From: Sneathiella sp. P13V-1
GTDB lineage: Bacteria > Pseudomonadota > Alphaproteobacteria > Sneathiellales > Sneathiellaceae
DNA length: 64,000 nt
Reading direction: 5' to 3'
Assembly (NCBI RefSeq): GCF_015143595.1
Contig: NZ_WYEU01000001.1
Span: 372,001 to 436,000 of the forward strand
Below the pieces are notes generated by a model. That model was not told where the DNA came from. It searched no databases and saw only the letters and a list, made by a program, of their open reading frames with translations. A program made the position numbers and the translations under genes. How positions within the stretch are numbered: position 1 is the first letter of the stretch; every line of letters starts with the position of its first letter. Positions 1-64,000 of the stretch are shown one piece after another.

Positions 1-3000
1 CCATGGATGATGTCATCTTCGCGGGCACCACCAGCCGCCCTGCGAAAAACGCAGCTGAAGTTACACTTGGCCTTGATAACAAAGACCGAACTGCACCGCC
101 AAGCTATAACGAGAATGAAGAACTGGACGTTACCAGACGTATCCGGCGCGATACAGGCTCTGACTATCGCATTAACGGCAAAGTCACGCGCGCCCGTGAC
201 GTGCAGTTGTTATTTGCCGATATGGCAACGGGCGCAAACTCAACAGCCATCGTTAGTCAAGGCCGTGTGGGGTCGTTGATCAACGCCAAGCCAAAGGATC
301 GCCGTCACTTGCTAGAAGAAGCCGCAGGTATTTCAGGGCTTCATTCCCGCCGTCATGAGGCGGAACTTCGCCTTCGTGCCGCAGAAGGAAATCTGGAACG
401 GGTCGATGACGTCACGGGACAACTTGAAGTACAACTGGGTAGTTTAAAACGTCAGGCACGACAGGCCACACGCTATCGCAATATTTCTGGACATATCCGC
501 ACGGCGGAGGCGCTTCTTTATCTGAAACGACAGGAGATTGCCGAAGCTGCGCTGACAGAAGCCAAAGAAAAATATAAAGAGGCCAGCAGTGCTGTGGCAG
601 AGCTGACGAAGCATGTGGCCCTTGCGCAAAATGCATCGCTTAAAGCCGGCGAAGCCCTTTCCCCTCTTCGCGAAGCCGAAGCGGCGACAACAGCCAAGTT
701 GCAACGCCTGACGTTAGAGAAAGAACAAATCACCAGCGAAGAAGAGCGTATTCAGAAGACCAAGAAACAGCTTGAGGACCGAAAAAACCAGATCCAGAGC
801 GATATGGAACGTGAAAAAACGCTGGAACAAGAAGCTGAAGAAGCGCTTGTGCGTCTGGAAAAAGAAGAAAAAGAAATTGTGGCACTTACGGCAACTACAA
901 AGCCGGAAATCGAAAAAAGCAATGCCTTGATTTCTGAAAAACAACAACTGGTGCGCGAAACCCAGCAGGCACTGGATCATAAAACAGAAAGCCTCGCAGA
1001 AGAACGTGCGCGTCAAAACGCCTTGGAGCAACAGATACGCAATCTGGAGCAAAATCAGGAACGTCTTCAGAACCGGAAAAAAGAAACTGATAAAGAAATT
1101 CTGATTCTGCAAAATCAGCTCGCCAATATGGAAACCACTGACAACGCCTCCGATGAACTCAAAGGCCTGATTGCAAAACTGGACGATCTTAGTGTCCAGA
1201 TTGAGAGCGCGGAAGAGAAACGTCAGGAAGCAGATCGTATTGAGCGCTCCCTTCGCGACAAACTTCGCCAGCAGGAAAAAGATCTAACAGCAACTGAGAC
1301 CGAGATTAAAACTCTAGAGCGCATGATTGATCAGGGCCGCGATGGCAACTGGCGCCCTGTTGCGGATAATCTGAAAGTAAAAAGCGGGTATGAAAAGGCG
1401 CTCGGCGCGGCCCTTGGCGATGACCTGGATGCCCCGACCGATAACGGGGCGCCGTCCTTCTGGCAGATACGTGATGATTGCAAGATCTCTGCATCCGGAT
1501 CATCGCTTCCAACTCTTGATCAATATGTAAAGGGATCGGATGAGCTTCACCTTCGCCTGAAGCATATTCTTGTGGCAGGAACTGTCGAGGAAGCTGCGAA
1601 CGAGGCCTCAAATTTGTTGCCCGGATATCGTATCGTCACCAAGGAAGGTGACCTGTGGCGCTGGGATGGATATTCCCAAAAAGCGAGCGCCAAAACGGCA
1701 GCGACCATTCGGCTTGAGCAGAAAAACAGACTGCAGGAACTGCAAGCGGAGTTGGAAGAGAAATCACGCGCCACCTCTGCCATGGCAACTGAGCTTGAAG
1801 GAGCAGAGGAAAATCTGCAACTCCTTAAACAGCAGGAGCAGGAAGCCCGCGGCGCACGCCGTGATCTGGAAAAGCAACGGAACCAATTACAGTCGAAGGT
1901 TGCCGAGCAACAACGCGCCCTTAATGCAAAAACATCTCGTCTTGAAAGCCTTCAGGAAACCCAAAAAGAACAGGAAGTTGAGATCACTGACAGCGCTGGC
2001 AGCCTTAAGACCGCACGTGAAGACAGAACATCGCTTCCGGATTTGAGCGAATCACAAGCTGAAATTGAGCGCATGAAAAGCACACTGCGCGAATCTCGTG
2101 ATGAAATAGGCGGGATGAGAAGCCGTTTGGACAGTAAAATCCGAGAAATGGCAATTAAGGAAGACCGCTTAAAATCAATCGCGTCGGAAAAAGAAAGCTG
2201 GCGTCGACGTGTGGCCAGCATGGCTGATCATTTCTCACAATTGGAAATTCGATTCTCCAGCACCGAACAGGATCTGGAAGCGCTAGAGAACAAACCGCAA
2301 GAACTCGCCCAGAAACGTGGTCAGATCATGGATGAACTGGCCCGCGCAGAAGGCGCGCGCGCACAAGCACGCGAGCATGTGGAAGAGGCCGAAGCTGTAA
2401 AAAACCAATGCGAAAGTGCGCTAAGGGAAGCTGAACATGCGCTTGGTCGCTGCCGCGAGGAGCGCGTGCGTTATGAGGCGGACAAGGAACATTGCGAAAG
2501 CGACATTCAATCTCTGGCACAACAAATTGCAGAGAAACTGGATTGCGCCCCAAAAGATATTCGACCCGCCTGCCAGATCAATCAGGAAGAAGAACTTCCG
2601 CCTATTGATGTAAGTGAGCGGAAAGTCGAGCGTTTAAAGAAAGAACGCGACGGCATGGGGCCCGTGAACCTTCGGGCTGAGATTGAAGCCGAAGAAGTTA
2701 ATGAGCAACTGGAGACACTCCTGAATGAGCGTCAGGACCTTGAAGAAGCCATTGCTCGCTTACGGCAGGGAATTGCCAGCCTCAATAAGGAAGGCCGCGA
2801 ACGACTGCTTGTCGCCTTCAAAAAAGTGGATGAACATTTTCAGACGCTATTCAAGGAAGTGTTCGGCGGTGGTTACGCCCATTTAAAACTAACCGAATCA
2901 GAAGACCCGCTGGCAGCCGGTCTTGAGATTATGGCTAGCCCGCCAGGCAAACGACTACAGCTGATGTCCTTGTTGTCGGGCGGGGAACAGGCCCTAACTG

Positions 3001-3284
3001 CTGTAGCCTTGCTTTTTGCTGTATTTTTGACCAATCCTGCTCCAATCTGTGTACTGGATGAGGTGGACGCCCCGCTGGACGATGTGAATGTGGAACGGCT
3101 CTGTAATCTTCTGGATACCATTTCAAAGGATTCGGCGACCCGATTCCTTGTAGTTACCCACCATCCTATCACCATGGCACGAATGGATCGCCTATTCGGT
3201 GTCACCATGGCGGAACGCGGAATTTCTCAATTGGTGTCTGTTGATCTGACAAGGGCACAATTAATGACAAATGAGGTCGCCTAA
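1..3284 (+). CDS. smc: chromosome segregation protein SMC (5' end outside window)
   Basis: ATPase of the bacterial condensin that compacts and segregates the chromosome. About 1,095 residues are visible and the frame is open at base 1. The Walker A region expected within the first ~60 residues is missing, so the Met at base 3 is internal (the MDDVIFAGT region is normally well inside SMC). Seen in order: the end of the N-terminal head, a long Glu/Lys/Gln-rich coiled coil, a hinge around residues 445-580, the return coiled coil, then the C-terminal head with the ABC signature LLSGGEQ near residue 990, Walker B (CVLDEVDAPLD) near 1020, and a D-loop. The gene ends 162 bp before atpI. Identity is secure; only the truncation by the window edge limits it. 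Confidence 0.97.
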   Translation, partial: MDDVIFAGTTSRPAKNAAEVTLGLDNKDRTAPPSYNENEELDVTRRIRRDTGSDYRINGKVTRARDVQLLFADMATGANSTAIVSQGRVGSLINAKPKDRRHLLEEAAGISGLHSRRHEAELRLRAAEGNLERVDDVTGQLEVQLGSLKRQARQATRYRNISGHIRTAEALLYLKRQEIAEAALTEAKEKYKEASSAVAELTKHVALAQNASLKAGEALSPLREAEAATTAKLQRLTLEKEQITSEEERIQKTKKQLEDRKNQIQSDMEREKTLEQEAEEALVRLEKEEKEIVALTATTKPEIEKSNALISEKQQLVRETQQALDHKTESLAEERARQNALEQQIRNLEQNQERLQNRKKETDKEILILQNQLANMETTDNASDELKGLIAKLDDLSVQIESAEEKRQEADRIERSLRDKLRQQEKDLTATETEIKTLERMIDQGRDGNWRPVADNLKVKSGYEKALGAALGDDLDAPTDNGAPSFWQIRDDCKISASGSSLPTLDQYVKGSDELHLRLKHILVAGTVEEAANEASNLLPGYRIVTKEGDLWRWDGYSQKASAKTAATIRLEQKNRLQELQAELEEKSRATSAMATELEGAEENLQLLKQQEQEARGARRDLEKQRNQLQSKVAEQQRALNAKTSRLESLQETQKEQEVEITDSAGSLKTAREDRTSLPDLSESQAEIERMKSTLRESRDEIGGMRSRLDSKIREMAIKEDRLKSIASEKESWRRRVASMADHFSQLEIRFSSTEQDLEALENKPQELAQKRGQIMDELARAEGARAQAREHVEEAEAVKNQCESALREAEHALGRCREERVRYEADKEHCESDIQSLAQQIAEKLDCAPKDIRPACQINQEEELPPIDVSERKVERLKKERDGMGPVNLRAEIEAEEVNEQLETLLNERQDLEEAIARLRQGIASLNKEGRERLLVAFKKVDEHFQTLFKEVFGGGYAHLKLTESEDPLAAGLEIMASPPGKRLQLMSLLSGGEQALTAVALLFAVFLTNPAPICVLDEVDAPLDDVNVERLCNLLDTISKDSATRFLVVTHHPITMARMDRLFGVTMAERGISQLVSVDLTRAQLMTNEVA

Positions 3285-3358
3285 GCGCTTCGGGATCGGT
3301 TATTTCATGCCAGTTTGCCACAATATTCCAAACCTTACGAACAGGGCATGTTTGGACC

Positions 3359-3387
3359 TTGACAGCCTGATAGCCAGACCGTATGTT
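3359..3387 (+). promoter_or_regulatory. sigma70-type promoter of the F0 ATP synthase operon
   Basis: A perfect -35 TTGACA (3359-3364) is followed after exactly 17 bp by TATGTT (3382-3387), which predicts transcription starting near 3394, about 50 nt before atpI. It is the best promoter-like match in the smc-atpI gap. Inferred from consensus only. Confidence 0.6.
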
Positions 3388-3446
3388 TCCCGCGCTTTCA
3401 GTAGGGGAACCGATATGTCATTAATTTTTCGTGAAAATGAAAAAAA

Positions 3447-3761
3447 ATGACTGAACCGACCCCAAAGGAGAAAGAAGAATTTAGAGCTCGGCTTGAAAAG
3501 GCACGCCAGCAACACGAAAGTGGAACCTGGGACGGACGCCTGAAAGTGGAGCGAACCGGCGCAATAGGACGGGCTTGGCGACTTTCAGTCGAGATTTTAG
3601 CGGCCTTTCTTGTTTGTGGCGGTCTTGGCTGGTGGTTGGACCAATGGTTGGGCACTCAGCCGATTTTATTGCTGGTGTTTGTCGTGCTGGGTATGGTAGT
3701 TGGCGTCTATAACGTCTACAAAGTCGCCCGGGCAATGAACCCAGAGGATTTTGAAGATTAA
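3447..3761 (+). CDS. atpI: ATP synthase accessory protein AtpI
   Basis: Small membrane protein encoded first in F0 operons and thought to help assemble the c-ring. 104 residues: a charged N-terminal tail (Glu/Lys/Arg-rich, about 40 residues) and two hydrophobic segments, roughly residues 46-66 and 73-93, with the short WWLDQWLG turn between them. This is the AtpI/F0F1-ATPase assembly family layout in alphaproteobacteria. It is followed 59 bp later by atpB. The ribosome binding site is weak (an A-rich run before the ATG). The call rests on position plus topology, since the family is poorly conserved. Confidence 0.88.
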   Translation: MTEPTPKEKEEFRARLEKARQQHESGTWDGRLKVERTGAIGRAWRLSVEILAAFLVCGGLGWWLDQWLGTQPILLLVFVVLGMVVGVYNVYKVARAMNPEDFED

Positions 3762-3820
3762 GGGGCAGAGTGCAATCTCGGCCCTTTTAGTGTGGAACAT
3801 ATTAAGGCGGGAATAGTATC

Positions 3821-4558
3821 GTGGCAGAAGGTCAAAGCCCCTTAGCGCAGTTCGAAATTAAACGGCTCGTTGAATTGAATGCCGGTGGAGTGGATGTATC
3901 CTTCACCAACTCCTCCCTGTTCATGATTATTGCTGTTGCAGCAATCACCCTGTTCCTGACATGGAGCATGCGCGGACGGGCAATGGTCCCAGGCCGTATG
4001 CAATCACTCGCAGAACTCAGTTACGAGTTCATCGCCAATATGCTGAAGGAAAATGTCGGCTCCGAAGGCCGCAAGTATTTTCCATTCATCTTCTCCATTT
4101 TCATGTTTGTACTGTTCTGTAACCTGATCGGCATGATCCCTTACAGCTTTACAGTCACAAGCCACATCATCGTAACTTTCGGTTTGGCAGCATTGGTATT
4201 TGTTACCGTTACTCTGGTTGGTATTTTCCGCCACGGTTTCAAATTCCTGTCATTCTTCGTCCCAAGCGGCGTTCCTGCTGTCCTTTTGGTGATCCTGATC
4301 CCGATCGAAGTTATCTCATACTTCGTGCGTCCAATCAGTCTTTCTGTTCGTCTGTTTGCGAACATGCTGGCCGGTCACACGTTGATGAAGGTTTTTGGTG
4401 CATTTGTAATTGCACTCAGCTGGTGGGGTGGCTGGTTGCCTCTCGCCTTTATTTCGGCACTGACTGGTCTGGAATTCCTTGTGGCATTCCTGCAGGCTTA
4501 CGTTTTCGCAATCCTGTCCTGTCTGTACCTGAATGATGCCGTTCATTTGCATCACTAA
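3821..4558 (+). CDS. atpB: F0F1 ATP synthase subunit a
   Basis: Stator subunit forming the proton half-channels against the c-ring in the inner membrane. 245 residues from a GTG start preceded by AAGGCGGGAA. Several hydrophobic helices are visible. The essential arginine is Arg177 in SLSVRLFANMLAGH, the equivalent of E. coli Arg210. The C-terminal helix motif (EFLVAFLQAYVFAILS) is also typical. Second gene of the F0 operon. Confidence 0.97.
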   Translation: MAEGQSPLAQFEIKRLVELNAGGVDVSFTNSSLFMIIAVAAITLFLTWSMRGRAMVPGRMQSLAELSYEFIANMLKENVGSEGRKYFPFIFSIFMFVLFCNLIGMIPYSFTVTSHIIVTFGLAALVFVTVTLVGIFRHGFKFLSFFVPSGVPAVLLVILIPIEVISYFVRPISLSVRLFANMLAGHTLMKVFGAFVIALSWWGGWLPLAFISALTGLEFLVAFLQAYVFAILSCLYLNDAVHLHH

Positions 4559-4614
4559 GTTTTTGATATTGTCTAAACAAATAGATTGTTCTTGTTGAAA
4601 GAAGGAAGATTATC

Positions 4615-4839
4615 ATGGAAGTAGAAGCCGCTAAAATGATTGGTGCCGGTCTCGCGACTATCGCTCTGGCTGGTGTTGGTCTTGGTCTCGGTAACATCTT
4701 CGGATCTTACATCTCTGGTTCTCTGCGCAACCCTGCTGCAGCTCCGAAAGTATTCGGTAACGTTCTGCTGGCATTCGCCCTGACAGAAGCTGTTGCGCTG
4801 TTCGCGCTGGTTATTGCGTTCTTGATCCTGTTTGCCTAA
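4615..4839 (+). CDS. atpE: F0F1 ATP synthase subunit c
   Basis: Proteolipid of the rotating c-ring. 74 residues forming a two-helix hairpin: a Gly-rich first helix ([11 protein letters not shown]), the polar loop RNP at 38-40 that contacts the gamma/epsilon foot, and a second helix carrying the proton-binding carboxylate Glu58 (ALTEAVALF). The length is typical for alphaproteobacteria. It has a strong ribosome binding site (GAAGGAAG) as expected for a subunit needed in many copies. It lies 56 bp after atpB. Confidence 0.97.
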
Positions 4840-4893
4840 GAACTTCAACAGTTACGTTGAAGTCCCTTAAACTCTAGGTATTTAGGAACGGGT

Positions 4894-5385
4894 ATGCCGC
4901 AGTTAAATTTTGCAGACTTCCCACCACAGCTTGTGTGGCTGGCTATTAGCTTCATCGTCCTTTATGTGGCGATGGCGAAAGTAGCTGTGCCACGCATCGC
5001 AGAGGTACTGGAAAGTCGTCAGGACCGCATTGCCCGGGATTTGGACGAAGCCAAGCGCTTGAGTGAAGAATCCGATAAGGCAAAGGCGGAGTACGAAGCT
5101 GCGCTGGAAGAAGCTCGGGCAAAAGCCCACGGCATGGTTACCGAATTGAAGGCAACCTTGTCCAAAGAGCAGGAAGCCAGCCGTGTCGATCTTGAAGCCA
5201 AACTTGCTTCCAAATCTGCCGAAGCGGAGAAGTCCATTGCGGCAGCCAAGGATGAGGCACTGTCAAACGTGCGTCAGATCGCAGGTGAAGCTGCTAAGGC
5301 AACCGTCTCCAAACTTGTTTCCATTGATCTGGCAGACGGCGATGTCGATGCTGCGATCGAAGCAAGTGCGAAAGGGAGGGTTTGA
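4894..5385 (+). CDS. atpG: F0F1 ATP synthase subunit b'
   Basis: One of two different peripheral-stalk subunits (b' and b), an arrangement known from photosynthetic bacteria and alphaproteobacteria. 163 residues: a short N-terminus with the PQLNFADFPPQ region, a single membrane helix around residues 14-31, then a long Lys/Glu/Ala-rich coiled coil that dimerises with b. It ends in TGA 2 bp before the probable ATG of atpF, so the pair is likely translationally coupled. Some databases name this gene atpF2 or atpX. Confidence 0.92.
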   Translation: MPQLNFADFPPQLVWLAISFIVLYVAMAKVAVPRIAEVLESRQDRIARDLDEAKRLSEESDKAKAEYEAALEEARAKAHGMVTELKATLSKEQEASRVDLEAKLASKSAEAEKSIAAAKDEALSNVRQIAGEAAKATVSKLVSIDLADGDVDAAIEASAKGRV

Positions 5386-5387
5386 TC

Positions 5388-5873
5388 ATGTTATCTGATC
5401 CTACTTTTTGGGTAGCCGTTGCTTTTGCTATTTTCATCGGGATCCTGCTTTATGTGAAGGTTCCAGGCATTATCGCCAAACAGCTGGATGATCGCGCAGA
5501 GCGCATCAAGAACGAACTTGATGAAGCTCAGAAACTGCGTGAAGACGCCCAGGCTATGTTTGCTGATTACCAGCGTCGCCAACGTGACGCCATGGCAACT
5601 GCCGAGGAAATTGTTGCAAAAGCCAAGGAAGATGCTGAAATCCTCCGTAAGGAGAGCGAAGCCGAGCTGGAAGCTACTCTGAAACGCCGTCAGGAAATGG
5701 CTGAAGCCAAAATCCGTCAGGCAGAAGAGAAAGCCCTGGCTGAAGTCCAGAGCCTTGCTGTTGATGTGGCTGTTGCCGCAGCAGAGAAGCTCATGAAGGA
5801 AAACATCAAGGCCAAAGAAGGCGGTGCCTTGATCGACCAGTCTATTAAAGATCTCGGCTCTCAGTTAAACTAA
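5388..5873 (+). CDS. atpF: F0F1 ATP synthase subunit b
   Basis: Peripheral-stalk partner of b'. 161 residues from the ATG at 5388, which sits 7 nt after a strong GGGAGGG ribosome binding site. A TTG at 5382 in the same frame would overlap the stop of b' but fits the ribosome binding site less well. One N-terminal membrane helix (FWVAVAFAIFIGILLYV) is followed by a charged coiled coil to residue ~145. It is the last gene of the operon, 24 bp before a terminator. The F1 genes (delta, alpha, gamma, beta, epsilon) are not here, which is normal for alphaproteobacteria. Confidence 0.94.
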   Translation: MLSDPTFWVAVAFAIFIGILLYVKVPGIIAKQLDDRAERIKNELDEAQKLREDAQAMFADYQRRQRDAMATAEEIVAKAKEDAEILRKESEAELEATLKRRQEMAEAKIRQAEEKALAEVQSLAVDVAVAAAEKLMKENIKAKEGGALIDQSIKDLGSQLN

Positions 5874-5897
5874 GCGATAGCCTGATACTAAAAAGAA

Positions 5898-5922
5898 CCT
5901 CGCCTATGGCGGGGTTTTTTTT
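5898..5922 (+). terminator. Rho-independent terminator of the F0 operon
   Basis: Stem CCTCGCC / GGCGGGG (5898-5904 with 5908-5914, one T-G wobble), a 3-nt loop, then eight T residues (5915-5922), 24 bp after the atpF stop. Confidence 0.88.
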
Positions 5923-5964
5923 GGCCTATTCACAGCCCTGCATTTTCTGTACTTCTAGTGAACT

Positions 5965-5993
5965 AAAAAAAACCCCTGCCTTTCGACAGGGGT
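5965..5993 (-). terminator. Rho-independent terminator of the gcv operon
   Basis: Perfect 8-bp stem AACCCCTG / CAGGGGTT (5971-5978 with 5986-5993). On the minus strand it is followed by a run of U (A tract 5965-5970 on the plus strand). It lies about 20 bp beyond the gcvPB stop. Together with 5898-5922 it insulates the two convergent operons. Confidence 0.85.
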
Positions 5994-6013
5994 TAGTTTG
6001 GGAGCTCCAACGC

Positions 6014-7573
6014 CTAGTCGGCGTCGGAGGGGGTCCAGCGCAGCACGGGCTTACGGGCTGCACTGGTTTCATCCAGGCGCCGCCGAGGTGCGAAACGCGG
6101 TGCCTGGGTGAAGAAGTCTGGATCGTTCCCGGTCTGCGCTTTTGTCACCAGGTGACGCATGCTTCCGATAAACATATCCAGGGTTTCTTTGCTCTCACTT
6201 TCTGTTGGCTCAATCAGCATGGCGCCATGAACCACAAGTGGGAAATACATAGTCATTGGATGATAGCCTTCATCGATCATCGCCTTGGCGATATCAAGGG
6301 TAGTTACTCCAGTATCTTTCAAACTGCTATCGTCAAACAACGCTTCATGCATGCAGATCCCGTCAAATGGGGAATTGAGAATATCGTTGAGACCAACACG
6401 CACATAGTTGGCGTTCAAAACTGCATCCTCTGCAATCTGTTTAAGGCCGTCTGATCCGTGGCTTAGCATGTAAGCGAGGGCACGGATAAACATACCCATC
6501 TGCCCGTGGAAGCCTTTCATGCGGCCAAAGCTTGCTTCTGCGTCCCCTTCTACGTTTTCCTGAAGGCGATATTCATCTCCCTCTTTCACTACGTAAGGAA
6601 CGGGAGCATAGGCCGCAAGTGCATCAGACAGAACAACTGGACCAGAACCCGGACCACCCCCGCCATGCGGTGTGGAGAAGGTTTTATGCAGATTGATATG
6701 CATCGCATCTACACCAAGATCTCCAACACGTGTACGGCCAAGAATGGCGTTCAGGTTTGCTCCGTCACAGTAGAAATAACCCCCGACACCATGAATAAGA
6801 TCGGCGATTTCCTTCACGTCTGTTTCAAACAGTCCGCAAGTATTTGGATTTGTCAGCATAACGCCAGCCACATCCGGGCCGAGTTTTGCTTTAAAGGCTT
6901 CCATATCCATGCGTCCATCAGGACGGGCTTGAACTGGATCCACTTTATAACCACACAGAGCCGCAGTTGCCGGGTTTGTACCGTGCGCTGATTCTGGAAC
7001 CAGAATGCGTGTACGGGCCTCTCCTTTTGCATCATGGGCCGCACGAATAGCCATCACACCGCATAGCTCACCGTGGGCACCCGCTGCGGGCGACATGGCA
7101 ACCGCTGGCATGCCAGTGATGGTCTTCAGCCACTCACCAAGATCATGGATAAGCTCCAGCGCGCCCTGAACTGTTTCTGTTGGCTGCAAAGGGTGAATAT
7201 CACCCAGCCCCATAATTCGCGCAGATTTCTCATTAATGCGCGGGTTATGCTTCATGGTACAGGAACCAAGAGGATAGAAACCGGCATCAATAGAATAGTT
7301 CTGACGGCTAAGACGCACATAATGGCGTAGCACCTGAGGTTCAGACAAATCTGGCAGACCAATAGCACCTTCACGATCCAGACCACCAAGGCGACTTTTT
7401 ACCGCTTTGGGTTCAGGCAGATCGACACCGATACGTCCAGGTTCCCCTTGATCAAAGATCAAAGGTGTTTCCAGATTAAGTGCTTTGTTCCCTGTGAAGG
7501 TTTCAACCAGATCTGATTCTGTATCTGACGCTTCGGGGCGTGTTGGTCGTCCTACATTATTAAGCATCGACAA
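6014..7573 (-). CDS. gcvPB: glycine dehydrogenase (decarboxylating) subunit 2, P-protein C-terminal half
   Basis: PLP-bearing half of the split P-protein of the glycine cleavage system. It decarboxylates glycine and loads the aminomethyl group on lipoyl-GcvH. 519 residues. Lys297 in the INLHKTFSTPHGGGGPG motif is the expected PLP Schiff-base lysine. Upstream FYPLGSCTMKHNP and SAHGTNPATAA are also family signatures. Its start overlaps the end of gcvPA by 14 bp, so translation is probably coupled. Last gene of gcvT-H-PA-PB. Confidence 0.96.
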   Translation of the reverse strand: MSMLNNVGRPTRPEASDTESDLVETFTGNKALNLETPLIFDQGEPGRIGVDLPEPKAVKSRLGGLDREGAIGLPDLSEPQVLRHYVRLSRQNYSIDAGFYPLGSCTMKHNPRINEKSARIMGLGDIHPLQPTETVQGALELIHDLGEWLKTITGMPAVAMSPAAGAHGELCGVMAIRAAHDAKGEARTRILVPESAHGTNPATAALCGYKVDPVQARPDGRMDMEAFKAKLGPDVAGVMLTNPNTCGLFETDVKEIADLIHGVGGYFYCDGANLNAILGRTRVGDLGVDAMHINLHKTFSTPHGGGGPGSGPVVLSDALAAYAPVPYVVKEGDEYRLQENVEGDAEASFGRMKGFHGQMGMFIRALAYMLSHGSDGLKQIAEDAVLNANYVRVGLNDILNSPFDGICMHEALFDDSSLKDTGVTTLDIAKAMIDEGYHPMTMYFPLVVHGAMLIEPTESESKETLDMFIGSMRHLVTKAQTGNDPDFFTQAPRFAPRRRLDETSAARKPVLRWTPSDAD

Positions 7574-8909
7574 TCTCCTTCAGCGCAGAAACAAACTGAT
7601 CAATTTCCTCATCAGTAGACGTTTCAGTGACAGCCACCAGCAGAAGGTGCTTCGCTCCTTCCACATCCGGCATCAGACGAGAGACAGGAACACCGCCCAA
7701 AATCTCTTGCTCAGCCAGTTTTCCAACAACCTCTTCTGCGTCTACAGGCAAACGCAGAGTAAATTCATTGAAGAAACTGTCATTCACAAGCTCCACGCCT
7801 CTAAGAGCGGTAAGTTTGTCAGCCGTATCCGCAGCCAGCGCATGATTAACCTGCGCCAGTTTTGTAAATCCGGTTTCACCAAGCAAGCTCATGTGAATGC
7901 TAAAAGCGAGTGAGCAAAGACCTGCATTTGTACAGATATTACTTGTCGCTTTTTCACGGCGAATATGCTGTTCACGCGTGGACAATGTCAGAACGAAACC
8001 TCGGTTTCCTTCCTGATCCACTGTTTCACCGCACAGGCGACCAGGCATCTGGCGCACATATTTCTGGCGTGTCGCGAACAGCCCAACATATGGCCCGCCA
8101 TATGACAGTGGCACACCAATTGACTGACCTTCACCGACAACAATATCGGCGCCCATTGCACCTGGTGATTTAACGGCTCCCAACGAGACAACCTCGGTAA
8201 CAACCACAACCAGAAGCGCACCAACTTCATGACAGGCGTCTGCAAGATCGCTTAAGTCCTGAAGGCGGCCAAAGAAGTCAGGGTTTTGTACAACAACACA
8301 AGCAATCTCTTTGGAAAGCCCGCTGGTCAGATCTTCACCACCATCTGTCGCAACAGGTAATGATTCAGCGGAAAACTCAGTGAACTGAAGTGTTGTGTCA
8401 GTGACCTGCCTATAGTGGGGGTGAAGGTTACCTGACAGAATAGCTTTTTTACGGCGTGTGGCACGACATGCCATCAAAACCGCTTCCGCACAGGCAGTTG
8501 CCCCGTCATACATGGACGCGTTGGCCACATCCATACCAGTGATCATGGCAACCTGTGTCTGAAACTCAAACAGGGCCTGCAATGTGCCCTGACTGATTTC
8601 CGGCTGGTAAGGTGTATAGGCTGTCAAAAACTCTGACCGCTGGATCAGATGATCAACAACTGTCGGAACATGGTGGCGATAGGCACCACCGCCAATGAAA
8701 AAAGGTATACCGGCCGGAGACAGGTTTTTCCGTCCGTAGGCGTGCATGCGACGATCAACTTCCAGTTCAGTTTTATGCGTCGGCAGATCAAGTAAACCTT
8801 CCACACGTGCACTGGCCGGAATATCGGCGAACAGATCGTCTACTGATCCAACACCAACTTTTTCCAGCATCTCCCGCCGCTGCTCAGCGGTATGGGGCAT
8901 ATATCTCAT
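7560..8909 (-). CDS. gcvPA: glycine dehydrogenase (decarboxylating) subunit 1, P-protein N-terminal half
   Basis: Partner subunit of GcvPB; the two form the alpha2beta2 P-protein. 449 residues starting [15 protein letters not shown]. Family motifs include FIGGGAYRHHVPTVVD, the YTPYQPEISQGTLQ stretch and YDGATACAEA. There is no PLP lysine motif, as expected for subunit 1. Its ATG shares one base with the gcvH stop (TAATG), a coupling signal. A split P-protein is known in Firmicutes and in some alphaproteobacteria. Confidence 0.96.
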   Translation of the reverse strand: MRYMPHTAEQRREMLEKVGVGSVDDLFADIPASARVEGLLDLPTHKTELEVDRRMHAYGRKNLSPAGIPFFIGGGAYRHHVPTVVDHLIQRSEFLTAYTPYQPEISQGTLQALFEFQTQVAMITGMDVANASMYDGATACAEAVLMACRATRRKKAILSGNLHPHYRQVTDTTLQFTEFSAESLPVATDGGEDLTSGLSKEIACVVVQNPDFFGRLQDLSDLADACHEVGALLVVVVTEVVSLGAVKSPGAMGADIVVGEGQSIGVPLSYGGPYVGLFATRQKYVRQMPGRLCGETVDQEGNRGFVLTLSTREQHIRREKATSNICTNAGLCSLAFSIHMSLLGETGFTKLAQVNHALAADTADKLTALRGVELVNDSFFNEFTLRLPVDAEEVVGKLAEQEILGGVPVSRLMPDVEGAKHLLLVAVTETSTDEEIDQFVSALKEIVDA

Positions 8910-9283
8910 TAGGCAAGACCTTTTACATATTCCTGATACGCAGCTTCATCCATCAGACCATCAGCTTCACTTGCGTCACTGACTTTCAGTTTCGCAAACC
9001 AGCCATCGCCTTCAGCGTCCTCATTAACCTGAGACGGGTTATCTTCAAGGCCTTCGTTCACCTCAACCACTTCACCAGTGATCGGAGCGTAAACTTCAGA
9101 GGCGGCCTTTACACTTTCAACAACGGCCAGCTCATCGCCTTTACTCATTTCCGCGCCAACTTCAGGCACTTCAACAAATACGACATCGCCCAGTTGTTCC
9201 TGCGCATAGTTACTGATGCCAACAGTAGCTGTTTCGCCATCAATGCTGACCCACTCGTGATCTTCAGTGTATTTCTTTGTCAT
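8909..9283 (-). CDS. gcvH: glycine cleavage system H protein
   Basis: Lipoyl carrier that shuttles the aminomethyl group between P, T and L proteins. 124 residues, the usual length. The lipoylated lysine is Lys59 in [12 protein letters not shown]. The N-terminus [11 protein letters not shown] is typical. It lies 32 bp downstream of gcvT and overlaps gcvPA by one base. The L-protein (lipoamide dehydrogenase) is not in this window and is probably shared with 2-oxoacid dehydrogenases elsewhere. Confidence 0.97.
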
Positions 9284-9315
9284 AGTCTCATTCCTGTAAT
9301 TTGAGAGGAGCCGCG

Positions 9316-10428
9316 TTATTCACCGCGATAATAACGTTGTTCAACAAATGGCATCTTCGCCACTTTTGCGGGTCGCGCTTTACCGCGAACCATCAATTGA
9401 ATGTCTGTCCCAACGGCAGAAAGTTCCAACGGAACGTAACCCATGGCAACAGGCGCCTGCATTGTGGGCCCAAAACCACCAGACGTGATTTCGCCAACAA
9501 TGTTACCGTCCATATCGGCAATTTCCGTATGCTCACGTGCAGGTGCACGGCCTTCCGGCAAAATGCCAACGCGTTTCATGGCAGGTTTTTCTGCGATCTG
9601 TTTAAGGATCACATCAGCGCCTGGGAAATTGGCTTCTTCCCGGCGACGTTTTGCAATGGCCCAAAGAAGGGTTCCCATAACCGGCGTTGTTTCCTGCGTG
9701 AGATCGTGACCATAAAGGCAAAGCCCGGCTTCCAGTCTTAGGGAATCTCTTGCACCCAGACCAATAGGGGCAACCTCATCTTCTGCCAACAATTTACGGC
9801 AAATCATTTCCGCCTCAGATGAAGGCATGGAAATCTCATAGCCATCCTCGCCTGTATAGCCGGAGCGTGTCACAAAGCAGGCGACGCCTGCAATATCGAG
9901 TTCCCGATATGTCATAAAAGGCATTGTGGTGACTGCGTCGTTAAAGCGCGCCAAAACATCAGCTGCTTTTGGCCCCTGCAGAGCCACGAGAGAGCGGTCT
10001 TCCAGAACTTCAACTGTTGCTTCGCCCGCAAGGCCCGTTTTGAAAATTTCGATATCCTGTTCCTTACAAGCGGCGTTCACCACAACAAACAGGTCATTTT
10101 CGCGGCGAGTAACAATAAGGTCGTCCATAATGCCGCCCCGAACATTTGTCAGGAAACTGTAGCGCATTTGCCCCGCTTCCAGCCCCTGAATATCACCAGG
10201 CAAGAGTTTTTCAATGGATTTAGCTGGGTCATCACCTTTAATGACAACCTGCCCCATATGGGAAACGTCAAACAGACCAGCGGCATCCCGCGTGTGCAGA
10301 TGTTCTTTCATAATGCCGTCAGGATACTGCACAGGCATGTCATAACCTGCAAATGGAACCATTTTACCACCTAGTTCCACATGCAAATCATAAAGAGCGG
10401 TACGTAATGCTTGCTGATTATCGCCCAT
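9316..10428 (-). CDS. gcvT: aminomethyltransferase, glycine cleavage T protein
   Basis: Transfers the methylene group from aminomethyl-lipoyl-GcvH to tetrahydrofolate and releases ammonia. 370 residues; GcvT fold with the N-terminal [19 protein letters not shown] stretch, DVSHMGQ, the folate-site region [11 protein letters not shown] and the C-terminal barrel ([16 protein letters not shown]). First gene of the gcv operon. The ATG (10426-10428) lies behind the SD-like GGAG at 10439-10442. Part of that SD is contained in a long stem predicted to be controlled by the upstream glycine riboswitch. Confidence 0.97.
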
Positions 10429-10440
10429 ATGTTTCTCACT

Positions 10441-10499
10441 CCATAAAACAGAATCGTTTACATCCGCAAATTTGCGGAACGACCCCCTCTGTCTTATGG
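10441..10499 (-). promoter_or_regulatory. predicted expression platform: SD-sequestering hairpin of the gcvT leader
   Basis: On the mRNA strand, CCATAAGACAGA (10499-10488) can pair over 12 bp, with one G-U, with TCTGTTTTATGG (10452-10441). The 3' arm contains the GG of the gcvT ribosome binding site. The 5' arm contains the CAGAG (10491-10487, four of five bases) that pairs as P1 of the second aptamer. A 16-bp perfect palindrome (10463-10478) sits in the loop. No U tract follows, so a translational switch is inferred. Pairings are seen; the switching is inference. Confidence 0.5.
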
Positions 10500-10670
10500 A
10501 CCTGAGAGATTTAACCCTGCCTTGGCAGTGGGCCTACCCCCTTCGGTGAGACACGCTAAATAGCTGTCTTCTTTCCAGAGTTCCATCCTCCTGCGGTCCG
10601 GGTGCCTGAGAGTTTCCGGGGCGGTTGCTCCTTCGGCGATGGGCTTGACCATCTCTCCCGCAGGGATCAT
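10486..10670 (-). promoter_or_regulatory. tandem glycine riboswitch (gcvT element)
   Basis: Read on the minus strand, aptamer 1 (about 10665-10594) has CGGGAGAG, CCGAAGGAGCAACCGCCC and AAACTCTCAGGCACC. Aptamer 2 (about 10590-10486) has GGAACTCTGG, CACCGAAGGGGGTA and AAATCTCTCAGGTCC, closed by P1 CUCUG/CAGAG (10580-10576 with 10491-10487). This is the classic two-aptamer glycine riboswitch. Here it directly precedes gcvT, so glycine is expected to switch on its own catabolism. Confidence 0.95.
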
Positions 10671-10685
10671 CTGAATGTGGCCCTT

Positions 10686-10713
10686 ATAATAGTGTAGAAG
10701 TTCATTCTGTCAA
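10686..10713 (-). promoter_or_regulatory. sigma70-type promoter of the gcv operon
   Basis: Minus-strand TTGACA (10713-10708), 16-bp spacer, TATTAT (10691-10686). Predicted transcription start near 10679, a few bases before the first aptamer. Of the rest of the gap up to the PAS gene (10714-10840), I see only AT-rich sequence without a clear signal. Confidence 0.7.
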
Positions 10714-10840
10714 ACGGCTTCACATCCAAAATGACAGTTAAGACGATAGCTTTAAAATAGTAGTATTAATGCTTACCAAGCGTTAACCAATTTCATGAAT
10801 TATAGGGCCTCCGTAAATCTAGTCGATGTGGTGAAATTTA

Positions 10841-11365
10841 ATGAGACCCAGCACCGAGCTCACGGGACAGGAACGTACCTTGGGTGAAAAAGAAATTATC
10901 GTTAGCAAAACAGACCTGACTGGCAAGCTGACATATGCAAATAAAACCTTCCTCAACATCTCCGGATATACCGAAGAAGAAATACTGGGTGTTCAGCACA
11001 ATCTGATCCGCCACCCTGACATGCCGAGAGCGATCTTCAAGTTCTTGTGGGACCGCCTTGAAGCTGGCGAAGAAGTATTCGCCTACGTCATCAACCAATC
11101 TAAAAACGGAGATCATTATTGGGTGTTAGCCCATGTCACCCCGTCCAAAGACCCACAAGGTAACGTGGTTGGATATCACTCCAACAGACGCGCCGTAGAT
11201 AAAGAACTGATTAAAAACGTGATTATACCTGTATATGCCTCTTTAGCAGATATTGAAAATTCTGCGTCATCGCCAAGGGAAGGCTTGGAAGCCTCGACTG
11301 CAGCCCTATATGACTTTGTTGATTCAAAAGGAGGCAACTATGACAAGTGGATCTTCTCACTTTAA
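10841..11365 (+). CDS. stand-alone PAS sensor protein, Aer-like
   Basis: 174 residues without membrane segments. A PAS domain spans about residues 15-115 with the Aer-type signatures [18 protein letters not shown], the [11 protein letters not shown] stretch and YWVLAHVTP, resembling the FAD-binding PAS of the redox/aerotaxis receptor Aer. Residues 115-174 are probably helical and linker-like. It has no output domain of its own. The ATG of a chemoreceptor gene lies inside its last codons (11340), with that gene's ribosome binding site also in the PAS coding sequence. It probably senses redox state or oxygen and signals through the receptor. FAD binding is inferred from family resemblance. Confidence 0.85.
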
Positions 11366-12752
11366 AATGGCGATCATTTTTATCGTTGCTTCTGTTGCAA
11401 CCGCAATTGTTCTTTTTCTGTCTAATCTTCTGTCAGATAGTACAATGCTACAGGCTATTGTTACCCTTGTTGCGTTTGTTATTCCGGCGGCGGCGGCAAC
11501 TGTCTTCTGGCGAAAAGGTAGAAAAGCTGAACAGGAACGTGACAACATGCGCTCTTTCTTGGAAGCGCGTGCCAGTGAATTGGCGGGCGATGGGCCAGCG
11601 CGCATTACGTCCAGTCTTGACGATGAAATAAAGCGCACCACAGAGATTTGTCTGGATATCTGTAAAGGTAATTTTGAAAATCGTATTCGCCATATCACCC
11701 CTGGCGGGGAGCTAGAAGATATGCAGTGGGCGATTAATGAACTTGTGGACAGAACCGATGCGTTTATGCGCGAAGCGGAGGCGTCTATGGAGCATGTATC
11801 GCAGCAAAAATACTATCGCCGGATTATTTCATTGGATATGCAAGGTTCTTACAAACGTACCGCTGATGCAATCAACGCCTGCACCGAATCCTTTGAAGAG
11901 CGACTCACCCGATTTGATGGTGTTATTCAAAAATTTGAAAACGGCATCTGGGAACTTTCCAACAAGATCTCTGAAACATCTACTGAGCTGCAAGATACAG
12001 CCGACACGCTTTCCAACAATGCCGGTTCAACAAACACTCAGGTAGAACGCGTATCAACGGCCGCCAACAGTGCAACCGGCAGTGTGCAAACAGTGGCGAG
12101 TGCAGCAGAGGAGCTTTCCGCCTCCATTAGTGAAATTAGCCGGCAGGTGAATTCTTCATTGGATAGCACCGGTATGGCACGCGAAACAGTTGAAGAGGGC
12201 AATACAAAAATTCAGGGCCTTGCAGAAGCTGTTAATTCAATTGGTGAGGTGGTTAAACTGATTGAAGACATTGCCAGCCAGACCAACCTGCTAGCCTTGA
12301 ATGCGACCATCGAAGCCGCCCGCGCAGGGGAAGCTGGTAAAGGTTTTGCGGTTGTTGCCAATGAAGTAAAAAACCTGGCCACGCAAACTGCCAGAGCCAC
12401 GGAAGAGATCAGTCAGCAAATTCTGGATATTCAGACTGCTTCTGGAGATGCCGTTCAAACAATGGATGTTATCAATACCTCCATCGGTAATATCAATATG
12501 GCAGTTGAGACAATCGCAACTGCCATTGAAGAACAAGGCTCCGCAACACGTGAGATCTCTGAAAGCGTTGTTAGCGCTGCAAGTAACACACAATCGGTTA
12601 GTGAGCATATCGGCGAGGTCAGAAGTTCAGCTGAGACCACGAACAAGACGAGTAAGACGGTTTTGGAAGAAGCCAATTCTCTTCAGCAACTCACCCATGA
12701 TCTTGAGAAAAATGTTCTAGAATTTCTCAATGAAGCCAGAAAAGCGATCTAA
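11340..12752 (+). CDS. methyl-accepting chemotaxis protein lacking a periplasmic sensor
   Basis: 470 residues from the ATG at 11340, chosen because AAGGAGG (11328-11334) lies 5 nt before it; longer in-frame starts lack this and read through the PAS gene. Two adjacent membrane helices (about residues 8-31 and 36-58) have only a 4-residue turn between them, so there is no periplasmic domain. A HAMP-like region follows (~95-200), then a coiled-coil signalling domain with the conserved tip [20 protein letters not shown] near residues 310-330. The topology matches Aer minus its PAS domain, and the PAS domain is the separate upstream protein. Overlap of 26 bp with that gene. Confidence 0.93.
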
Positions 12753-12756
12753 CAAG

Positions 12757-12783
12757 AAAACCGCCCGGAGGGGCGGTTTTTTT
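12757..12783. terminator. bidirectional Rho-independent terminator
   Basis: Stem AAAACCGCCC / GGGCGGTTTT (12757-12766 with 12771-12780), GGAG loop, continuing into seven T residues on the plus strand. It serves the chemoreceptor gene (+) and the end of the convergent lipoprotein gene (-), whose stop lies in the T tract. Confidence 0.88.
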
Positions 12784-13354
12784 ATCTCACTTTTTTCTGA
12801 TTGTAGGCGAGTTGTTCCTCGCTCAATTGAAAACCGATTATGATATTATAATCGCTTCCCCGTGTTCCGCTTCTGATTGGGAAGCGTTGACGTAATTCTT
12901 CTTGTACAGCACCGCGCCGACGTCCTTCTGGAACCTCAACGGGGCTATTAAACACGCGTTTGTTCAGAATACGATTGTCTTTGTCCGCTACAGCCACGAA
13001 AAAATTATACTCCTGCGTCTGAGATGTTGCAGCAGGCCCTTTGATCGCGCCAATGCGTAAAATCAGGTCCACCTCAACCCAGGCGAAGTCATCCTCATAC
13101 TCACATTCACCGCTTACAGGTGCGATGACCCCTTCATACTCAACATCCACAAGATCCCGACCAGGCCCTTGCCTGAAAATTGTAATTTCATCTGCATTGG
13201 GAAGTGTAGTCACATTTGGGCAGGTAATCACCCTTTGCTCAGTGGAAAAGAAGTCACCAGAAAATAAATCAGTGTCGAAACCACCACTACATCCCGAAAG
13301 CAAACCGAGCCCGCCTAACGCAACAAGTAATTTGCCTTTGTTTAGTATTTTCAT
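12782..13354 (-). CDS. putative lipoprotein of unknown function
   Basis: 190 residues from the ATG at 13354, chosen because it begins a standard lipoprotein signal: MKILNKGK, a hydrophobic stretch and lipobox LLSGC with Cys22 as the lipidation site. A longer in-frame start at 13441 would add 29 polar residues before the signal and is unlikely. The mature part is mostly beta-like with acidic patches and an EYEDDFAWVEVDL stretch; I do not recognise a catalytic motif. It is divergent from ispH across 163 bp. Probably attached to the outer membrane or periplasmic face. Function not known. Confidence 0.75.
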   Translation of the reverse strand: MKILNKGKLLVALGGLGLLSGCSGGFDTDLFSGDFFSTEQRVITCPNVTTLPNADEITIFRQGPGRDLVDVEYEGVIAPVSGECEYEDDFAWVEVDLILRIGAIKGPAATSQTQEYNFFVAVADKDNRILNKRVFNSPVEVPEGRRRGAVQEELRQRFPIRSGTRGSDYNIIIGFQLSEEQLAYNQKKVR

Positions 13355-13421
13355 ACGCCTCTGGTCTCCCACCGTATCTACTTCTCGCCAGATGTTTGCT
13401 GTGCTGGTCTTTTGCTGATAA

Positions 13422-13450
13422 TTGATGTACTTATTCGCCAAACTTATGAT
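13422..13450 (+). promoter_or_regulatory. candidate promoter of ispH-thrB
   Basis: TTGATG (13422-13427), 17-bp spacer, TATGAT (13445-13450), about 60 nt before the expected leader end. Consensus match only. Confidence 0.5.
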
Positions 13451-13517
13451 GCTCTTGAGTTGAGCGCAAGGAAAGCCTGCTCATTTCAAAGACTTCTCTT
13501 GGGAGTAAAGGTTCAGA

Positions 13518-14465
13518 ATGGCACAACTGTCCAAAAAACTGCTTCTTGCGGCGCCACGTGGCTTCTGCGCCGGCGTGGATCGGGCAATTCAGATCGTTGA
13601 AAAGGCGCTGACAAAATATGGGGCGCCAGTTTACGTCAGGCATGAAATTGTCCATAACCGCTATGTGGTCGAAAACCTGGAGAAAAAGGGCGCCGTTTTT
13701 GTCGATGAACTGTCGGATGTGCCTGAAAATGTTCCTGTAATCTTCTCTGCACATGGCGTCGCAAAATCGGTGCCTGCAGAAGCGGAAGAGCGGGAAATGT
13801 TCTATATAGATGCCACCTGCCCTCTGGTAAGTAAAGTACACCGCGAAGCCGAACGTCATGACAAGGATGATATGGAAATTATCCTGATCGGACATAAGGG
13901 ACACCCGGAAGTCATTGGTACAATGGGTCAGTTACCGGATGGTCGCATTCAACTGGTGGAAACCGTTGAAGACGCCCGGAATTATAATCCTGCAAAACCG
14001 GAAGCGGGCCTCGCCTATCTCACCCAGACAACCCTTTCAGTGGACGAGACAAAAGACATCGTTGACGTCTTGAAGAAAAGATTTCCTCATATCTCTTCCC
14101 CCAAGAAGGAAGATATCTGTTACGCGACAACGAACAGGCAGGCCGCTGTCAAAGAACTTGCCAAACACTGCGATGGGGTTCTTGTTATCGGCGCCCCGAA
14201 CTCTTCAAATTCCATGCGCCTGGTAGAAGTTGCCAATAAGGCGGGATGTGCGATCTCTGAAATGGTTCAACGTGCAAGCGACATCCCTTGGAAAAAGTTG
14301 GAAAAGTGCCAGACAATCGGCATCACTGCAGGGGCTTCAGCGCCTGAAGAGCTTGTTGAGGAAGTCGTCGATGCCTTCCGAAAGAGATTTGATATTACCG
14401 TCGAAGAAATCACCAACAGCGAAGAACATGTGACGTTTAAACTTCCCCGGGTTTTGGAATCATAA
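13518..14465 (+). CDS. ispH: 4-hydroxy-3-methylbut-2-enyl diphosphate reductase
   Basis: Last enzyme of the MEP isoprenoid pathway: reduces HMBPP to IPP and DMAPP with a [4Fe-4S] cluster. 315 residues. The three cluster cysteines are Cys17 ([11 protein letters not shown]), Cys101 ([11 protein letters not shown]) and Cys201 ([10 protein letters not shown]). His42, His129 and Glu131 (GHKGHPEV) match the substrate-binding residues. A ribosome binding site (AAAGG) precedes the ATG. thrB follows 10 bp downstream, a pairing that is common in alphaproteobacteria. Its products feed ubiquinone and haem A side-chain synthesis, in which ubiA and ctaB in this window take part. Confidence 0.98.
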
Positions 14466-14475
14466 GGATAGATTT

Positions 14476-15444
14476 ATGGCTGTCTATACCCACGTTTCTG
14501 ACGAAGAGCTGGATCAATTACTTCATAATTATGATCTGGGTGAACTGTTATCGTGCAAGGGAATTGCCGAAGGCGTTGAAAATTCCAACTTTCTTCTTCA
14601 TACCACAAGCGGATTTTACATTCTGACCTTGTACGAAAAACGCGTAAATGTAGACGATTTACCCTTTTTCTTAGGCTTAATGGAACATCTTGCGAAAAAG
14701 GGATATGTCTCTCCGCGACCGCTAGCAGATAAATCGGGAAAAACGCTCAATGAGGTTGCAGGCCGACCAGGCGCAATTATTGAATTTCTTGACGGGCGAT
14801 CGATTGGGCGCCCTTCCCCCGACCATTGTGCATTGCTGGGGGATAGCCTTGCAAACCTGCATATGGCGGCGGCCGACTTTGATATCCAGCGAAAAAACAG
14901 CCTGTCTATAGATGCCTGGCGCCCTCTATTTGAAAGCGCCCTACAAGATGATAGAAAAGGCATGATCCGGGAAAGTGAGCGTCAGGAAGTCACGGCGGAA
15001 CTTGATCATCTTGAGGCAAACTGGCCAAAGGATTTACCGTCAGGAGTTATCCATGCAGATCTTTTCCCCGATAATATCTTCTTTTTGCGGGAAAAAGTGA
15101 GCGGCGTAATTGATTACTACTTCGCGTGTAATGATTATCTCGCCTACGACATCGCTGTATGTATGAATGCCTGGTGCTTTGAAAGCGATGGCAGTTTTAA
15201 CGTGACCAAGGCCAAGAAGCTGTTAAAGGCCTATAACAACGTCCGTCCATTAAGTTCAGCCGAACAGAAGGCCCTCCCCCTCCTCTGTCAGGGGGCAGCC
15301 ATTCGGTTTTATCTAACAAGGTTATATGACTGGATTAATCAAGTTGAAGGGGCATTAGTGAAACCCAAGAACCCAGAAGAATACTTGAAAAAAATCCGCT
15401 TCCACCGCGCCGTTAAAAGCACGGCTGATTATGGCATTGATTAA
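14476..15444 (+). CDS. thrB: homoserine kinase (APH-fold type)
   Basis: Phosphorylates homoserine to O-phosphohomoserine, the substrate of threonine synthase (thrC at 20872-22263). 322 residues of the ThrB2/APH-like kinase family rather than the GHMP family: N-terminus AVYTHVSDEELDQLL, the GIAEGVENSNFLL nucleotide-binding region, catalytic loop VIHADLFPDNIFF (His-x-Asp-x4-Asn) and the metal-binding IDYYFACND. It is 10 bp after ispH. The 3' end overlaps convergent cheZ by 4 bp within the palindrome TTGATTAATCAA, so both genes end on the same TTAA. Confidence 0.95.
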   Translation: MAVYTHVSDEELDQLLHNYDLGELLSCKGIAEGVENSNFLLHTTSGFYILTLYEKRVNVDDLPFFLGLMEHLAKKGYVSPRPLADKSGKTLNEVAGRPGAIIEFLDGRSIGRPSPDHCALLGDSLANLHMAAADFDIQRKNSLSIDAWRPLFESALQDDRKGMIRESERQEVTAELDHLEANWPKDLPSGVIHADLFPDNIFFLREKVSGVIDYYFACNDYLAYDIAVCMNAWCFESDGSFNVTKAKKLLKAYNNVRPLSSAEQKALPLLCQGAAIRFYLTRLYDWINQVEGALVKPKNPEEYLKKIRFHRAVKSTADYGID

Positions 15445-16175
15445 TCAAACAGGGCGTCAATTTCGTCCTGACTGATTTCCTGACCACCAGCCTGCGGACC
15501 GCTTAGGGCAACATCGCCATCCATTTGCTCCTGGAATTCAACTCCACCCAGTTCAGCAAGATGTTCTTCACCGCCCAAGATGTCGATCATTTTTTCAATG
15601 CGATCTTCTACAAATTTCAGGGTACCCACAACCTTCGAAATTCGCTGGCCCGTAATATCCTGGAAGTTACACGCCTCGTAAATCTTCATGACAGCCTGAC
15701 TGATTGATTCGGTAATTTCCAGCTCATCCGGATCAGTAGCATTTAGCTCAAGGCTTTCATTTTTGTCTTCGATAATTTCAAGAGATTCCAAAATCGCGTT
15801 TGTTGCCCCTTCAGTATCTGCGACAACCGCATCAAGTTGATCAGTCATTGCATGAATTTGCGGACCGCTATTTTGGGATTTAATGGAGGAGATTTCCCGG
15901 CGTGTGTCCATAATCACGCGTGATAGCTCTTCAAGTTCATGCTTAAGTTCTGTGGCTTCCAGAACTTCCTTTTTAAAACCTTCCAGCACAGTTTCATCAA
16001 TAACAGGGGCTTTGGTTTCTGAGAAGCCAGCCGCAACCTCTTCCCGAAGACCACTGATCGCACCCATCAACTCTTCATACTGCTCTGTACTAATTCCTCC
16101 GCCGGCAGGAGCCGCGCTTTCACCGTTATGTTGCTGAAGCTGCTGAATTTCTGCAGAAAACATTTTCTTTGCCAT
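15441..16175 (-). CDS. cheZ: chemotaxis phosphatase CheZ-like protein
   Basis: Probably dephosphorylates CheY-P. 244 residues, largely helical. The CheZ active-site motif FQDITGQRISKV is at 171-182; Gln177 and Asp173 correspond to E. coli Gln147 and Asp143. The C-terminal tail SQDEIDALFD (235-244) is an acidic-hydrophobic peptide like the CheY-binding tails of CheZ and FliM/FliN. The N-terminal half (1-100) is a variable helical region. Other chemotaxis genes are not adjacent, but the split Aer-like receptor lies 2.7 kb upstream. A 13-bp palindrome (16212-16224) precedes the gene. The alternative of a general CheZ-family helical protein without phosphatase activity cannot be excluded. Confidence 0.85.
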   Translation of the reverse strand: MAKKMFSAEIQQLQQHNGESAAPAGGGISTEQYEELMGAISGLREEVAAGFSETKAPVIDETVLEGFKKEVLEATELKHELEELSRVIMDTRREISSIKSQNSGPQIHAMTDQLDAVVADTEGATNAILESLEIIEDKNESLELNATDPDELEITESISQAVMKIYEACNFQDITGQRISKVVGTLKFVEDRIEKMIDILGGEEHLAELGGVEFQEQMDGDVALSGPQAGGQEISQDEIDALFD

Positions 16176-16319
16176 GGACCTGACCGAGCTCCCGAGAGAA
16201 ACATAAAATTGAACTAAATTAGTTTCTATCCTGCGGGACGCTGCCTAACATTCAGTTAATTTTCCATAATTTCCCCTTAATCCATTGGCTGTGATATAGA
16301 AGCTGAAATCAAACACGGG

Positions 16320-16775
16320 ATGCATCACATAATGTCTTCAGACAACAGAGTAATCATTTATACAGACGGCGCTTGTTCTGGAAACCCCGGGCCTGGCGGC
16401 TGGGGGGCCATACTGGAATTTAACGGCAAATCCAAGGAAATCTGCGGCGGAGAACCCGAAACGACAAACAACCGGATGGAACTCACTGCAGCAATTGAAG
16501 CGCTCAATTGCCTGAAACGATCCAGCGAGGTTCTCCTGCATACGGACAGTAAATACGTTATGGACGGCATTACCAAATGGATGCACGGCTGGAAAAGAAA
16601 CAACTGGAAAACCGCTGCGAAGAAGCCAGTGAAGAATCAGGACCTTTGGATGGCTCTGGATGACGCGATCAGATCACATGACATTGAATGGAAGTGGGTG
16701 AAGGGGCATGCCGGAATTAACGGTAACGAAAAAGCAGATGAGCTTGCCAACAAGGGAATGGATGAATACCGATAA
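16320..16775 (+). CDS. rnhA: ribonuclease HI
   Basis: Cleaves the RNA strand of RNA-DNA hybrids. 151 residues from the ATG at 16320; the ATG at 16332 (147 residues) matches the usual family N-terminus equally well and cannot be ruled out. All catalytic residues are visible: Asp16 ([14 protein letters not shown]), Glu54 ([11 protein letters not shown]), Asp76 (LHTDSKYV), Asp140 (GNEKADELA), and His130 (VKGHAG). It includes the basic handle [20 protein letters not shown] typical of type HI. A strong terminator follows directly after the stop. Confidence 0.97.
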
Positions 16776-16800
16776 AAAAGGGGGCTGCGGCCCCCTTTTT
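16775..16800. terminator. bidirectional Rho-independent terminator between rnhA and the peroxiredoxin gene
   Basis: Stem GGGGGC / GCCCCC (16780-16785 with 16790-16795) flanked by A5-6 and T5 tracts, so it can work on both strands for the convergent pair. Confidence 0.88.
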
Positions 16801-16819
16801 CGAGAAATTCAGTTGCTGA

Positions 16820-17299
16820 TTAGATCTGGCCTAGAAGTGTTTCCGCATCAGATACTTCAAATCCGCCTGTTTCTTCCAAATTAAGCTGAGTAACAGAGCC
16901 ATTATCCACAACCATTGAATAACGACGAGAGCGGACACCAAGGCCTGCGCCTGAAGCATCGAACTCAACACCCATCGCTTTTGTCAAAGCGGCATCCGGA
17001 TCTGCAAGCATACGTACTTCACCGGCTTCTTGCGCTTTACCCCATGCACCCATCACAAACGGATCGTTTACAGACAGGCAGTAAACAGCATCAACACCTT
17101 TTGCTTTCAGGGCATCCAGATTTGCCACAAATCCTGGCAAGTGTTTCGCGGAACATGTTGGTGTAAAAGCACCAGGCACAGCGAACAACGCCACTTTTTT
17201 ACCGGCGAAAAGATCGTCAGCAGAGACTTTGGATGGACCGCTTTCAGTCATCTCCATCAGGTCAACTGATGGCAGTTTATCACCTACGCTAATTGTCAT
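16820..17299 (-). CDS. peroxiredoxin (Prx5 type)
   Basis: Thiol peroxidase reducing hydrogen peroxide and organic peroxides. 159 residues from the ATG at 17299 (MTISVGDKLPSV), the usual family start; an ATG 15 bp upstream adds MGNFK. The peroxidatic cysteine is Cys49 in VPGAFTPTCSAKHLPGF. A second Cys74 (VYCLSVND) is at the position seen in atypical members. C-terminal LGVRSRRYSMVVD is typical of the Prx5 / glutaredoxin-dependent group. Monocistronic by position. The electron donor (glutaredoxin or thioredoxin) is not visible here. Confidence 0.93.
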   Translation of the reverse strand: MTISVGDKLPSVDLMEMTESGPSKVSADDLFAGKKVALFAVPGAFTPTCSAKHLPGFVANLDALKAKGVDAVYCLSVNDPFVMGAWGKAQEAGEVRMLADPDAALTKAMGVEFDASGAGLGVRSRRYSMVVDNGSVTQLNLEETGGFEVSDAETLLGQI

Positions 17300-17380
17300 T
17301 TTGAAATTCCCCATTCCATTTTTGGATTTATTCTAATTCACAAGATAACATACTGATCCGAACTTGCCACAAAAACTGAA

Positions 17381-17393
17381 GCGCACCGTGCGC
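17381..17393 (-). terminator. weak terminator-like hairpin after the DsbD-N-like gene
   Basis: GCGC...GCGC hairpin about 5 bp beyond the stop, followed on the minus strand by TTCAGTTTTTG. The stem is short, so this is only a candidate. Confidence 0.3.
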
Positions 17394-17397
17394 GCGA

Positions 17398-18240
17398 TCA
17401 CTCAACAATTTTGCTGTCTTCAATGGCTAGATTCTCATCCAGTAACGTTACTGTTAGTTGCCGCCCTTTTAGGGGCAGGTCTCGATTGACGGCATCAACG
17501 CCAATGCCAAAAACCACGCGCTGACCTTCCTCTGAAATCGACATTTTACGAAGTTCAAAATAGTCGCCATTTTCCCCTTCCAGAATGATCTCGGGATTCT
17601 GGAACACGGGTTGACCACGCACCTCTATCTCGATCATATCTTCGCTTATAGCTGTGATATTCAGGGCATTGATATAACTGGTGTCCAAAACAGATTTTGG
17701 AACCCGTTTTTCAAAATGGGTAATGCGTTCAGAGTGAATTGTCGGTACGGCTTTCTTTGCTTCCAGATGAACCGTAAATTGCTGCTGGATCGGCACGCAT
17801 ACTGCCTCGCATACGCCATAAGAGACTTGCAGTTTTGCAGTGAGTGGCTTGCTCGGATCCTCAATGTCGATTTGAATTGGCAGCAAGATTTCCTTTGAAT
17901 ATCCCCAGGTAGAAAGACCAAAACTGTCAAATCCTTCCGGACGTGGCCATTTCACTTGTGCTGATTTGAAATTCTGGGATCCTGACCAGTTGAAGACAGG
18001 CGGCAAACCAGAATCTCCCGGTGTTCGCCAATAGGTTTTCCAGCCTTCCTTAAGCTCTATTTGAAATCCTAAGATCACTGACTGATCACCATTTGTCGCC
18101 GTCTGTGCAGATACCAGCCGGGCACGCGCCATATCCTCACTTTGCCAGGCATCGCTGGCATAGGAGATGGCTGCACCCAAACTACTTAGTCCAGCGGCAA
18201 CAACCACCGGTGCTACAACATTTTTGACAAATCGCTTCAT
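17398..18240 (-). CDS. secreted protein with a DsbD-type N-terminal (alpha) domain
   Basis: 280 residues. A Sec signal peptide covers about 1-28 (MKRFVKN, hydrophobic core, then ISYASDAW). The mature part matches the periplasmic domain that in DsbD receives electrons from the membrane domain: GWKTYWRTPGDSGLPPVFNW, the WGYSKEILLPIQI region and the Cys pair in SYGVCEAVCVP. The membrane and thioredoxin-like domains of full DsbD are absent here and from the neighbours. It may act in thiol reduction for cytochrome c or metal centre assembly with a CcdA-like partner elsewhere. Function is inferred from the domain only. Confidence 0.8.
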   Translation of the reverse strand: MKRFVKNVVAPVVVAAGLSSLGAAISYASDAWQSEDMARARLVSAQTATNGDQSVILGFQIELKEGWKTYWRTPGDSGLPPVFNWSGSQNFKSAQVKWPRPEGFDSFGLSTWGYSKEILLPIQIDIEDPSKPLTAKLQVSYGVCEAVCVPIQQQFTVHLEAKKAVPTIHSERITHFEKRVPKSVLDTSYINALNITAISEDMIEIEVRGQPVFQNPEIILEGENGDYFELRKMSISEEGQRVVFGIGVDAVNRDLPLKGRQLTVTLLDENLAIEDSKIVE

Positions 18241-18364
18241 TTTTTCCCCAGAAACACCAGATAAAATATAAAGGAGCTGATATTCAATATAGTATCGATT
18301 TTAAAAGTAGCACCTCACAATCTGTTTATGTTTTAGTGATCCCGGGCAGAGGACGGAAATAGAT

Positions 18365-18943
18365 ATGACTGTTGAGACCACATCTGGCGGTGAGTATTTA
18401 GAAGGGCGTATCCTGATCGCCATGCCAACCATGAGTGATCCACGCTTCAAGAAGACCATCATTCTTCTCTGCACCCACAATGAAGAAGGTGCCATGGGGA
18501 TTGTCCTCAACAAAAATATTGAGGCTTTCACTTTCGGATCTTTACTGGAACAGCTTGAGATACAACATGACAACAGTCTCGATAAAACACGAGTGCATTT
18601 CGGCGGACCTGTAGACGCAGAACGGGGGTTTATTCTCCATTCCACAGATACTATTCAGGAAAACTCCACTGTCATTGGTGAGGGTATCGCCTTAACCGCA
18701 ACACTGGATATGTTGGAGAGGATGGCAACAGGAGAAGGACCTGATAGCAGCTTTATTGCCCTTGGCTATGCGGGTTGGGGGCCTGGTCAATTGGAAGCTG
18801 AAATTCAAAGCAATGGCTGGCTTGTGGTGGATGCAGACCCTGAGCTTGTCTTCAGTGAGCAGATAGGCGGCAAATGGCAGGCAGCCATTGATAAACTTGG
18901 TTTTGATCCGGGATTATTGTCTATGGATGCCGGGCACGCTTAA
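18365..18943 (+). CDS. YqgE/AlgH family protein
   Basis: 192 residues of the UPF0301 family, with no established biochemical role. Family motifs are clear: LEGRILIAMPTMSDPRF near the N-terminus, GAMGIVLNK, VHFGGPVDAERGFILH, then FIALGYAGWGPGQLEAEI and NGWLVVDAD. Cytosolic, without signal peptide or membrane helix. The ATG is preceded by GAGGACGGAAA. It is convergent with the GNAT gene, 6 bp apart, with no clear terminator between. Confidence 0.93.
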   Translation: MTVETTSGGEYLEGRILIAMPTMSDPRFKKTIILLCTHNEEGAMGIVLNKNIEAFTFGSLLEQLEIQHDNSLDKTRVHFGGPVDAERGFILHSTDTIQENSTVIGEGIALTATLDMLERMATGEGPDSSFIALGYAGWGPGQLEAEIQSNGWLVVDADPELVFSEQIGGKWQAAIDKLGFDPGLLSMDAGHA

Positions 18944-18949
18944 AAGACC

Positions 18950-19546
18950 TTAATCTTCTGTGACGTTTCCAATTGGATCGTCTTTTAAAATTGCAAATAG
19001 CAGATGGTCCTGCCAGATCCCGTTGATACAAAGATATTGACGGGCATACCCTTCCCGAGAGAATCCAGCCTTTACCAGCAATGATGCACTTGGGACATTT
19101 TCAGGAAGACACGCCGCTTCGATCCGGCGAAGACCATATTCCTTAAACAGAACCGGCAATAACTCAGTTATCGCTTCATACATATATCCCTGACGGATAT
19201 AGGGAAGACCTGTCCAGTATCCCATGGTGCCAGTCTGGGCAACACCGCGGCGGACATTCCCAACGGTGATACTGCCGATTAATTTGTCATCGCTACGCCT
19301 GAACAGAAAAAAAGCGTATCCTGCGTCCGCACGCGCATCATGGGCATAGCGCCGAACGCGATCCCTAAAGCTGCGCTGGGTCAGGGTGTCTTTTTGCCAT
19401 AGCGGCTCCCATGGGACAAGGTGCTGTCGGCTTCCTTCTCGGACAGCTGCCCATTTTTCCCAGTCTTCATTTTCTGGCGCACGTATATATAAACGATCTG
19501 TCTTGATCGTTGAAAATCGGCGAATACCCAAAAGATTTTTTAACAA
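18950..19546 (-). CDS. GNAT family N-acetyltransferase, RimJ-like
   Basis: 198 residues of the RimJ/RimL group that acetylates protein N-termini or small amines. Visible: KTDRLYIRAPENEDWEKWA at the N-terminus, the acetyl-CoA strand LIGSITVGNVRRGVAQTGTMGY, helix YMYEAITELLPVLFKEYGL, and the C-terminal RRIEAACLPENVPSASLLVKAGF stretch with ENVPS, the usual GNAT end motif. It lies 45 bp after the M16 peptidase gene and is probably co-transcribed with thrC and that peptidase. This neighbour set is common in alphaproteobacteria. The true substrate is unknown. Confidence 0.9.
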   Translation of the reverse strand: MLKNLLGIRRFSTIKTDRLYIRAPENEDWEKWAAVREGSRQHLVPWEPLWQKDTLTQRSFRDRVRRYAHDARADAGYAFFLFRRSDDKLIGSITVGNVRRGVAQTGTMGYWTGLPYIRQGYMYEAITELLPVLFKEYGLRRIEAACLPENVPSASLLVKAGFSREGYARQYLCINGIWQDHLLFAILKDDPIGNVTED

Positions 19547-19591
19547 GCCAGGCCTCTTGTTTTCACCTGACGTTATTTAATCAGGTTTTTC

Positions 19592-20851
19592 TTATTGAAA
19601 TCTTGCCGCAAATCGATCGTAGGTTTCAAGATTTTTTAAAGGGCCAAGGGCAGCAATTGTTGGTGTTGCACCAATAAAAAGACTTTTGGCAAGGCTCGTT
19701 ACCTGATCCAGGGTGACACTATCAATTTCCTGTGCAATTTCTGCAGCGGGGATCACGCGGTCATATATCAGCATCTGACGCGCATGAACTTCACACCGTG
19801 CTGCAGGGCTTTCCTGCCCCATCAAAAGTCCGGCTTTTTGCTGCGCCCGTGCACGAGACAGCTCTTCTTCTGTGATATTTTCAGTAGCTTTGTGAAGCTC
19901 ATCCACAATCACAGAGGACAGATCCTTGATCTGGTTTTCGCCTGTTCCTGCATAGACGGTAAACAGACCTGAATCCATAAATGACGATGAGAAAGAGAAG
20001 ATCGAATAACAAAGCCCGCGATTTTCACGAACTTCCTGAAACAACCGAGAAGACATGCCTCCGCCCAGCAGCGCCGACAAAATCTGCAATGCGTAAAAAT
20101 CATCGTGGGAGTACGCGAAGCCCGGAACTGTCAACGCAAAATGCACCTGCTCCAGATCCCGCTCTTCCCTGTAATCGCCCCCGACATAGCTGGCAGGTTC
20201 CATATCAGACTTGCTGTTCGTTGGCAGATGGTCAAACATTTTGGAGGCCAGATCGACCATTCGCTCATGCTCAACCCCACCAGACGCACTTAGAACCATT
20301 CGAGGCGCACTGTAACGTTCAGTCATGTAGCCTGAGATCATTTCCCGGCTAAAGCCGCGCACACGTTCCGCCGTACCAAGGATAGAACGTCCTAGGGATT
20401 GCTTTGGAAATGCGGTTTCCTGCAAGTGATCAAAGATAATATCGTCTGGCGTATCATTGGTCTGACCAATTTCCTGAACGATCACCTCTTTTTCACGGGT
20501 AAGTTCGGTTTCATCAAAAGTTGAGTTTTGCAAAATATCCGAGAGGATATCCACTGCAAGCGGGGTATCTTCTTGCAAAACCCGTGCATAGTAAGCGGTT
20601 TGATCGCGACTGGTATAAGCGTTCAGATGTCCGCCAACAGCTTCGATCGTTTCCGCAATTTCCTTTGCACTGCGCTTCTCCGTACCCTTAAATGCCATAT
20701 GTTCCAACACATGGGAGATTCCATTCTCTGCAACGGTTTCATGGCGGGCACCTGTGTTCACCCACACGCCAACAGCCGCTGTTTCAAGGTGCGGCATAGG
20801 GTCAGTGATTACACAAAGGCCATTTTCTAGGGTAGTGACGGACTGCGTCAT
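19592..20851 (-). CDS. M16 family zinc metallopeptidase
   Basis: 419 residues, similar to the beta subunit of mitochondrial processing peptidase. The inverted zinc motif HxxEH is at 47-51 (ISHVLEHMAFKG), with the downstream glutamate expected in the ENSTFDETELTREKEVIVQEI region. C-terminal features include the Gly-rich LLGGGMSSRLFQEVREN stretch. No signal peptide is visible. It lies 20 bp downstream of thrC, a conserved pairing. The substrate is not known; members process peptides including leader fragments. Confidence 0.94.
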   Translation of the reverse strand: MTQSVTTLENGLCVITDPMPHLETAAVGVWVNTGARHETVAENGISHVLEHMAFKGTEKRSAKEIAETIEAVGGHLNAYTSRDQTAYYARVLQEDTPLAVDILSDILQNSTFDETELTREKEVIVQEIGQTNDTPDDIIFDHLQETAFPKQSLGRSILGTAERVRGFSREMISGYMTERYSAPRMVLSASGGVEHERMVDLASKMFDHLPTNSKSDMEPASYVGGDYREERDLEQVHFALTVPGFAYSHDDFYALQILSALLGGGMSSRLFQEVRENRGLCYSIFSFSSSFMDSGLFTVYAGTGENQIKDLSSVIVDELHKATENITEEELSRARAQQKAGLLMGQESPAARCEVHARQMLIYDRVIPAAEIAQEIDSVTLDQVTSLAKSLFIGATPTIAALGPLKNLETYDRFAARFQ

Positions 20852-20871
20852 ATAACAACTTTCACTTCAAC

Positions 20872-22263
20872 TTATTTAATGCGGGATCTTTCCCTGATAT
20901 AGGACTGAACAGCCTGAATGTCATTGGGTAGAACATCAAGTTTTTCTTCCCGATCAAAAAGGCCTGCCATATGTGGGGGCAAGTCCGGATAAATTCCAGT
21001 GGCCTTTTCCACGGCAGCAGGAAATTTTGCAGGATGAGCAGTCGACAGGGTCACCATCGGCACCTCTTTTGACTTCTTACAATCCGCAGCTACCTTCAAG
21101 CCAACCGCTGTATGCGGGTCTACAAGTTTTGCACTTTTCTCAAGCGTTTCCTTGATTGTTGCCAGTGTTTCCTCTTCGTTACAGGCCCCTGCGGAGAAGA
21201 TAATCTGATTCAACTGCTTCATATCAACAGCAAAGCCATCCTTCTCATCCAGGTCCTTCATCAAGGACTTCACTTTTTCGCCATCTTGCGCACAAAGGTC
21301 AAAAAGCAGACGTTCAAAATTGCTGGATACCTGAATATCCATGCTTGGGCTGATGGTTGGGTTTACTCCTTCTTTACGGTACTCACCGGTGTTAAAGAAG
21401 CGGGATAAAATATCGTTACGGTTCGTTGCGACGATCAATTGTTCAATGGGTAGCCCCATTTTCTGCGCACAATACCCGGCGTAGATATCGCCAAAATTGC
21501 CGCTTGGGACAGAAAAAGCAACTTTCCGGTCCGGCGCGCCAAGGGACACCGCAGTTGTAAAGTAATATACAATCTGCGCCATCACACGGGCCCAGTTGAT
21601 GGAGTTTACCGCAGACACACCATATTCATCGCGAAAATCATGATCATTGAACATGGCCTTCACAAGAGCCTGACAATCGTCAAAATCCCCCTCAATGGCA
21701 ATGTTATGAACGTTCGCATCCAAAACAGTTGTCATCTGACGGCGTTGAACGTCCGACACACGCCCTTTAGGATGCATGATAAAGATATCAACCGCATCGC
21801 GGCCACGTGTCGCCTCAATCGCAGCGGAACCAGTATCACCTGAGGTCGCGCCAACAATTGTGACTTTCTTGCCCTGACGCCCCAACAGGTGATCATATAG
21901 AAGGCCAAGCAACTGCAGCGCTACATCTTTAAAGGCGAGAGTTGGACCGTGATAGAGTTCCATCAGGAAATCGTTTTCAGAAAGCTGTGAAAGCGGCACA
22001 ACGGCTTTGTGGGAGAAAGAGCCGTAGGCCTTTTCCGTCATCTCCCGAAAGTCGCTTTCTGAAATGCTGTCTTCAACAAAGGGAAGCAGCACCTGGCAAG
22101 CGACTTCTGCGTAACTTTTGCCGGCAAGTCCGCGAATATCCTCTGGAGACATCTGTGGCCACGTCTTTGGCACGTAAAGACCGCCATCGCGAGCCAAGCC
22201 AGTAAGAACCACTTCTTCGAAATTCAATGTGGGCGCGTCACCACGGGTACTGATATACTGCAC
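20872..22263 (-). CDS. thrC: threonine synthase
   Basis: Converts O-phosphohomoserine to threonine with PLP, completing the pathway begun by thrB at 14476. 463 residues; N-terminal YISTRGDAPTLNFEEVVLTGL, PLP lysine Lys112 in HGPTLAFKDVALQLLG, phosphate-binding GATSGDTGSAA, and the PSGNFGDIYAGY motif. The length fits the long (type 2, fungal/proteobacterial) class. First gene of thrC-M16-GNAT on the minus strand, 95 bp after the M32 peptidase gene. Confidence 0.97.
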   Translation of the reverse strand: MQYISTRGDAPTLNFEEVVLTGLARDGGLYVPKTWPQMSPEDIRGLAGKSYAEVACQVLLPFVEDSISESDFREMTEKAYGSFSHKAVVPLSQLSENDFLMELYHGPTLAFKDVALQLLGLLYDHLLGRQGKKVTIVGATSGDTGSAAIEATRGRDAVDIFIMHPKGRVSDVQRRQMTTVLDANVHNIAIEGDFDDCQALVKAMFNDHDFRDEYGVSAVNSINWARVMAQIVYYFTTAVSLGAPDRKVAFSVPSGNFGDIYAGYCAQKMGLPIEQLIVATNRNDILSRFFNTGEYRKEGVNPTISPSMDIQVSSNFERLLFDLCAQDGEKVKSLMKDLDEKDGFAVDMKQLNQIIFSAGACNEEETLATIKETLEKSAKLVDPHTAVGLKVAADCKKSKEVPMVTLSTAHPAKFPAAVEKATGIYPDLPPHMAGLFDREEKLDVLPNDIQAVQSYIRERSRIK

Positions 22264-22358
22264 CTTGGTATCTCCAGTATCTGAAATAGATCAACTCGTC
22301 CGTCCTACGCGACAGACCTCACCTTTCTATACCGACTGTTTGTTAAAAGACAGGCCTT

Positions 22359-23861
22359 TTATCGAGGAAGATAGCGGCTTTTCAGATGCTGTTTGAAAGC
22401 ATCCACACCCAGAGCAGAACCGGTTGCTTCCAGAAGAATTTCATCAGCGGATTTCAAACTGCCTTTTTGGTGGATATTTTCAGAAAGCCATTGGACGAGA
22501 GGCTTAAATTCTCCAGCCGCTACGTTGTTATCCAGTCCCGAAATATGAGTGTCTGCCGCCTGATATATCTGCGCAGCTGCCAAGGCCCCTAAAGTATAAG
22601 TTGGGAAATAGCCAATAGCACCGCCGGGCCAATGGATATCCTGAAGACATCCAAGTCGATCATTTTCAGGGCGCACACCGAGCAACTCTTCCATTCCTTC
22701 ATTCCATGCGGAAGGAAGATCTTTTACCTGCAAGTCACCAGACAACATTGCTTTTTCAAGTCGGTAGCGAAGAATCACGTGAAGGGGATAGGTCACCTCA
22801 TCGGCATCCACACGGATAAACCCCTTCTCCACATGGTGATAAAGGTTTTTGAGGTTTTCAAATTCCCACTCCTCACCAATAGCGCTAAACGCAGACTTCA
22901 ATTTGGGCTGGAGATAGCGAAGAAACGCCTCCCCACGGGAGAGCTGCATTTCAACCAGCAGAGATTGACTTTCATGCAGCGCCATTCCTCGTGCATCTCC
23001 CGCCGGTTGCCCACGCCACTCCTTGGGAAGATTTTGTTCGTACAACGCATGACCGGTTTCATGCAATGTCCCCATCAGGCTCTGGGTAAAATCGTCCTCT
23101 TCATATCTGGTGGTCAATCGCACATCGTCCGGAATGCCGCCGGTAAATGGATGATGGCTTGTATCTAGACGTCCCCGATCGAAGTTAAAGCCCAGATCCT
23201 TCATCAACTCAATACCGAGCGTTTTTTGAATTTCCAGATCGAACGGACCTTCTGGCCGTTTAAAATTTCCGTGCTCTTTCTGATATTCCAGAACCTCTTC
23301 GAGGAAGGAAGGGAGGAAATCCGCAAGGTCATCAAAAAGCGGATCAATCTGACTGCTTCTACAATCGGGCTCATACTCATCCAACAAGGCATCATAGGGT
23401 GCAAGTCCCAACACGTCCGATTTCACTTCAGCGATTTCGCGAACCAGATCCACAACCTTTGTCAAACTCGGTTGCAGGGCTTCAAAGTCATCGTTAAGGC
23501 GTGCTTCCCTCCAGATCATCTCACATTCAGAAGTGGCCCGTGAGAAGGCTTCGACGAGATCCACGGGAAGGGCATTGGCATGTTGCCAGCCTCGTTTCAT
23601 TTCCCGAAGGTTTGCTTGATCAGACGCAGACAGCGTTGCGGAATTTGACTCAGCCTGATCCAGTAGATCTTTCACTTTAGGATCGGTCATCATCTCGTGA
23701 CTGATCACACCTAGGACGGCCATGGTATCTGCACGAGATTCTGCGCCGCCATCAGGCATAACAACGGCGTTATCCCAACTTAAAATCGCACTTGCCCCAC
23801 CGAGAGCGGACATCTTATTAAAATGTGACCTCAGTTGCTCATAAGCTGAAATGTCAGTCAC
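22359..23861 (-). CDS. carboxypeptidase M32 (thermostable carboxypeptidase 1 family)
   Basis: Zinc metallocarboxypeptidase releasing C-terminal residues. 500 residues from the GTG at 23861, chosen because AAGGGG sits 6 nt before it; the ATG at 23867 lies against the ribosome binding site and is less likely. Active-site HEXXH is in GTLHETGHALYEQNLP, with further ligand motif HESQS. Also DxRxT-like DDVRLTTRYEEDD and IRVDADEVTYPLHVILR, both M32 signatures. The start lies inside the last codons of SURF1 (8 bp overlap), so it belongs to the tail of the oxidase operon. Confidence 0.93.
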   Translation of the reverse strand: MTDISAYEQLRSHFNKMSALGGASAILSWDNAVVMPDGGAESRADTMAVLGVISHEMMTDPKVKDLLDQAESNSATLSASDQANLREMKRGWQHANALPVDLVEAFSRATSECEMIWREARLNDDFEALQPSLTKVVDLVREIAEVKSDVLGLAPYDALLDEYEPDCRSSQIDPLFDDLADFLPSFLEEVLEYQKEHGNFKRPEGPFDLEIQKTLGIELMKDLGFNFDRGRLDTSHHPFTGGIPDDVRLTTRYEEDDFTQSLMGTLHETGHALYEQNLPKEWRGQPAGDARGMALHESQSLLVEMQLSRGEAFLRYLQPKLKSAFSAIGEEWEFENLKNLYHHVEKGFIRVDADEVTYPLHVILRYRLEKAMLSGDLQVKDLPSAWNEGMEELLGVRPENDRLGCLQDIHWPGGAIGYFPTYTLGALAAAQIYQAADTHISGLDNNVAAGEFKPLVQWLSENIHQKGSLKSADEILLEATGSALGVDAFKQHLKSRYLPR

Positions 23862-24579
23862 GCGCATCCCCTTTGCGAGCGCGGCGCATACCATAAAGGC
23901 CATATATCACCGCCATCGCCAATGCCAGGCCCAGCCATGTCAGACTATATTCAACATGGTTATTGGGAACCGTCACACGGGTCTGTCCCCCTTTGGGCCA
24001 ACCACCGGGAATTTCGAGATCATCAAGCTCAACAAACACCGGCTTCACTTCCAGTTTTAGATGTTTAGCCATTTGGTCAAGTTCACCGTAAAGCCACACG
24101 TTGGTCTCGGCGTTGCTGCCTGGCAGGAAATCGTATGATTTTGTCCAAGGTGCGCGGATGACCCCACTTACTGTTACCTCACCCGTCATATTCCCTTCAG
24201 CTCGGTGCTCTGCATCTTTCAAGCGTTCAGGCACCCATCCTCGGTTCACAAGAATTACATCGCCGCTATCCACCAAAGTAAATGGCGTGATGATCTGAAA
24301 ACCCTTTAGCCCTTTTACTGTGTGCGCAAAGAGATGAATTTCCTTGGAATGATCAAATTCACCGGTGATGGCGACGCGGCGGTAAACCCATGTATCCAGA
24401 TCAATGTCGCCAGATGGGAAGGCTTCTGCTTCCTGCGCCATCTGATCGGCCACATTCTGAAGTAGATCCACTTTCCAGAAATAACGGTTCAACTGCCAAA
24501 AACTTAAAGACAGAAGGATGAGGATGGCCGGAACCGTCATGACGGTTGGCCAGACGCCTGGGGAGAATTTTTTGATCAT
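23854..24579 (-). CDS. SURF1-family cytochrome oxidase assembly protein
   Basis: Inner-membrane protein that helps insert haem A into CtaD. 241 residues with two membrane helices: residues 10-30 (VWPTVMTVPAILILLSLSFW) and about 212-230. Between them is the periplasmic domain with family motifs YRRVAITGEFDHSKEIHLF, GFQIITPFTL, VLVNRGWVP, and PGGWPKGGQTRVTVPNNHVEY. It starts at TAATG shared with the DUF983 gene, so it is coupled. Part of ctaC-D-B-coxF-G-E. Confidence 0.94.
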   Translation of the reverse strand: MIKKFSPGVWPTVMTVPAILILLSLSFWQLNRYFWKVDLLQNVADQMAQEAEAFPSGDIDLDTWVYRRVAITGEFDHSKEIHLFAHTVKGLKGFQIITPFTLVDSGDVILVNRGWVPERLKDAEHRAEGNMTGEVTVSGVIRAPWTKSYDFLPGSNAETNVWLYGELDQMAKHLKLEVKPVFVELDDLEIPGGWPKGGQTRVTVPNNHVEYSLTWLGLALAMAVIYGLYGMRRARKGDARD

Positions 24580-24953
24580 TACTGAAGTTCAATATCCGAT
24601 GATGCTTTGTGGTAGTACTGTAGTGCAATCATCAAGGATTTTAAAGGCCGAAGCAGCCCCAATGAGAGGATTAGGATCGTAGGGAGCCAAATGGTCAGTT
24701 GCAGCCAGTATGGTGGGTGAAACGTAAATTCCATCCAAAAGGCCAATGCAACAACAATAAGTCCGACAATCAAAATAACAAAAACAGCGGGGCCATCCCC
24801 GCTGTCTATGGATTTCAGATCAAACCCGCATGTTTTACACACGGGCTCGACATCTATGTATGAGCGAAACAGCTTCCCTTTTCCACAGGACGGGCATTTG
24901 CAGGTGATGCCCGCCACATACGGGGAAACCTTATTCCGCTGCTCGTCGCTCAT
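24579..24953 (-). CDS. DUF983 family membrane protein
   Basis: 124 residues from the ATG at 24953 (MSDEQRNKVSPY), 14 bp after the ctaE stop. A longer in-frame start would run into ctaE. Two zinc-ribbon-like cysteine pairs, CKCPSCGKGKLF and CKTCGFD, are followed by two hydrophobic helices (AVFVILIVGLIVVALAFW and WLPTILILSLGLL). The family commonly sits between ctaE and SURF1 and may take part in oxidase assembly, but its role is not established. Its stop overlaps the SURF1 start. Confidence 0.9.
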   Translation of the reverse strand: MSDEQRNKVSPYVAGITCKCPSCGKGKLFRSYIDVEPVCKTCGFDLKSIDSGDGPAVFVILIVGLIVVALAFWMEFTFHPPYWLQLTIWLPTILILSLGLLRPLKSLMIALQYYHKASSDIELQ

Positions 24954-24967
24954 ATAAAGTGTCAGGC

Positions 24968-25765
24968 TTAAGCCGAACCCCACCAGTAAATGGCGACGAA
25001 CAGGAACAGCCACACAACGTCAACAAAGTGCCAGTACCAAGCGGCAGCTTCGAAGCCGAAGTGGTGATCAGATTTAAAGTGACCACGTGCAGCGCGGATC
25101 AAGCATACCAGCAGGAAGATTGTTCCAATCAGAACATGTGCACCGTGGAAGCCTGTTGCCATGTAGAAAGTGGAGGCGTAAATGCCATCCTGGAAGGCAA
25201 AGGCAGCGTGTGAATATTCATAAGCCTGAACACAGGTAAAGATCGCGCCCAGAACAACAGTAAGTGTCAGTCCCTGGATCAAACCCTTGCGGTCACCGTG
25301 CTGAAGTGCGTGGTGGGCCCATGTTACCGTTGTACCGGAAGTCAACAGGATCAAAGTGTTGATCAGTGGCAAGTGCCAAGGGTCAAAAGTCTGAATACCT
25401 TCCGGTGGCCAAACAGCACCAATTGCTTCTGTTGGGAAGAAGGCTGCGTTAAAATACGCCCAGAACCAGGCTACAAAGAACATCACTTCGGAAGCGATGA
25501 ACATGATCATGCCATAACGCAGACCAAGCTGAACAACCGGTGTGTGGTGACCCTGATGTTCGCCTTCTTTCACCACATCACGCCACCAGACATATGCTGT
25601 GTATAAGAGCATCAACATGCCGATGACAAAAACGGCGACACCTTTTTCATGCATCCACATTACGGCACCAATGGCAGTAATAAATGCGGACAAAGAGGCC
25701 AGCGCCGGCCATGGGCTTGGATCAACCAAGTGATAATCATGCTGTTTAGCGTGAGAATCTGCCAT
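24968..25765 (-). CDS. ctaE: cytochrome c oxidase subunit III
   Basis: Membrane subunit of the aa3 oxidase core. 265 residues from the ATG at 25765 ([20 protein letters not shown]), which sits 7 nt after GGAG. Seven hydrophobic helices are expected and visible; typical features are [11 protein letters not shown], the [17 protein letters not shown] region, the [13 protein letters not shown] loop and the C-terminal [18 protein letters not shown] stretch. It follows ctaG by about 60 bp that contains two small hairpins (25786-25799 and 25812-25829). Confidence 0.97.
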
Positions 25766-25785
25766 TTCTAACTCCTGCAATCCTC

Positions 25786-25829
25786 CCCGAGTTATCGGGT
25801 GTTAAAATAAGTGACCTTCCCTTTGGTCA
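25786..25829 (-). other. two short hairpins in the ctaG-ctaE spacer
   Basis: CCCGA/TCGGG (25786-25790 with 25795-25799) and TGACC/GGTCA (25812-25816 with 25825-25829, overlapping the ctaG stop). Neither has a U tract. They could tune processing or translation of ctaE mRNA; this is only a suggestion. Confidence 0.3.
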
Positions 25830-26438
25830 GTTTAATGAAGCGGATTTATCTTCCGCCGATACTTTTGTTTCCACCGAGGCGGAGTTGCTTTCTTTTTCAT
25901 CTTCTTCCGGTTCGGTCACGAAGAATGTGTAGGAAAGCGTAATTGTTTCAACTTCAAGCGTGTTTGGATCACTTGCAATTTCCGGGTCCACATAAAATGT
26001 CACCGGCATATCAACTCTTTCACCAGGTTTCAGTGTCTGTTCTGTAAAACAGAAGCACTCGATCTTTGTGAAATACTGACCCACTTTTTGCGGTGTAACG
26101 TTAAATGAAGCCGTTCCTGTTACCGTTTTATCGGTTGGATTCATGGCTTCATAAAAGGCAATACCCGTTTCACCGATACGAAGTTTAACTTTGCGTTCCA
26201 CCGGTTTGAAGTTCCACGGCATATCCTTAGCCGTATTGGCATCAAAATCGATGGTGATCATTTTATCCAGAATAACATCAGATTCTGCGTCAGCCCGTTG
26301 CGTTGTTCCGCCATATCCTGTGACACGGCAAAACAGATCGTAAAGCGGGACGGCCGCAAAAGACAGGCCCACCATACCCACTGCCATCAAGGCGAGGATA
26401 CCGGCAAGGCGTGCCGATTTTTTCTGGGATGCGCTCAA
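25827..26438 (-). CDS. ctaG: cytochrome c oxidase assembly protein CtaG (Cox11)
   Basis: Copper chaperone delivering Cu(B) to CtaD. 203 residues; an N-terminal membrane anchor (residues 11-30), the AVPLYDLFCRVTGYGGTTQ motif, and the copper motif CFCF in FTKIECFCFTEQTL within a periplasmic beta-sandwich. The start is TTG at 26438, supported by a very good ribosome binding site (GGAGGTG) 5-6 nt before it, located within the 3' end of the small gene upstream. It starts 1 bp into that gene's stop, so translation is likely coupled. Confidence 0.95.
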   Translation of the reverse strand: MSASQKKSARLAGILALMAVGMVGLSFAAVPLYDLFCRVTGYGGTTQRADAESDVILDKMITIDFDANTAKDMPWNFKPVERKVKLRIGETGIAFYEAMNPTDKTVTGTASFNVTPQKVGQYFTKIECFCFTEQTLKPGERVDMPVTFYVDPEIASDPNTLEVETITLSYTFFVTEPEEDEKESNSASVETKVSAEDKSASLN

Positions 26439-26560
26439 GAAACACCTCCGGTCAGTTTCGCAAGTGTGATCAGATAAAACAAAATCACCAGGGCTGCCAG
26501 AATACCTCCGACAACCAGATTGCGATTACGACGTTTCTGCTTCTCTTCATCAAGGGACAT
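26435..26560 (-). CDS. coxF: CoxF-like small single-helix membrane protein
   Basis: A 41-codon gene translated by hand: [14 protein letters not shown], a hydrophobic helix (LVVGGILAALVILFYLITL), then AKLTGGVS. An ATG 3 bp earlier (26563) gives 42 codons. It overlaps the ctaB stop and ends at TGA overlapping the TTG start of ctaG. It carries a basic N-terminus, one membrane span and a short tail with AKL. This position and layout match the small CoxF-type proteins between ctaB and ctaG in alphaproteobacterial oxidase operons. Role in oxidase assembly is inferred from position. Confidence 0.8.
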   Translation of the reverse strand: MSLDEEKQKRRNRNLVVGGILAALVILFYLITLAKLTGGVS

Positions 26561-27477
26561 CATACTAGACCTTTTACAATGGCTTCCCCGAGGAGAAGCG
26601 CAAAAATGAGGAAGAGATACAGCAAAGAGAAGGCGAAAAGCTGCTTTGCGCTTTTCTCATCTTTCTTCAGCCAAACCTTCACAGCACCAAACAGGAACAC
26701 ACCACCTAGAACAGCTGATCCTAACCCGTAAACAATGCCAGCGTAGCCAAGGAAATAAGGCATCACTGCAATTGGGAACAGAAGAACACTGTAAATGACC
26801 ACCTGACGGCGTGTGGCTTCGCGGCCAGCTACAACAGGCAACATCGGGACACCCGCATTTGCGTAGTCAATGTCGCGCCATAGCGACAACGCCCAGAAAT
26901 GCGGCGGAGTCCAGAAGAAGATAATCGCGAACAAGACCAAAGATTCAACACTGACATTTCCGGTCACAGCCGCCCAACCAATCATGGGAGGGAAAGCACC
27001 TGCGGCACCACCAATCACAATATTCTGTGGTGTCCGGCGTTTCAGCCACATGGTGTAAATGAAAATGTAGAACCCGATGGTAATCGCAAGCAATGTTGCA
27101 GCCACCAGATTGACGGCAAGTCCCATCAAAATGACAGACGCGACAGAAAGGGAGACCCCAACCGCCAGCGCTTCACCTGCTGTTACTTTACCAGATGGAA
27201 CCGGACGGTTCTTTGTACGCTCCATGATCTGATCGATATCAGCATCATACCACATGTTAATCGCACCGGAGGCACCTGCACCTACTGCGATACAGAGAAG
27301 CGCAGTGAACGCGAGGACCGGATGCAAGTCACCTGGGGCAACTGCCATACCAACAAGACCTGTGAAAACAACAAGTGACATCACCCGCGGCTTTAACAGG
27401 GCGAAATAGTCACTCGCCCGTGCCGATCCATAATCGGCGCGGGCTGTGTTTTCTGATGCAATGCTTGTGTCAGACAC
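26560..27477 (-). CDS. ctaB: protohaem IX farnesyltransferase
   Basis: Makes haem O from protohaem and farnesyl diphosphate, the first step to haem A for CtaD. 305 residues with about nine hydrophobic helices; prenyltransferase motif [20 protein letters not shown], and the second loop in [21 protein letters not shown]-terminus before helix 1 includes [18 protein letters not shown], a family signature. It lies 15 bp after ctaD. A haem A synthase (ctaA) is not in this window. Confidence 0.97.
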
Positions 27478-27492
27478 AAGAAGCTCCGTTTC

Positions 27493-29112
<1,620 letters not shown>

Positions 29113-29121
29113 CTAGCCGAT

Positions 29122-29976
29122 TTACTGAGTTACGGGAGTTGCCGCAGCAACCTTGATGTTTGTGTGGCCATTGGACGCGAACTGTTCTTTCGCCTTCACA
29201 AGCCAGGCTTTGTATTCTTCCATGCTGACCGCTTTAATGGCGATCGGCATAAAGCCGTGACGTGCACCGCAAAGTTCAGAACACTGACCGTAATACATGC
29301 CTTCTTTTTCAATACGCATCCAAGTTTCGTTTACACGACCTGGTACCGCATCCATTTTCACACCAAAAGCAGGGATTGCCCATGAGTGCAGAACGTCTTC
29401 AGCGGTTACCAGCAGACGGATGTTCTGGTTCACTGGCAGAACGATTGTATTGTCAGTGGCGAGCAGACGAGGCTGACCTTCTTTCAGTTCATCTTCTTCA
29501 AGCATCACTGCATCAAATGCCAAACCGTCTTCATCTACATATTCGTAGCCCCAGTACCACTGATACCCGATGGCTTTCAGTGTCATGTCCGCTTTTTCAA
29601 CGCGGTCACCGAAATACAGGAGGCTGAAAGATGGAATAGCAATCACAATCAGAATCAAAACCGGAACAACGGTCCAGATGATTTCAATCAGTGTATTATG
29701 GGAAGTCTTGGAAGGGGTTGGGTTCGCTTTACGATTAAAACGAATTGCCACGTAAATCATCAGCGCCAGAACAAACAGCGAAATGATTGTAATGATCCAC
29801 AAAAGCAGATTGTGGAAGTCGTGCATTTTGTGCGCAACAGGAGAGAAAGCCTCCTGAAAACCAAATTGCCAAGGGACTGGTTGTCCCTGACCTGCCGCTG
29901 AGGCAGTCCCTGTGGTGAACACCATCATTGCATACGCAGCAATGAAGGTGATGATACCCTTAACCTTAGCCATCAT
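29122..29976 (-). CDS. ctaC: cytochrome c oxidase subunit II
   Basis: Receives electrons from cytochrome c through Cu(A). 284 residues: a signal peptide (MMAKVKG to about residue 27), two membrane helices (approximately 55-78 and 95-115), then a cupredoxin domain with Cu(A) motifs DVLHSWAIPAFGVKMDAVPGR and GQCSELCGARHGFMPI. QWYWGYEY is the aromatic electron-entry region. First gene of the oxidase operon, behind a 461-bp divergent gap shared with tldD. Confidence 0.98.
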   Translation of the reverse strand: MMAKVKGIITFIAAYAMMVFTTGTASAAGQGQPVPWQFGFQEAFSPVAHKMHDFHNLLLWIITIISLFVLALMIYVAIRFNRKANPTPSKTSHNTLIEIIWTVVPVLILIVIAIPSFSLLYFGDRVEKADMTLKAIGYQWYWGYEYVDEDGLAFDAVMLEEDELKEGQPRLLATDNTIVLPVNQNIRLLVTAEDVLHSWAIPAFGVKMDAVPGRVNETWMRIEKEGMYYGQCSELCGARHGFMPIAIKAVSMEEYKAWLVKAKEQFASNGHTNIKVAAATPVTQ

Positions 29977-30010
29977 GTGTTCCCGTCTCTAATAGCTTTT
30001 ACGTTTTGGA

Positions 30011-30038
30011 AAATCGCAGCACACACGTTTTGCGATTT
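30011..30038 (-). promoter_or_regulatory. 8-bp perfect inverted repeat in the ctaC leader
   Basis: AAATCGCA (30011-30018) and TGCGATTT (30031-30038) separated by 12 bp, ending 34 bp before the ctaC start. It could be an operator or a leader hairpin. No regulator is assigned. Confidence 0.35.
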
Positions 30039-30084
30039 ACCTTACATCGTTGTTTTCTAGCCAGTCTTACGAAGCTAATCAAAA

Positions 30085-30098
30085 ATGATTTGGATCAA
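30085..30098 (-). promoter_or_regulatory. FNR/FixK-like box upstream of ctaC
   Basis: On the minus strand TTGAT-CCAA-ATCAT, nine of ten defined bases of TTGAT-N4-ATCAA, centred about 115 bp before the ctaC start. FNR/FixK-family control of oxidase operons by oxygen is established in alphaproteobacteria. A matching -10 element at the ideal spacing is weak, so activation versus repression is not clear. Confidence 0.45.
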
Positions 30099-30437
30099 TT
30101 TTGAGCGGGAAATTACATCATGCCAACCCAAAAGGACAAGCCCAACAATGGAATTATATCCTTAATAATAATGGGCAGAAATTCAGATATGTGACAGGAA
30201 GATCAATATACCAAACAATTACAATGAGTTAGATATATTTAGATGGTTGTAATTTATACTTTTTGGATGTGTAGAATTGCCGCGACACGTTACATTCATG
30301 TGACACTTTGTCGCACTATTTGGCCGGGATTCACAAGTTTCTGAATCAAATATTGGGACTGATGTCTCGACATCAAGGTCCGGAATGCACATATTTGTAT
30401 AAATTCAGAAATAACCCGACCGGAGTGGGAGTAACAC

Positions 30438-31871
30438 GTGACGGACGCAAATATCGCCAACAGCCTTTTTTTTGAAAATAGCGAAATGGATCGTTCAACG
30501 GTCGAGAGACAGGTCTCTGACGCCTTGAAAGGGGCCGATGACGGTGAACTCTTCCTTGAATATCGCCAGTCAGAAGCTTTCTCTTTTGACGACGGTCGCC
30601 TGAAAAGTGCCAGTTTTGATACCACTCAAGGATTTGGTCTGAGGGCTGTATGCGGGGAAGCAACCGGTTTTGCGCACGCATCCGAATTATCTGACAGAGC
30701 AGTTGAAAACGCGGCAGATACAGTGCGCGCGGTAACAAGCGGTAAAAGCGGATCTATCGCCTTACCACCAGCTGGCGTGAACCGGAGCCTCTACAGTGAT
30801 GAAAATCCCATCTCGGACATCCCGTTTGAGACCAAAGTAAAGACACTTGCTGAGATTGATGCTTACGCCCGCGCGAAAGACAGCCGCGTTGTTCAGGTAT
30901 CCGCCTCCCTTGCCGGATCCTGGCAAGTGGTCGAGATTATCAGAAGCGGCGCGGAGCGTTCCTGCGACATTCGCCCCCTCGTCCGCCTCAACGTATCCGT
31001 GGTTGTTGAAAAAGATGGCCGCCGTGAAAGCGGAAGCCATGGCACGGGCGGCCGAACAGGCTATGACTTCTATCTTCAAGAAGACACATGGAAGTCAGCT
31101 GTGGATGAAGCCTTGAGACAGGCTGTTGTTAATCTTGATTCTGTTGATGCCCCAGCTGGTGAAATGGAAGTGATTGTGGGCCCCGGTTGGCCTGGCATCA
31201 TCCTTCACGAAGCTGTTGGCCATGGTCTTGAGGGTGATTTTAACCGCAAAAAAACATCTGTTTTCTCTGATCTGATCGGGGAGCGTGTTGCCGCGCCCGG
31301 CGTCACTGTTGTCGATGATGGAACAATTCCTGATCGCCGTGGATCACTGACCGTAGATGATGAAGGGACTGCAAGTTCCTGCACCACTCTGATCGAGGAC
31401 GGCATCTTGGTTGGATATATGCAGGATCGCCAAAATGCACGTCTGATGGGTGTGGATCCGACCGGCAACGGGCGCCGCGAAAGCTATTCCCATCTTCCAA
31501 TGCCGCGTATGACCAACACCTATATGCTTGGCGGAGACAGAGACCCTGATGAAATTCTGGGATCCGTCAAAAAAGGTCTCTACGCCATCAACTTTGGTGG
31601 CGGACAGGTAGATATCACATCCGGCAAGTTTGTGTTCTCCTGCACTGAAGCCTACATGATCGAAGATGGCAAGCTCACCGCCCCTGTTAAGGGTGCAACT
31701 CTGATCGGTACTGGCAGCGAAGCTTTGAAGAAAGTGAAAGCTGTTGGTAACGACATGGCCCTTGATAGCGGCATCGGCACTTGCGGCAAAGCGGGGCAAA
31801 GCGTTCCTGTGGGTGTGGGACAGCCAACCATGCTATTGGAAGGCCTCACTGTTGGTGGTACGGCCTCCTAA
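30438..31871 (+). CDS. tldD: metalloprotease TldD
   Basis: Subunit of the TldD-TldE (PmbA) zinc protease that degrades or matures small unfolded or modified peptides. 477 residues from a GTG start behind GGAGTGGGAG. Metal motif HExxxH is at 257-262 (ILHEAVGHGLEGDF); a later cysteine region SCTEAYMIEDG is the usual third ligand site. The partner pmbA is in the same direction 6.4 kb downstream, not adjacent. A cytochrome-like gene starts on the base after the stop, so the two are almost certainly co-transcribed. Confidence 0.95.
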   Translation: MTDANIANSLFFENSEMDRSTVERQVSDALKGADDGELFLEYRQSEAFSFDDGRLKSASFDTTQGFGLRAVCGEATGFAHASELSDRAVENAADTVRAVTSGKSGSIALPPAGVNRSLYSDENPISDIPFETKVKTLAEIDAYARAKDSRVVQVSASLAGSWQVVEIIRSGAERSCDIRPLVRLNVSVVVEKDGRRESGSHGTGGRTGYDFYLQEDTWKSAVDEALRQAVVNLDSVDAPAGEMEVIVGPGWPGIILHEAVGHGLEGDFNRKKTSVFSDLIGERVAAPGVTVVDDGTIPDRRGSLTVDDEGTASSCTTLIEDGILVGYMQDRQNARLMGVDPTGNGRRESYSHLPMPRMTNTYMLGGDRDPDEILGSVKKGLYAINFGGGQVDITSGKFVFSCTEAYMIEDGKLTAPVKGATLIGTGSEALKKVKAVGNDMALDSGIGTCGKAGQSVPVGVGQPTMLLEGLTVGGTAS

Positions 31872-32669
31872 ATGAAAAAAATTCTCTGCGGCATCTTATT
31901 GACAGTTCTTATGCCAATGGCAGGTCATATATATGCCGCAGAAGAAGACTGGATGCCGCCGGGCAGCAAGATCAGTACGTTAGAAAGCCCAGAAGAATGG
32001 ACCTTTTCCCCAATGCTTGAAAAAGACGCCTTGCTGGGGCGGCTTCTGTTTCATTCCCCATCGCTTCTTGGGGAAAAAGCGGTGCGAATGGGGCTCACCT
32101 GCGCAAGTTGCCATCCTGCCGGTCATAAAAACGATCAGTTTTTTATCCCCGGTCTATCTGATGAGCCCGGCACCATCGACCTCACCAGTGACTTTTGGTA
32201 CGAAGGGGGTGACGACCATAAATTTAATCCCAAATTGATCCCTAGCCTTCGGATCTCACGATTTAAAAACAATTTTGGCACAGGACCGCATTTTCGAACT
32301 CTCGATGATTTCTCTCGCCATGTCATCGTTACTGAATTTGGCGGACCGGAGCCCAACGTAAAAATCCTGAAACTGTTGGCAGCCTATATGTCAGAGCTGT
32401 CCAATCCCGCACAACCAAGCACTACAAAAGTGCCTCCCCAAATACCGTTTCATCACTATGTGGGGCTGTTTGAGGATCTCCCCCAGGAGCGTCATTTAAT
32501 TGCTTCTATGCTGCTTGAAGAAACAGGGCGGCGCTACAAGCAAATCAAAAACCCTGCGTTCATTGAAATCGCGAGGGAACTAAAAAAGCTCCGGGAAGGA
32601 AACCTGCCCGAAGCTCAAATTAACGCGTCGATTAATAGTCTGAGAAAACTTAGTAAGCGTATTCTTTGA
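31872..32669 (+). CDS. monohaem c-type cytochrome, MauG/peroxidase-like
   Basis: 265 residues with an N-terminal signal peptide ([10 protein letters not shown], cleaved near YAAEE at 22-25) and one haem c site, CASCH at 77-81. The segment after it, [21 protein letters not shown], resembles the region of dihaem peroxidases/MauG near their second domain, but a second CxxCH is absent. The C-terminal 60 residues are Lys/Glu-rich helices. It follows tldD with no gap and overlaps convergent gshA by 20 bp. It probably transfers electrons in the periplasm. The reaction is unknown. Confidence 0.75.
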
Positions 32670-34017
32670 AAATCGGATCGATATTTCCGTTCCACTTACC
32701 GTGATAGCATTCCAGCAATTCATCTGCTGGTGTTTTACCGGATTCGACAGTGTTCTTAAGAGCGTTCAGGAAGTGAACTTCGTCTTCACCGAAGCTATCC
32801 AGACGTTTTCTGGCTTTAAGGCCCGCACTTGCTATTTCCAGAACCTCTTTGGATAGATCCTGAATTGTACGCCCGCCGGGAACTTCGGTTTGAAGCGCTG
32901 TGGTCACCACATCTTCGCGAAGTTTTTGGCGCTCTTCTGCTGTCCAGTTTTTCACCAGATCCCACGCGGCATCCAGCGCCGCATCATCATAAAGCAGACC
33001 AACCCAAAGCGCAGGCAATGCACAAAGGCGGCGCCAAGGACCACCATCTGCCCCGCGCATTTCCAGAAAACGCTTCATCCGGACTTCAGGGAACAATGTG
33101 GTCAGATGGTTATCCCAATCCACCAAATTTGGACGCTCGCCCGGCAAGGCGGGAAGGCGACCTTCCATAAAGTCACGGAAAGATTGGCCTGATGCGTCAA
33201 TATATCTGCCGTCCCGGTAGACAAAATACATCGGTACATCCAACGCATAATCCACATATTGTTCAAAACTGAATCCGTCTTCAAAGACAAAAGGCAACAT
33301 ACCTGTGCGATCCGGATCTGTATCTGTCCAGATATAGCTGCGATGGCTCAAATGGCCATTTGGCTTACCCTCAGTAAATGGGGAGTTTGCAAATAAGGCT
33401 GTTGCAATTGGCTGCAATGCCAGACTTGTGCGGAATTTCTTGATCATGTCCGCTTCGGATCCGAAATCCAGATTAACCTGCACCGTGCAGGAGCGGAACA
33501 TCATATCCAGACCATGCTGACCGCGCTTTGGCATATATTCGCGCATGATGCCGTAACGGCCTTTTGGCATAATAGGTGTTTCTTCGCGGGTCCATTTCGG
33601 ACTAAATCCGAGGCCTAAGAAGCCCACACCGATTTCATCACCGACTTCGCGAACTTGTGCCAAATGGGTGTGAACTTCACTGCAGGTTTGGTGAAGATTT
33701 TCAAGCGCCTCACCAGAAAGTTCCAGCTGACCGCCCGGCTCCAAGCTCACAGAATATCCTCTCATGGTCAGCGCAATGACGTTGTCGCCTTCCATTTGCG
33801 GCTCCCAACCGAAACGCTGCAACCCTTCCAGCATGGCTTTGATGCCGCTTGGCCCTTCGTAAGGCAGGGGTTCCAATGTTTCCAGATTAAAGCCGAATTT
33901 TTCATGCTCGGTACCGATGCGCCAATCGGTTTTTGGCTTACAGCCGCTTTCCATAAACTCGATGAGTTGGGCTTTGCTGGCAATTTCAGTTGCCTTGCCT
34001 TGTGCTGGTCCTGACAT
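32650..34017 (-). CDS. gshA: glutamate-cysteine ligase (alphaproteobacterial/plant type)
   Basis: First step of glutathione synthesis, ATP-dependent ligation of glutamate to cysteine. 455 residues. Motifs of the GCS2 family: [13 protein letters not shown] (catalytic glutamates), [40 protein letters not shown] and [18 protein letters not shown]. No signal peptide. The start is supported by AGAGGAAACCGG before the ATG. rsmE is 137 bp upstream in the same direction. Glutathione also fits the presence of an Prx5-type peroxiredoxin and ArsC in the window. Confidence 0.96.
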
Positions 34018-34154
34018 CCGGTTTCCTCTAACTCTTCATTCAGGGTAAAGCGCCCACTCACCCGTTCATTGATATCTGACTTAATGGAACAATCAAAGTG
34101 CATCAAGTCAAAATCCAGAAAATAGACTTATGCGCGGCAGCGGTCACATTACTG

Positions 34155-34895
34155 TCACCAGTCCCCTAAGACCGATTGCACAAGAGTAACCGCGGAGATT
34201 GCCGCTGTTTCCGCCCGCAAAATGCGCGGCCCGAGCTTTAAGGTGCAGGATTTACTGACGGCTTCAAATTGCTCAAGCTCTTCATCTGCAAATCCGCCTT
34301 CTGGGCCGATCAATACGGTAACTTTCTCTGATTTCTCTATACCGCTTAATGCCTGAACCGGATTAAGGTCATCAGACCTTTCCGCACAGTAGATAAGGGT
34401 GCGTCCTTCCGCCTCAACATATTTCAAAAATGTGCCAAGTTTCGATGTAGCGTAAACCTCCGGTATATCCAGACGCTCACATTGTTCAGCGGCTTCAATC
34501 ACCTGAAGTAGCATTTTATCTTCACGAAGCCGGTCTGCATTGGTTCGATTGGTTTGCACAGGCCGTAGCGCCGAAACACCCAGTTCCGTCATTTTCTGAA
34601 CGACAATCCCGTTCTGGATTTTCTTCAACGGCGCAAAGGCGATTTCTATATTGGAAGAAGATGTCTGTTCTCTCAATTGTTCAACAACATGAACCAGACA
34701 CTGGTTTTTGCGCGCTTGCTGAATAACACCCCGCCACTCTCCATCACGGCCGTTAAACAGGATAAGCTCATCCCCTTCCCCGCGCCTCATCACCGTCACT
34801 ACGTAATGGCTTTGCTCTTTCCCAAGGGGAATACCCTGATCTTTAGAAAGGTCACTTTCAACATAAAGACGAGGGGTGTTTTGTTTTTTCAGCAT
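34155..34895 (-). CDS. rsmE: 16S rRNA (uracil-1498-N3)-methyltransferase
   Basis: Methylates U1498 in the decoding region of 16S rRNA. 246 residues from the ATG at 34895; a GTG just before it would add one residue. N-terminal PUA-like domain (PRLYVESDLSKDQ, HYVVTVMRRGEGD) and SPOUT knot with KMTELGVSALRPVQTNR, GPEGGFADEELEQF, and the C-terminal LGPRILRAETAAISA motif. Divergent from ubiA across 118 bp, an arrangement common in alphaproteobacteria. Confidence 0.96.
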   Translation of the reverse strand: MLKKQNTPRLYVESDLSKDQGIPLGKEQSHYVVTVMRRGEGDELILFNGRDGEWRGVIQQARKNQCLVHVVEQLREQTSSSNIEIAFAPLKKIQNGIVVQKMTELGVSALRPVQTNRTNADRLREDKMLLQVIEAAEQCERLDIPEVYATSKLGTFLKYVEAEGRTLIYCAERSDDLNPVQALSGIEKSEKVTVLIGPEGGFADEELEQFEAVSKSCTLKLGPRILRAETAAISAVTLVQSVLGDW

Positions 34896-35012
34896 CACAT
34901 CGGCCCACTTGCAGATAATTGCCCGTTATTTCCGGGTATAGCGCTAAAGGAACGTTGATGTCATCCCATCATTCAGGTAAGTCCATGTAACGGCCCTTTT
35001 CAGGACAGGTGA

Positions 35013-35957
35013 ATGAGTAAGACGGTGAAAACCAAAGAAGATAAGATCATAGCGGATGCCAGCCGCCAGAACTGGGTGGACAAATACGCCCCGGAGGGTG
35101 TGCAGCCCTATTTCAAACTGTCCCGTATAGATCGCCCTATTGGCACCTGGCTTTTACTGTTTCCCTGTTGGTGGGCGCTTGCCATGACGGCTGGTCCAGA
35201 ACAGCTGCCAAACTTCTTATATCTTCTTCTGTTTGCCATTGGTGCATTTGTAATGCGCGGGGCGGGATGTACGCTCAACGATATCGCAGATCGAGATTTT
35301 GATGGATCTGTGGAGCGAACCCGAAAGCGCCCCATTCCAAGCGGACAGGTAAGCGTGCTTCAGGCTTTTATCTGGCTTGGCGCCCAATGCCTTATTGGTC
35401 TGCTGGTTCTGCTGCAGTTTAATAATTTCGCTATCATTGTGGGTGCCTGTAGTTTGATTTTAGTGGCGATTTACCCCTTCGCTAAACGCTTTACCTATTG
35501 GCCGCAGTTTTTTCTGGGGCTCGCCTTTAATTACGGGGCGCTTCTCGGGTGGGCGGTGACCACAGAGAGCATTACACCTGCGGCTGCCTCCTTATATCTG
35601 GCAGGTATCCTCTGGACACTTGGTTACGACACCATCTATGCCCATCAGGATAAAGAGGATGATATTCTGATCGGGGTCAAATCCACCGCCCTTAAATTCG
35701 GTGAACAGACCGTTAGTTGGATGATCACCTTCTATTCCTTCACCTTGTTCTTTATAGTTTTAAGCGGTTTCTGGATGAATATGTCACCGCTTTTCTATGT
35801 GGGCATGGCCGGGGCGGCGGTACATCTATTGTGGCAGGTGAAATCTTTGGATATTCATGACGGGGACAAATGTCTCGCCTTGTTTAAATCCAATAAATCA
35901 TTTGGTGCCATTGTCTTCTTCGCCATTGTCGCTGGCAATTTCAATATCACGGGTTAG
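35013..35957 (+). CDS. ubiA: 4-hydroxybenzoate polyprenyltransferase
   Basis: Attaches the polyprenyl tail to 4-hydroxybenzoate in ubiquinone synthesis. 314 residues, about eight hydrophobic helices. Two Asp-rich prenyl-diphosphate motifs are visible: [21 protein letters not shown] and [20 protein letters not shown]-terminal hydrophilic leader (~25 residues) is longer than in E. coli but usual for alphaproteobacteria. ubiD follows 11 bp later, so the two form a ubiquinone module. Confidence 0.96.
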
Positions 35958-35968
35958 GACTGAAATTT

Positions 35969-37477
35969 ATGGCCTATTCATCACTACGAGATTTTCTGGA
36001 ACAGCTGGAACGTGAAGACAAATTGGTGCGCGTCTCAGAGCCCGTTTCCACCAACCTGGAGATGACAGAAATCCAAACCCGCCTTCTAGCAGAAGGGGGT
36101 CCTGCGGTTCTGTTTGAAAACCCGATCACGGAAGATGGCACACCGGCCAAAATGCCAATGCTTGTCAATCTGTTCGGGACAGTAGATCGTGTTGCCATGG
36201 GGATGAACAGAAAGCCTGAAGAATTGCGGGAAGTTGGTGAAACGCTCGCCTTCTTGCGCCAACCTGAACCACCAGCCAATTTCAAAGAGGCCATGGGCAT
36301 GCTACCGGTCTTGAAAACCGCCATGACCATGCGTCCAAAATCCGTTCGCTCAGCTCCCTGTCAGGAAGTGGTCCTTACAGGGGATGATGTTAATCTGGAT
36401 GATCTGCCCATTCAGACCTGCTGGCCGGGAGAACCTGCCCCGCTGATCACCTGGCCGCTGGTGGTGACCAAGGGGCCAAGTGACGATAAAACGGATAATT
36501 TCAATCTTGGCATCTACCGAATGCAGAAACTGGGTCGCAACAAGACCTTGATGCGGTGGCTGAAACATCGCGGCGGCGCGCAGCATTATCAGCGTTGGAA
36601 AGATAAAAAACCTGAACCGCTTCCTGCGGCAGTGGTCATTGGCGCAGATCCCGGCACCATTTTGGCGGCGGTAACTCCAATTCCGGACACCTTATCTGAA
36701 TATCAGTTTGCAGGCCTTTTACGCGGTCAAAAAGTGGAACTGGTGGATTGTAAAACCGTTCCGCTGAAAGTACCCGCTACCGCCGAGATTATTCTGGAAG
36801 GTTATGTGTCACTGGATGAATATGGTGACGAAGGTCCATACGGTGATCATACCGGGTATTATAATTCCGTTGAATCCTTCCCAGTGTTCAATATCACTGC
36901 CATTACACGCCGCAAAAACCCAATTTACCTGTCCACCTTCACAGGACGCCCCCCTGATGAACCTAGTGTATTGGGGGAAGCAATGAACGAGTTGTTCATT
37001 CCGCTCCTTCAGCAGCAATTCCCCGAAATTGTTGATTTCTGGCTACCACCGGAAGGGTGTAGTTACCGGATCGCTGTGATCTCCATGAAGAAAGCCTACC
37101 CAGGTCATGCAAAGCGCGTGATGATGGGGGCGTGGTCCTTCCTTCGCCAATTCATGTACACGAAATTCCTGATTATTGTGGATGACGACATTGATGCCCG
37201 GGATTGGAAGGATGTGATGTGGGCCATCTCCACCCGCATGGATCCGGTGCGCGACATCACCACCATCGAAGGCACACCGATCGACTATCTAGACTTTGCG
37301 TCTCCTGAAAGCGGACTTGGCGGCAAACTGGCGCTGGACGCCACCAACAAAATGCCGCCGGAGACACACCGGGAATGGGGTGAGAAAATCCAGATGGATG
37401 AAGAGGTTATCAAGAAAGTGGATGATATGTGGTCCCGCCTTGATCTGCCGGGCAGCGGCAAAGCGATCTGGAAGTAA
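35969..37477 (+). CDS. ubiD: 3-octaprenyl-4-hydroxybenzoate carboxy-lyase
   Basis: Decarboxylates polyprenyl-4-hydroxybenzoate using prenylated FMN. 502 residues. Typical motifs: [19 protein letters not shown], the [20 protein letters not shown] stretch, [12 protein letters not shown] (with the catalytic Glu), and [16 protein letters not shown]-terminus includes [20 protein letters not shown], the shared end of UbiD. The flavin prenyltransferase UbiX needed for the cofactor is not in this window. The TSUP gene begins 3 bp after its stop. Confidence 0.96.
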
Positions 37478-37480
37478 TCT

Positions 37481-38251
37481 GTGACTTTTATTGACGATCC
37501 CATATTCTATGTCGCTGCCATTCCGGCCATGCTCATCATTGGCATTTCCAAGGGCGGGTTTGCTGGAACCCTTGGCATGTTGGGGGTCCCATTGGTTACA
37601 TTGGTTATCCCACCGGTTCAGGCGGCGGCGATTATCCTGCCTATTCTTTGTTTGATGGATATCTTTGGTCTGATTGCGTATCGCCGCGGGGCCGACTGGA
37701 AGAACCTTTGGTGCATGTTGCCAGGCGCGGTAACGGGCATATTCATAGGTGCCTTGCTGTTTAAGTATCTAAACGACGATATTGTGCGCCTGTTGGTAGG
37801 ATCCGTTGCGGTTCTCTTCACCCTGAACCATTGGCTGAAACCCGCTATCAAACAACAGGTGGCAGGCCGCAGTTTTATAAAGGGCAGTTTCTGGGGCAGC
37901 ATTTCCGGCTTCACCAGCTTTGTTGCTCATGCAGGCGGGCCACCACTTCAATTTTATATGCTGCCACAGAAAATCAATAAGACATTGTTTGTGGGAACCA
38001 GCGTCTGGTTCTTCTTTGTGGTAAATTATGTAAAACTGATCCCCTACACCTACCTTGGACAGTTTTCGTCTGAGAATTTAGGCACTTCGCTTCTTCTGTT
38101 ACCCTTAGCCCCTATTGGTATCTGGTTGGGTGTAAGACTTCACAAGCTGGTCCCGGAGGAGCTTTTCTATCGTTTCGCGTATCTGATGCTCTTCGCCGTT
38201 GGTCTGAAACTTCTATTTGATGCCTTTAACGGACTTTTTGGCATTTTCTGA
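37481..38251 (+). CDS. TSUP family permease (TauE/SafE type)
   Basis: 256 residues, eight hydrophobic segments, with N-terminal family signature IGISKGGFAGTLGMLGVPL and the second-repeat motif SGFTSFVAHAGGPPLQFYML. The family exports or imports sulfur-containing or organic anions; the substrate here is unknown. GTG start at 37481, 3 bp after the ubiD stop, with GGAAG before it. Its place in a ubiA-ubiD-TSUP-pmbA run gives no clear hint to substrate. Confidence 0.9.
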   Translation: MTFIDDPIFYVAAIPAMLIIGISKGGFAGTLGMLGVPLVTLVIPPVQAAAIILPILCLMDIFGLIAYRRGADWKNLWCMLPGAVTGIFIGALLFKYLNDDIVRLLVGSVAVLFTLNHWLKPAIKQQVAGRSFIKGSFWGSISGFTSFVAHAGGPPLQFYMLPQKINKTLFVGTSVWFFFVVNYVKLIPYTYLGQFSSENLGTSLLLLPLAPIGIWLGVRLHKLVPEELFYRFAYLMLFAVGLKLLFDAFNGLFGIF

Positions 38252-38313
38252 TTTTAATTTAACCACGCAGCCCCTACTTTAAGGGCAGTGATTAAGCCAG
38301 TGGTCAGGAAAAT

Positions 38314-39669
38314 ATGTCAGAAGCCAAGAAAAACGAACTGCACTCTCTCAATATTCTAGACGACATTATTGCTAAGGCAAAAAAGGCAGGGGCCGACGCC
38401 GTGGATGCTGTCCGCATTCAGGGCACGTCAACCAGTGTTTCCTTCCGTCTTGGCGAAGTTGAAGAGATTGAAAGATCAGAAGCCCATGACCTTGGCCTTC
38501 GGGTGATGATTGGAAAACAGCAGGCGTTTGTCTCCTCCAATGACACAAAACCTGAATTGCTGGACGAACTGGTAGAACGCGCCATCAGTATGGCGAAAAA
38601 CATGCCAGAAGACGAATATTGCGGTCAGGCAAATCCAGACCTGCTGGCGAAAGACTATCCTGAACTGGAACTCTATGACGAAAGCACCCGCACAGCGGAA
38701 GAGCTGATCGAAACCGCGAAACAAGCTGAAGAGGCTGCATTGGCGGTAGAAGGTGTGACAAATTCCGAAGGGGCAAGCTCCGGCTTTGGTCATACTTCTA
38801 TTGCCCTTGCCACATCTGGTGGGTTTCGCGGATCCTACTCCAGCTCTTCCCATTCCGTTGGCATTTCTGTAATCGCAGGAACCGGCACAGGAATGGAGCG
38901 CGATTATGATTATGACAGTGTGCGTTTCTTTGAAGATATGCGTGATCCAGCTACCGTTGGCAAACGTGCCGGGGAAAGGGCTATTCAAGCGCTGAACCCA
39001 CAAAAAATGCCAAGTGCCAGCGTCCCTGTTGTCTATAGCAACCGTATTTCAGGTGGATTGTTAGGGCATTTATCGGGCGCCATTAGCGGTGCCTCTGTTG
39101 CCCGCGGCACCAGTTTCCTAAAAGACAGCATGGGTGAACAGATCCTGCCAAAGGGTATTAATGTGGTGGATGATCCCCATCGTATTCGTGGTCTTGCGTC
39201 AAAACCCTTTGATGGTGAGGGCGTCGCCAATTCGCGCATTAACTTTGTCGAAGATGGTGTGTTGCAAAATTGGGTACTTAACAGCGCTGCTGCCCGCCAA
39301 TTGGGATTAGAAACTAACGGCCGCGCGACACGTGGGACTTCCTCTCCTCCTGGCTCCGGCATGACAAACCTGTATATGGAAGCCGGCGATCAATCTGTTG
39401 AAGAGCTGATCAAGGATATTAAATCGGGCCTCTTTATCACCAGCCTTATTGGTTTTGGTGTTAACGGTGTTACTGGCGATTATAGTCGCGGTGCTTCCGG
39501 TTTTTGGATTGAGGACGGTGAAATTACCCATCCAGTGTCAGAGCTCACCGTTGCAGGTAACCTCAAAGATATGTTCCTCAATTTGACCCCAGCCAATGAT
39601 CTGGAATTTGTTTATGGTACAAATGCCCCAACCATTCGCATTGACGGGATGATGGTAGCGGGCACGTGA
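38314..39669 (+). CDS. pmbA: TldE/PmbA metalloprotease-like subunit
   Basis: Non-metal partner of TldD in the heterodimeric TldDE protease that cleaves small peptides, including microcin-type leader peptides. 451 residues. Motifs: DAVDAVRIQGTSTSVSFRLG, SEAHDLGLRVMIGKQQAFVSS, a Gly-rich SGGLLGHLSGAISGASVARG and the end DYSRGASGFWIEDGEI, typical of TldE. No HExxxH motif, as expected for TldE. It ends in GTGA overlapping the next start by 4 bp. tldD is at 30438, separated by six genes. Confidence 0.96.
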   Translation: MSEAKKNELHSLNILDDIIAKAKKAGADAVDAVRIQGTSTSVSFRLGEVEEIERSEAHDLGLRVMIGKQQAFVSSNDTKPELLDELVERAISMAKNMPEDEYCGQANPDLLAKDYPELELYDESTRTAEELIETAKQAEEAALAVEGVTNSEGASSGFGHTSIALATSGGFRGSYSSSSHSVGISVIAGTGTGMERDYDYDSVRFFEDMRDPATVGKRAGERAIQALNPQKMPSASVPVVYSNRISGGLLGHLSGAISGASVARGTSFLKDSMGEQILPKGINVVDDPHRIRGLASKPFDGEGVANSRINFVEDGVLQNWVLNSAAARQLGLETNGRATRGTSSPPGSGMTNLYMEAGDQSVEELIKDIKSGLFITSLIGFGVNGVTGDYSRGASGFWIEDGEITHPVSELTVAGNLKDMFLNLTPANDLEFVYGTNAPTIRIDGMMVAGT

Positions 39670-40463
39670 CACATAAATTTCAAGAAGAACAACAATCGCT
39701 GAACGATGCGGTTCGCGAAGCAGGTGATATCGCCCTGAAATATTTTCATGGGGATTTGAAAAGCTGGGAGAAAAAGCCCGGCGACCCTGTAAGCGAGGCC
39801 GATCTTGCCATTGACACCTTCTTGAAAGAAAGACTACTCGACCTTCACCCAGATTATGGCTGGTTATCAGAGGAAACAGCCGATAATCCGGAGCGTCTTA
39901 GGAAGGACCGCGTTTGGGTTGTGGATCCCATTGATGGGACCCGTTCCTTTATTGCGGGCAAGCCGGAGTTTACCGTGTGCGCCGCCTTGATTGATGCGGG
40001 ACGACCGGTTGCTGCTACTGTGTTTAACCCGGTGACAGAAGAGTTTTTTGAAGCCTCATTGGGGCAAGGCGCGTATCTTAACGGTGAAAAACTTGAATGT
40101 AGCCCACGGGCCGATCTAGAAGGCGCACATCTGCTGGCAAGCCGCAAAGCGTTTGAGTGGCACAACTGGTTAGAAGATGCGCCCCTTGCCAAATTCAGTC
40201 ACCTCAATTCCATCGCCTATCGTATGGTGACCGTCGCAAGTCAGGACTATGACGCCTCATTGTCGCTATCGGCAAAGTCAGATTGGGATGTGGCTGCGGC
40301 GGAACTGATTTTGAACGAAGCTGGCGGTATTTCGACAACCACCAAGGGCCAACCACTTACCTATAACAAAGCTGATCCAGTACATGATACCGTGATTTCA
40401 AGTGGGCTTGCCCTTCACGACACCTTGATGGATCTATTGGGTGACTTCACCCCAAGAAGCTGA
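39666..40463 (+). CDS. inositol monophosphatase family protein, CysQ/HisN-like
   Basis: 265 residues of the lithium-sensitive phosphatase fold. Metal-binding motifs are DPVSEADLAIDTF, WLSEETADNPER and VVDPIDGTRSFIAGKPEFTV; the C-terminal WDVAAAELILNEAGG is the second. Substrate could be 3',5'-adenosine bisphosphate (CysQ), inositol phosphate or histidinol phosphate; motifs do not decide. GTG start overlapping the pmbA stop by 4 bp. It abuts the M23 gene stop to stop within TGATCA (40461-40466). Confidence 0.9.
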   Translation: MTHKFQEEQQSLNDAVREAGDIALKYFHGDLKSWEKKPGDPVSEADLAIDTFLKERLLDLHPDYGWLSEETADNPERLRKDRVWVVDPIDGTRSFIAGKPEFTVCAALIDAGRPVAATVFNPVTEEFFEASLGQGAYLNGEKLECSPRADLEGAHLLASRKAFEWHNWLEDAPLAKFSHLNSIAYRMVTVASQDYDASLSLSAKSDWDVAAAELILNEAGGISTTTKGQPLTYNKADPVHDTVISSGLALHDTLMDLLGDFTPRS

Positions 40464-41288
40464 TCATTTCTTCGGCATGGGTCCCATCAATAGCCCCGGA
40501 TCCAGCCTTTCCTTGAACCAGTTGAGACGCCAATCCAAATGGGGCCCGCTAGATCGCCCGGTGGAGCCGATTTCCCCAATCTTCTGGCCTTGTTTGACAA
40601 AGTCCCCTGATTTCACATCCAGCTTCGATAAGTGTGAATAGACAGACACTAAACCATATCCGTGATCAATCATAATGGTACCGCCTGTATAGAACAGGTC
40701 TTTTTCTGCCATACGTACCATTCCATCGGTTGACGCCCACACTTCAGTTCCCGTTGGAGCCGCCACATCGATCCCGAAATGAGGACGTTTAGGAATACCG
40801 TTCAAAACGCGCTGGCTACCGTAAACCCCGCTAATACGGCCAAAGGCTGGCCAGTTCCATCCTGATTGAAACCATTTTTCAGGTGTATCAATGGCACGGA
40901 TACGGGCGATTTCAGCATTCTCCTGACGAATGCGTTTTAAAAATTCCTCGCTGGGTGTGACCTTTGCTTTTGGCAGGCCATCCACCCGCTCAATACGATA
41001 TTTGCGCGGCGCAACTTTTAACTCACGTTGAACGGCTTCCCCATCTGGAAAAACGATCTTTAAGGTCGCAGTGGATTTAAAGTCGCGCCCAAAACCAAAC
41101 AGAAACTCACCTGCTTCAGACACCCTGATTTCCGCACCTTCAAAGAAAACTTTGGAGCCAGCCACTGCCTTCCCAAAAACCAACCCGCCTTGGGACATTG
41201 TTCCGCTTAGGGAATAACGATCCTCTTTGGCGATGGCGGATCCACTGATCAACAACATTGCCAAAATTGAGACAACAAAACGGATCAC
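40464..41288 (-). CDS. M23 family metallopeptidase (LytM domain)
   Basis: 274 residues. A signal peptide (MIRFVVSILAMLLISGSAIAKE, cleaved near residue 20), a beta-rich N-terminal domain, then the LytM catalytic part with zinc residues in RPHFGIDVAAPTGTEVWA (His, Asp), MIDHGYGLVSVYSHLSKL and GRSSGPHLDWRL (HxH-like). It probably cleaves peptidoglycan peptides in the periplasm, or serves as a regulator of amidases. GTG start overlapping the xseA stop by 4 bp, so translation is coupled to it. Confidence 0.93.
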   Translation of the reverse strand: MIRFVVSILAMLLISGSAIAKEDRYSLSGTMSQGGLVFGKAVAGSKVFFEGAEIRVSEAGEFLFGFGRDFKSTATLKIVFPDGEAVQRELKVAPRKYRIERVDGLPKAKVTPSEEFLKRIRQENAEIARIRAIDTPEKWFQSGWNWPAFGRISGVYGSQRVLNGIPKRPHFGIDVAAPTGTEVWASTDGMVRMAEKDLFYTGGTIMIDHGYGLVSVYSHLSKLDVKSGDFVKQGQKIGEIGSTGRSSGPHLDWRLNWFKERLDPGLLMGPMPKK

Positions 41289-42700
41289 AGAAGGCTCCCC
41301 TGCTCTGGTGGTGTGTTCTCTGGTTTTTTAGGTTTAGGAGCCACTCGTTTGGGTTTGGCGTCCCCCTCCCCAAATGTGATGGATCGGCTGCCATCCTTCA
41401 CTTCGGCAATACCAGAGGCACCGTCTTTCATTTGCTCTACAGAGGAAATGACTTGCCCGTTCTCATCTTTGACGATGGCATAACCACGGGCCAGAACACG
41501 TTTAAAAGATAGGCTTTCAAGCATTCTGCCACTTGCCGCCAACCGATCACCCGCCCGTTCTCTTCGGATGGTGATCGCACGAGACATGCGTCCTTCAAAA
41601 TTGTTGAGCTTTTCCTGATCCCGTGCCATGCCCCGTGTCAAAATTTCAGGGCGAAGTCGTGCCGCTGTTCCCTGGAAGCGTTGGGTTTTCAAGTTCACCA
41701 TAGACCCCATAGCGCTTTTAAGTCGGCTATCCAGATGGTCCAAATGCTGGATCTTCTCTTCGATCAGGGATTTCGGATCACGCAATCCTCTGGATAACCC
41801 AACCAGACGTTCTTTCTTTTCCGTAATTGAACGGGAAAGGCCGCGGCGAATACGCCGGTCCATATCGTCAACATAAGCCAACAATTCAGATCGGACAGGT
41901 ACGGCCATTTCAGCCGCAGCCGTTGGTGTTGGCGCACGACGATCCGACACATAATCAATCAGTGTTGTATCCGTCTCATGGCCCACAGCAGAAATAAGCG
42001 GTATTTCACTTGCAGCCGCGGCGCGTACCACCACTTCCTCGTTAAAGGACCACAGATCTTCCAGACTACCGCCGCCCCGGGCGACGATCAAAAGATCAGG
42101 TCTTGGGACTAACTCATCGCCACCATCAATCTTGTTGAAACCTTCGATCGCCGCTGCCACTTGTTCTGCGGCCGTCTCCCCCTGCACGAGAACAGGCCAG
42201 AGCAACACATGGGTTGGAAAACGATCGCGTAACCGGTGCAAGATGTCCCGAATCACAGCGCCTGTCGGCGATGTCACGACACCGATAACCTTCGGCAAAT
42301 AAGGCAGTGGTTTTTTGCGCTCCTGCGCGAACAAGCCTTCGGCAGCAAGTTTGCGTTTACGCTCCTCCAGTAAGGCCATCAACGCACCGACACCGGCAGG
42401 TTCCATACTATCGATGACAATCTGATATTTCGAGCGGCCGGGATAGGTAGTAAGCTTGCCCGTGCAAACCACTTCCAAGCCATCTTCAGGACGGAAAGAA
42501 AGTTTTTGGGCACTCCCACGCCACATCACCCCATCCAGCACCGATTTTTCATCTTTCAATGCCAGATAAACATGCCCAGAAGCCGCTTGCTTCAATCCGG
42601 AGATTTCAGCGCGCACCCGAACGTGGCCATACTGATCCTCCACCGTCCTTTTCAGGGCAGTACTCAGTTCCGTTACGGTAAATTCGTGGATGTTTGACAT
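41285..42700 (-). CDS. xseA: exodeoxyribonuclease VII large subunit
   Basis: Large subunit of Exo VII, which degrades single-stranded DNA. 471 residues from the ATG at 42700 (MSNIHEFTVTELSTALKRTVE), the family start; a longer in-frame start at 42796 would add 32 non-homologous residues. Seen: N-terminal OB-fold (VRVRAEISGLKQAASGHVYLALKDE), catalytic domain with VTSPTGAVIRDILHRLRDRFP and ARGGGSLEDLWSFNEE, SAVGHETDTTLIDYVSD, then a long coiled coil. The small subunit XseB is not next to it. Divergent from purD across 122 bp. Confidence 0.96.
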   Translation of the reverse strand: MSNIHEFTVTELSTALKRTVEDQYGHVRVRAEISGLKQAASGHVYLALKDEKSVLDGVMWRGSAQKLSFRPEDGLEVVCTGKLTTYPGRSKYQIVIDSMEPAGVGALMALLEERKRKLAAEGLFAQERKKPLPYLPKVIGVVTSPTGAVIRDILHRLRDRFPTHVLLWPVLVQGETAAEQVAAAIEGFNKIDGGDELVPRPDLLIVARGGGSLEDLWSFNEEVVVRAAAASEIPLISAVGHETDTTLIDYVSDRRAPTPTAAAEMAVPVRSELLAYVDDMDRRIRRGLSRSITEKKERLVGLSRGLRDPKSLIEEKIQHLDHLDSRLKSAMGSMVNLKTQRFQGTAARLRPEILTRGMARDQEKLNNFEGRMSRAITIRRERAGDRLAASGRMLESLSFKRVLARGYAIVKDENGQVISSVEQMKDGASGIAEVKDGSRSITFGEGDAKPKRVAPKPKKPENTPPEQGSLL

Positions 42701-42822
42701 GCCGGGAATGGAAGATTGTGACACGTTGCCTCTGCAAGTTTCTTTTGTATCGTTCGCACTGTATGTTACAAACTCTACACGCTTCGTGTTGAACACAAAA
42801 CTGTTAATATAGATCGACTGTT

Positions 42823-44097
42823 ATGAATGTACTCGTCATTGGCTCAGGTGGCCGCGAACATGCGCTTTGCTGGGCGCTTTCCCGTTCTCAATCTGTTGAA
42901 AATCTCTACTGTGCGCCGGGTAATGGCGGCATATCGGATATGGCCGCTTGCGTACCTCTAGACGTTTCACATTCAGACACTGTTCTGGATTTCTGCCAAA
43001 GTCACAATATTGGGTTTGTTGTCGTCGGACCGGAAGCCCCGTTGGTGGACGGGCTTGTTGATGACTTGAGCCGGGCCGGACTTCCTGCATTTGGTCCACG
43101 AAAAGGCGCGGCAGCTTTGGAAGGGTCCAAAGGTTTTATGAAAGACCTCTGCCGTGAATACAATATTCCAACCGCAGCTTATGAGCGTTTTTCCGATGCC
43201 ACCGCCGCCAAAGAATATCTAGCCACACAAAATATGCCGATCGTTATCAAAGCTGACGGACTAGCCGCCGGTAAAGGTGTGATCATTGCCCAAAACCTGG
43301 AAGAGGCAAATGCCACTGTTGACGATATCTTAGGCGGCATGTTTGGTGGTGCGGGTGCCGAGATTGTTATCGAAGAATTTCTGACAGGTGAAGAAGCCAG
43401 CTTCTTTGTTCTAACAGATGGCATCAATATCCTGCCCCTTGCCACCGCACAGGATCACAAGGCAGTTGGCGATGGGGACACCGGCCCCAATACGGGTGGT
43501 ATGGGCGCCTATTCCCCTGCACCAGTTATGACCGATGCGATGATTGAACGATCCATCGAAGAGATTATCAAACCAACCGTTGCTGCCATGCAGGACCGTG
43601 GATGCCCCTACACAGGTGTCCTTTATGCAGGCCTGATGATTACAGATCAGGGACCGAAGCTGATTGAATATAATGTGCGCTTTGGTGATCCAGAATGTCA
43701 GGTCCTCATGGCACGGTTAGACAGCGATATTCTGCCCGCGCTGCAGGCAACGGCAGACGGAACCCTTTCAGATGTTTCCCTGAAATGGAAAAATGATGCG
43801 GCAATGGTTGTTGTCTTGGCCGCAAATGGATATCCAGGATCTTACGAGAAGAATACCGAGATCAAAGGCCTGGATGATGCCAACGCAATGGAGGATGTGA
43901 TTGTTCTTCATGCCGGCACAAAGAAAGAAAATGATCGGTATTACGCAACGGGTGGCCGTGTGCTTGGTGTCACAACCTTCGGGGAAACCGTGACAAAAGC
44001 GCAAAAGAAGGCCTATGATGCCATTGCAAAAATTGACTGGCCCGAAGGCTTTTGCAGGAAAGACATTGGCTGGCGGGCGATTGAACGTGAAAAATAA
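42823..44097 (+). CDS. purD: phosphoribosylamine-glycine ligase
   Basis: Second step of purine synthesis: joins glycine to phosphoribosylamine with ATP. 424 residues. N-terminal MNVLVIGSGGREHALCWAL, ATP-grasp region PIVIKADGLAAGKGVII, QDHKAVGDGDTGPNTGGMGAY and YNVRFGDPECQVLM. It uses glycine, as does the gcv operon, but the two are far apart. It lies 17 bp before the first phosphotransferase gene, with no terminator seen. Confidence 0.98.
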   Translation: MNVLVIGSGGREHALCWALSRSQSVENLYCAPGNGGISDMAACVPLDVSHSDTVLDFCQSHNIGFVVVGPEAPLVDGLVDDLSRAGLPAFGPRKGAAALEGSKGFMKDLCREYNIPTAAYERFSDATAAKEYLATQNMPIVIKADGLAAGKGVIIAQNLEEANATVDDILGGMFGGAGAEIVIEEFLTGEEASFFVLTDGINILPLATAQDHKAVGDGDTGPNTGGMGAYSPAPVMTDAMIERSIEEIIKPTVAAMQDRGCPYTGVLYAGLMITDQGPKLIEYNVRFGDPECQVLMARLDSDILPALQATADGTLSDVSLKWKNDAAMVVVLAANGYPGSYEKNTEIKGLDDANAMEDVIVLHAGTKKENDRYYATGGRVLGVTTFGETVTKAQKKAYDAIAKIDWPEGFCRKDIGWRAIEREK

Positions 44098-44114
44098 TAA
44101 TAAAGGAACGACAA

Positions 44115-45179
44115 ATGGCGGATCAGTCATCCCAGTTTTCTGGGACAATGGAGGTGCAGGAACGTCACAAACTTGATGTTGCTAAACTTGAAGCCTATTT
44201 GAAGGAAAATGCCGCCGGGTTTGAAGGGCCGCTGGAAATCCAGCAGTTCAAGGGGGGCCAATCGAACCCGAGCTACTTCCTCATCACACCCAACAAACGA
44301 TATGTGCTTCGCAAGAAACCACCGGGCAAACTATTGCCGTCAGCCCATGCGGTGGACCGCGAATACAAAGTTATTTCGGCACTCAAGGGAACAGGCGTGC
44401 CTGTGCCGGAAACCTTTTGTCTTTGCGAAGATGAAGATGTGCTTGGCACCATTTTCTACGTAATGGATTTTGTTGACGGGGACGTGGAATGGGATCCAGC
44501 CCTGCCGCATTTCACCAATGATCAACGTAGTACGGCTTTTGCGTCCATGAACGATGCCATGGCGAAATTGCATTCCGTGGATTACAAAGCCGTTGGCCTT
44601 GAAGATTTCGGAAAGCCTACCGATTATCTAGCGCGGCAAATCAGCCGCTGGTCCAAGCAGTATAAAGCATCTGAAACCGAGAATATCGACGCCATGAATA
44701 AACTTATGGAATGGCTTCCTAATAACATTCCGGAGGGGGATGAGACATCGGTTGTTCATGGCGATTATCGCCTTGATAACACGATCCTTGATCGCAATAG
44801 CAAGGAAGTCATTGCCATTTTGGACTGGGAGCTTTCCACTTTAGGTCATCCGCTCGCGGATTTCTCCTACCATTGCATGACCTGGCGATTGGAGCCGGAA
44901 TTATTCCGTGGCTTGAAAGGTCTGGATTTGAAATCCTTGGGCATCCCAACCGAGGAAGAATATGTGGCCATGTATTGTGAGAAAACAGGCCGCTCTTCCA
45001 TTCCAAACTGGGATTTCTATATGGCTTATAACATGTTCCGCCTCTCTGCCATTTTGCAGGGGATCATGGGCCGTGTTATGGATGGTACCGCCTCAAGCCA
45101 ACATGCAAAAGACATGGGTGCACGCGCAAAACCCCTTGCCATTAAAGGGTGGGAGCAAGTGGAACTTATGTTAAAGTGA
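44115..45179 (+). CDS. APH-fold phosphotransferase, ACAD10/11-like (paralogue 1)
   Basis: 354 residues of the aminoglycoside phosphotransferase superfamily, in the subgroup related to the kinase domain of ACAD10/ACAD11, not a resistance gene. N-lobe FKGGQSNPSYFLITPN and VLRKKPPGKLLPSAHAVDRE; catalytic loop VVHGDYRLDNTILD and metal motif ILDWELSTLGHPLAD. Related human domains phosphorylate 4-hydroxyacyl substrates. It is followed 41 bp later by a close paralogue. Both have good ribosome binding sites (AAAGGAACG, AGAGG). Specific substrate not known. Confidence 0.9.
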   Translation: MADQSSQFSGTMEVQERHKLDVAKLEAYLKENAAGFEGPLEIQQFKGGQSNPSYFLITPNKRYVLRKKPPGKLLPSAHAVDREYKVISALKGTGVPVPETFCLCEDEDVLGTIFYVMDFVDGDVEWDPALPHFTNDQRSTAFASMNDAMAKLHSVDYKAVGLEDFGKPTDYLARQISRWSKQYKASETENIDAMNKLMEWLPNNIPEGDETSVVHGDYRLDNTILDRNSKEVIAILDWELSTLGHPLADFSYHCMTWRLEPELFRGLKGLDLKSLGIPTEEEYVAMYCEKTGRSSIPNWDFYMAYNMFRLSAILQGIMGRVMDGTASSQHAKDMGARAKPLAIKGWEQVELMLK

Positions 45180-45220
45180 CCTCAGAAACCTAAAAACAAA
45201 AACAATAAAGAGGCAAGCTC

Positions 45221-46264
45221 ATGGGAGATAACGCAGATATCACCGAAGTGCGCGATGCGCATAAGTTTAACGAAGATAATCTGACATCCTATATGGAGGA
45301 GAATGTAGAGGGTTATAAAGGCCCTCTCACCGTTCAGCAGTTTGAAGGTGGGCAATCCAATCCGACCTTCTTATTGAAAACGCCTGAGCGTGACTATGTC
45401 ATGCGCAAAAAACCTCCCGGGGTTTTGCTTCCTTCTGCCCACGCGGTAGAGCGGGAATATCGCATCATGAGTGCCTTGCAGGATACAGATGTCCCTGTTG
45501 CCCGCACTTACTGCCTTTGCGAAGATTCTGACGTTATTGGCACACCTTTCTACATTATGGAGAAAGTTGAAGGCCGCATCTTCCGCCAGCCGGAACTTCC
45601 CGGTATGGATCCAAAGGAACGCGCCGCCATCTACGATGCTATGAATGATACTCTGGCCAAGATGCACAATGTGGACATTAAGGCGCAAGGTCTTGAAGAT
45701 TTTGGCAAGCAAGGTAACTATTTCGAACGCCAGATTGGCCGTTGGACAAAGCAGTATCGTGCATCAGAAACTCATCATGTGGACAGTATGGAAGAGTTGA
45801 TCAGCTGGCTTCCCGCAAATATGCCCGATGATCAAACCAGCACGATCTGCCATGGCGACTATCGTCTGGAAAATATGATCATCCACCCAACAGAGCCTCG
45901 TGTTGTGGCGGTGTTGGATTGGGAACTCTGCACTTTGGGGCATCCGCTTGCAGATCTTTCCTATAACTGCATGACTTACCATTTCATGCATCCGGCATCA
46001 GGTGGGTTGGTGAACACAGACTTTGACGCAACAGGCATTCCCTCTGAGCAAGCTTATATCGAAGCCTATTGCAAACGAACCGGTCGTGACGGGATTGAAA
46101 ACTGGCCTTTCTATATCGCTTTCTCATTCTTCCGTCTGGCCGCCATTGTTCAAGGCGTTTACAAACGTGGCCTTGATGGCAATGCCAGCTCAGAGCGGGC
46201 CAAAACCTATGGGGCCTTCGCGCAAATGCTTGCTGATCTTGGTGTGGCTGCCATCAGAAAATAG
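45221..46264 (+). CDS. APH-fold phosphotransferase, ACAD10/11-like (paralogue 2)
   Basis: 347 residues, clearly related to the preceding gene over its full length, about half of positions identical by eye. Same motifs: FEGGQSNPTFLLKTPE, MRKKPPGVLLPSAHAVERE, ICHGDYRLENMIIHP and VLDWELCTLGHPLAD. All catalytic residues are kept, so it is not a decayed copy. Tandem duplication with divergence suggests different substrates or a heterodimer. It ends 14 bp before a 16-bp perfect inverted repeat. Confidence 0.9.
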   Translation: MGDNADITEVRDAHKFNEDNLTSYMEENVEGYKGPLTVQQFEGGQSNPTFLLKTPERDYVMRKKPPGVLLPSAHAVEREYRIMSALQDTDVPVARTYCLCEDSDVIGTPFYIMEKVEGRIFRQPELPGMDPKERAAIYDAMNDTLAKMHNVDIKAQGLEDFGKQGNYFERQIGRWTKQYRASETHHVDSMEELISWLPANMPDDQTSTICHGDYRLENMIIHPTEPRVVAVLDWELCTLGHPLADLSYNCMTYHFMHPASGGLVNTDFDATGIPSEQAYIEAYCKRTGRDGIENWPFYIAFSFFRLAAIVQGVYKRGLDGNASSERAKTYGAFAQMLADLGVAAIRK

Positions 46265-46278
46265 TAAAGTTAGAAGCA

Positions 46279-46319
46279 ATCATTTAAAACATTAGCATTA
46301 TGTTAATGTTTTAAATGAT
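46279..46319. repeat. 16-bp perfect AT-rich inverted repeat
   Basis: ATCATTTAAAACATTA (46279-46294), a 9-bp centre, then its exact complement TAATGTTTTAAATGAT (46304-46319). It lies 14 bp after the stop of paralogue 2 and 47 bp before the Cache gene. No T tract follows on either strand, so a normal terminator is unlikely; an operator or mRNA stem is possible. Confidence 0.85.
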
Positions 46320-46365
46320 ATGTGAGCGTCCAGTATTCAATTTTTATCAAGTACAGGATATTCAC

Positions 46366-46818
46366 ATGATCTCCCGCATTTTCACCGGACTGTTTGTTGC
46401 CGTCTTCCTTTTCTCTGGATCTGCTTTCGCTGAAGATAAAAAAACTAAGGTAGTCAGCATGATTGATGCGGCTGTCGCACATTTCGAAAAAGTAGGTAAA
46501 GAACAAGCGTTTAAAGATTTCGCCGTCAAAGGTAGTGATTTTTACCAAGGCGAGTTTTATATCGCTGCCTATTCCATGAAGGATAACACTAACGAATTCC
46601 ATGCAGTAAATCCGAAGCTCGTTGGAAAAAACCTGATGAAGCTGAAAGACACTGATGGAAAGCTGATCCTGAAAGAAATGTATGACGTTGCAAACGCTTC
46701 CGGATCAGGTTGGGTTGATTACAAATGGCCACACCCTGAAACAAAGAAGATTGCCCAAAAACGCACTTATCTTAAAGTCGTGGGCGATGTATTCCTGATG
46801 ATCGGTTACTACGAGTAA
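46366..46818 (+). CDS. secreted single-Cache-domain protein
   Basis: 150 residues from the ATG at 46366, with AGGA before it; a start at 46315 would lie in the upstream repeat. A signal peptide covers residues 1-21 (MISRIFTGLFVAVFLFSGSAFA). The rest matches a small periplasmic Cache domain: helix KVVSMIDAAVAHFEKVGKEQAF, GEFYIAAYSMKDN, FHAVNPKLVGKNLMKLKD, WVDYKWPHPETKKIAQKRTY. Such domains normally belong to receptors; this one has none. It probably binds a small ligand in the periplasm and may feed a separate receptor. No partner is adjacent. Confidence 0.85.
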   Translation: MISRIFTGLFVAVFLFSGSAFAEDKKTKVVSMIDAAVAHFEKVGKEQAFKDFAVKGSDFYQGEFYIAAYSMKDNTNEFHAVNPKLVGKNLMKLKDTDGKLILKEMYDVANASGSGWVDYKWPHPETKKIAQKRTYLKVVGDVFLMIGYYE

Positions 46819-46834
46819 CTTGAAAAGATCTCTT

Positions 46835-46869
46835 AAAAAAAAGCCGGCGCCTAACGCGTCGGCTTTTTT
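46835..46869. terminator. bidirectional Rho-independent terminator
   Basis: Stem AAGCCGGCGC / GCGTCGGCTT (46841-46850 with 46856-46865, one G-T pair), with A6 before and T4 after, so it can act for the Cache gene (+) and the small gene at 46868 (-). Confidence 0.88.
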
Positions 46870-47098
46870 ATTTGGCTTCAGCACCTTTGACGCGCAGATC
46901 CATCCAATTTTGAAAGCACTCCTGCTTTCCCATAAGATGAGCTGCTGTTGTCCCAAGACCACTCACGCCAGACAAACCAGCTGAGCGGGTCAACTCCTGT
47001 GTCATCCATTCACACGGATCAAGACTCTTATATTCAAAATAGAAACCGCCAACCAATATGGTGATCCCTAGCGCACTCCAACCAATTGCCTTGATCAT
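46868..47098 (-). CDS. small exported or membrane-anchored protein of unknown function
   Basis: 76 residues: MIKAIGWSALGITILVGGFYF forms an N-terminal hydrophobic segment, then a short soluble part with two cysteines (PCEWMTQELTR and KQECFQNWMD) that could form a disulfide in the periplasm. I recognise no family. The stop lies in the terminator. It precedes the RND pump operon end by 78 bp but is separated from it, so no functional link is shown. Confidence 0.6.
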   Translation of the reverse strand: MIKAIGWSALGITILVGGFYFEYKSLDPCEWMTQELTRSAGLSGVSGLGTTAAHLMGKQECFQNWMDLRVKGAEAK

Positions 47099-47175
47099 TC
47101 TGTTGTACCTAAACTAAAGCCACTAGAGTGGCCTGTATATCTGGGTTTCTGACCTACTGCAAAGGAAAAGCCGGG

Positions 47176-50100
47176 TTATCCGGCAACCAGTCTTCTTACG
47201 CCTGAGAATATTCTTCTGAAATCCTCCTGAATCATCAAAAGAGCAGGAACAAGGAATAACACCAGGAACGTGGCAACCATAAGGCCGAAGACCAAGGTGA
47301 TTGCCATCGGGATCAGGAATTGTGCTTGAAGGCTGGTTTCAAACAATAGTGGGCTCAAGCCCCCGATTGTTGTTAAAGACGTCAGTAAAACTGCCCGTAA
47401 ACGATCACAAGTCCCGTCCACCACAGCGTTCATATACTGCTCCCCGTTGGCCAGGCGTTCGTTTACGATACTCACCAGAATGATGGAATTGTTGACAAGA
47501 ATACCTGACAGGCCAAGCAAAGCGATCAGTGACAAGATGGTCAAATCATATCCCAGAATATAGTGACCGAAAATCGCCCCGACCAACCCAAATGGGATAA
47601 TGGACATCACCACAATAGGCCGCGAATAGGAAGCAAACACCCACGCCAGAATCAGATAGATCGCGGTCATACCAATCATGGCACCCAGTTGCATGTCAGC
47701 CAGCGTATCCGCCTGTTCTTCCGCTTTCCCTGCAAAACGATATTTGAGGCCATATTTCGCTGCAATTTCAGGAAGGCTAGAGTTTTCAAGACCCGCAATC
47801 ACATCATTGGCTGAAGTCACATCTTCATTGATGTCAGCGGTAACGCCTACTTCTCGCACCCCATCTTCGCGTTTGATACGAGCGTAACCTTGCTGCAAAG
47901 TGATATCAACCACCTCAGTAAGCGCCACTTCATCACCATTACGGCTTCTCAGATAAAAGTTTTGCAAAGCACCACTTGAAATACTTTCCCGCGGATACTG
48001 TACCCTGATGGTAACTTCCTCATCTTCACGGGCAAATTTGCGAGCAATCACACCTTCAAACGCGGCCCGCACCTGCGAGGAAATATCTTCTGTTGTAAAA
48101 CCGAGCGCTTTCCCGCGCGACGTTAGATTCAGGATCAATTCCTGCTTACCTGTTGGTAAGTCATCATCAATACTGCCCACACCATTAAAGGACGCGAGGA
48201 GAACCTTTACTTCATCGGCAGCCTGTTTCAGGTTTTCGATGTCATCCCCTTTCAGGCGAATATCGAGCTCTCGCCCCGGAGGGCCACCGACCCTCTCCCG
48301 CATGGCAAGTCTCTCCAGTCCCGGAAGGGGTCTGATTTCATTTTGCCACGCTATTAAGAAATCTTTGGTGCGCACATCACGCTGATCGGCGGATACCAGT
48401 TCCACTTGAATTCCAGCGCGGTGATCCCCTGCCACAGAACTAAATTGATCCCCGATACTAGTGCCAATTTTCCCAAGGCTGGTGACGACCAACCCGCCTT
48501 TGCCATTAGACAGTTCATCTTCTACCTTCAGAAGCGCCCGCTCCATCTCGTCAACCATCTGCTCTGTCGTTTCGCGTTTAACACCCGGCGAGAAAACCAC
48601 GTTCGCATAAATTACATCCGCTTCTGGTGTTGGGAAGAAGTTAAAGGCAATCCGCCCCCCGATCAACATACCAACGGCCAAGATCAAAACAGAAATAGCT
48701 GCTGCAAATGTCGCGTAACGCCAATGGACTGCGCCTGTTACAATGCGTTTGAACAGATGGGTCTGAAAATACTCAAATTTGCCATCGAACCATTTTCGGG
48801 CTCTGCTATCCTCCCCTTTTTGACGCAGGGCGAAACGCATATGCCCCGGCAAGACTAGGAAACATTCCACCAAAGACGCGATCAGGACCGCAACAACCAC
48901 AGCCGGAATCGCGCCGATAATCTGGCCGATGATATCGCCAATCATGAAAATCGGCAGGAAAGCAGCAATTGTGGTCAAACTGGATGCAAGAACTGGTGCC
49001 AACATCCTAAGGGCACCCTTTTCAGCCGCCTCCAATGGGCGAAGACCTTTTGATTTCAGGTGACTGCTATGCTCCCCCACCACAATGGCATCATCCACGA
49101 TAATGCCAAGGCTCATGATAATGGCGAAAAGACTGATCATGTTAATGGATTGTCCGGTAAATAACATGACACCCGCAGTGGCCATGATCGCCACCGGGAT
49201 ACCCGCCGCAACCCAAAAGGCCACACGGATATTGAGGAACACAAACAGGACGATCAACACCAGCGCCAATCCGCCAAGTCCATTTTCGAGAAGAAGGCGG
49301 ATACGGTCTTCAATAAGGCCGGCCTGAACATCAAACAGTTTTATTTTCAGGGCTGCTGGCCACCGCTTCTTTTCTGTTTCCAGATATTCGGCGACGATTT
49401 TGTTGGCTTCCAGCGCGTCAGTGCTTTGCGATCTTTGGATAAAGATCTCGATGGCTTGTTCACCTTCGATTTCCCCGGTGACCCCTTTTTCTTTAAAGGC
49501 GTCTTCTACATTTGCAATATCCCGAAGATAAATCTTCTCACCGCTGGGTAATGACTTTATTTCAAGACTACCCAGTGCTTTCGCATCTGTTTTCTGCTCC
49601 AATGTTCGCAGCTGACGTTCGAACCCGCCACCAATGGTGCCGAGCGGCACATCCTTCGAATTGTTTCTGATGACGGTGGAGATATCGCCAAGTGTTAGAT
49701 CCAGTCTTCTAAGTGCTTGGTCCGGAACCTCTACCCAAATCTCCTCATCCCGCGCACCGGTCAAGGTGATTTTGTCGATACCAAGGTCCAAAAGATCGTC
49801 CCGGATTGTCTTGGCGATAGCCTTCAAAGCTGTTTCAGAATAAGGGCCTGATACTGAAATCCGGGCGATAGGATCATAAAGGACGATCCGTTTAGTGATG
49901 GGTGTTTCGATCGTCTCGGGGAAAGTTGTGATTTGCGTAACGCCCTGCTCCACATCCGAAAGGGCTTCCTGCATATTCGTGCCCGCTTCGAACTCGACAA
50001 TTACTGTGCTACTGCCTTCCACAGAAAAGGACTGAACATTTTTCACACCGTTCAGAAAACGAACTTCTGGTAACAAGGCTGTGGTGATGTTCTTGTCCAC

Positions 50101-50283
50101 ATCCTCCGCACTGGCACCAGGCCACACGATGTTGACAGAAACCACTTCCGTTCCAAAGTCCGGGAAAAACTGAGTGTTAAGACGAAGAAGCGAGAATGCC
50201 CCCACTACCAACATCATAATCATCAAAAGATTATGGGCGTTTCGGTGCTGAACAAATATGGAAACGATACGATTGAGGTCCAT
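47176..50283 (-). CDS. RND family efflux permease (HAE1-like)
   Basis: Inner-membrane proton-driven pump exporting drugs, lipids or metals with the adaptor upstream. 1,035 residues, twelve hydrophobic helices and two large periplasmic loops. The proton relay in helix 4 is intact (MSLGIIVDDAIVVGEHSS); the second half has the matching LLGLSGILVNNSIILVSIV. The N-terminal RIVSIFVQHRNAHNLLMIMM is typical. Its start overlaps the adaptor stop by one base. An outer-membrane channel is not encoded here. The substrate is unknown. Confidence 0.94.
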   Translation of the reverse strand: MDLNRIVSIFVQHRNAHNLLMIMMLVVGAFSLLRLNTQFFPDFGTEVVSVNIVWPGASAEDVDKNITTALLPEVRFLNGVKNVQSFSVEGSSTVIVEFEAGTNMQEALSDVEQGVTQITTFPETIETPITKRIVLYDPIARISVSGPYSETALKAIAKTIRDDLLDLGIDKITLTGARDEEIWVEVPDQALRRLDLTLGDISTVIRNNSKDVPLGTIGGGFERQLRTLEQKTDAKALGSLEIKSLPSGEKIYLRDIANVEDAFKEKGVTGEIEGEQAIEIFIQRSQSTDALEANKIVAEYLETEKKRWPAALKIKLFDVQAGLIEDRIRLLLENGLGGLALVLIVLFVFLNIRVAFWVAAGIPVAIMATAGVMLFTGQSINMISLFAIIMSLGIIVDDAIVVGEHSSHLKSKGLRPLEAAEKGALRMLAPVLASSLTTIAAFLPIFMIGDIIGQIIGAIPAVVVAVLIASLVECFLVLPGHMRFALRQKGEDSRARKWFDGKFEYFQTHLFKRIVTGAVHWRYATFAAAISVLILAVGMLIGGRIAFNFFPTPEADVIYANVVFSPGVKRETTEQMVDEMERALLKVEDELSNGKGGLVVTSLGKIGTSIGDQFSSVAGDHRAGIQVELVSADQRDVRTKDFLIAWQNEIRPLPGLERLAMRERVGGPPGRELDIRLKGDDIENLKQAADEVKVLLASFNGVGSIDDDLPTGKQELILNLTSRGKALGFTTEDISSQVRAAFEGVIARKFAREDEEVTIRVQYPRESISSGALQNFYLRSRNGDEVALTEVVDITLQQGYARIKREDGVREVGVTADINEDVTSANDVIAGLENSSLPEIAAKYGLKYRFAGKAEEQADTLADMQLGAMIGMTAIYLILAWVFASYSRPIVVMSIIPFGLVGAIFGHYILGYDLTILSLIALLGLSGILVNNSIILVSIVNERLANGEQYMNAVVDGTCDRLRAVLLTSLTTIGGLSPLLFETSLQAQFLIPMAITLVFGLMVATFLVLFLVPALLMIQEDFRRIFSGVRRLVAG

Positions 50284-51536
50284 TAGCGTATCTCCACCCG
50301 CATGCCCGGCCCGATTTCAGCAAAACGCGTGGTGACGAGCTTATCACCTTTTTTCAGATTCCCTGTAATGACAACGGTATCGCCATTATCGAAAAGCACC
50401 TGAACATCTCTTTTCTCAAGCACCCCTTCTTTTGCGACATAAACCACCATATTATCAAAAACAGCAAAATCGGGGACGGACACGGCTTGATCATATGTTT
50501 CACCGTTCAAGAGAATTTCAACGAAGGCACCACTTCGAACCAAAGCAATTTCTGGCGCTTTATCCAGCACCGCAAAAACTTCGATACCACCTGTATTAGC
50601 GGTAATGGTTGATCCAACCCGATCCACACGCCCCTTAAATTCGGTAGCCTTGTCACCTGCTTTCCAGATGGCTGTGATGGGCCGCCCGACGATACCGGAA
50701 TTGCTTTTCAGAATAACACCATATTGCCTGTTTGAGAGATGAAAACGCGCTTCCAACTGATCAGCTTCCAAAAACTGTGCAACTTTGTCCCGGGCATCCA
50801 GCCGTTTGCCAAGTTCTGCGGAAACCTCCGAAACATACCCATCAAACGGGGCAACCAGCCGCGTATTTTCCAGATCCCGCATTGCCACGCGAACGGACAC
50901 TTCCATGCGCTGAATGGTCGCTTTTTGCTGCCCGATTTTTGCATCCATGACATTGAGTTGCGACCGTCTCTGCGCCACCTGCTGCTTTTGTCGGCTCAAA
51001 CTTGTCTGCGCTGCATCCAAAGATTTATCGGAGATATTTCCTTTTTTCCGGAGTTTTTCGGATCGCGCTAGATTTCTTTCTTCCAACTCCAGAATCTCAA
51101 GATCCCGATCAAGAAGGATACGATCAGACGCATTTGTTGCTTCCAACTCTTCCAAGCGAGCCTTTGCTTCCAACAAGGAACTGCGTTTTTCATCTAAGGC
51201 TGCTTCATAAGAAAAGGGATCAATCTCTACAAGTAACTCCCCACTTTTGATAAAGCCACCGTCCCTGAAACTCTCCCCGACCTTTATCACTTCACCCGCA
51301 ACCAATGAACGTAGCTCCACCTCTCTCGCGGCAAGAAGGGATCCAAATACGGAGATCTTTGGCGAAATAGCGCCTGGATTGACCTCTATTGCGGATACAT
51401 TCCACACCCGTTCCGCAACCGGCTTTGGTTTTTCTACAGGTTTGGTGTTCTTGAAATGAACAAATGTAGAAACACCACCGGCGATCAGCGCAATTGGGAG
51501 GATCACCTTGAATAACAATGTGAGAGGTCTACTCAT
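50283..51536 (-). CDS. RND efflux periplasmic adaptor (HlyD/MFP family)
   Basis: 417 residues with a membrane anchor or signal at residues 6-25 (LLFKVILPIALIAGGVSTFV), a barrel-sandwich part (LRSLVAGEVIKVGESFRDG, LLVEIDPFSYEAALDEK), a helical hairpin of about 100 residues and the beta-barrel end (LVTTRFAEIGPGMRVEI). It links the RND pump with an outer-membrane channel. Its ATG lies inside the 3' end of the TetR gene (8 bp overlap), so the three genes form one operon tetR-adaptor-pump. Confidence 0.94.
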   Translation of the reverse strand: MSRPLTLLFKVILPIALIAGGVSTFVHFKNTKPVEKPKPVAERVWNVSAIEVNPGAISPKISVFGSLLAAREVELRSLVAGEVIKVGESFRDGGFIKSGELLVEIDPFSYEAALDEKRSSLLEAKARLEELEATNASDRILLDRDLEILELEERNLARSEKLRKKGNISDKSLDAAQTSLSRQKQQVAQRRSQLNVMDAKIGQQKATIQRMEVSVRVAMRDLENTRLVAPFDGYVSEVSAELGKRLDARDKVAQFLEADQLEARFHLSNRQYGVILKSNSGIVGRPITAIWKAGDKATEFKGRVDRVGSTITANTGGIEVFAVLDKAPEIALVRSGAFVEILLNGETYDQAVSVPDFAVFDNMVVYVAKEGVLEKRDVQVLFDNGDTVVITGNLKKGDKLVTTRFAEIGPGMRVEIR

Positions 51537-52200
51537 TTACGTCACCTTCTACTGCAGGAATGCCCAATAGCGCCCATGCGCTTTTGACGGTTTCTTCAAT
51601 TAAAACTTCGACTTCATCCGGACCAAATTTTTCCCAGCCAAAGCGTTGACATACAAAAGCTTCATTTAGTCCAAATTGCAGACACAGCCCCACCAGACTG
51701 TGGGTCTTCAGCCCCACTTCTGCTTCGGATGCATGAGGTCCAATGGCGACCCTTACTAGACGTCCAATCAGATCGTGGACAATGTTGATATGCTGATTGA
51801 GGACCAAGTCAAAACAGGGACCCTTTTCTTGTACTTCCCTCATGACCAGACGCATCCGCCACTTTGGATTATTTTCATCTGTAATCGCACTGATAAAGAA
51901 ACTGACAATATTTTTGACAGTTAAACGGAGGTGGCCGGGATCTTCCGTCGCTTTTTCACAGTTCTCATCGATAAATATTTTAAGGCTCCCGCGAACGAAA
52001 GCCAGATCATCAACGATCTTTTGGAAGACCGCCTTATACAATCCGTCTTTATTTCCAAAATGATAGGAAATCGCCGACAGATTGGCGTTTGCCTTGTCCG
52101 CAATTTCCCGTGTTGAGACAGCCTCAAATGATTTACTGGCAAAAAGAGGGCCGGCTACATCTATCAAATTAAGCGCTGTAGTAGAGAGTTTTGTTGTCAT
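51529..52200 (-). CDS. TetR family regulator of the RND operon (CerR-like)
   Basis: 223 residues from the ATG at 52200 (MTTKLSTTALNLIDVA). N-terminal helix-turn-helix: GPLFASKSFEAVSTREIADKA, then ANLSAISYHFGNKDGLYKAVF. The C-terminal ligand domain has the pattern of the CerR / DUF1956 group, found with efflux genes. It heads the adaptor-pump operon, so self-repression with relief by a pump substrate is likely. A pseudo-palindrome 14 bp upstream (52214-52225) is a candidate operator. Confidence 0.9.
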   Translation of the reverse strand: MTTKLSTTALNLIDVAGPLFASKSFEAVSTREIADKANANLSAISYHFGNKDGLYKAVFQKIVDDLAFVRGSLKIFIDENCEKATEDPGHLRLTVKNIVSFFISAITDENNPKWRMRLVMREVQEKGPCFDLVLNQHINIVHDLIGRLVRVAIGPHASEAEVGLKTHSLVGLCLQFGLNEAFVCQRFGWEKFGPDEVEVLIEETVKSAWALLGIPAVEGDVNE

Positions 52201-52213
52201 TTTCAAAATTAGG

Positions 52214-52225
52214 TCAATCGTTTGA
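52214..52225. promoter_or_regulatory. candidate TetR operator
   Basis: TCAATCGTTTGA, palindromic at ten of twelve positions, 14 bp before the tetR ATG, between the two divergent regulator genes. Pattern only. Confidence 0.3.
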
Positions 52226-52351
52226 ATTATTCATATAACCCATAAACGAAAAATTACAAGTATTGGAATTTGCATCGAAACCATTTGTCAGTTTTTACGT
52301 CATTTCGTAGAAAGAGATTATATTTGCATTATAAATTTCTTTTGGGCGTCC

Positions 52352-52975
52352 ATGATCGATATTGAAAAACCTGAAACATCAAACCGCACAGCAATACAAC
52401 AGCGCACGCGTAAAATGATCATGGATAAAGCCGCCCGTCTGTTTCGGGACAAAGGCTACGGTTCAACTTCCTTTCGCGATATTGCTGCCGCGACGGGCAT
52501 GAAGGCGGGAAGTCTTTATTATCACTTCTCATCGAAGGAAGAACTTGCAGAAGAAGTATTGAGTCAGGGTCTTTTGCATGTGGCCGAACGTGTACAGGAG
52601 GCGGTGGAGGCGCTCCCCGATGGGGCAACTCCCATTCAGAAAATCAAGGCCTCAATGGTCGGCCATTTGACCGCTTTGCTTGAAAAGGGGGATTACACAT
52701 CCGCCAATATCAGATGCTACAACCATGTCCCCGCGCCGATTAAGAAAAAGCTGAAAGCCAGCCGCGAACAATATGATGATTTCTGGGCGGAACTGATCAA
52801 GGCAGGTGTGGATCAGGGATTGATCCGTAAAGACACCGACCAAACAACCCTTCGCTATGCGCTCATTGGCATGTTGAACTGGACGCTGGAATGGCGGGCA
52901 ACAAGCAGTGGCACACCCGAGGAACTTGGTGATCGCTTCTTCAGGATCTGCTTTGAGCCAACTCTTAGTGCGTAA
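52352..52975 (+). CDS. TetR/AcrR family transcriptional regulator
   Basis: 207 residues. The helix-turn-helix is clear (AARLFRDKGYGSTSFRDIAAATG and GSLYYHFSSKEELAEEVL, about residues 28-70). The C-terminal part is helical with the PEELGDRFFRICFEPT end. It is divergent from the RND operon across 151 bp, but a target is not shown; it may act on an unlinked fatty-acid or efflux gene. Its 3' end overlaps the lipoprotein gene (-) by 11 bp. Confidence 0.9.
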   Translation: MIDIEKPETSNRTAIQQRTRKMIMDKAARLFRDKGYGSTSFRDIAAATGMKAGSLYYHFSSKEELAEEVLSQGLLHVAERVQEAVEALPDGATPIQKIKASMVGHLTALLEKGDYTSANIRCYNHVPAPIKKKLKASREQYDDFWAELIKAGVDQGLIRKDTDQTTLRYALIGMLNWTLEWRATSSGTPEELGDRFFRICFEPTLSA

Positions 52976-53573
52976 GCCTGCCGTTTAAAAACGGCTGCAT
53001 GAATTTATTGATGCTGGCGACCATCTCAACATTGAAGTCACTCATCAGCTGTTCAACCTGCTGAAAATACATCATATCCCGATCATTCAGCGTAATATCT
53101 TCGGCAACCGTCTTAATCCGTGACACTTCTGCAGTTGCGATAGCCTTGTTGCCGTTTACTTCTTCAATTCGAAGTTCCGCCATCACTCTAAACTCATATC
53201 GCTCTGACTGGTCATTGGTGAAGAAGCCAGTCAGGCCCGTTTTCTTTTCCAGCTGTTTTTCAACAACGCTGGCATCTTTGATGGTGAGGACGGCAAACGC
53301 GTTTTGGTTGCCATTGGCGCGCAGGCGCTGCTCCGCCCATTTTCGAACGGCCTGATCAATTTTAACCGGCATTTCATGCTCAACATTTGGCGCTTTAAGC
53401 GGGGAGCGATATTCGTTCACCACCCGCACCTCACTGACATCCAGAATAATTTGAGAGACATGATTGAAGTTCAGCTCAGGGAGAACCTGACGTTCCGGGG
53501 TGGCAGCACAAGCGGAAAGCACGGCACCCAATAAAGCCAATAATCCAATACGAAACGCAATACTTCTTAGCAT
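52965..53573 (-). CDS. putative lipoprotein of unknown function
   Basis: 202 residues with lipoprotein signal and lipobox (LLALLGAVLSACAAT, Cys22 as lipidation site), then a mostly beta/helical domain with the stretches NEYRSPLKAPNVEHEMPVKI and FQQVEQLMSDFNVEM. Strong ribosome binding site (AAGGA) before the ATG. I do not recognise the family. It lies 66 bp downstream of hslO and may be the end of the argD-argF-hslO run. Confidence 0.75.
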   Translation of the reverse strand: MLRSIAFRIGLLALLGAVLSACAATPERQVLPELNFNHVSQIILDVSEVRVVNEYRSPLKAPNVEHEMPVKIDQAVRKWAEQRLRANGNQNAFAVLTIKDASVVEKQLEKKTGLTGFFTNDQSERYEFRVMAELRIEEVNGNKAIATAEVSRIKTVAEDITLNDRDMMYFQQVEQLMSDFNVEMVASINKFMQPFLNGRLTH

Positions 53574-53638
53574 CTGGTGTCCTTCCCCCTCATCACATTG
53601 CCGCCACCTTCCTTTAAAATCGTGGCAACTTTATGAAG

Positions 53639-54559
53639 CTATTCGCGGGCAGCCTCTACATCGTCAACAGTATACGCATAGTGAGTGCTACAGAACTGAC
53701 AATCCACACCAATTTCACCGTCTTCTGCCATTTCTTCCAGATTTTCGCGGGAGAAAGAGACAAGCGTTTTCATCACCCGTTCAGCACTGCAGCTACATTT
53801 ATCCTGCAATTCAGATACATCGTAAAGCCACACCCCATCTTCATGGAAAAGGCGGTACAATAATTCAGAAGCCCGCAAATGCGGGTGGGTCAGTTCTTCG
53901 GGTTTCACCGTGGCGGCAAGCGCTTCGGCATTACGCCACCCTTCATTCGCTTGTTCCTGCTTCAATTCCGCCAGACTTTCTTCAGGAAGCCGCTGGATCA
54001 TTAGGCCGCCCGCACGCCACTTGCCGTTTTTCTTTTCAACGGCAACATGAAGGCGGGTCTCCAACTGCTCTGATCGCGCAAAGTAGTTTTCCATGCAGGA
54101 TTGAAGGCTATCCCCTTCCAGATCCACAATACCCTGATAGCGTTGGCCTGTGTCGGCGCTATCGATAGTAAAAGCGGCATATCCGCCGCCCAGATATTTC
54201 TTGATGGATTTATCGCTGCCCGCCTTTTCGGCCTGCCTCAACATATCCTCGTTAAAGGCGGCATAACCACGTAAAGAACCCGGGGTCGTCAAGTCCGCAG
54301 CGATCATTCCAATAGGACCATCACTTTTGGTTTGAACGGTGAAAATTCCGTCAAATTTCAACGCACCGCCCAGCACTGCCGCCAAAACCAGGCCCTCACC
54401 CAGCATATGTGCCACTGTGTCAGGATAATCGTGACGCTTCAGGATACTGTCTAACGCACTTCCTAAACGAACAACACGACCACGCACCCCGGCTTCCGCC
54501 ATCTGAAATGGTTGGATCAGATTGTCTGCGACCGGGGCAATTTCGGAATTTTCACCCAT
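53639..54559 (-). CDS. hslO: redox-regulated chaperone Hsp33
   Basis: Holdase switched on by oxidative unfolding. 306 residues. The C-terminal zinc-binding cysteines are CSC (KCSCSAERVMKTLVSF) and CQFC (GVDCQFCSTHYAY); all four are present, so redox regulation should work. N-terminal features: GRVVRLGSALDSILKRHDYP and GEGLVLAAVLGGALKFDG. It lies 18 bp after argF and shares its direction. Confidence 0.96.
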   Translation of the reverse strand: MGENSEIAPVADNLIQPFQMAEAGVRGRVVRLGSALDSILKRHDYPDTVAHMLGEGLVLAAVLGGALKFDGIFTVQTKSDGPIGMIAADLTTPGSLRGYAAFNEDMLRQAEKAGSDKSIKKYLGGGYAAFTIDSADTGQRYQGIVDLEGDSLQSCMENYFARSEQLETRLHVAVEKKNGKWRAGGLMIQRLPEESLAELKQEQANEGWRNAEALAATVKPEELTHPHLRASELLYRLFHEDGVWLYDVSELQDKCSCSAERVMKTLVSFSRENLEEMAEDGEIGVDCQFCSTHYAYTVDDVEAARE

Positions 54560-54577
54560 AACTTTTTACTCTTTCAA

Positions 54578-55504
54578 TTATGAAGCGGCGTTCAGGCACC
54601 AGCGTAAAACGGCTTTCTGGGCGTGAAGGCGATTTTCCGCTTCATCGAAAATAACAGATTGAGGTCCGTCCATGACGGCTGCAGTCGCTTCTTCTTCACG
54701 ATGCGCCGGTAAACAATGCATGAATATGGCGTCGCTTGCGGCTTTTTCCATCAATTTTTCATCGATCTGGAAAGGGGCCAGCAAGTTATGACGATCTCCT
54801 GCATCATCACCCATGGAAACCCAGGTATCTGTCACAAGGCAGTCTGCGCCTACAGCGGCTTCCTCTGCGCTTCGGGTCACATGAACATTTGCACCCACTT
54901 CACGGGCCCAATCCAGCGCGCGCTGATCGGGGTTCAGTTCCTCAGGACAAGCAATACGGAACTCAAAATCAAATTTTGCAGCCGCATGGATCCAGGAAGT
55001 GACCATGTTATTGCCATCACCGCTCCAGGCGATGATCTTGTTTTTGATGGACCCTTTATGCTCTTCAAATGTCATGACATCCGCCATCAACTGGCACGGA
55101 TGGCTGTCATTTGTCAGACCGTTTATCACGGGAATTGTTGCGTGTTTCGCAAGCTCCGTCAGTTTGGAATGCGCGTCGGTGCGGATCATGATCGCATCAA
55201 CAAATCGGGACAGGACTTTTGCCGTATCCTCAACCGTTTCTCCGCGGCCTAACTGCAGGTCACCACTGTTAAGAACCATGGCATCGCCGCCCAATTGACG
55301 CATCGCCATGTCAAAAGACACGCGTGTTCGTGTGGATGGTTTTTCAAAAATCGCCGCAAGCGTATAGCCTTCCAACGACTTATCATCGTCTTTGGTACCT
55401 TTGGGTTTACCCGCACGGGCCTTTTTGACCTTTATCCCATCATCAATCATCTTGCGAAGGTCTGCAGCGTCTATCTCATGCAGATCGAGAAAATGCTTTA
55501 CCAT
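54578..55504 (-). CDS. argF: ornithine carbamoyltransferase
   Basis: Makes citrulline from ornithine and carbamoyl phosphate in arginine synthesis. 308 residues. Carbamoyl phosphate site [36 protein letters not shown], ornithine-site DTWVSMGDD, and [10 protein letters not shown]. Its ATG shares one base with the argD stop (TAATG). Operon argD-argF-hslO, the usual alphaproteobacterial order. Confidence 0.97.
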
Positions 55505-56673
55505 TACGCCAACTCCTCACACGCAGCTTCCAGCGCAGAAATAAATTCTACGATATGCTCTTCTTCGATAATCAGTGGTGGCAGAAGACGCACAACATTG
55601 TCGCCGCCCTTTGCGGTCAGAACGCCATGTTTTTGCAAGGCATTAATCAACGCCCCGTTTTCCACCTTACATTTAAGGCCGATGTGAAGACCCACACCAC
55701 GAAGTTCCTCAATGACAGATGGATAGCGGTCGACAACCCCTTTCAAGGACTGCTGAAGACGTGCACCTTTACGGGCAACGCCTTCCATAAAGCCTTCTTC
55801 CGTCATTGTATCCACAACCGTTCTAGCAACGGCCATGGCAAGCGGATTACCGCCATAAGTGGATCCGTGGCTGCCAACGCTCATGCATTTCGCCACTTTT
55901 TCAACGGCAAGGCAGGCGCCCACAGGGAAACCATTACCAAGCGCTTTGGCGGATGTCATAATGTCAGGCGTAATCCCGCTATGTTCATAGGCGAACAGCT
56001 TACCCGTCCGGCCCATGCCTGTCTGGATTTCATCAAACATCAGAAGCAGGCCACGCTCATCACACAATTTACGCAATTCACGCAGGAATTCAGGTGCAAC
56101 TACCTGAATTCCACCTTCACCCAAAACAGGCTCAATGATAATACCTGCTGTCTCATCTGTAATTTCTGCTTTCACAAGCTCGATATCACCAACTGGAACC
56201 TGACTGAAACCTTCCATTGGCGGCCCAAAGCCTTCCAGAAGTTTTTCCTGTCCTGCCGCCGCAATGGTTGCAAGCGTCCGACCGTGGAACGCATTCTCAA
56301 AACCGATGACACGGAACTTTTCAGGCTGACCATTTTCCGCAAAATATTTGCGGATCATTTTCAGGCCACATTCATTTGCCTCAGCGCCAGAGTTACAGAA
56401 ATAAACAGCATCCGCAAAAGTGTTATCCACCAACTTTTGCGCCAGCTCTTCCTGGCCTGGGATTCTGTACAGATTGGAAATATGCATTAGTTTGCCAGCC
56501 TGATCAGAAACTGCTTTCACAATGTCAGGATGGGCGTGCCCCAAAGAGGTCACTGCGATGCCGGCAAAAAAGTCGAGATATCGTCGGCCATCGTTCCCGA
56601 ACAGGTATACGCCTTCCCCCTTCTCGAAAGAGAGATCTGCAGGAGCATAGTTCGATAACAAAGCCGGTATCAT
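55504..56673 (-). CDS. argD: acetylornithine aminotransferase
   Basis: PLP enzyme converting N-acetylglutamate semialdehyde to N-acetylornithine. 389 residues from the ATG at 56673 ([19 protein letters not shown]), behind GGAGAAGG; an upstream start at 56733 would add 20 unlikely residues. Motifs: [65 protein letters not shown], and the PLP lysine in [14 protein letters not shown]. Head of argD-argF-hslO, under the promoter at 56763-56791. Confidence 0.96.
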
Positions 56674-56762
56674 TTTGCCTTCTCCAATTAAATGGCCAAC
56701 TAAGCATGGCCTAAAAAAGAAAAACCGCCCCAAAATACTGGAACGATCTAAGAAAGCGCGGA

Positions 56763-56791
56763 AGTATCGACAGGAGTTAGTTTCCTGTCAA
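56763..56791 (-). promoter_or_regulatory. argD operon promoter with an inverted repeat in its spacer
   Basis: Minus strand TTGACA (56791-56786), 17-bp spacer, GATACT (56768-56763). Inverted repeat GACAGGA / TCCTGTC (56789-56783 and 56775-56769, 7-bp arms, 7-bp centre) covers part of the -35 and most of the spacer, as expected for a repressor operator. The transcript would begin about 85 nt before argD. Regulator unknown. Confidence 0.6.
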
Positions 56792-56829
56792 TCAGAGTCT
56801 TTATATTTTGAGCGAAAAACGTCTGTTTT

Positions 56830-57666
56830 CTACGCTTTTAGTTTAAATCCACGGCCCAGCATAAACCACACGACAGCAAACAGAAACAGATCAAGCAAAC
56901 CGACGACTAGGGCGCCTTTCAAAATTTCACTATCGGAGGTACCAAGGAAACCATAACGGAAGCCGTCAATCATATAGAAAAACGGATTCAAATGGCTAAG
57001 CTCATACCAGATACCGGACAAACGCTCGACAGAGTAAAAAGTGCCGGAGAGGAAAGACAAAGGCATGATCACAAAGTTTGTCACCGCAGCCATATGATCA
57101 AATTTATCAGAGATAATCCCGCCGATCATTCCAAGCAACGACAACATCAAACCGGCCGCCACGAGGAAGTAAAGAACGGCAAACCAGTTATGAACGGAGA
57201 GGTCCACAAAGAAATACATGCAGGTTGCAACGGCAACAGCAACAACAAGACCGCGCGCAAGCCCCGCCAATGAGATCGCTAATGTGAGCTCAAGCGATGT
57301 AAGGGGCGGCATCAACAGATCAACGATATTGCCCTGTACCTTTGAGATGACAATCGAAGAAGATGTATTGGCAAAGGCGTTCTGAATGACGGACATCATA
57401 ATGAGGCCCGGCGCCAGGAAAGTAGAAAATGGCACACCACTTTCGTGCCCGCGCTCCCCGCCGAAAGCCAATGTGAAGATGGCCAGAAACAGCAACGTTG
57501 TCATCATGGGCGCAAACACCGTCTGAAGAGGCACCTTCAAAAAGCGCTGAATTTCTTTTGCCAGAAGGGTGAAGAAACCCAGCATAGGGACAAATGTGAT
57601 AGAACCGTGCATGGGAGTTTCCCGCTTCTTCAACGAAACGTTATTTTCTGTTGTCTGGTAAGTCAT
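56830..57666 (-). CDS. ABC-2 type transport permease
   Basis: 278 residues, six hydrophobic segments, with the ABC-2 signatures FLKVPLQTVFAPMMTTLLF, SGVPFSTFLAPGLIMM, SSSIVISKVQGNIVDLLMPP and the late LSHLNPFFYMIDGFRYGFLG. Similar to YadH-type subunits that export lipid-linked or polymer substrates. The second in-frame ATG (residue 19) may be the true start. No ATPase gene is adjacent, so the partner must be elsewhere. Substrate unknown. A separate gene from argD, 156 bp upstream of it. Confidence 0.88.
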   Translation of the reverse strand: MTYQTTENNVSLKKRETPMHGSITFVPMLGFFTLLAKEIQRFLKVPLQTVFAPMMTTLLFLAIFTLAFGGERGHESGVPFSTFLAPGLIMMSVIQNAFANTSSSIVISKVQGNIVDLLMPPLTSLELTLAISLAGLARGLVVAVAVATCMYFFVDLSVHNWFAVLYFLVAAGLMLSLLGMIGGIISDKFDHMAAVTNFVIMPLSFLSGTFYSVERLSGIWYELSHLNPFFYMIDGFRYGFLGTSDSEILKGALVVGLLDLFLFAVVWFMLGRGFKLKA

Positions 57667-57773
57667 GGGGCATTACATATTCCGGGATCAGATTTTAAGC
57701 AAGTTACAGTTATCACACTTGTGCGAATTAGATTTTAAGGGTACCGGATAAATAACAAAGACCGGAGGTTCAA

Positions 57774-58121
57774 ATGTCACTCACAATTTTCCACAATCCC
57801 CGCTGCAGTAAATCCCGCCAGACACTGGCCCTGTTGGAAGAAAACGGTCACACACCTGAAATCGTGGAATATCTAAAAACCCCTCCAAGCAAAGAACAGC
57901 TCAAAGAAATTCTGACTGCCCTCGGAATGAGCCCGCGCGAGTTAATGCGCAAAGGCGAAGCGGAATATAAGGACAATAATCTGGGAGATGAGAGCCTTTC
58001 AGAAGAAGAGCTGATCGATGCCATGGTCAAGTTCCCAAAACTGATTGAACGCCCCATTGTCATCAGCAACGGCAAGGTTAAAATCGGTCGCCCGCCGGAA
58101 GGCGTGCTGGAGATCGTGTAA
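57774..58121 (+). CDS. arsC: arsenate reductase family protein (glutaredoxin-dependent type)
   Basis: 115 residues. Catalytic Cys11 lies in FHNPRCSKSRQTL. The C-terminal family motif IERPIVISNGKVKIGRPPE is present. Reduces arsenate to arsenite in known members, but many homologues have no shown arsenate role. No arsB/arsR genes are nearby. Strong ribosome binding site (GGAGG). It is followed by meaB 2 bp after the stop, so the two are co-transcribed. Confidence 0.88.
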   Translation: MSLTIFHNPRCSKSRQTLALLEENGHTPEIVEYLKTPPSKEQLKEILTALGMSPRELMRKGEAEYKDNNLGDESLSEEELIDAMVKFPKLIERPIVISNGKVKIGRPPEGVLEIV

Positions 58122-58123
58122 CC

Positions 58124-59062
58124 TTGCGTACTTCCCTTGATGATTTGGTAATTGGATTGCGTGCTGGAAACCGTGCGGCGCTCGCTCGTGCAATTACCCT
58201 GGCAGAGAATAACAGCCCAGAAACAGGTGCGCTGCTACAGCAGATCGCGCCTGATCTGGGCCGTGCAATAGTTGTTGGTTTTACCGGCGCCCCGGGCGCG
58301 GGAAAATCAACGCTTGTTGGTGCGATTGTCAAATCTTTGCGGGAGCGCGGAAAAACGGTTGGCGTCATTGCGGTTGACCCGTCCAGTCCCTTAAGCGGCG
58401 GTGCCGTACTTGGGGACCGCATCCGCATGAGCGAACATTCTGATGATGATGGCGTATTTGTCCGCTCCCTCGCCTCCCGCGGGCATTTAGGGGGACTCAG
58501 CCGGTCTGCCTCTCATGTTATTGATGTCATGGATGCCTACGGCATGGACTATATCGTCCTTGAAACCGTTGGCGCGGGTCAGTCAGAAGTTGAAGTGGCT
58601 GATATTGCCGACGTGAAGATCGTCGTTTGCGCCCCGGGTCTTGGTGATGACGTTCAAGCCATCAAGGCGGGCATACTGGAAATCGCCGATATTCTGGTCG
58701 TCAACAAGGCCGACAACCCCCTTGCGGAACGCACCGCCCGACAACTGGAAGCCAGAACCACTGGATCCATGGGTCGCAAAGTACCTGTGATGAAGACCAT
58801 CGCGTTGGAAGGTGTTGGTCTTGACGATCTGACATCCCAGATTGAAACCATCGCCGCCCTTCAAGGGAATGAGGAAAAAGGTAAAGACCGCCCCAGAAAG
58901 CTGTTGAAGACAGCAGCGATTGAACATTTAACGCAGATTCTTGAACGCGACGATATTCCAGAGTTTGAAGAGCTTGCCGTAAAAATCGTCACGGGTGAGA
59001 TTAACTTTGAGCGAGCCGCCGCTGAAGCGCTTCGCGTTGCGGCGAAGAAAAGCGGCAAATAA
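58124..59062 (+). CDS. meaB: MeaB-family GTPase, methylmalonyl-CoA mutase chaperone
   Basis: Protects and reloads adenosylcobalamin-dependent acyl-CoA mutases. 312 residues. P-loop VVGFTGAPGAGKSTLVGAI, DPSSPLSGGAVLGDRIRM, ETVGAGQSEVEVADI and NKADNPLAERTARQL. The start is TTG at 58124 (an ATG would lose conserved residues). The mutase itself is not in the window. Short spacing after arsC suggests one transcript. Confidence 0.93.
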   Translation: MRTSLDDLVIGLRAGNRAALARAITLAENNSPETGALLQQIAPDLGRAIVVGFTGAPGAGKSTLVGAIVKSLRERGKTVGVIAVDPSSPLSGGAVLGDRIRMSEHSDDDGVFVRSLASRGHLGGLSRSASHVIDVMDAYGMDYIVLETVGAGQSEVEVADIADVKIVVCAPGLGDDVQAIKAGILEIADILVVNKADNPLAERTARQLEARTTGSMGRKVPVMKTIALEGVGLDDLTSQIETIAALQGNEEKGKDRPRKLLKTAAIEHLTQILERDDIPEFEELAVKIVTGEINFERAAAEALRVAAKKSGK

Positions 59063-59196
59063 TCTCTATTTTCAGTGATATTTGAACAGTTAGTCCAATT
59101 TCCTGCTTTTCAATGTTGCACCAGCACATTACTCTGCCTGTCATCAGTGTAGCTGACCCCGAATAAAAAAAACCAAAAAGAAACAGGAGATAAAAA

Positions 59197-60381
59197 ATGG
59201 CTGACGCCGTAATCGTTTCCACCGCCAGAACCCCGATCGGCAAAGCCTATCGCGGTGCTTTTAACAATACACATGGCGCCGATTTGGGCGGCCATGTCAT
59301 TAAACACGCTGTAGAACGCGCTGGCATCGAAGGTGCCGAAGTAGAAGACGTTCTGATGGGTGTCGCAAATCCAGAAGGCGCAGCAGGCGGTAATATCGCC
59401 CGTCAGGCAGTCCTTCGGGCAGGTCTTCCTGTGACAACATCTGCGGCAACTGTGAACCGTTTCTGCTCCTCAGGTCTGCAAACAATTTCCATGGCGGCAC
59501 AACGCGTCATTGTTGACAAGGTTCCTGTAATGGTTGCCGGCGGTCTGGAAAGCATCAGCCTTGTTCAGAACGAAAATATGAACACGTTCCGCTTCCAGAA
59601 CGAATGGCTGCTTGAGAACAAACCAGCCATTTACGACCCAATGCTGAAAACAGCGGAAACTGTTGCCACACGCTACGGCATTACACGTGAGCAGCAGGAT
59701 GAATATTCCGTACAGAGCCAGACGCGTACTGCCGCAGCTCAAGCTGAAGGCCGCCTGGACGCTGAAATCGTTCCAATGACAACAACCAAAATCCTTGTGA
59801 ACAAGGAAACTGGTGAAACTCTGGAAGAAGAAGTTACCCTGACAAAGGATGAAGGCAACCGTCCAGGTACCTCCATTGATGATCTGGCAAAACTGAAACC
59901 GGTTCTGGGTGAAGATTGCTTTATCACTGCTGGTAACGCTAGCCAGCTTTCTGATGGTGCTTCTGCCAGCGTAGTGATGGACGCGAAACTTGCTGAACAG
60001 CGCAACATCGACCCACTCGGCATTTACCGCGGTACAGTGATCGCCGGTTGTGAGCCAGATGAAATGGGTATCGGTCCAGTATTCGCCATTCCAAAACTGC
60101 TGAAGCGCAATGGACTGACTATGGACGACATCGGTCTTTGGGAACTGAACGAAGCCTTTGCTGTTCAGGTTCTATATTGCCGCGACAAACTGGGCATTCC
60201 AAATGACCTGCTGAACGTTGATGGCGGTGCGATCTCCATTGGTCACCCATACGGCATGTCCGGTGCCCGCATGACAGGTCACGCCCTGATCGAAGGTAAA
60301 CGCCGCGGCGCCAAATATGTTGTTGTGACAATGTGTATCGGTGGCGGCATGGGTGCTGCGACCCTGTTTGAAGTTGCTTAA
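59197..60381 (+). CDS. acetyl-CoA C-acyltransferase (thiolase)
   Basis: 394 residues. The nucleophile is Cys90 ([13 protein letters not shown]), with His in [17 protein letters not shown] and Cys in [10 protein letters not shown]. It could be a degradative thiolase of beta-oxidation (FadA-type) or a biosynthetic PhaA type; motifs do not separate them. Neighbours HBD and EtfAB favour beta-oxidation. Strong ribosome binding site (AGGAG). Ends in a strong terminator. Confidence 0.95.
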
Positions 60382-60406
60382 GACTCTAAATTGATAAATT
60401 AATCGC

Positions 60407-60438
60407 AAAAACCCGGGCCCTTTACGGTCCGGGTTTTT
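60407..60438 (+). terminator. Rho-independent terminator of the thiolase gene
   Basis: Stem AAAAACCCGGGCC with GGTCCGGGTTTTT, 6-nt loop, T tract in the 3' arm; 25 bp after the stop. Confidence 0.88.
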
Positions 60439-60490
60439 CATTCCAGTTCCTAATTTCCCACACCGGCTTTGCTGAGTTGTCGAGTACCTA

Positions 60491-61387
60491 ATGACGGAAA
60501 TTCACCGCCCCAAAAAATTGCTTGGTTATCTTGCCGCATTTTCCATCGTCTTTATTTGGTCGGGATGGATCGTTGCGACACGTTCCGGGGCAACCTCACC
60601 GCTGACTATCTATGACAGCACTTTTCTTCGGTTTGGAATTTCAGGTTTGCTGGTCCTGCCCGTCGCCATTTATTTCAAAGCCTGGCGAGGGCTTACTCTC
60701 AAGCAAATTCTGGTAACTTCTCAATCCCTCGGCATTGTCTACATTCTAGTCGTTTTTCTGGCTTTCAAACATGCGCCCGCCGCCCATGGTGGTGTGTTTA
60801 TGAACGGGGTTATTCCTGCGCTAACCTTGTTCTTCGGTTGGATTTGGTTTCGGGACATTCCCCATAAAATGCAGTATCTGGGCGCAACACTGATTATTGT
60901 CGGTGCTGGAATGACCTTGCTGGGAGCAGAAAATACGGCCACACCTGATGCATGGCTTGGCGATATTCTGTTCGTTATCGCAGGCCTGTTTTTCACCTTT
61001 TATATGATCCTCACCCGGCTTTGGAGCCTCACTAACATGCAGATCGTGTTCTGCTCCTCTGTCGTGAACGGGATCCTTGTGGTGCCGGTTTGGTATTTCT
61101 TCGCGCCTTCGGGTCTGGATCAAGCGACTATTGCGGACATAGCACTGCAAGGCACCTATCAAGGACTTATAGCCACACTTGTTGGGATGTTGCTTGTTGC
61201 GTTTGCTGTTCGTCATATTGGCGCCCCAACTGTTGCCGCCTTTATGTCTGCAGTACCCGGCGTCGCAGCGTTACTTGGACTGTTCTTATTGGGGGAGGAA
61301 TTTGGCTTATTAGGTTGGCTAAGCCTTCTTGTCCTGACCCCCGGCATTTTAATAACCGCGATCTGGAACAGACCTTCAAAAGCATAA
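60491..61387 (+). CDS. DMT superfamily transporter (EamA type)
   Basis: 298 residues, ten hydrophobic helices in two EamA repeats (first FSIVFIWSGWIVATRSGATSP; second about residues 155-290). Probably a metabolite exporter; the substrate cannot be given. It has its own terminator and no operon partner. Confidence 0.9.
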   Translation: MTEIHRPKKLLGYLAAFSIVFIWSGWIVATRSGATSPLTIYDSTFLRFGISGLLVLPVAIYFKAWRGLTLKQILVTSQSLGIVYILVVFLAFKHAPAAHGGVFMNGVIPALTLFFGWIWFRDIPHKMQYLGATLIIVGAGMTLLGAENTATPDAWLGDILFVIAGLFFTFYMILTRLWSLTNMQIVFCSSVVNGILVVPVWYFFAPSGLDQATIADIALQGTYQGLIATLVGMLLVAFAVRHIGAPTVAAFMSAVPGVAALLGLFLLGEEFGLLGWLSLLVLTPGILITAIWNRPSKA

Positions 61388-61419
61388 AAAAAGCCCCGCA
61401 AAATTGCGGGGCTTTTTTT
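61386..61419. terminator. bidirectional Rho-independent terminator
   Basis: AAAAAAAGCCCCGCA / TGCGGGGCTTTTTTT (61386-61400 with 61405-61419), a 15-bp stem with an A/T extension; works for the EamA gene (+) and for the HBD operon (-). Confidence 0.93.
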
Positions 61420-61433
61420 GAATTCGTTTCGCC

Positions 61434-62306
61434 TTAACGCGTTGGCGTTGGCTCATCTGTTGTGTAGTCATAGAAACCACGTCCGGTTTTGCGACCATAC
61501 CAACCCGCTTCCACATACTTCACAAGCAGTGGACATGGACGGTATTTTGTATCTGCCAGACCTTCATACAGAACCTGCATGATGGAAAGACAAACATCCA
61601 AACCGATAAAATCAGCCAATTGCAGTGGTCCCATTGGATGGTTTGCACCAAGGCGCATACCGGAATCAATAGCCTGCACAGTCCCCACACCTTCATATAG
61701 GGTGTAGATGGCTTCGTTAATCATCGGAAGCAGGATACGGTTCACGATAAAGGCCGGGAAATCTTCCGCAGGTGTTGGGGATTTACCCAGACGAAGTGTC
61801 AAATCCTGAACTTTCTGGAAGGTTTCTTCACTTGTGGCAATACCACGGATCAGCTCAACCAGCTTCATCATCGGAACCGGGTTCATGAAGTGCATTCCCA
61901 TGAACTGATCAGGACGATCCGTGACCGACGCAAGCCGGGTCACGGAAATGGAAGATGTGTTTGTTGCGATGATAGCTTCGGGCTTCAACTGCGGACCCAA
62001 AGGCGCCAAAATGGCTTTCTTTGTTTCCTCATTCTCGGTCGCAGCCTCGATAACAAGGTCGACTTCCGGAAGATAGTCATCGTCCATGACAGTTGTGATG
62101 CGGGATAGGGCTGCAACCATATCCCCTTCAGCAAGTTTACCCCTGCCGACCTGGCGTTGCATATTGCCTTCAATAACTTTCAATGCTTTTGAAAGCTGTT
62201 CCTCAGAGATATCTCTAAGATACACATCAAGACCAGCAACCGCCATTACATGGGCAATACCATTGCCCATCTGGCCAGCACCAATTACACCTACCTTATT
62301 AATCAT
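61434..62306 (-). CDS. 3-hydroxybutyryl-CoA dehydrogenase
   Basis: 290 residues. N-terminal Rossmann GAGQMGNGIAHVMAVAG (8-24), catalytic region HFMNPVPMMKLVELIRG and the C-terminal domain with NHPMGPLQLADFIGLD. It oxidises (S)-3-hydroxybutyryl-CoA with NAD in fatty-acid oxidation. It lies 67 bp after etfA. Family names hbdA, paaH or fadB2 are possible; I leave the symbol empty. Confidence 0.94.
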   Translation of the reverse strand: MINKVGVIGAGQMGNGIAHVMAVAGLDVYLRDISEEQLSKALKVIEGNMQRQVGRGKLAEGDMVAALSRITTVMDDDYLPEVDLVIEAATENEETKKAILAPLGPQLKPEAIIATNTSSISVTRLASVTDRPDQFMGMHFMNPVPMMKLVELIRGIATSEETFQKVQDLTLRLGKSPTPAEDFPAFIVNRILLPMINEAIYTLYEGVGTVQAIDSGMRLGANHPMGPLQLADFIGLDVCLSIMQVLYEGLADTKYRPCPLLVKYVEAGWYGRKTGRGFYDYTTDEPTPTR

Positions 62307-62373
62307 CGCGTACCGTCCTGTAGTCCAGAATAACGCAAGATCATAGCGTTGGAATCATCGCAAACACAAGTCA

Positions 62374-63303
62374 TTAAAGTGCAGCTTCCAGTTCAGGTAG
62401 TGCTTTGAACAGGTCTGCAACAAGACCGTAATCAGCGACCTGGAAAATAGGTGCTTCTTCGTCTTTGTTGATCGCAACGATCACTTTACTGTCTTTCATA
62501 CCAGCCAAGTGCTGGATCGCGCCGGAAATACCAACTGCGATGTAAAGCTCTGGTGCAACCACTTTACCTGTCTGACCTACCTGATAATCGTTTGGAACGA
62601 AACCAGCGTCAACAGCTGCACGGCTGGCGCCAACTGCGGCACCCAGCTTATCGGCAACTGCCTCGATCAGTGGGAAATTGTCGCCGGACTGCATGCCACG
62701 ACCACCAGAGATAACAACACGTGCGGCTGTCAGTTCTGGACGTTCGGAAACAGACAATTCTTCACCAACGAAGGAAGATAGACCGGCGTCTGCTGCAGCA
62801 GATGCGTTTTCAACAGCGGCAGAACCACCTTCTGCAGCAGCCGCTGCGAAAGCTGTGGAGCGAACTGTGATAACTTTCTTGGCATCTTTAGTCTGAACAG
62901 TTGCCATGGCGTTACCTGCGTAGATCGGACGCACAAATGTGTCAGCAGACACAATACCGGTAATTTCAGAAAGTTGCGCAACGTCAAGAACGGCTGCAAC
63001 ACGTGGCATGATGTTTTTGCCTGATGTTGTCGCAGGTGCAACCAGTGCGTCATAAGATCCAGCCATGTCCACGATCAACGCAGAAACATTTTCAGCCAGA
63101 GAATTTGCATAAAGCGCATCGTCAACCAGAATGACTTTGGCAACACCAGCAACTTTTGCAGCTTCGTCAGCAACAGCGGCACAGCCGGAGCCTGCAACCA
63201 GTACATGGACGTCACCACCAAGCTGAGAAGCAGCGGTTACCGCGTTCAATGTGGCCGCACCAAGAGCCGCATTGTCATGATCAGCATATACAAGAACAGT
63301 CAT
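62374..63303 (-). CDS. etfA: electron transfer flavoprotein subunit alpha
   Basis: 309 residues. C-terminal FAD domain with [42 protein letters not shown] and [20 protein letters not shown]. Carries electrons from acyl-CoA dehydrogenases to ETF-ubiquinone oxidoreductase. ATG shares one base with the etfB stop (TAATG). Operon etfB-etfA-hbd. Confidence 0.98.
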
Positions 63304-64000
63304 TAGATAACTCCCGCTTCGTCTTTGAGCTTGGCAACAAGCTCTTCTACACTTCCAACCATAACACCGGCTTGACGCTGTGCAGGCTCTTCAACTTTCA
63401 GAGTTGTAAGGCGCGGTGCCACATCCAGACCCAGATCAGCGATATCTTTTTCATCAATCGGCTTTTTCTTGGCTTTCATGATGTTTGGAAGAGACGCGTA
63501 ACGTGGCTCATTCAGACGCAGATCAGTTGTCACAACTGCTGGCATCTTCAGGTCAACTGTCTGTAGACCACCGTCGATTTCACGAGTTACCTTCACAGAA
63601 CCTTCGCCAAGGTCAACCTCGGAGGCGAATGTACCCTGTGCCCAACCCAGAAGAGCGGAGAGCATCTGACCTGTCTGGTTGCTATCGTCATCAATAGCCT
63701 GCTTACCAACAATGATCAGGTCCGGAGCTTCTTCAGCAGCAACAGCTTTCAGAACTTTAGCAACGCCCAGTGGCTCGACTTCGTCATCAGTTTTTACCAG
63801 GATACCGCGATCGGCGCCCATGGCGAGAGCTGTACGGATTGTTTCCTGTGCGGCCTGCGGGCCAACAGAGGCAACAACAACTTCCGTTGCTTTACCAGCT
63901 TCTTTAAGACGAAGAGCTTCTTCGACGGCAATTTCGTCGAATGGGTTCATTGACATTTTTACGTTAGCGAGTTCGACACCAGTGTTGTCCGATTTAACAC
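63303..64000 (-). CDS. etfB: electron transfer flavoprotein subunit beta (5' end outside window)
   Basis: AMP-binding partner of EtfA. The frame runs off the window end; reading beyond the first in-frame ATG gives [21 protein letters not shown], the typical interior sequence. About 232 residues are visible and roughly 20 to 35 N-terminal residues are missing. [22 protein letters not shown] and [15 protein letters not shown] are EtfB signatures. It shows that the operon starts outside the window. Confidence 0.97.

Follow-up and report, generated by a model that had tools for sequence, protein, structure and literature searches.

The tandem glycine riboswitch that precedes gcvT in Neisseria gonorrhoeae, a member of the Betaproteobacteria and not an alphaproteobacterium, offers a natural point of comparison for the leader analysed here. 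In this system glycine raises GcvT, a Rho-independent terminator is not predicted, and the glycine response is reported to persist under the Rho inhibitor bicyclomycin (J Bacteriol 2026, PMC13104608). When the pairing of aptamer 2 with the bases that precede the start codon is mutated, GcvT levels without glycine rise 3-fold in one mutant and 2-fold in another; the 3-fold mutant is described as still glycine-responsive, the 2-fold mutant as largely not (PMC13104608). The gcvT riboswitch of Bacillus subtilis is likewise an ON switch with tandem aptamers, a gcvT operon and an OFF stem beside aptamer 2, and it is described as using a Rho-independent terminator (PMC5666159).

Among Alphaproteobacteria, gcv leaders with a glycine riboswitch, like the one in Sneathiella, are reported for Magnetospirillum gryphiswaldense and Gluconobacter oxydans, where the mapped transcript start is at most 5 bases from the Rfam match (PMC9549626, PMC5756330). 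In complex medium the gcvT leader RNA of G. oxydans is given as 60-fold above the genes behind it (PMC5756330), a drop that points to termination or decay. Surveys state that proteobacterial riboswitches favour translational control (PMC6944388, PMC12452182). The passages of the alphaproteobacterial literature at hand describe only aptamers, transcript ends or RNA levels, and the relevant passage of a Bartonella paper that names gcvT (PMC7717549) deals with the in vitro binding of an sRNA to the transcript rather than with a platform. No paper combining Sneathiella and riboswitch was found in the literature search, and among the matches listed an alphaproteobacterial gcvT expression platform is not described in any title or opening of an abstract. 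The aptamer class, the tandem form, the target operon and the translational ON mechanism are already known, and the element itself is a standard glycine riboswitch; the RF00504 family covers the aptamer only and excludes the platform.

The gcv leader of Sneathiella

The window, i.e. the whole stretch of 64,000 nucleotides that was analysed, contains only two Rfam matches at gathering scores; both are to RF00504 and exceed its cut-off of 32, and they are adjacent and on the same strand. They are the tandem aptamers that the preliminary description, whose coordinates are correct on the minus strand, had placed before gcvT. According to the profile matches the gene order behind them is gcvT-gcvH-gcvPA-gcvPB.

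10713-10686, minus strand: predicted sigma-70-type promoter TTGACA-16-TATTAT (consensus scan, 11/12)
10670-10584, minus strand: aptamer 1, glycine riboswitch (RF00504, 67.7 bits, E 6.3e-12)
10580-10487, minus strand: aptamer 2, glycine riboswitch (RF00504, 38.4 bits, E 3.1e-4)
10428-9316, minus strand: gcvT, aminomethyltransferase, start ATG at 10428 (NF010093.0, 536.3 bits, cut-off 459)
9283-8909, minus strand: gcvH (TIGR00527.1, 157.6 bits, cut-off 115.85)
8909-7560, minus strand: gcvPA, glycine dehydrogenase subunit 1 (NF001696.0, 626.6 bits, cut-off 364)
7573-6014, minus strand: gcvPB, glycine dehydrogenase subunit 2 (NF003346.0, 697.8 bits, cut-off 441)

In the RF00504 search of the whole genome the aptamer-2 match has wider ends and reaches 45.6 bits; 58 bases lie between aptamer 2 and the gcvT ATG. 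The promoter form TTGAC[A/T]-16-TAT[T/G]AT is the best match in all 23 genus leaders, 23-28 bases upstream of the conserved aptamer-1 motif, and because this placement is kept the transcript would be expected to start just downstream of the predicted promoter, at about 10680, just before aptamer 1. Divergently from gcvT, the plus strand carries overlapping ORFs of different frames (10841-11365 and 11253-12752) for a PAS-domain protein and a chemotaxis receptor; their matched parts overlap by about 23 bases, and since relatives such as L006, L007 and L024 show the same overlap, a sequencing error is unlikely.

In the Rfam alignment P1 of aptamer 2 is formed by CUCUG (10580-10576) with CAGAG (10491-10487). 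The preliminary description had proposed a 12-bp stem, CCATAAGACAGA (10499-10488) with TCTGTTTTATGG (10452-10441), that uses part of the 3' arm of P1 and contains bases of the gcvT ribosome binding site. These strands are complementary with one G-U pair (G10493-U10447), four of the five P1 bases (10491-10488) are taken up by the stem in the fold, and three of the four bases of the Shine-Dalgarno GGAG lie within it. The mask is nevertheless larger than first described: the pair U10500-A10440 extends the stem to 13 stacked pairs (10500-10488 / 10452-10440), and beyond it the folds add an outer 5-bp helix (10507-10503 / 10438-10434), so that the conserved aptamer core UCUCA participates and most of the Shine-Dalgarno region is covered.

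10507-10488, minus strand: 5' arm of the OFF hairpin in the folds, composed of the aptamer-2 core UCUCA (10507-10503), two bases gg and UCCAUAAGACAGA (10500-10488)
10491-10487, minus strand: P1 3' strand of aptamer 2, CAGAG, common to the ON fold and the OFF hairpin (Rfam alignment, folds)
10478-10463, minus strand: 16-base palindrome TCCGCAAATTTGCGGA, at the tip of the apical hairpin that separates the arms (sequence)
10452-10434, minus strand: 3' arm of the OFF hairpin in the folds, composed of UCUGUUUUAUGGA (10452-10440; its 5' end is the anti-P1 strand), one base g and UGAGA (10438-10434); it covers the Shine-Dalgarno region
10442-10439, minus strand: gcvT Shine-Dalgarno GGAG, 10 bases before the ATG (sequence)

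The segment 10505-10425 folds at -31.3 kcal/mol, whereas its dinucleotide shuffles average -15.6 (sd 2.9; z -5.4) and none of the 200 is as stable, and the OFF hairpin is retained when the whole leader is folded. The four bases of GGAG have unpaired probabilities of 0, 0, 0.04 and 0.95 in the free fold, i.e. the site is masked except for its last G. Aptamer-2 P1 and the mask are mutually exclusive, as bases 10491-10488 are common to both and the best P1-forced fold is without the mask. Since the 5' arm holds the core UCUCA in addition to four of the five bases of the P1 3' strand, the mask is also incompatible with a glycine-bound aptamer 2. When P1 is forced, the best fold no longer pairs the ribosome site with the aptamer arm, but GGAG is still predicted to pair in part with the 5' end of the leader (unpaired 0.26-0.52), a value that depends on the inferred transcript start.

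The arrangement resembles that of N. gonorrhoeae in as much as tandem aptamers stand before gcvT, an intrinsic terminator is absent by prediction, and the OFF hairpin joins an aptamer-2 segment with binding-pocket bases to bases just before the start codon; the ON response to glycine, reported there, would be the likely one here as well. On the other hand, N. gonorrhoeae has an enlarged aptamer-2 P3 loop and two sRNAs that also target the site (PMC13104608), while Sneathiella has a long apical hairpin between the arms. The G-tract 10487-10483 at the end of aptamer 2 could form a pseudoknot with CCC 10532-10530 of the P3b loop (both minus strand), of a kind that is mentioned as reported in many gcvT riboswitches (PMC13104608); this G-tract is invariant in both genus alignments described below.

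The 16-bp palindrome had been singled out in the preliminary description. It does lie in the loop of the stem, but a special meaning does not follow: the window contains two perfect palindromes of at least 16 bases where about one is expected in random sequence (64000/4^8), it is not conserved, and the relatives carry other hairpin sequences at this place. We therefore reject it as a protein site or dimerisation signal. The scan for hairpins in relatives used a simple pattern that missed L006, L008 and L025, whose folds do show a hairpin.

Pairing in the genus and in the class

The genus set comprises 23 leaders, 22 from 24 genus genomes (of which one, G014, has only an sdaA leader and another, G017, has no match) and one from a further contig (L036); a leader from another genus of the family (L027) was folded only. 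Several loci assigned to the same genus share identical leaders with named Sneathiella contigs; the nearest is L035, whose GcvT is 89% identical. In the best platform fold all 23 leaders pair the ribosome-site window with the aptamer-2 arm, and 21 of the 23 pair the P1 3' strand with downstream bases. Only the source species (13 bp) and L006 (11 bp) have a helix that runs without a break from the ribosome-site element to the P1 strand; L013 and L020 have a near-unbroken helix with single-base breaks and the other 19 have longer breaks. Most of the other leaders have a split stem, one half of which is beside the ribosome site (often UCC/GGA or GGUU/AACC, with UUC/GAA in L008 and GGUC/GACC in L017) and the other at P1, where CAGAG mostly faces CUUUG or a similar sequence. 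Pairing is weak in L011 and L018 and less markedly so in L017, where 110, 91 and 28 of 300 shuffles, respectively, are as good, so L011 and L018 are no better than shuffles.

Two MAFFT alignments, A1 with 11 rows and A2 with 12, were grouped by the sequence of the variable segment and not by a tree. Paired cells amount to 94.3% (A1) and 93.1% (A2), against 25-62% at slid registers. Counted by columns, 0 of 8 pairs in A1 (the upper pairs only, the lower half being out of register) and 2 of 17 in A2 are changed on both sides, a count from which the UUC/GAA versus UCC/GGA change of L008 is hidden, as MAFFT places this leader one column off. Covariation in A1 is no better than in shuffles (500/500); in A2, 34 of 500 shuffles reach the pair count and 13 of 500 the covariation score. 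The genus is thus a case of conserved complementarity with little covariation, which is to be expected because the 5' arm belongs to the aptamer core and shows hardly any variation. In a swap within the genus, own pairing gave -20.9 and swapped pairing -18.8 kcal/mol (0 of 20000 permutations as good), a comparison that is confounded by relatedness, and for this reason the swap was repeated at the class level.

RF00504 is present in 136 of 240 class genomes. One locus each was taken from 110 of these, and the gcvT N-terminus was found at 107 of the 110. Ten loci were excluded, of which 3 lacked gcvT, 2 a start codon and 5 the aptamer-2 motif, and two were counted with the genus, which leaves 98 class leaders apart from the genus; a one-per-family set of 69 was obtained by removing 29 of the 98 by hand using family labels. 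The swap moves only the variable aptamer-2 segment between UCAGG and GACAG. Own segments give a mean of -19.8 and swapped ones of -17.4 kcal/mol in the 98 leaders (z -10.9), and z is -8.0 in the one-per-family set, with 0 of 5000 permutations as good in either case. Among the controls, the reversed leader gives z -1.8 (-1.2 in the 69), the shuffled segment -1.2 (-1.4 to -2.2), the first 30 downstream bases -0.2 (-0.5) and the reversed segment -3.7 (-2.6); as the last of these is not flat, part of the swap signal may be composition. Compared with the mean of its shuffles, the own segment is better in 78 of the 98 leaders and no better in the other 20. In the best folds the ribosome site is masked by the aptamer arm in 80 of 98, the P1 strand is paired downstream in 63, both elements are present in 57 and neither in 12; in these counts, as in the swap, start codons were assigned by a changed script choice and some will be wrong.

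The 98 class leaders were also compared with shuffles, with wrong start codons in some rows (e.g. L008, L010, L014 and L024). The P1 strand pairs with downstream bases at a mean of 0.61 versus 0.30 in shuffles, and the Shine-Dalgarno window pairs with the aptamer arm at 0.54 versus 0.13, a contrast that is overstated since the site itself is lost on shuffling. Taken as a whole, pairing of the ribosome-site window is hardly above shuffles (0.68 versus 0.62). Covariation of the stem, which the preliminary description had named as a check among close relatives, is indicated at the class level (swap z -10.9 and -8.0), while the columns of the genus are thin in this respect (0/8 and 2/17 pairs). 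As a minor point, the gcvT match of UBA6062 (L023/L068) is split between two frames, residues 1-150 in one and 151-369 in the other, and 73 additional bases separate the pieces; the assembly of this metagenome genome may be at fault.

The match of the switching strand to its own ribosome site throughout the class suggests that the mechanism for which the N. gonorrhoeae work gives support is common in Alphaproteobacteria. A more far-reaching reading, which we propose tentatively and with some doubt, is that the class shares one compact, compensating gcvT platform in which the ligand-binding strand of aptamer 2 doubles as the anti-Shine-Dalgarno, and that each transcript might make a single, practically irreversible choice within the roughly 40 bases from the completion of aptamer-2 P1 to the synthesis of the ribosome site.

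Timing, mechanism and alternative readings

In the finished leader, aptamer-2 P1 costs about 12 and the whole aptamer 2 about 16 kcal/mol according to the model, which is likely more than glycine binding would repay, although the model is without tertiary contacts, magnesium and ligand. The modelled cost of P1 is much lower in shorter transcripts, 0.8 to 4.2 kcal/mol with the 3' end at 10478-10446 (about 4 at about 10478-10454 and about 1 to 2 at 10450-10446), and then increases to 6.7 at 10442 and 11 at 10438. Even before the mask exists, the ligand-free P1 has a modelled probability of 0.001-0.52, so that at most about half of the molecules would carry it. Along a heuristic direct path that leads from the open fold to the masked one, the saddle lies at -70.3; it is higher than the open fold by about 12 and higher than the masked fold by about 25. 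Because P1 is affordable in the model only until about base 10446, these values suggest that the ON/OFF choice would be kinetic and made during transcription; glycine would then have to act while about 40 bases are made, with the state locked afterwards. The predicted narrow decision window makes this leader a testable case of a kinetically controlled translational riboswitch.

We consider it highly probable that the leader is a translational ON switch, as the preliminary description had predicted from the competition between P1 and the mask. Without glycine, the aptamer-2 3' strand UCUCAggUCCAUAAGACAGA would release the aptamer and zip onto UCUGUUUUAUGGAgUGAGA, drawn to it by the apical hairpin between the arms, so that the Shine-Dalgarno would be hidden. 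With glycine, aptamer-2 P1 (CUCUG/CAGAG) would be held, the downstream arm would be left partnerless and ribosomes could bind; the choice would be open only until the Shine-Dalgarno itself is transcribed. This mechanism fits most of the computed evidence, namely the compact platform, 0 terminator-like sites, pairing in 23 of 23 genus leaders and the class-level covariation, in addition to the precedent of N. gonorrhoeae. The ligand, the ON direction, translation as the controlled step and the kinetic decision are what we infer, the direction and the controlled step by way of the anatomy, the catabolic operon and the N. gonorrhoeae gcvT riboswitch.

The main rival of a translational switch is that a blocked ribosome site acts mainly via loss of the transcript, the untranslated leader being terminated by Rho or degraded, which would also give a glycine-ON switch, albeit at the RNA level. 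The 60-fold higher coverage of the G. oxydans leader over the gcv ORFs (PMC5756330) would agree with this, and as intrinsic terminator-like sites number 0 in this leader any termination would need Rho; however, in N. gonorrhoeae bicyclomycin does not abolish the glycine response and RT-PCR is said not to have indicated premature termination (data not shown in that paper; PMC13104608), so we regard the loss of transcript as unlikely to be the main route. It can also be asked whether the complementarity is a by-product, in the sense that aptamer-2 UCUCAGGUCC matches many purine-rich Shine-Dalgarno sites, the UCCAUAAG/UUUUAUGGA pairing is incidental and the switch works otherwise. The core UCUCUCAGG is indeed invariant in the 23 aligned genus leaders and complementary to purine-rich ribosome sites, and swapped leaders still pair at a mean of -17.4 kcal/mol, but the swap varies only the non-core segment and the own pairing is better by 2.3 kcal/mol on average. 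Moreover, the anti-P1 strand, outside the ribosome site, has P1 as its partner, and in N. gonorrhoeae GcvT goes up 2- to 3-fold in the absence of glycine when the equivalent pairing is mutated (PMC13104608), so that a by-product is hardly credible.

A third reading concerns termination proper. The preliminary description had predicted translational control on the ground that no U tract follows the stem; the consensus scan agrees, as it finds 0 terminator-like sites in 10380-10860, yet the 3' arm itself is U-rich (UUCUGUUUU). The apical hairpin with UUCUGUUUU immediately after it could in principle be a weak intrinsic terminator, formed while P1 is held by glycine, which would give a glycine-OFF transcriptional switch, and a simple script flags a terminator-like pattern in the sibling L006 and in L015. 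These two are among only 5 of 121 platforms so flagged (the others being L098, L125 and L169), an operon for glycine degradation would be an unusual place for OFF logic, and the recurring feature is the pairing of the P1 strand and the ribosome site rather than a hairpin with a U run. We consider such a switch very improbable and find no support for a terminator in the platform; the Rho-independent terminator that characterises the B. subtilis platform has no counterpart among the scanned sites of the Sneathiella leader. The translational ON switch is the reading we prefer.

A second tandem glycine riboswitch is found in the same genome (L002, 1371-1680, minus strand; aptamers at 187776-187611 of G000:C4), before a gene for L-serine ammonia-lyase (TIGR00720, 622.8 bits). 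Such an sdaA leader occurs at seven genus loci (L002, L028-L032 and L034). Its platform differs from that of gcvT, as the GGCAUC that follows P1 has potential pairing partners close to the start codon, GAUGCC or GGUGCC. The sdaA leader of the source species also contains a terminator-like hairpin (L002, about 1406-1385, minus strand), AUACCG-UUUGG-CGGUAU with five further U behind it, that is missing, by eye, from the six other sdaA leaders seen. Judging from these sequences, one genome may use two kinds of glycine platform.
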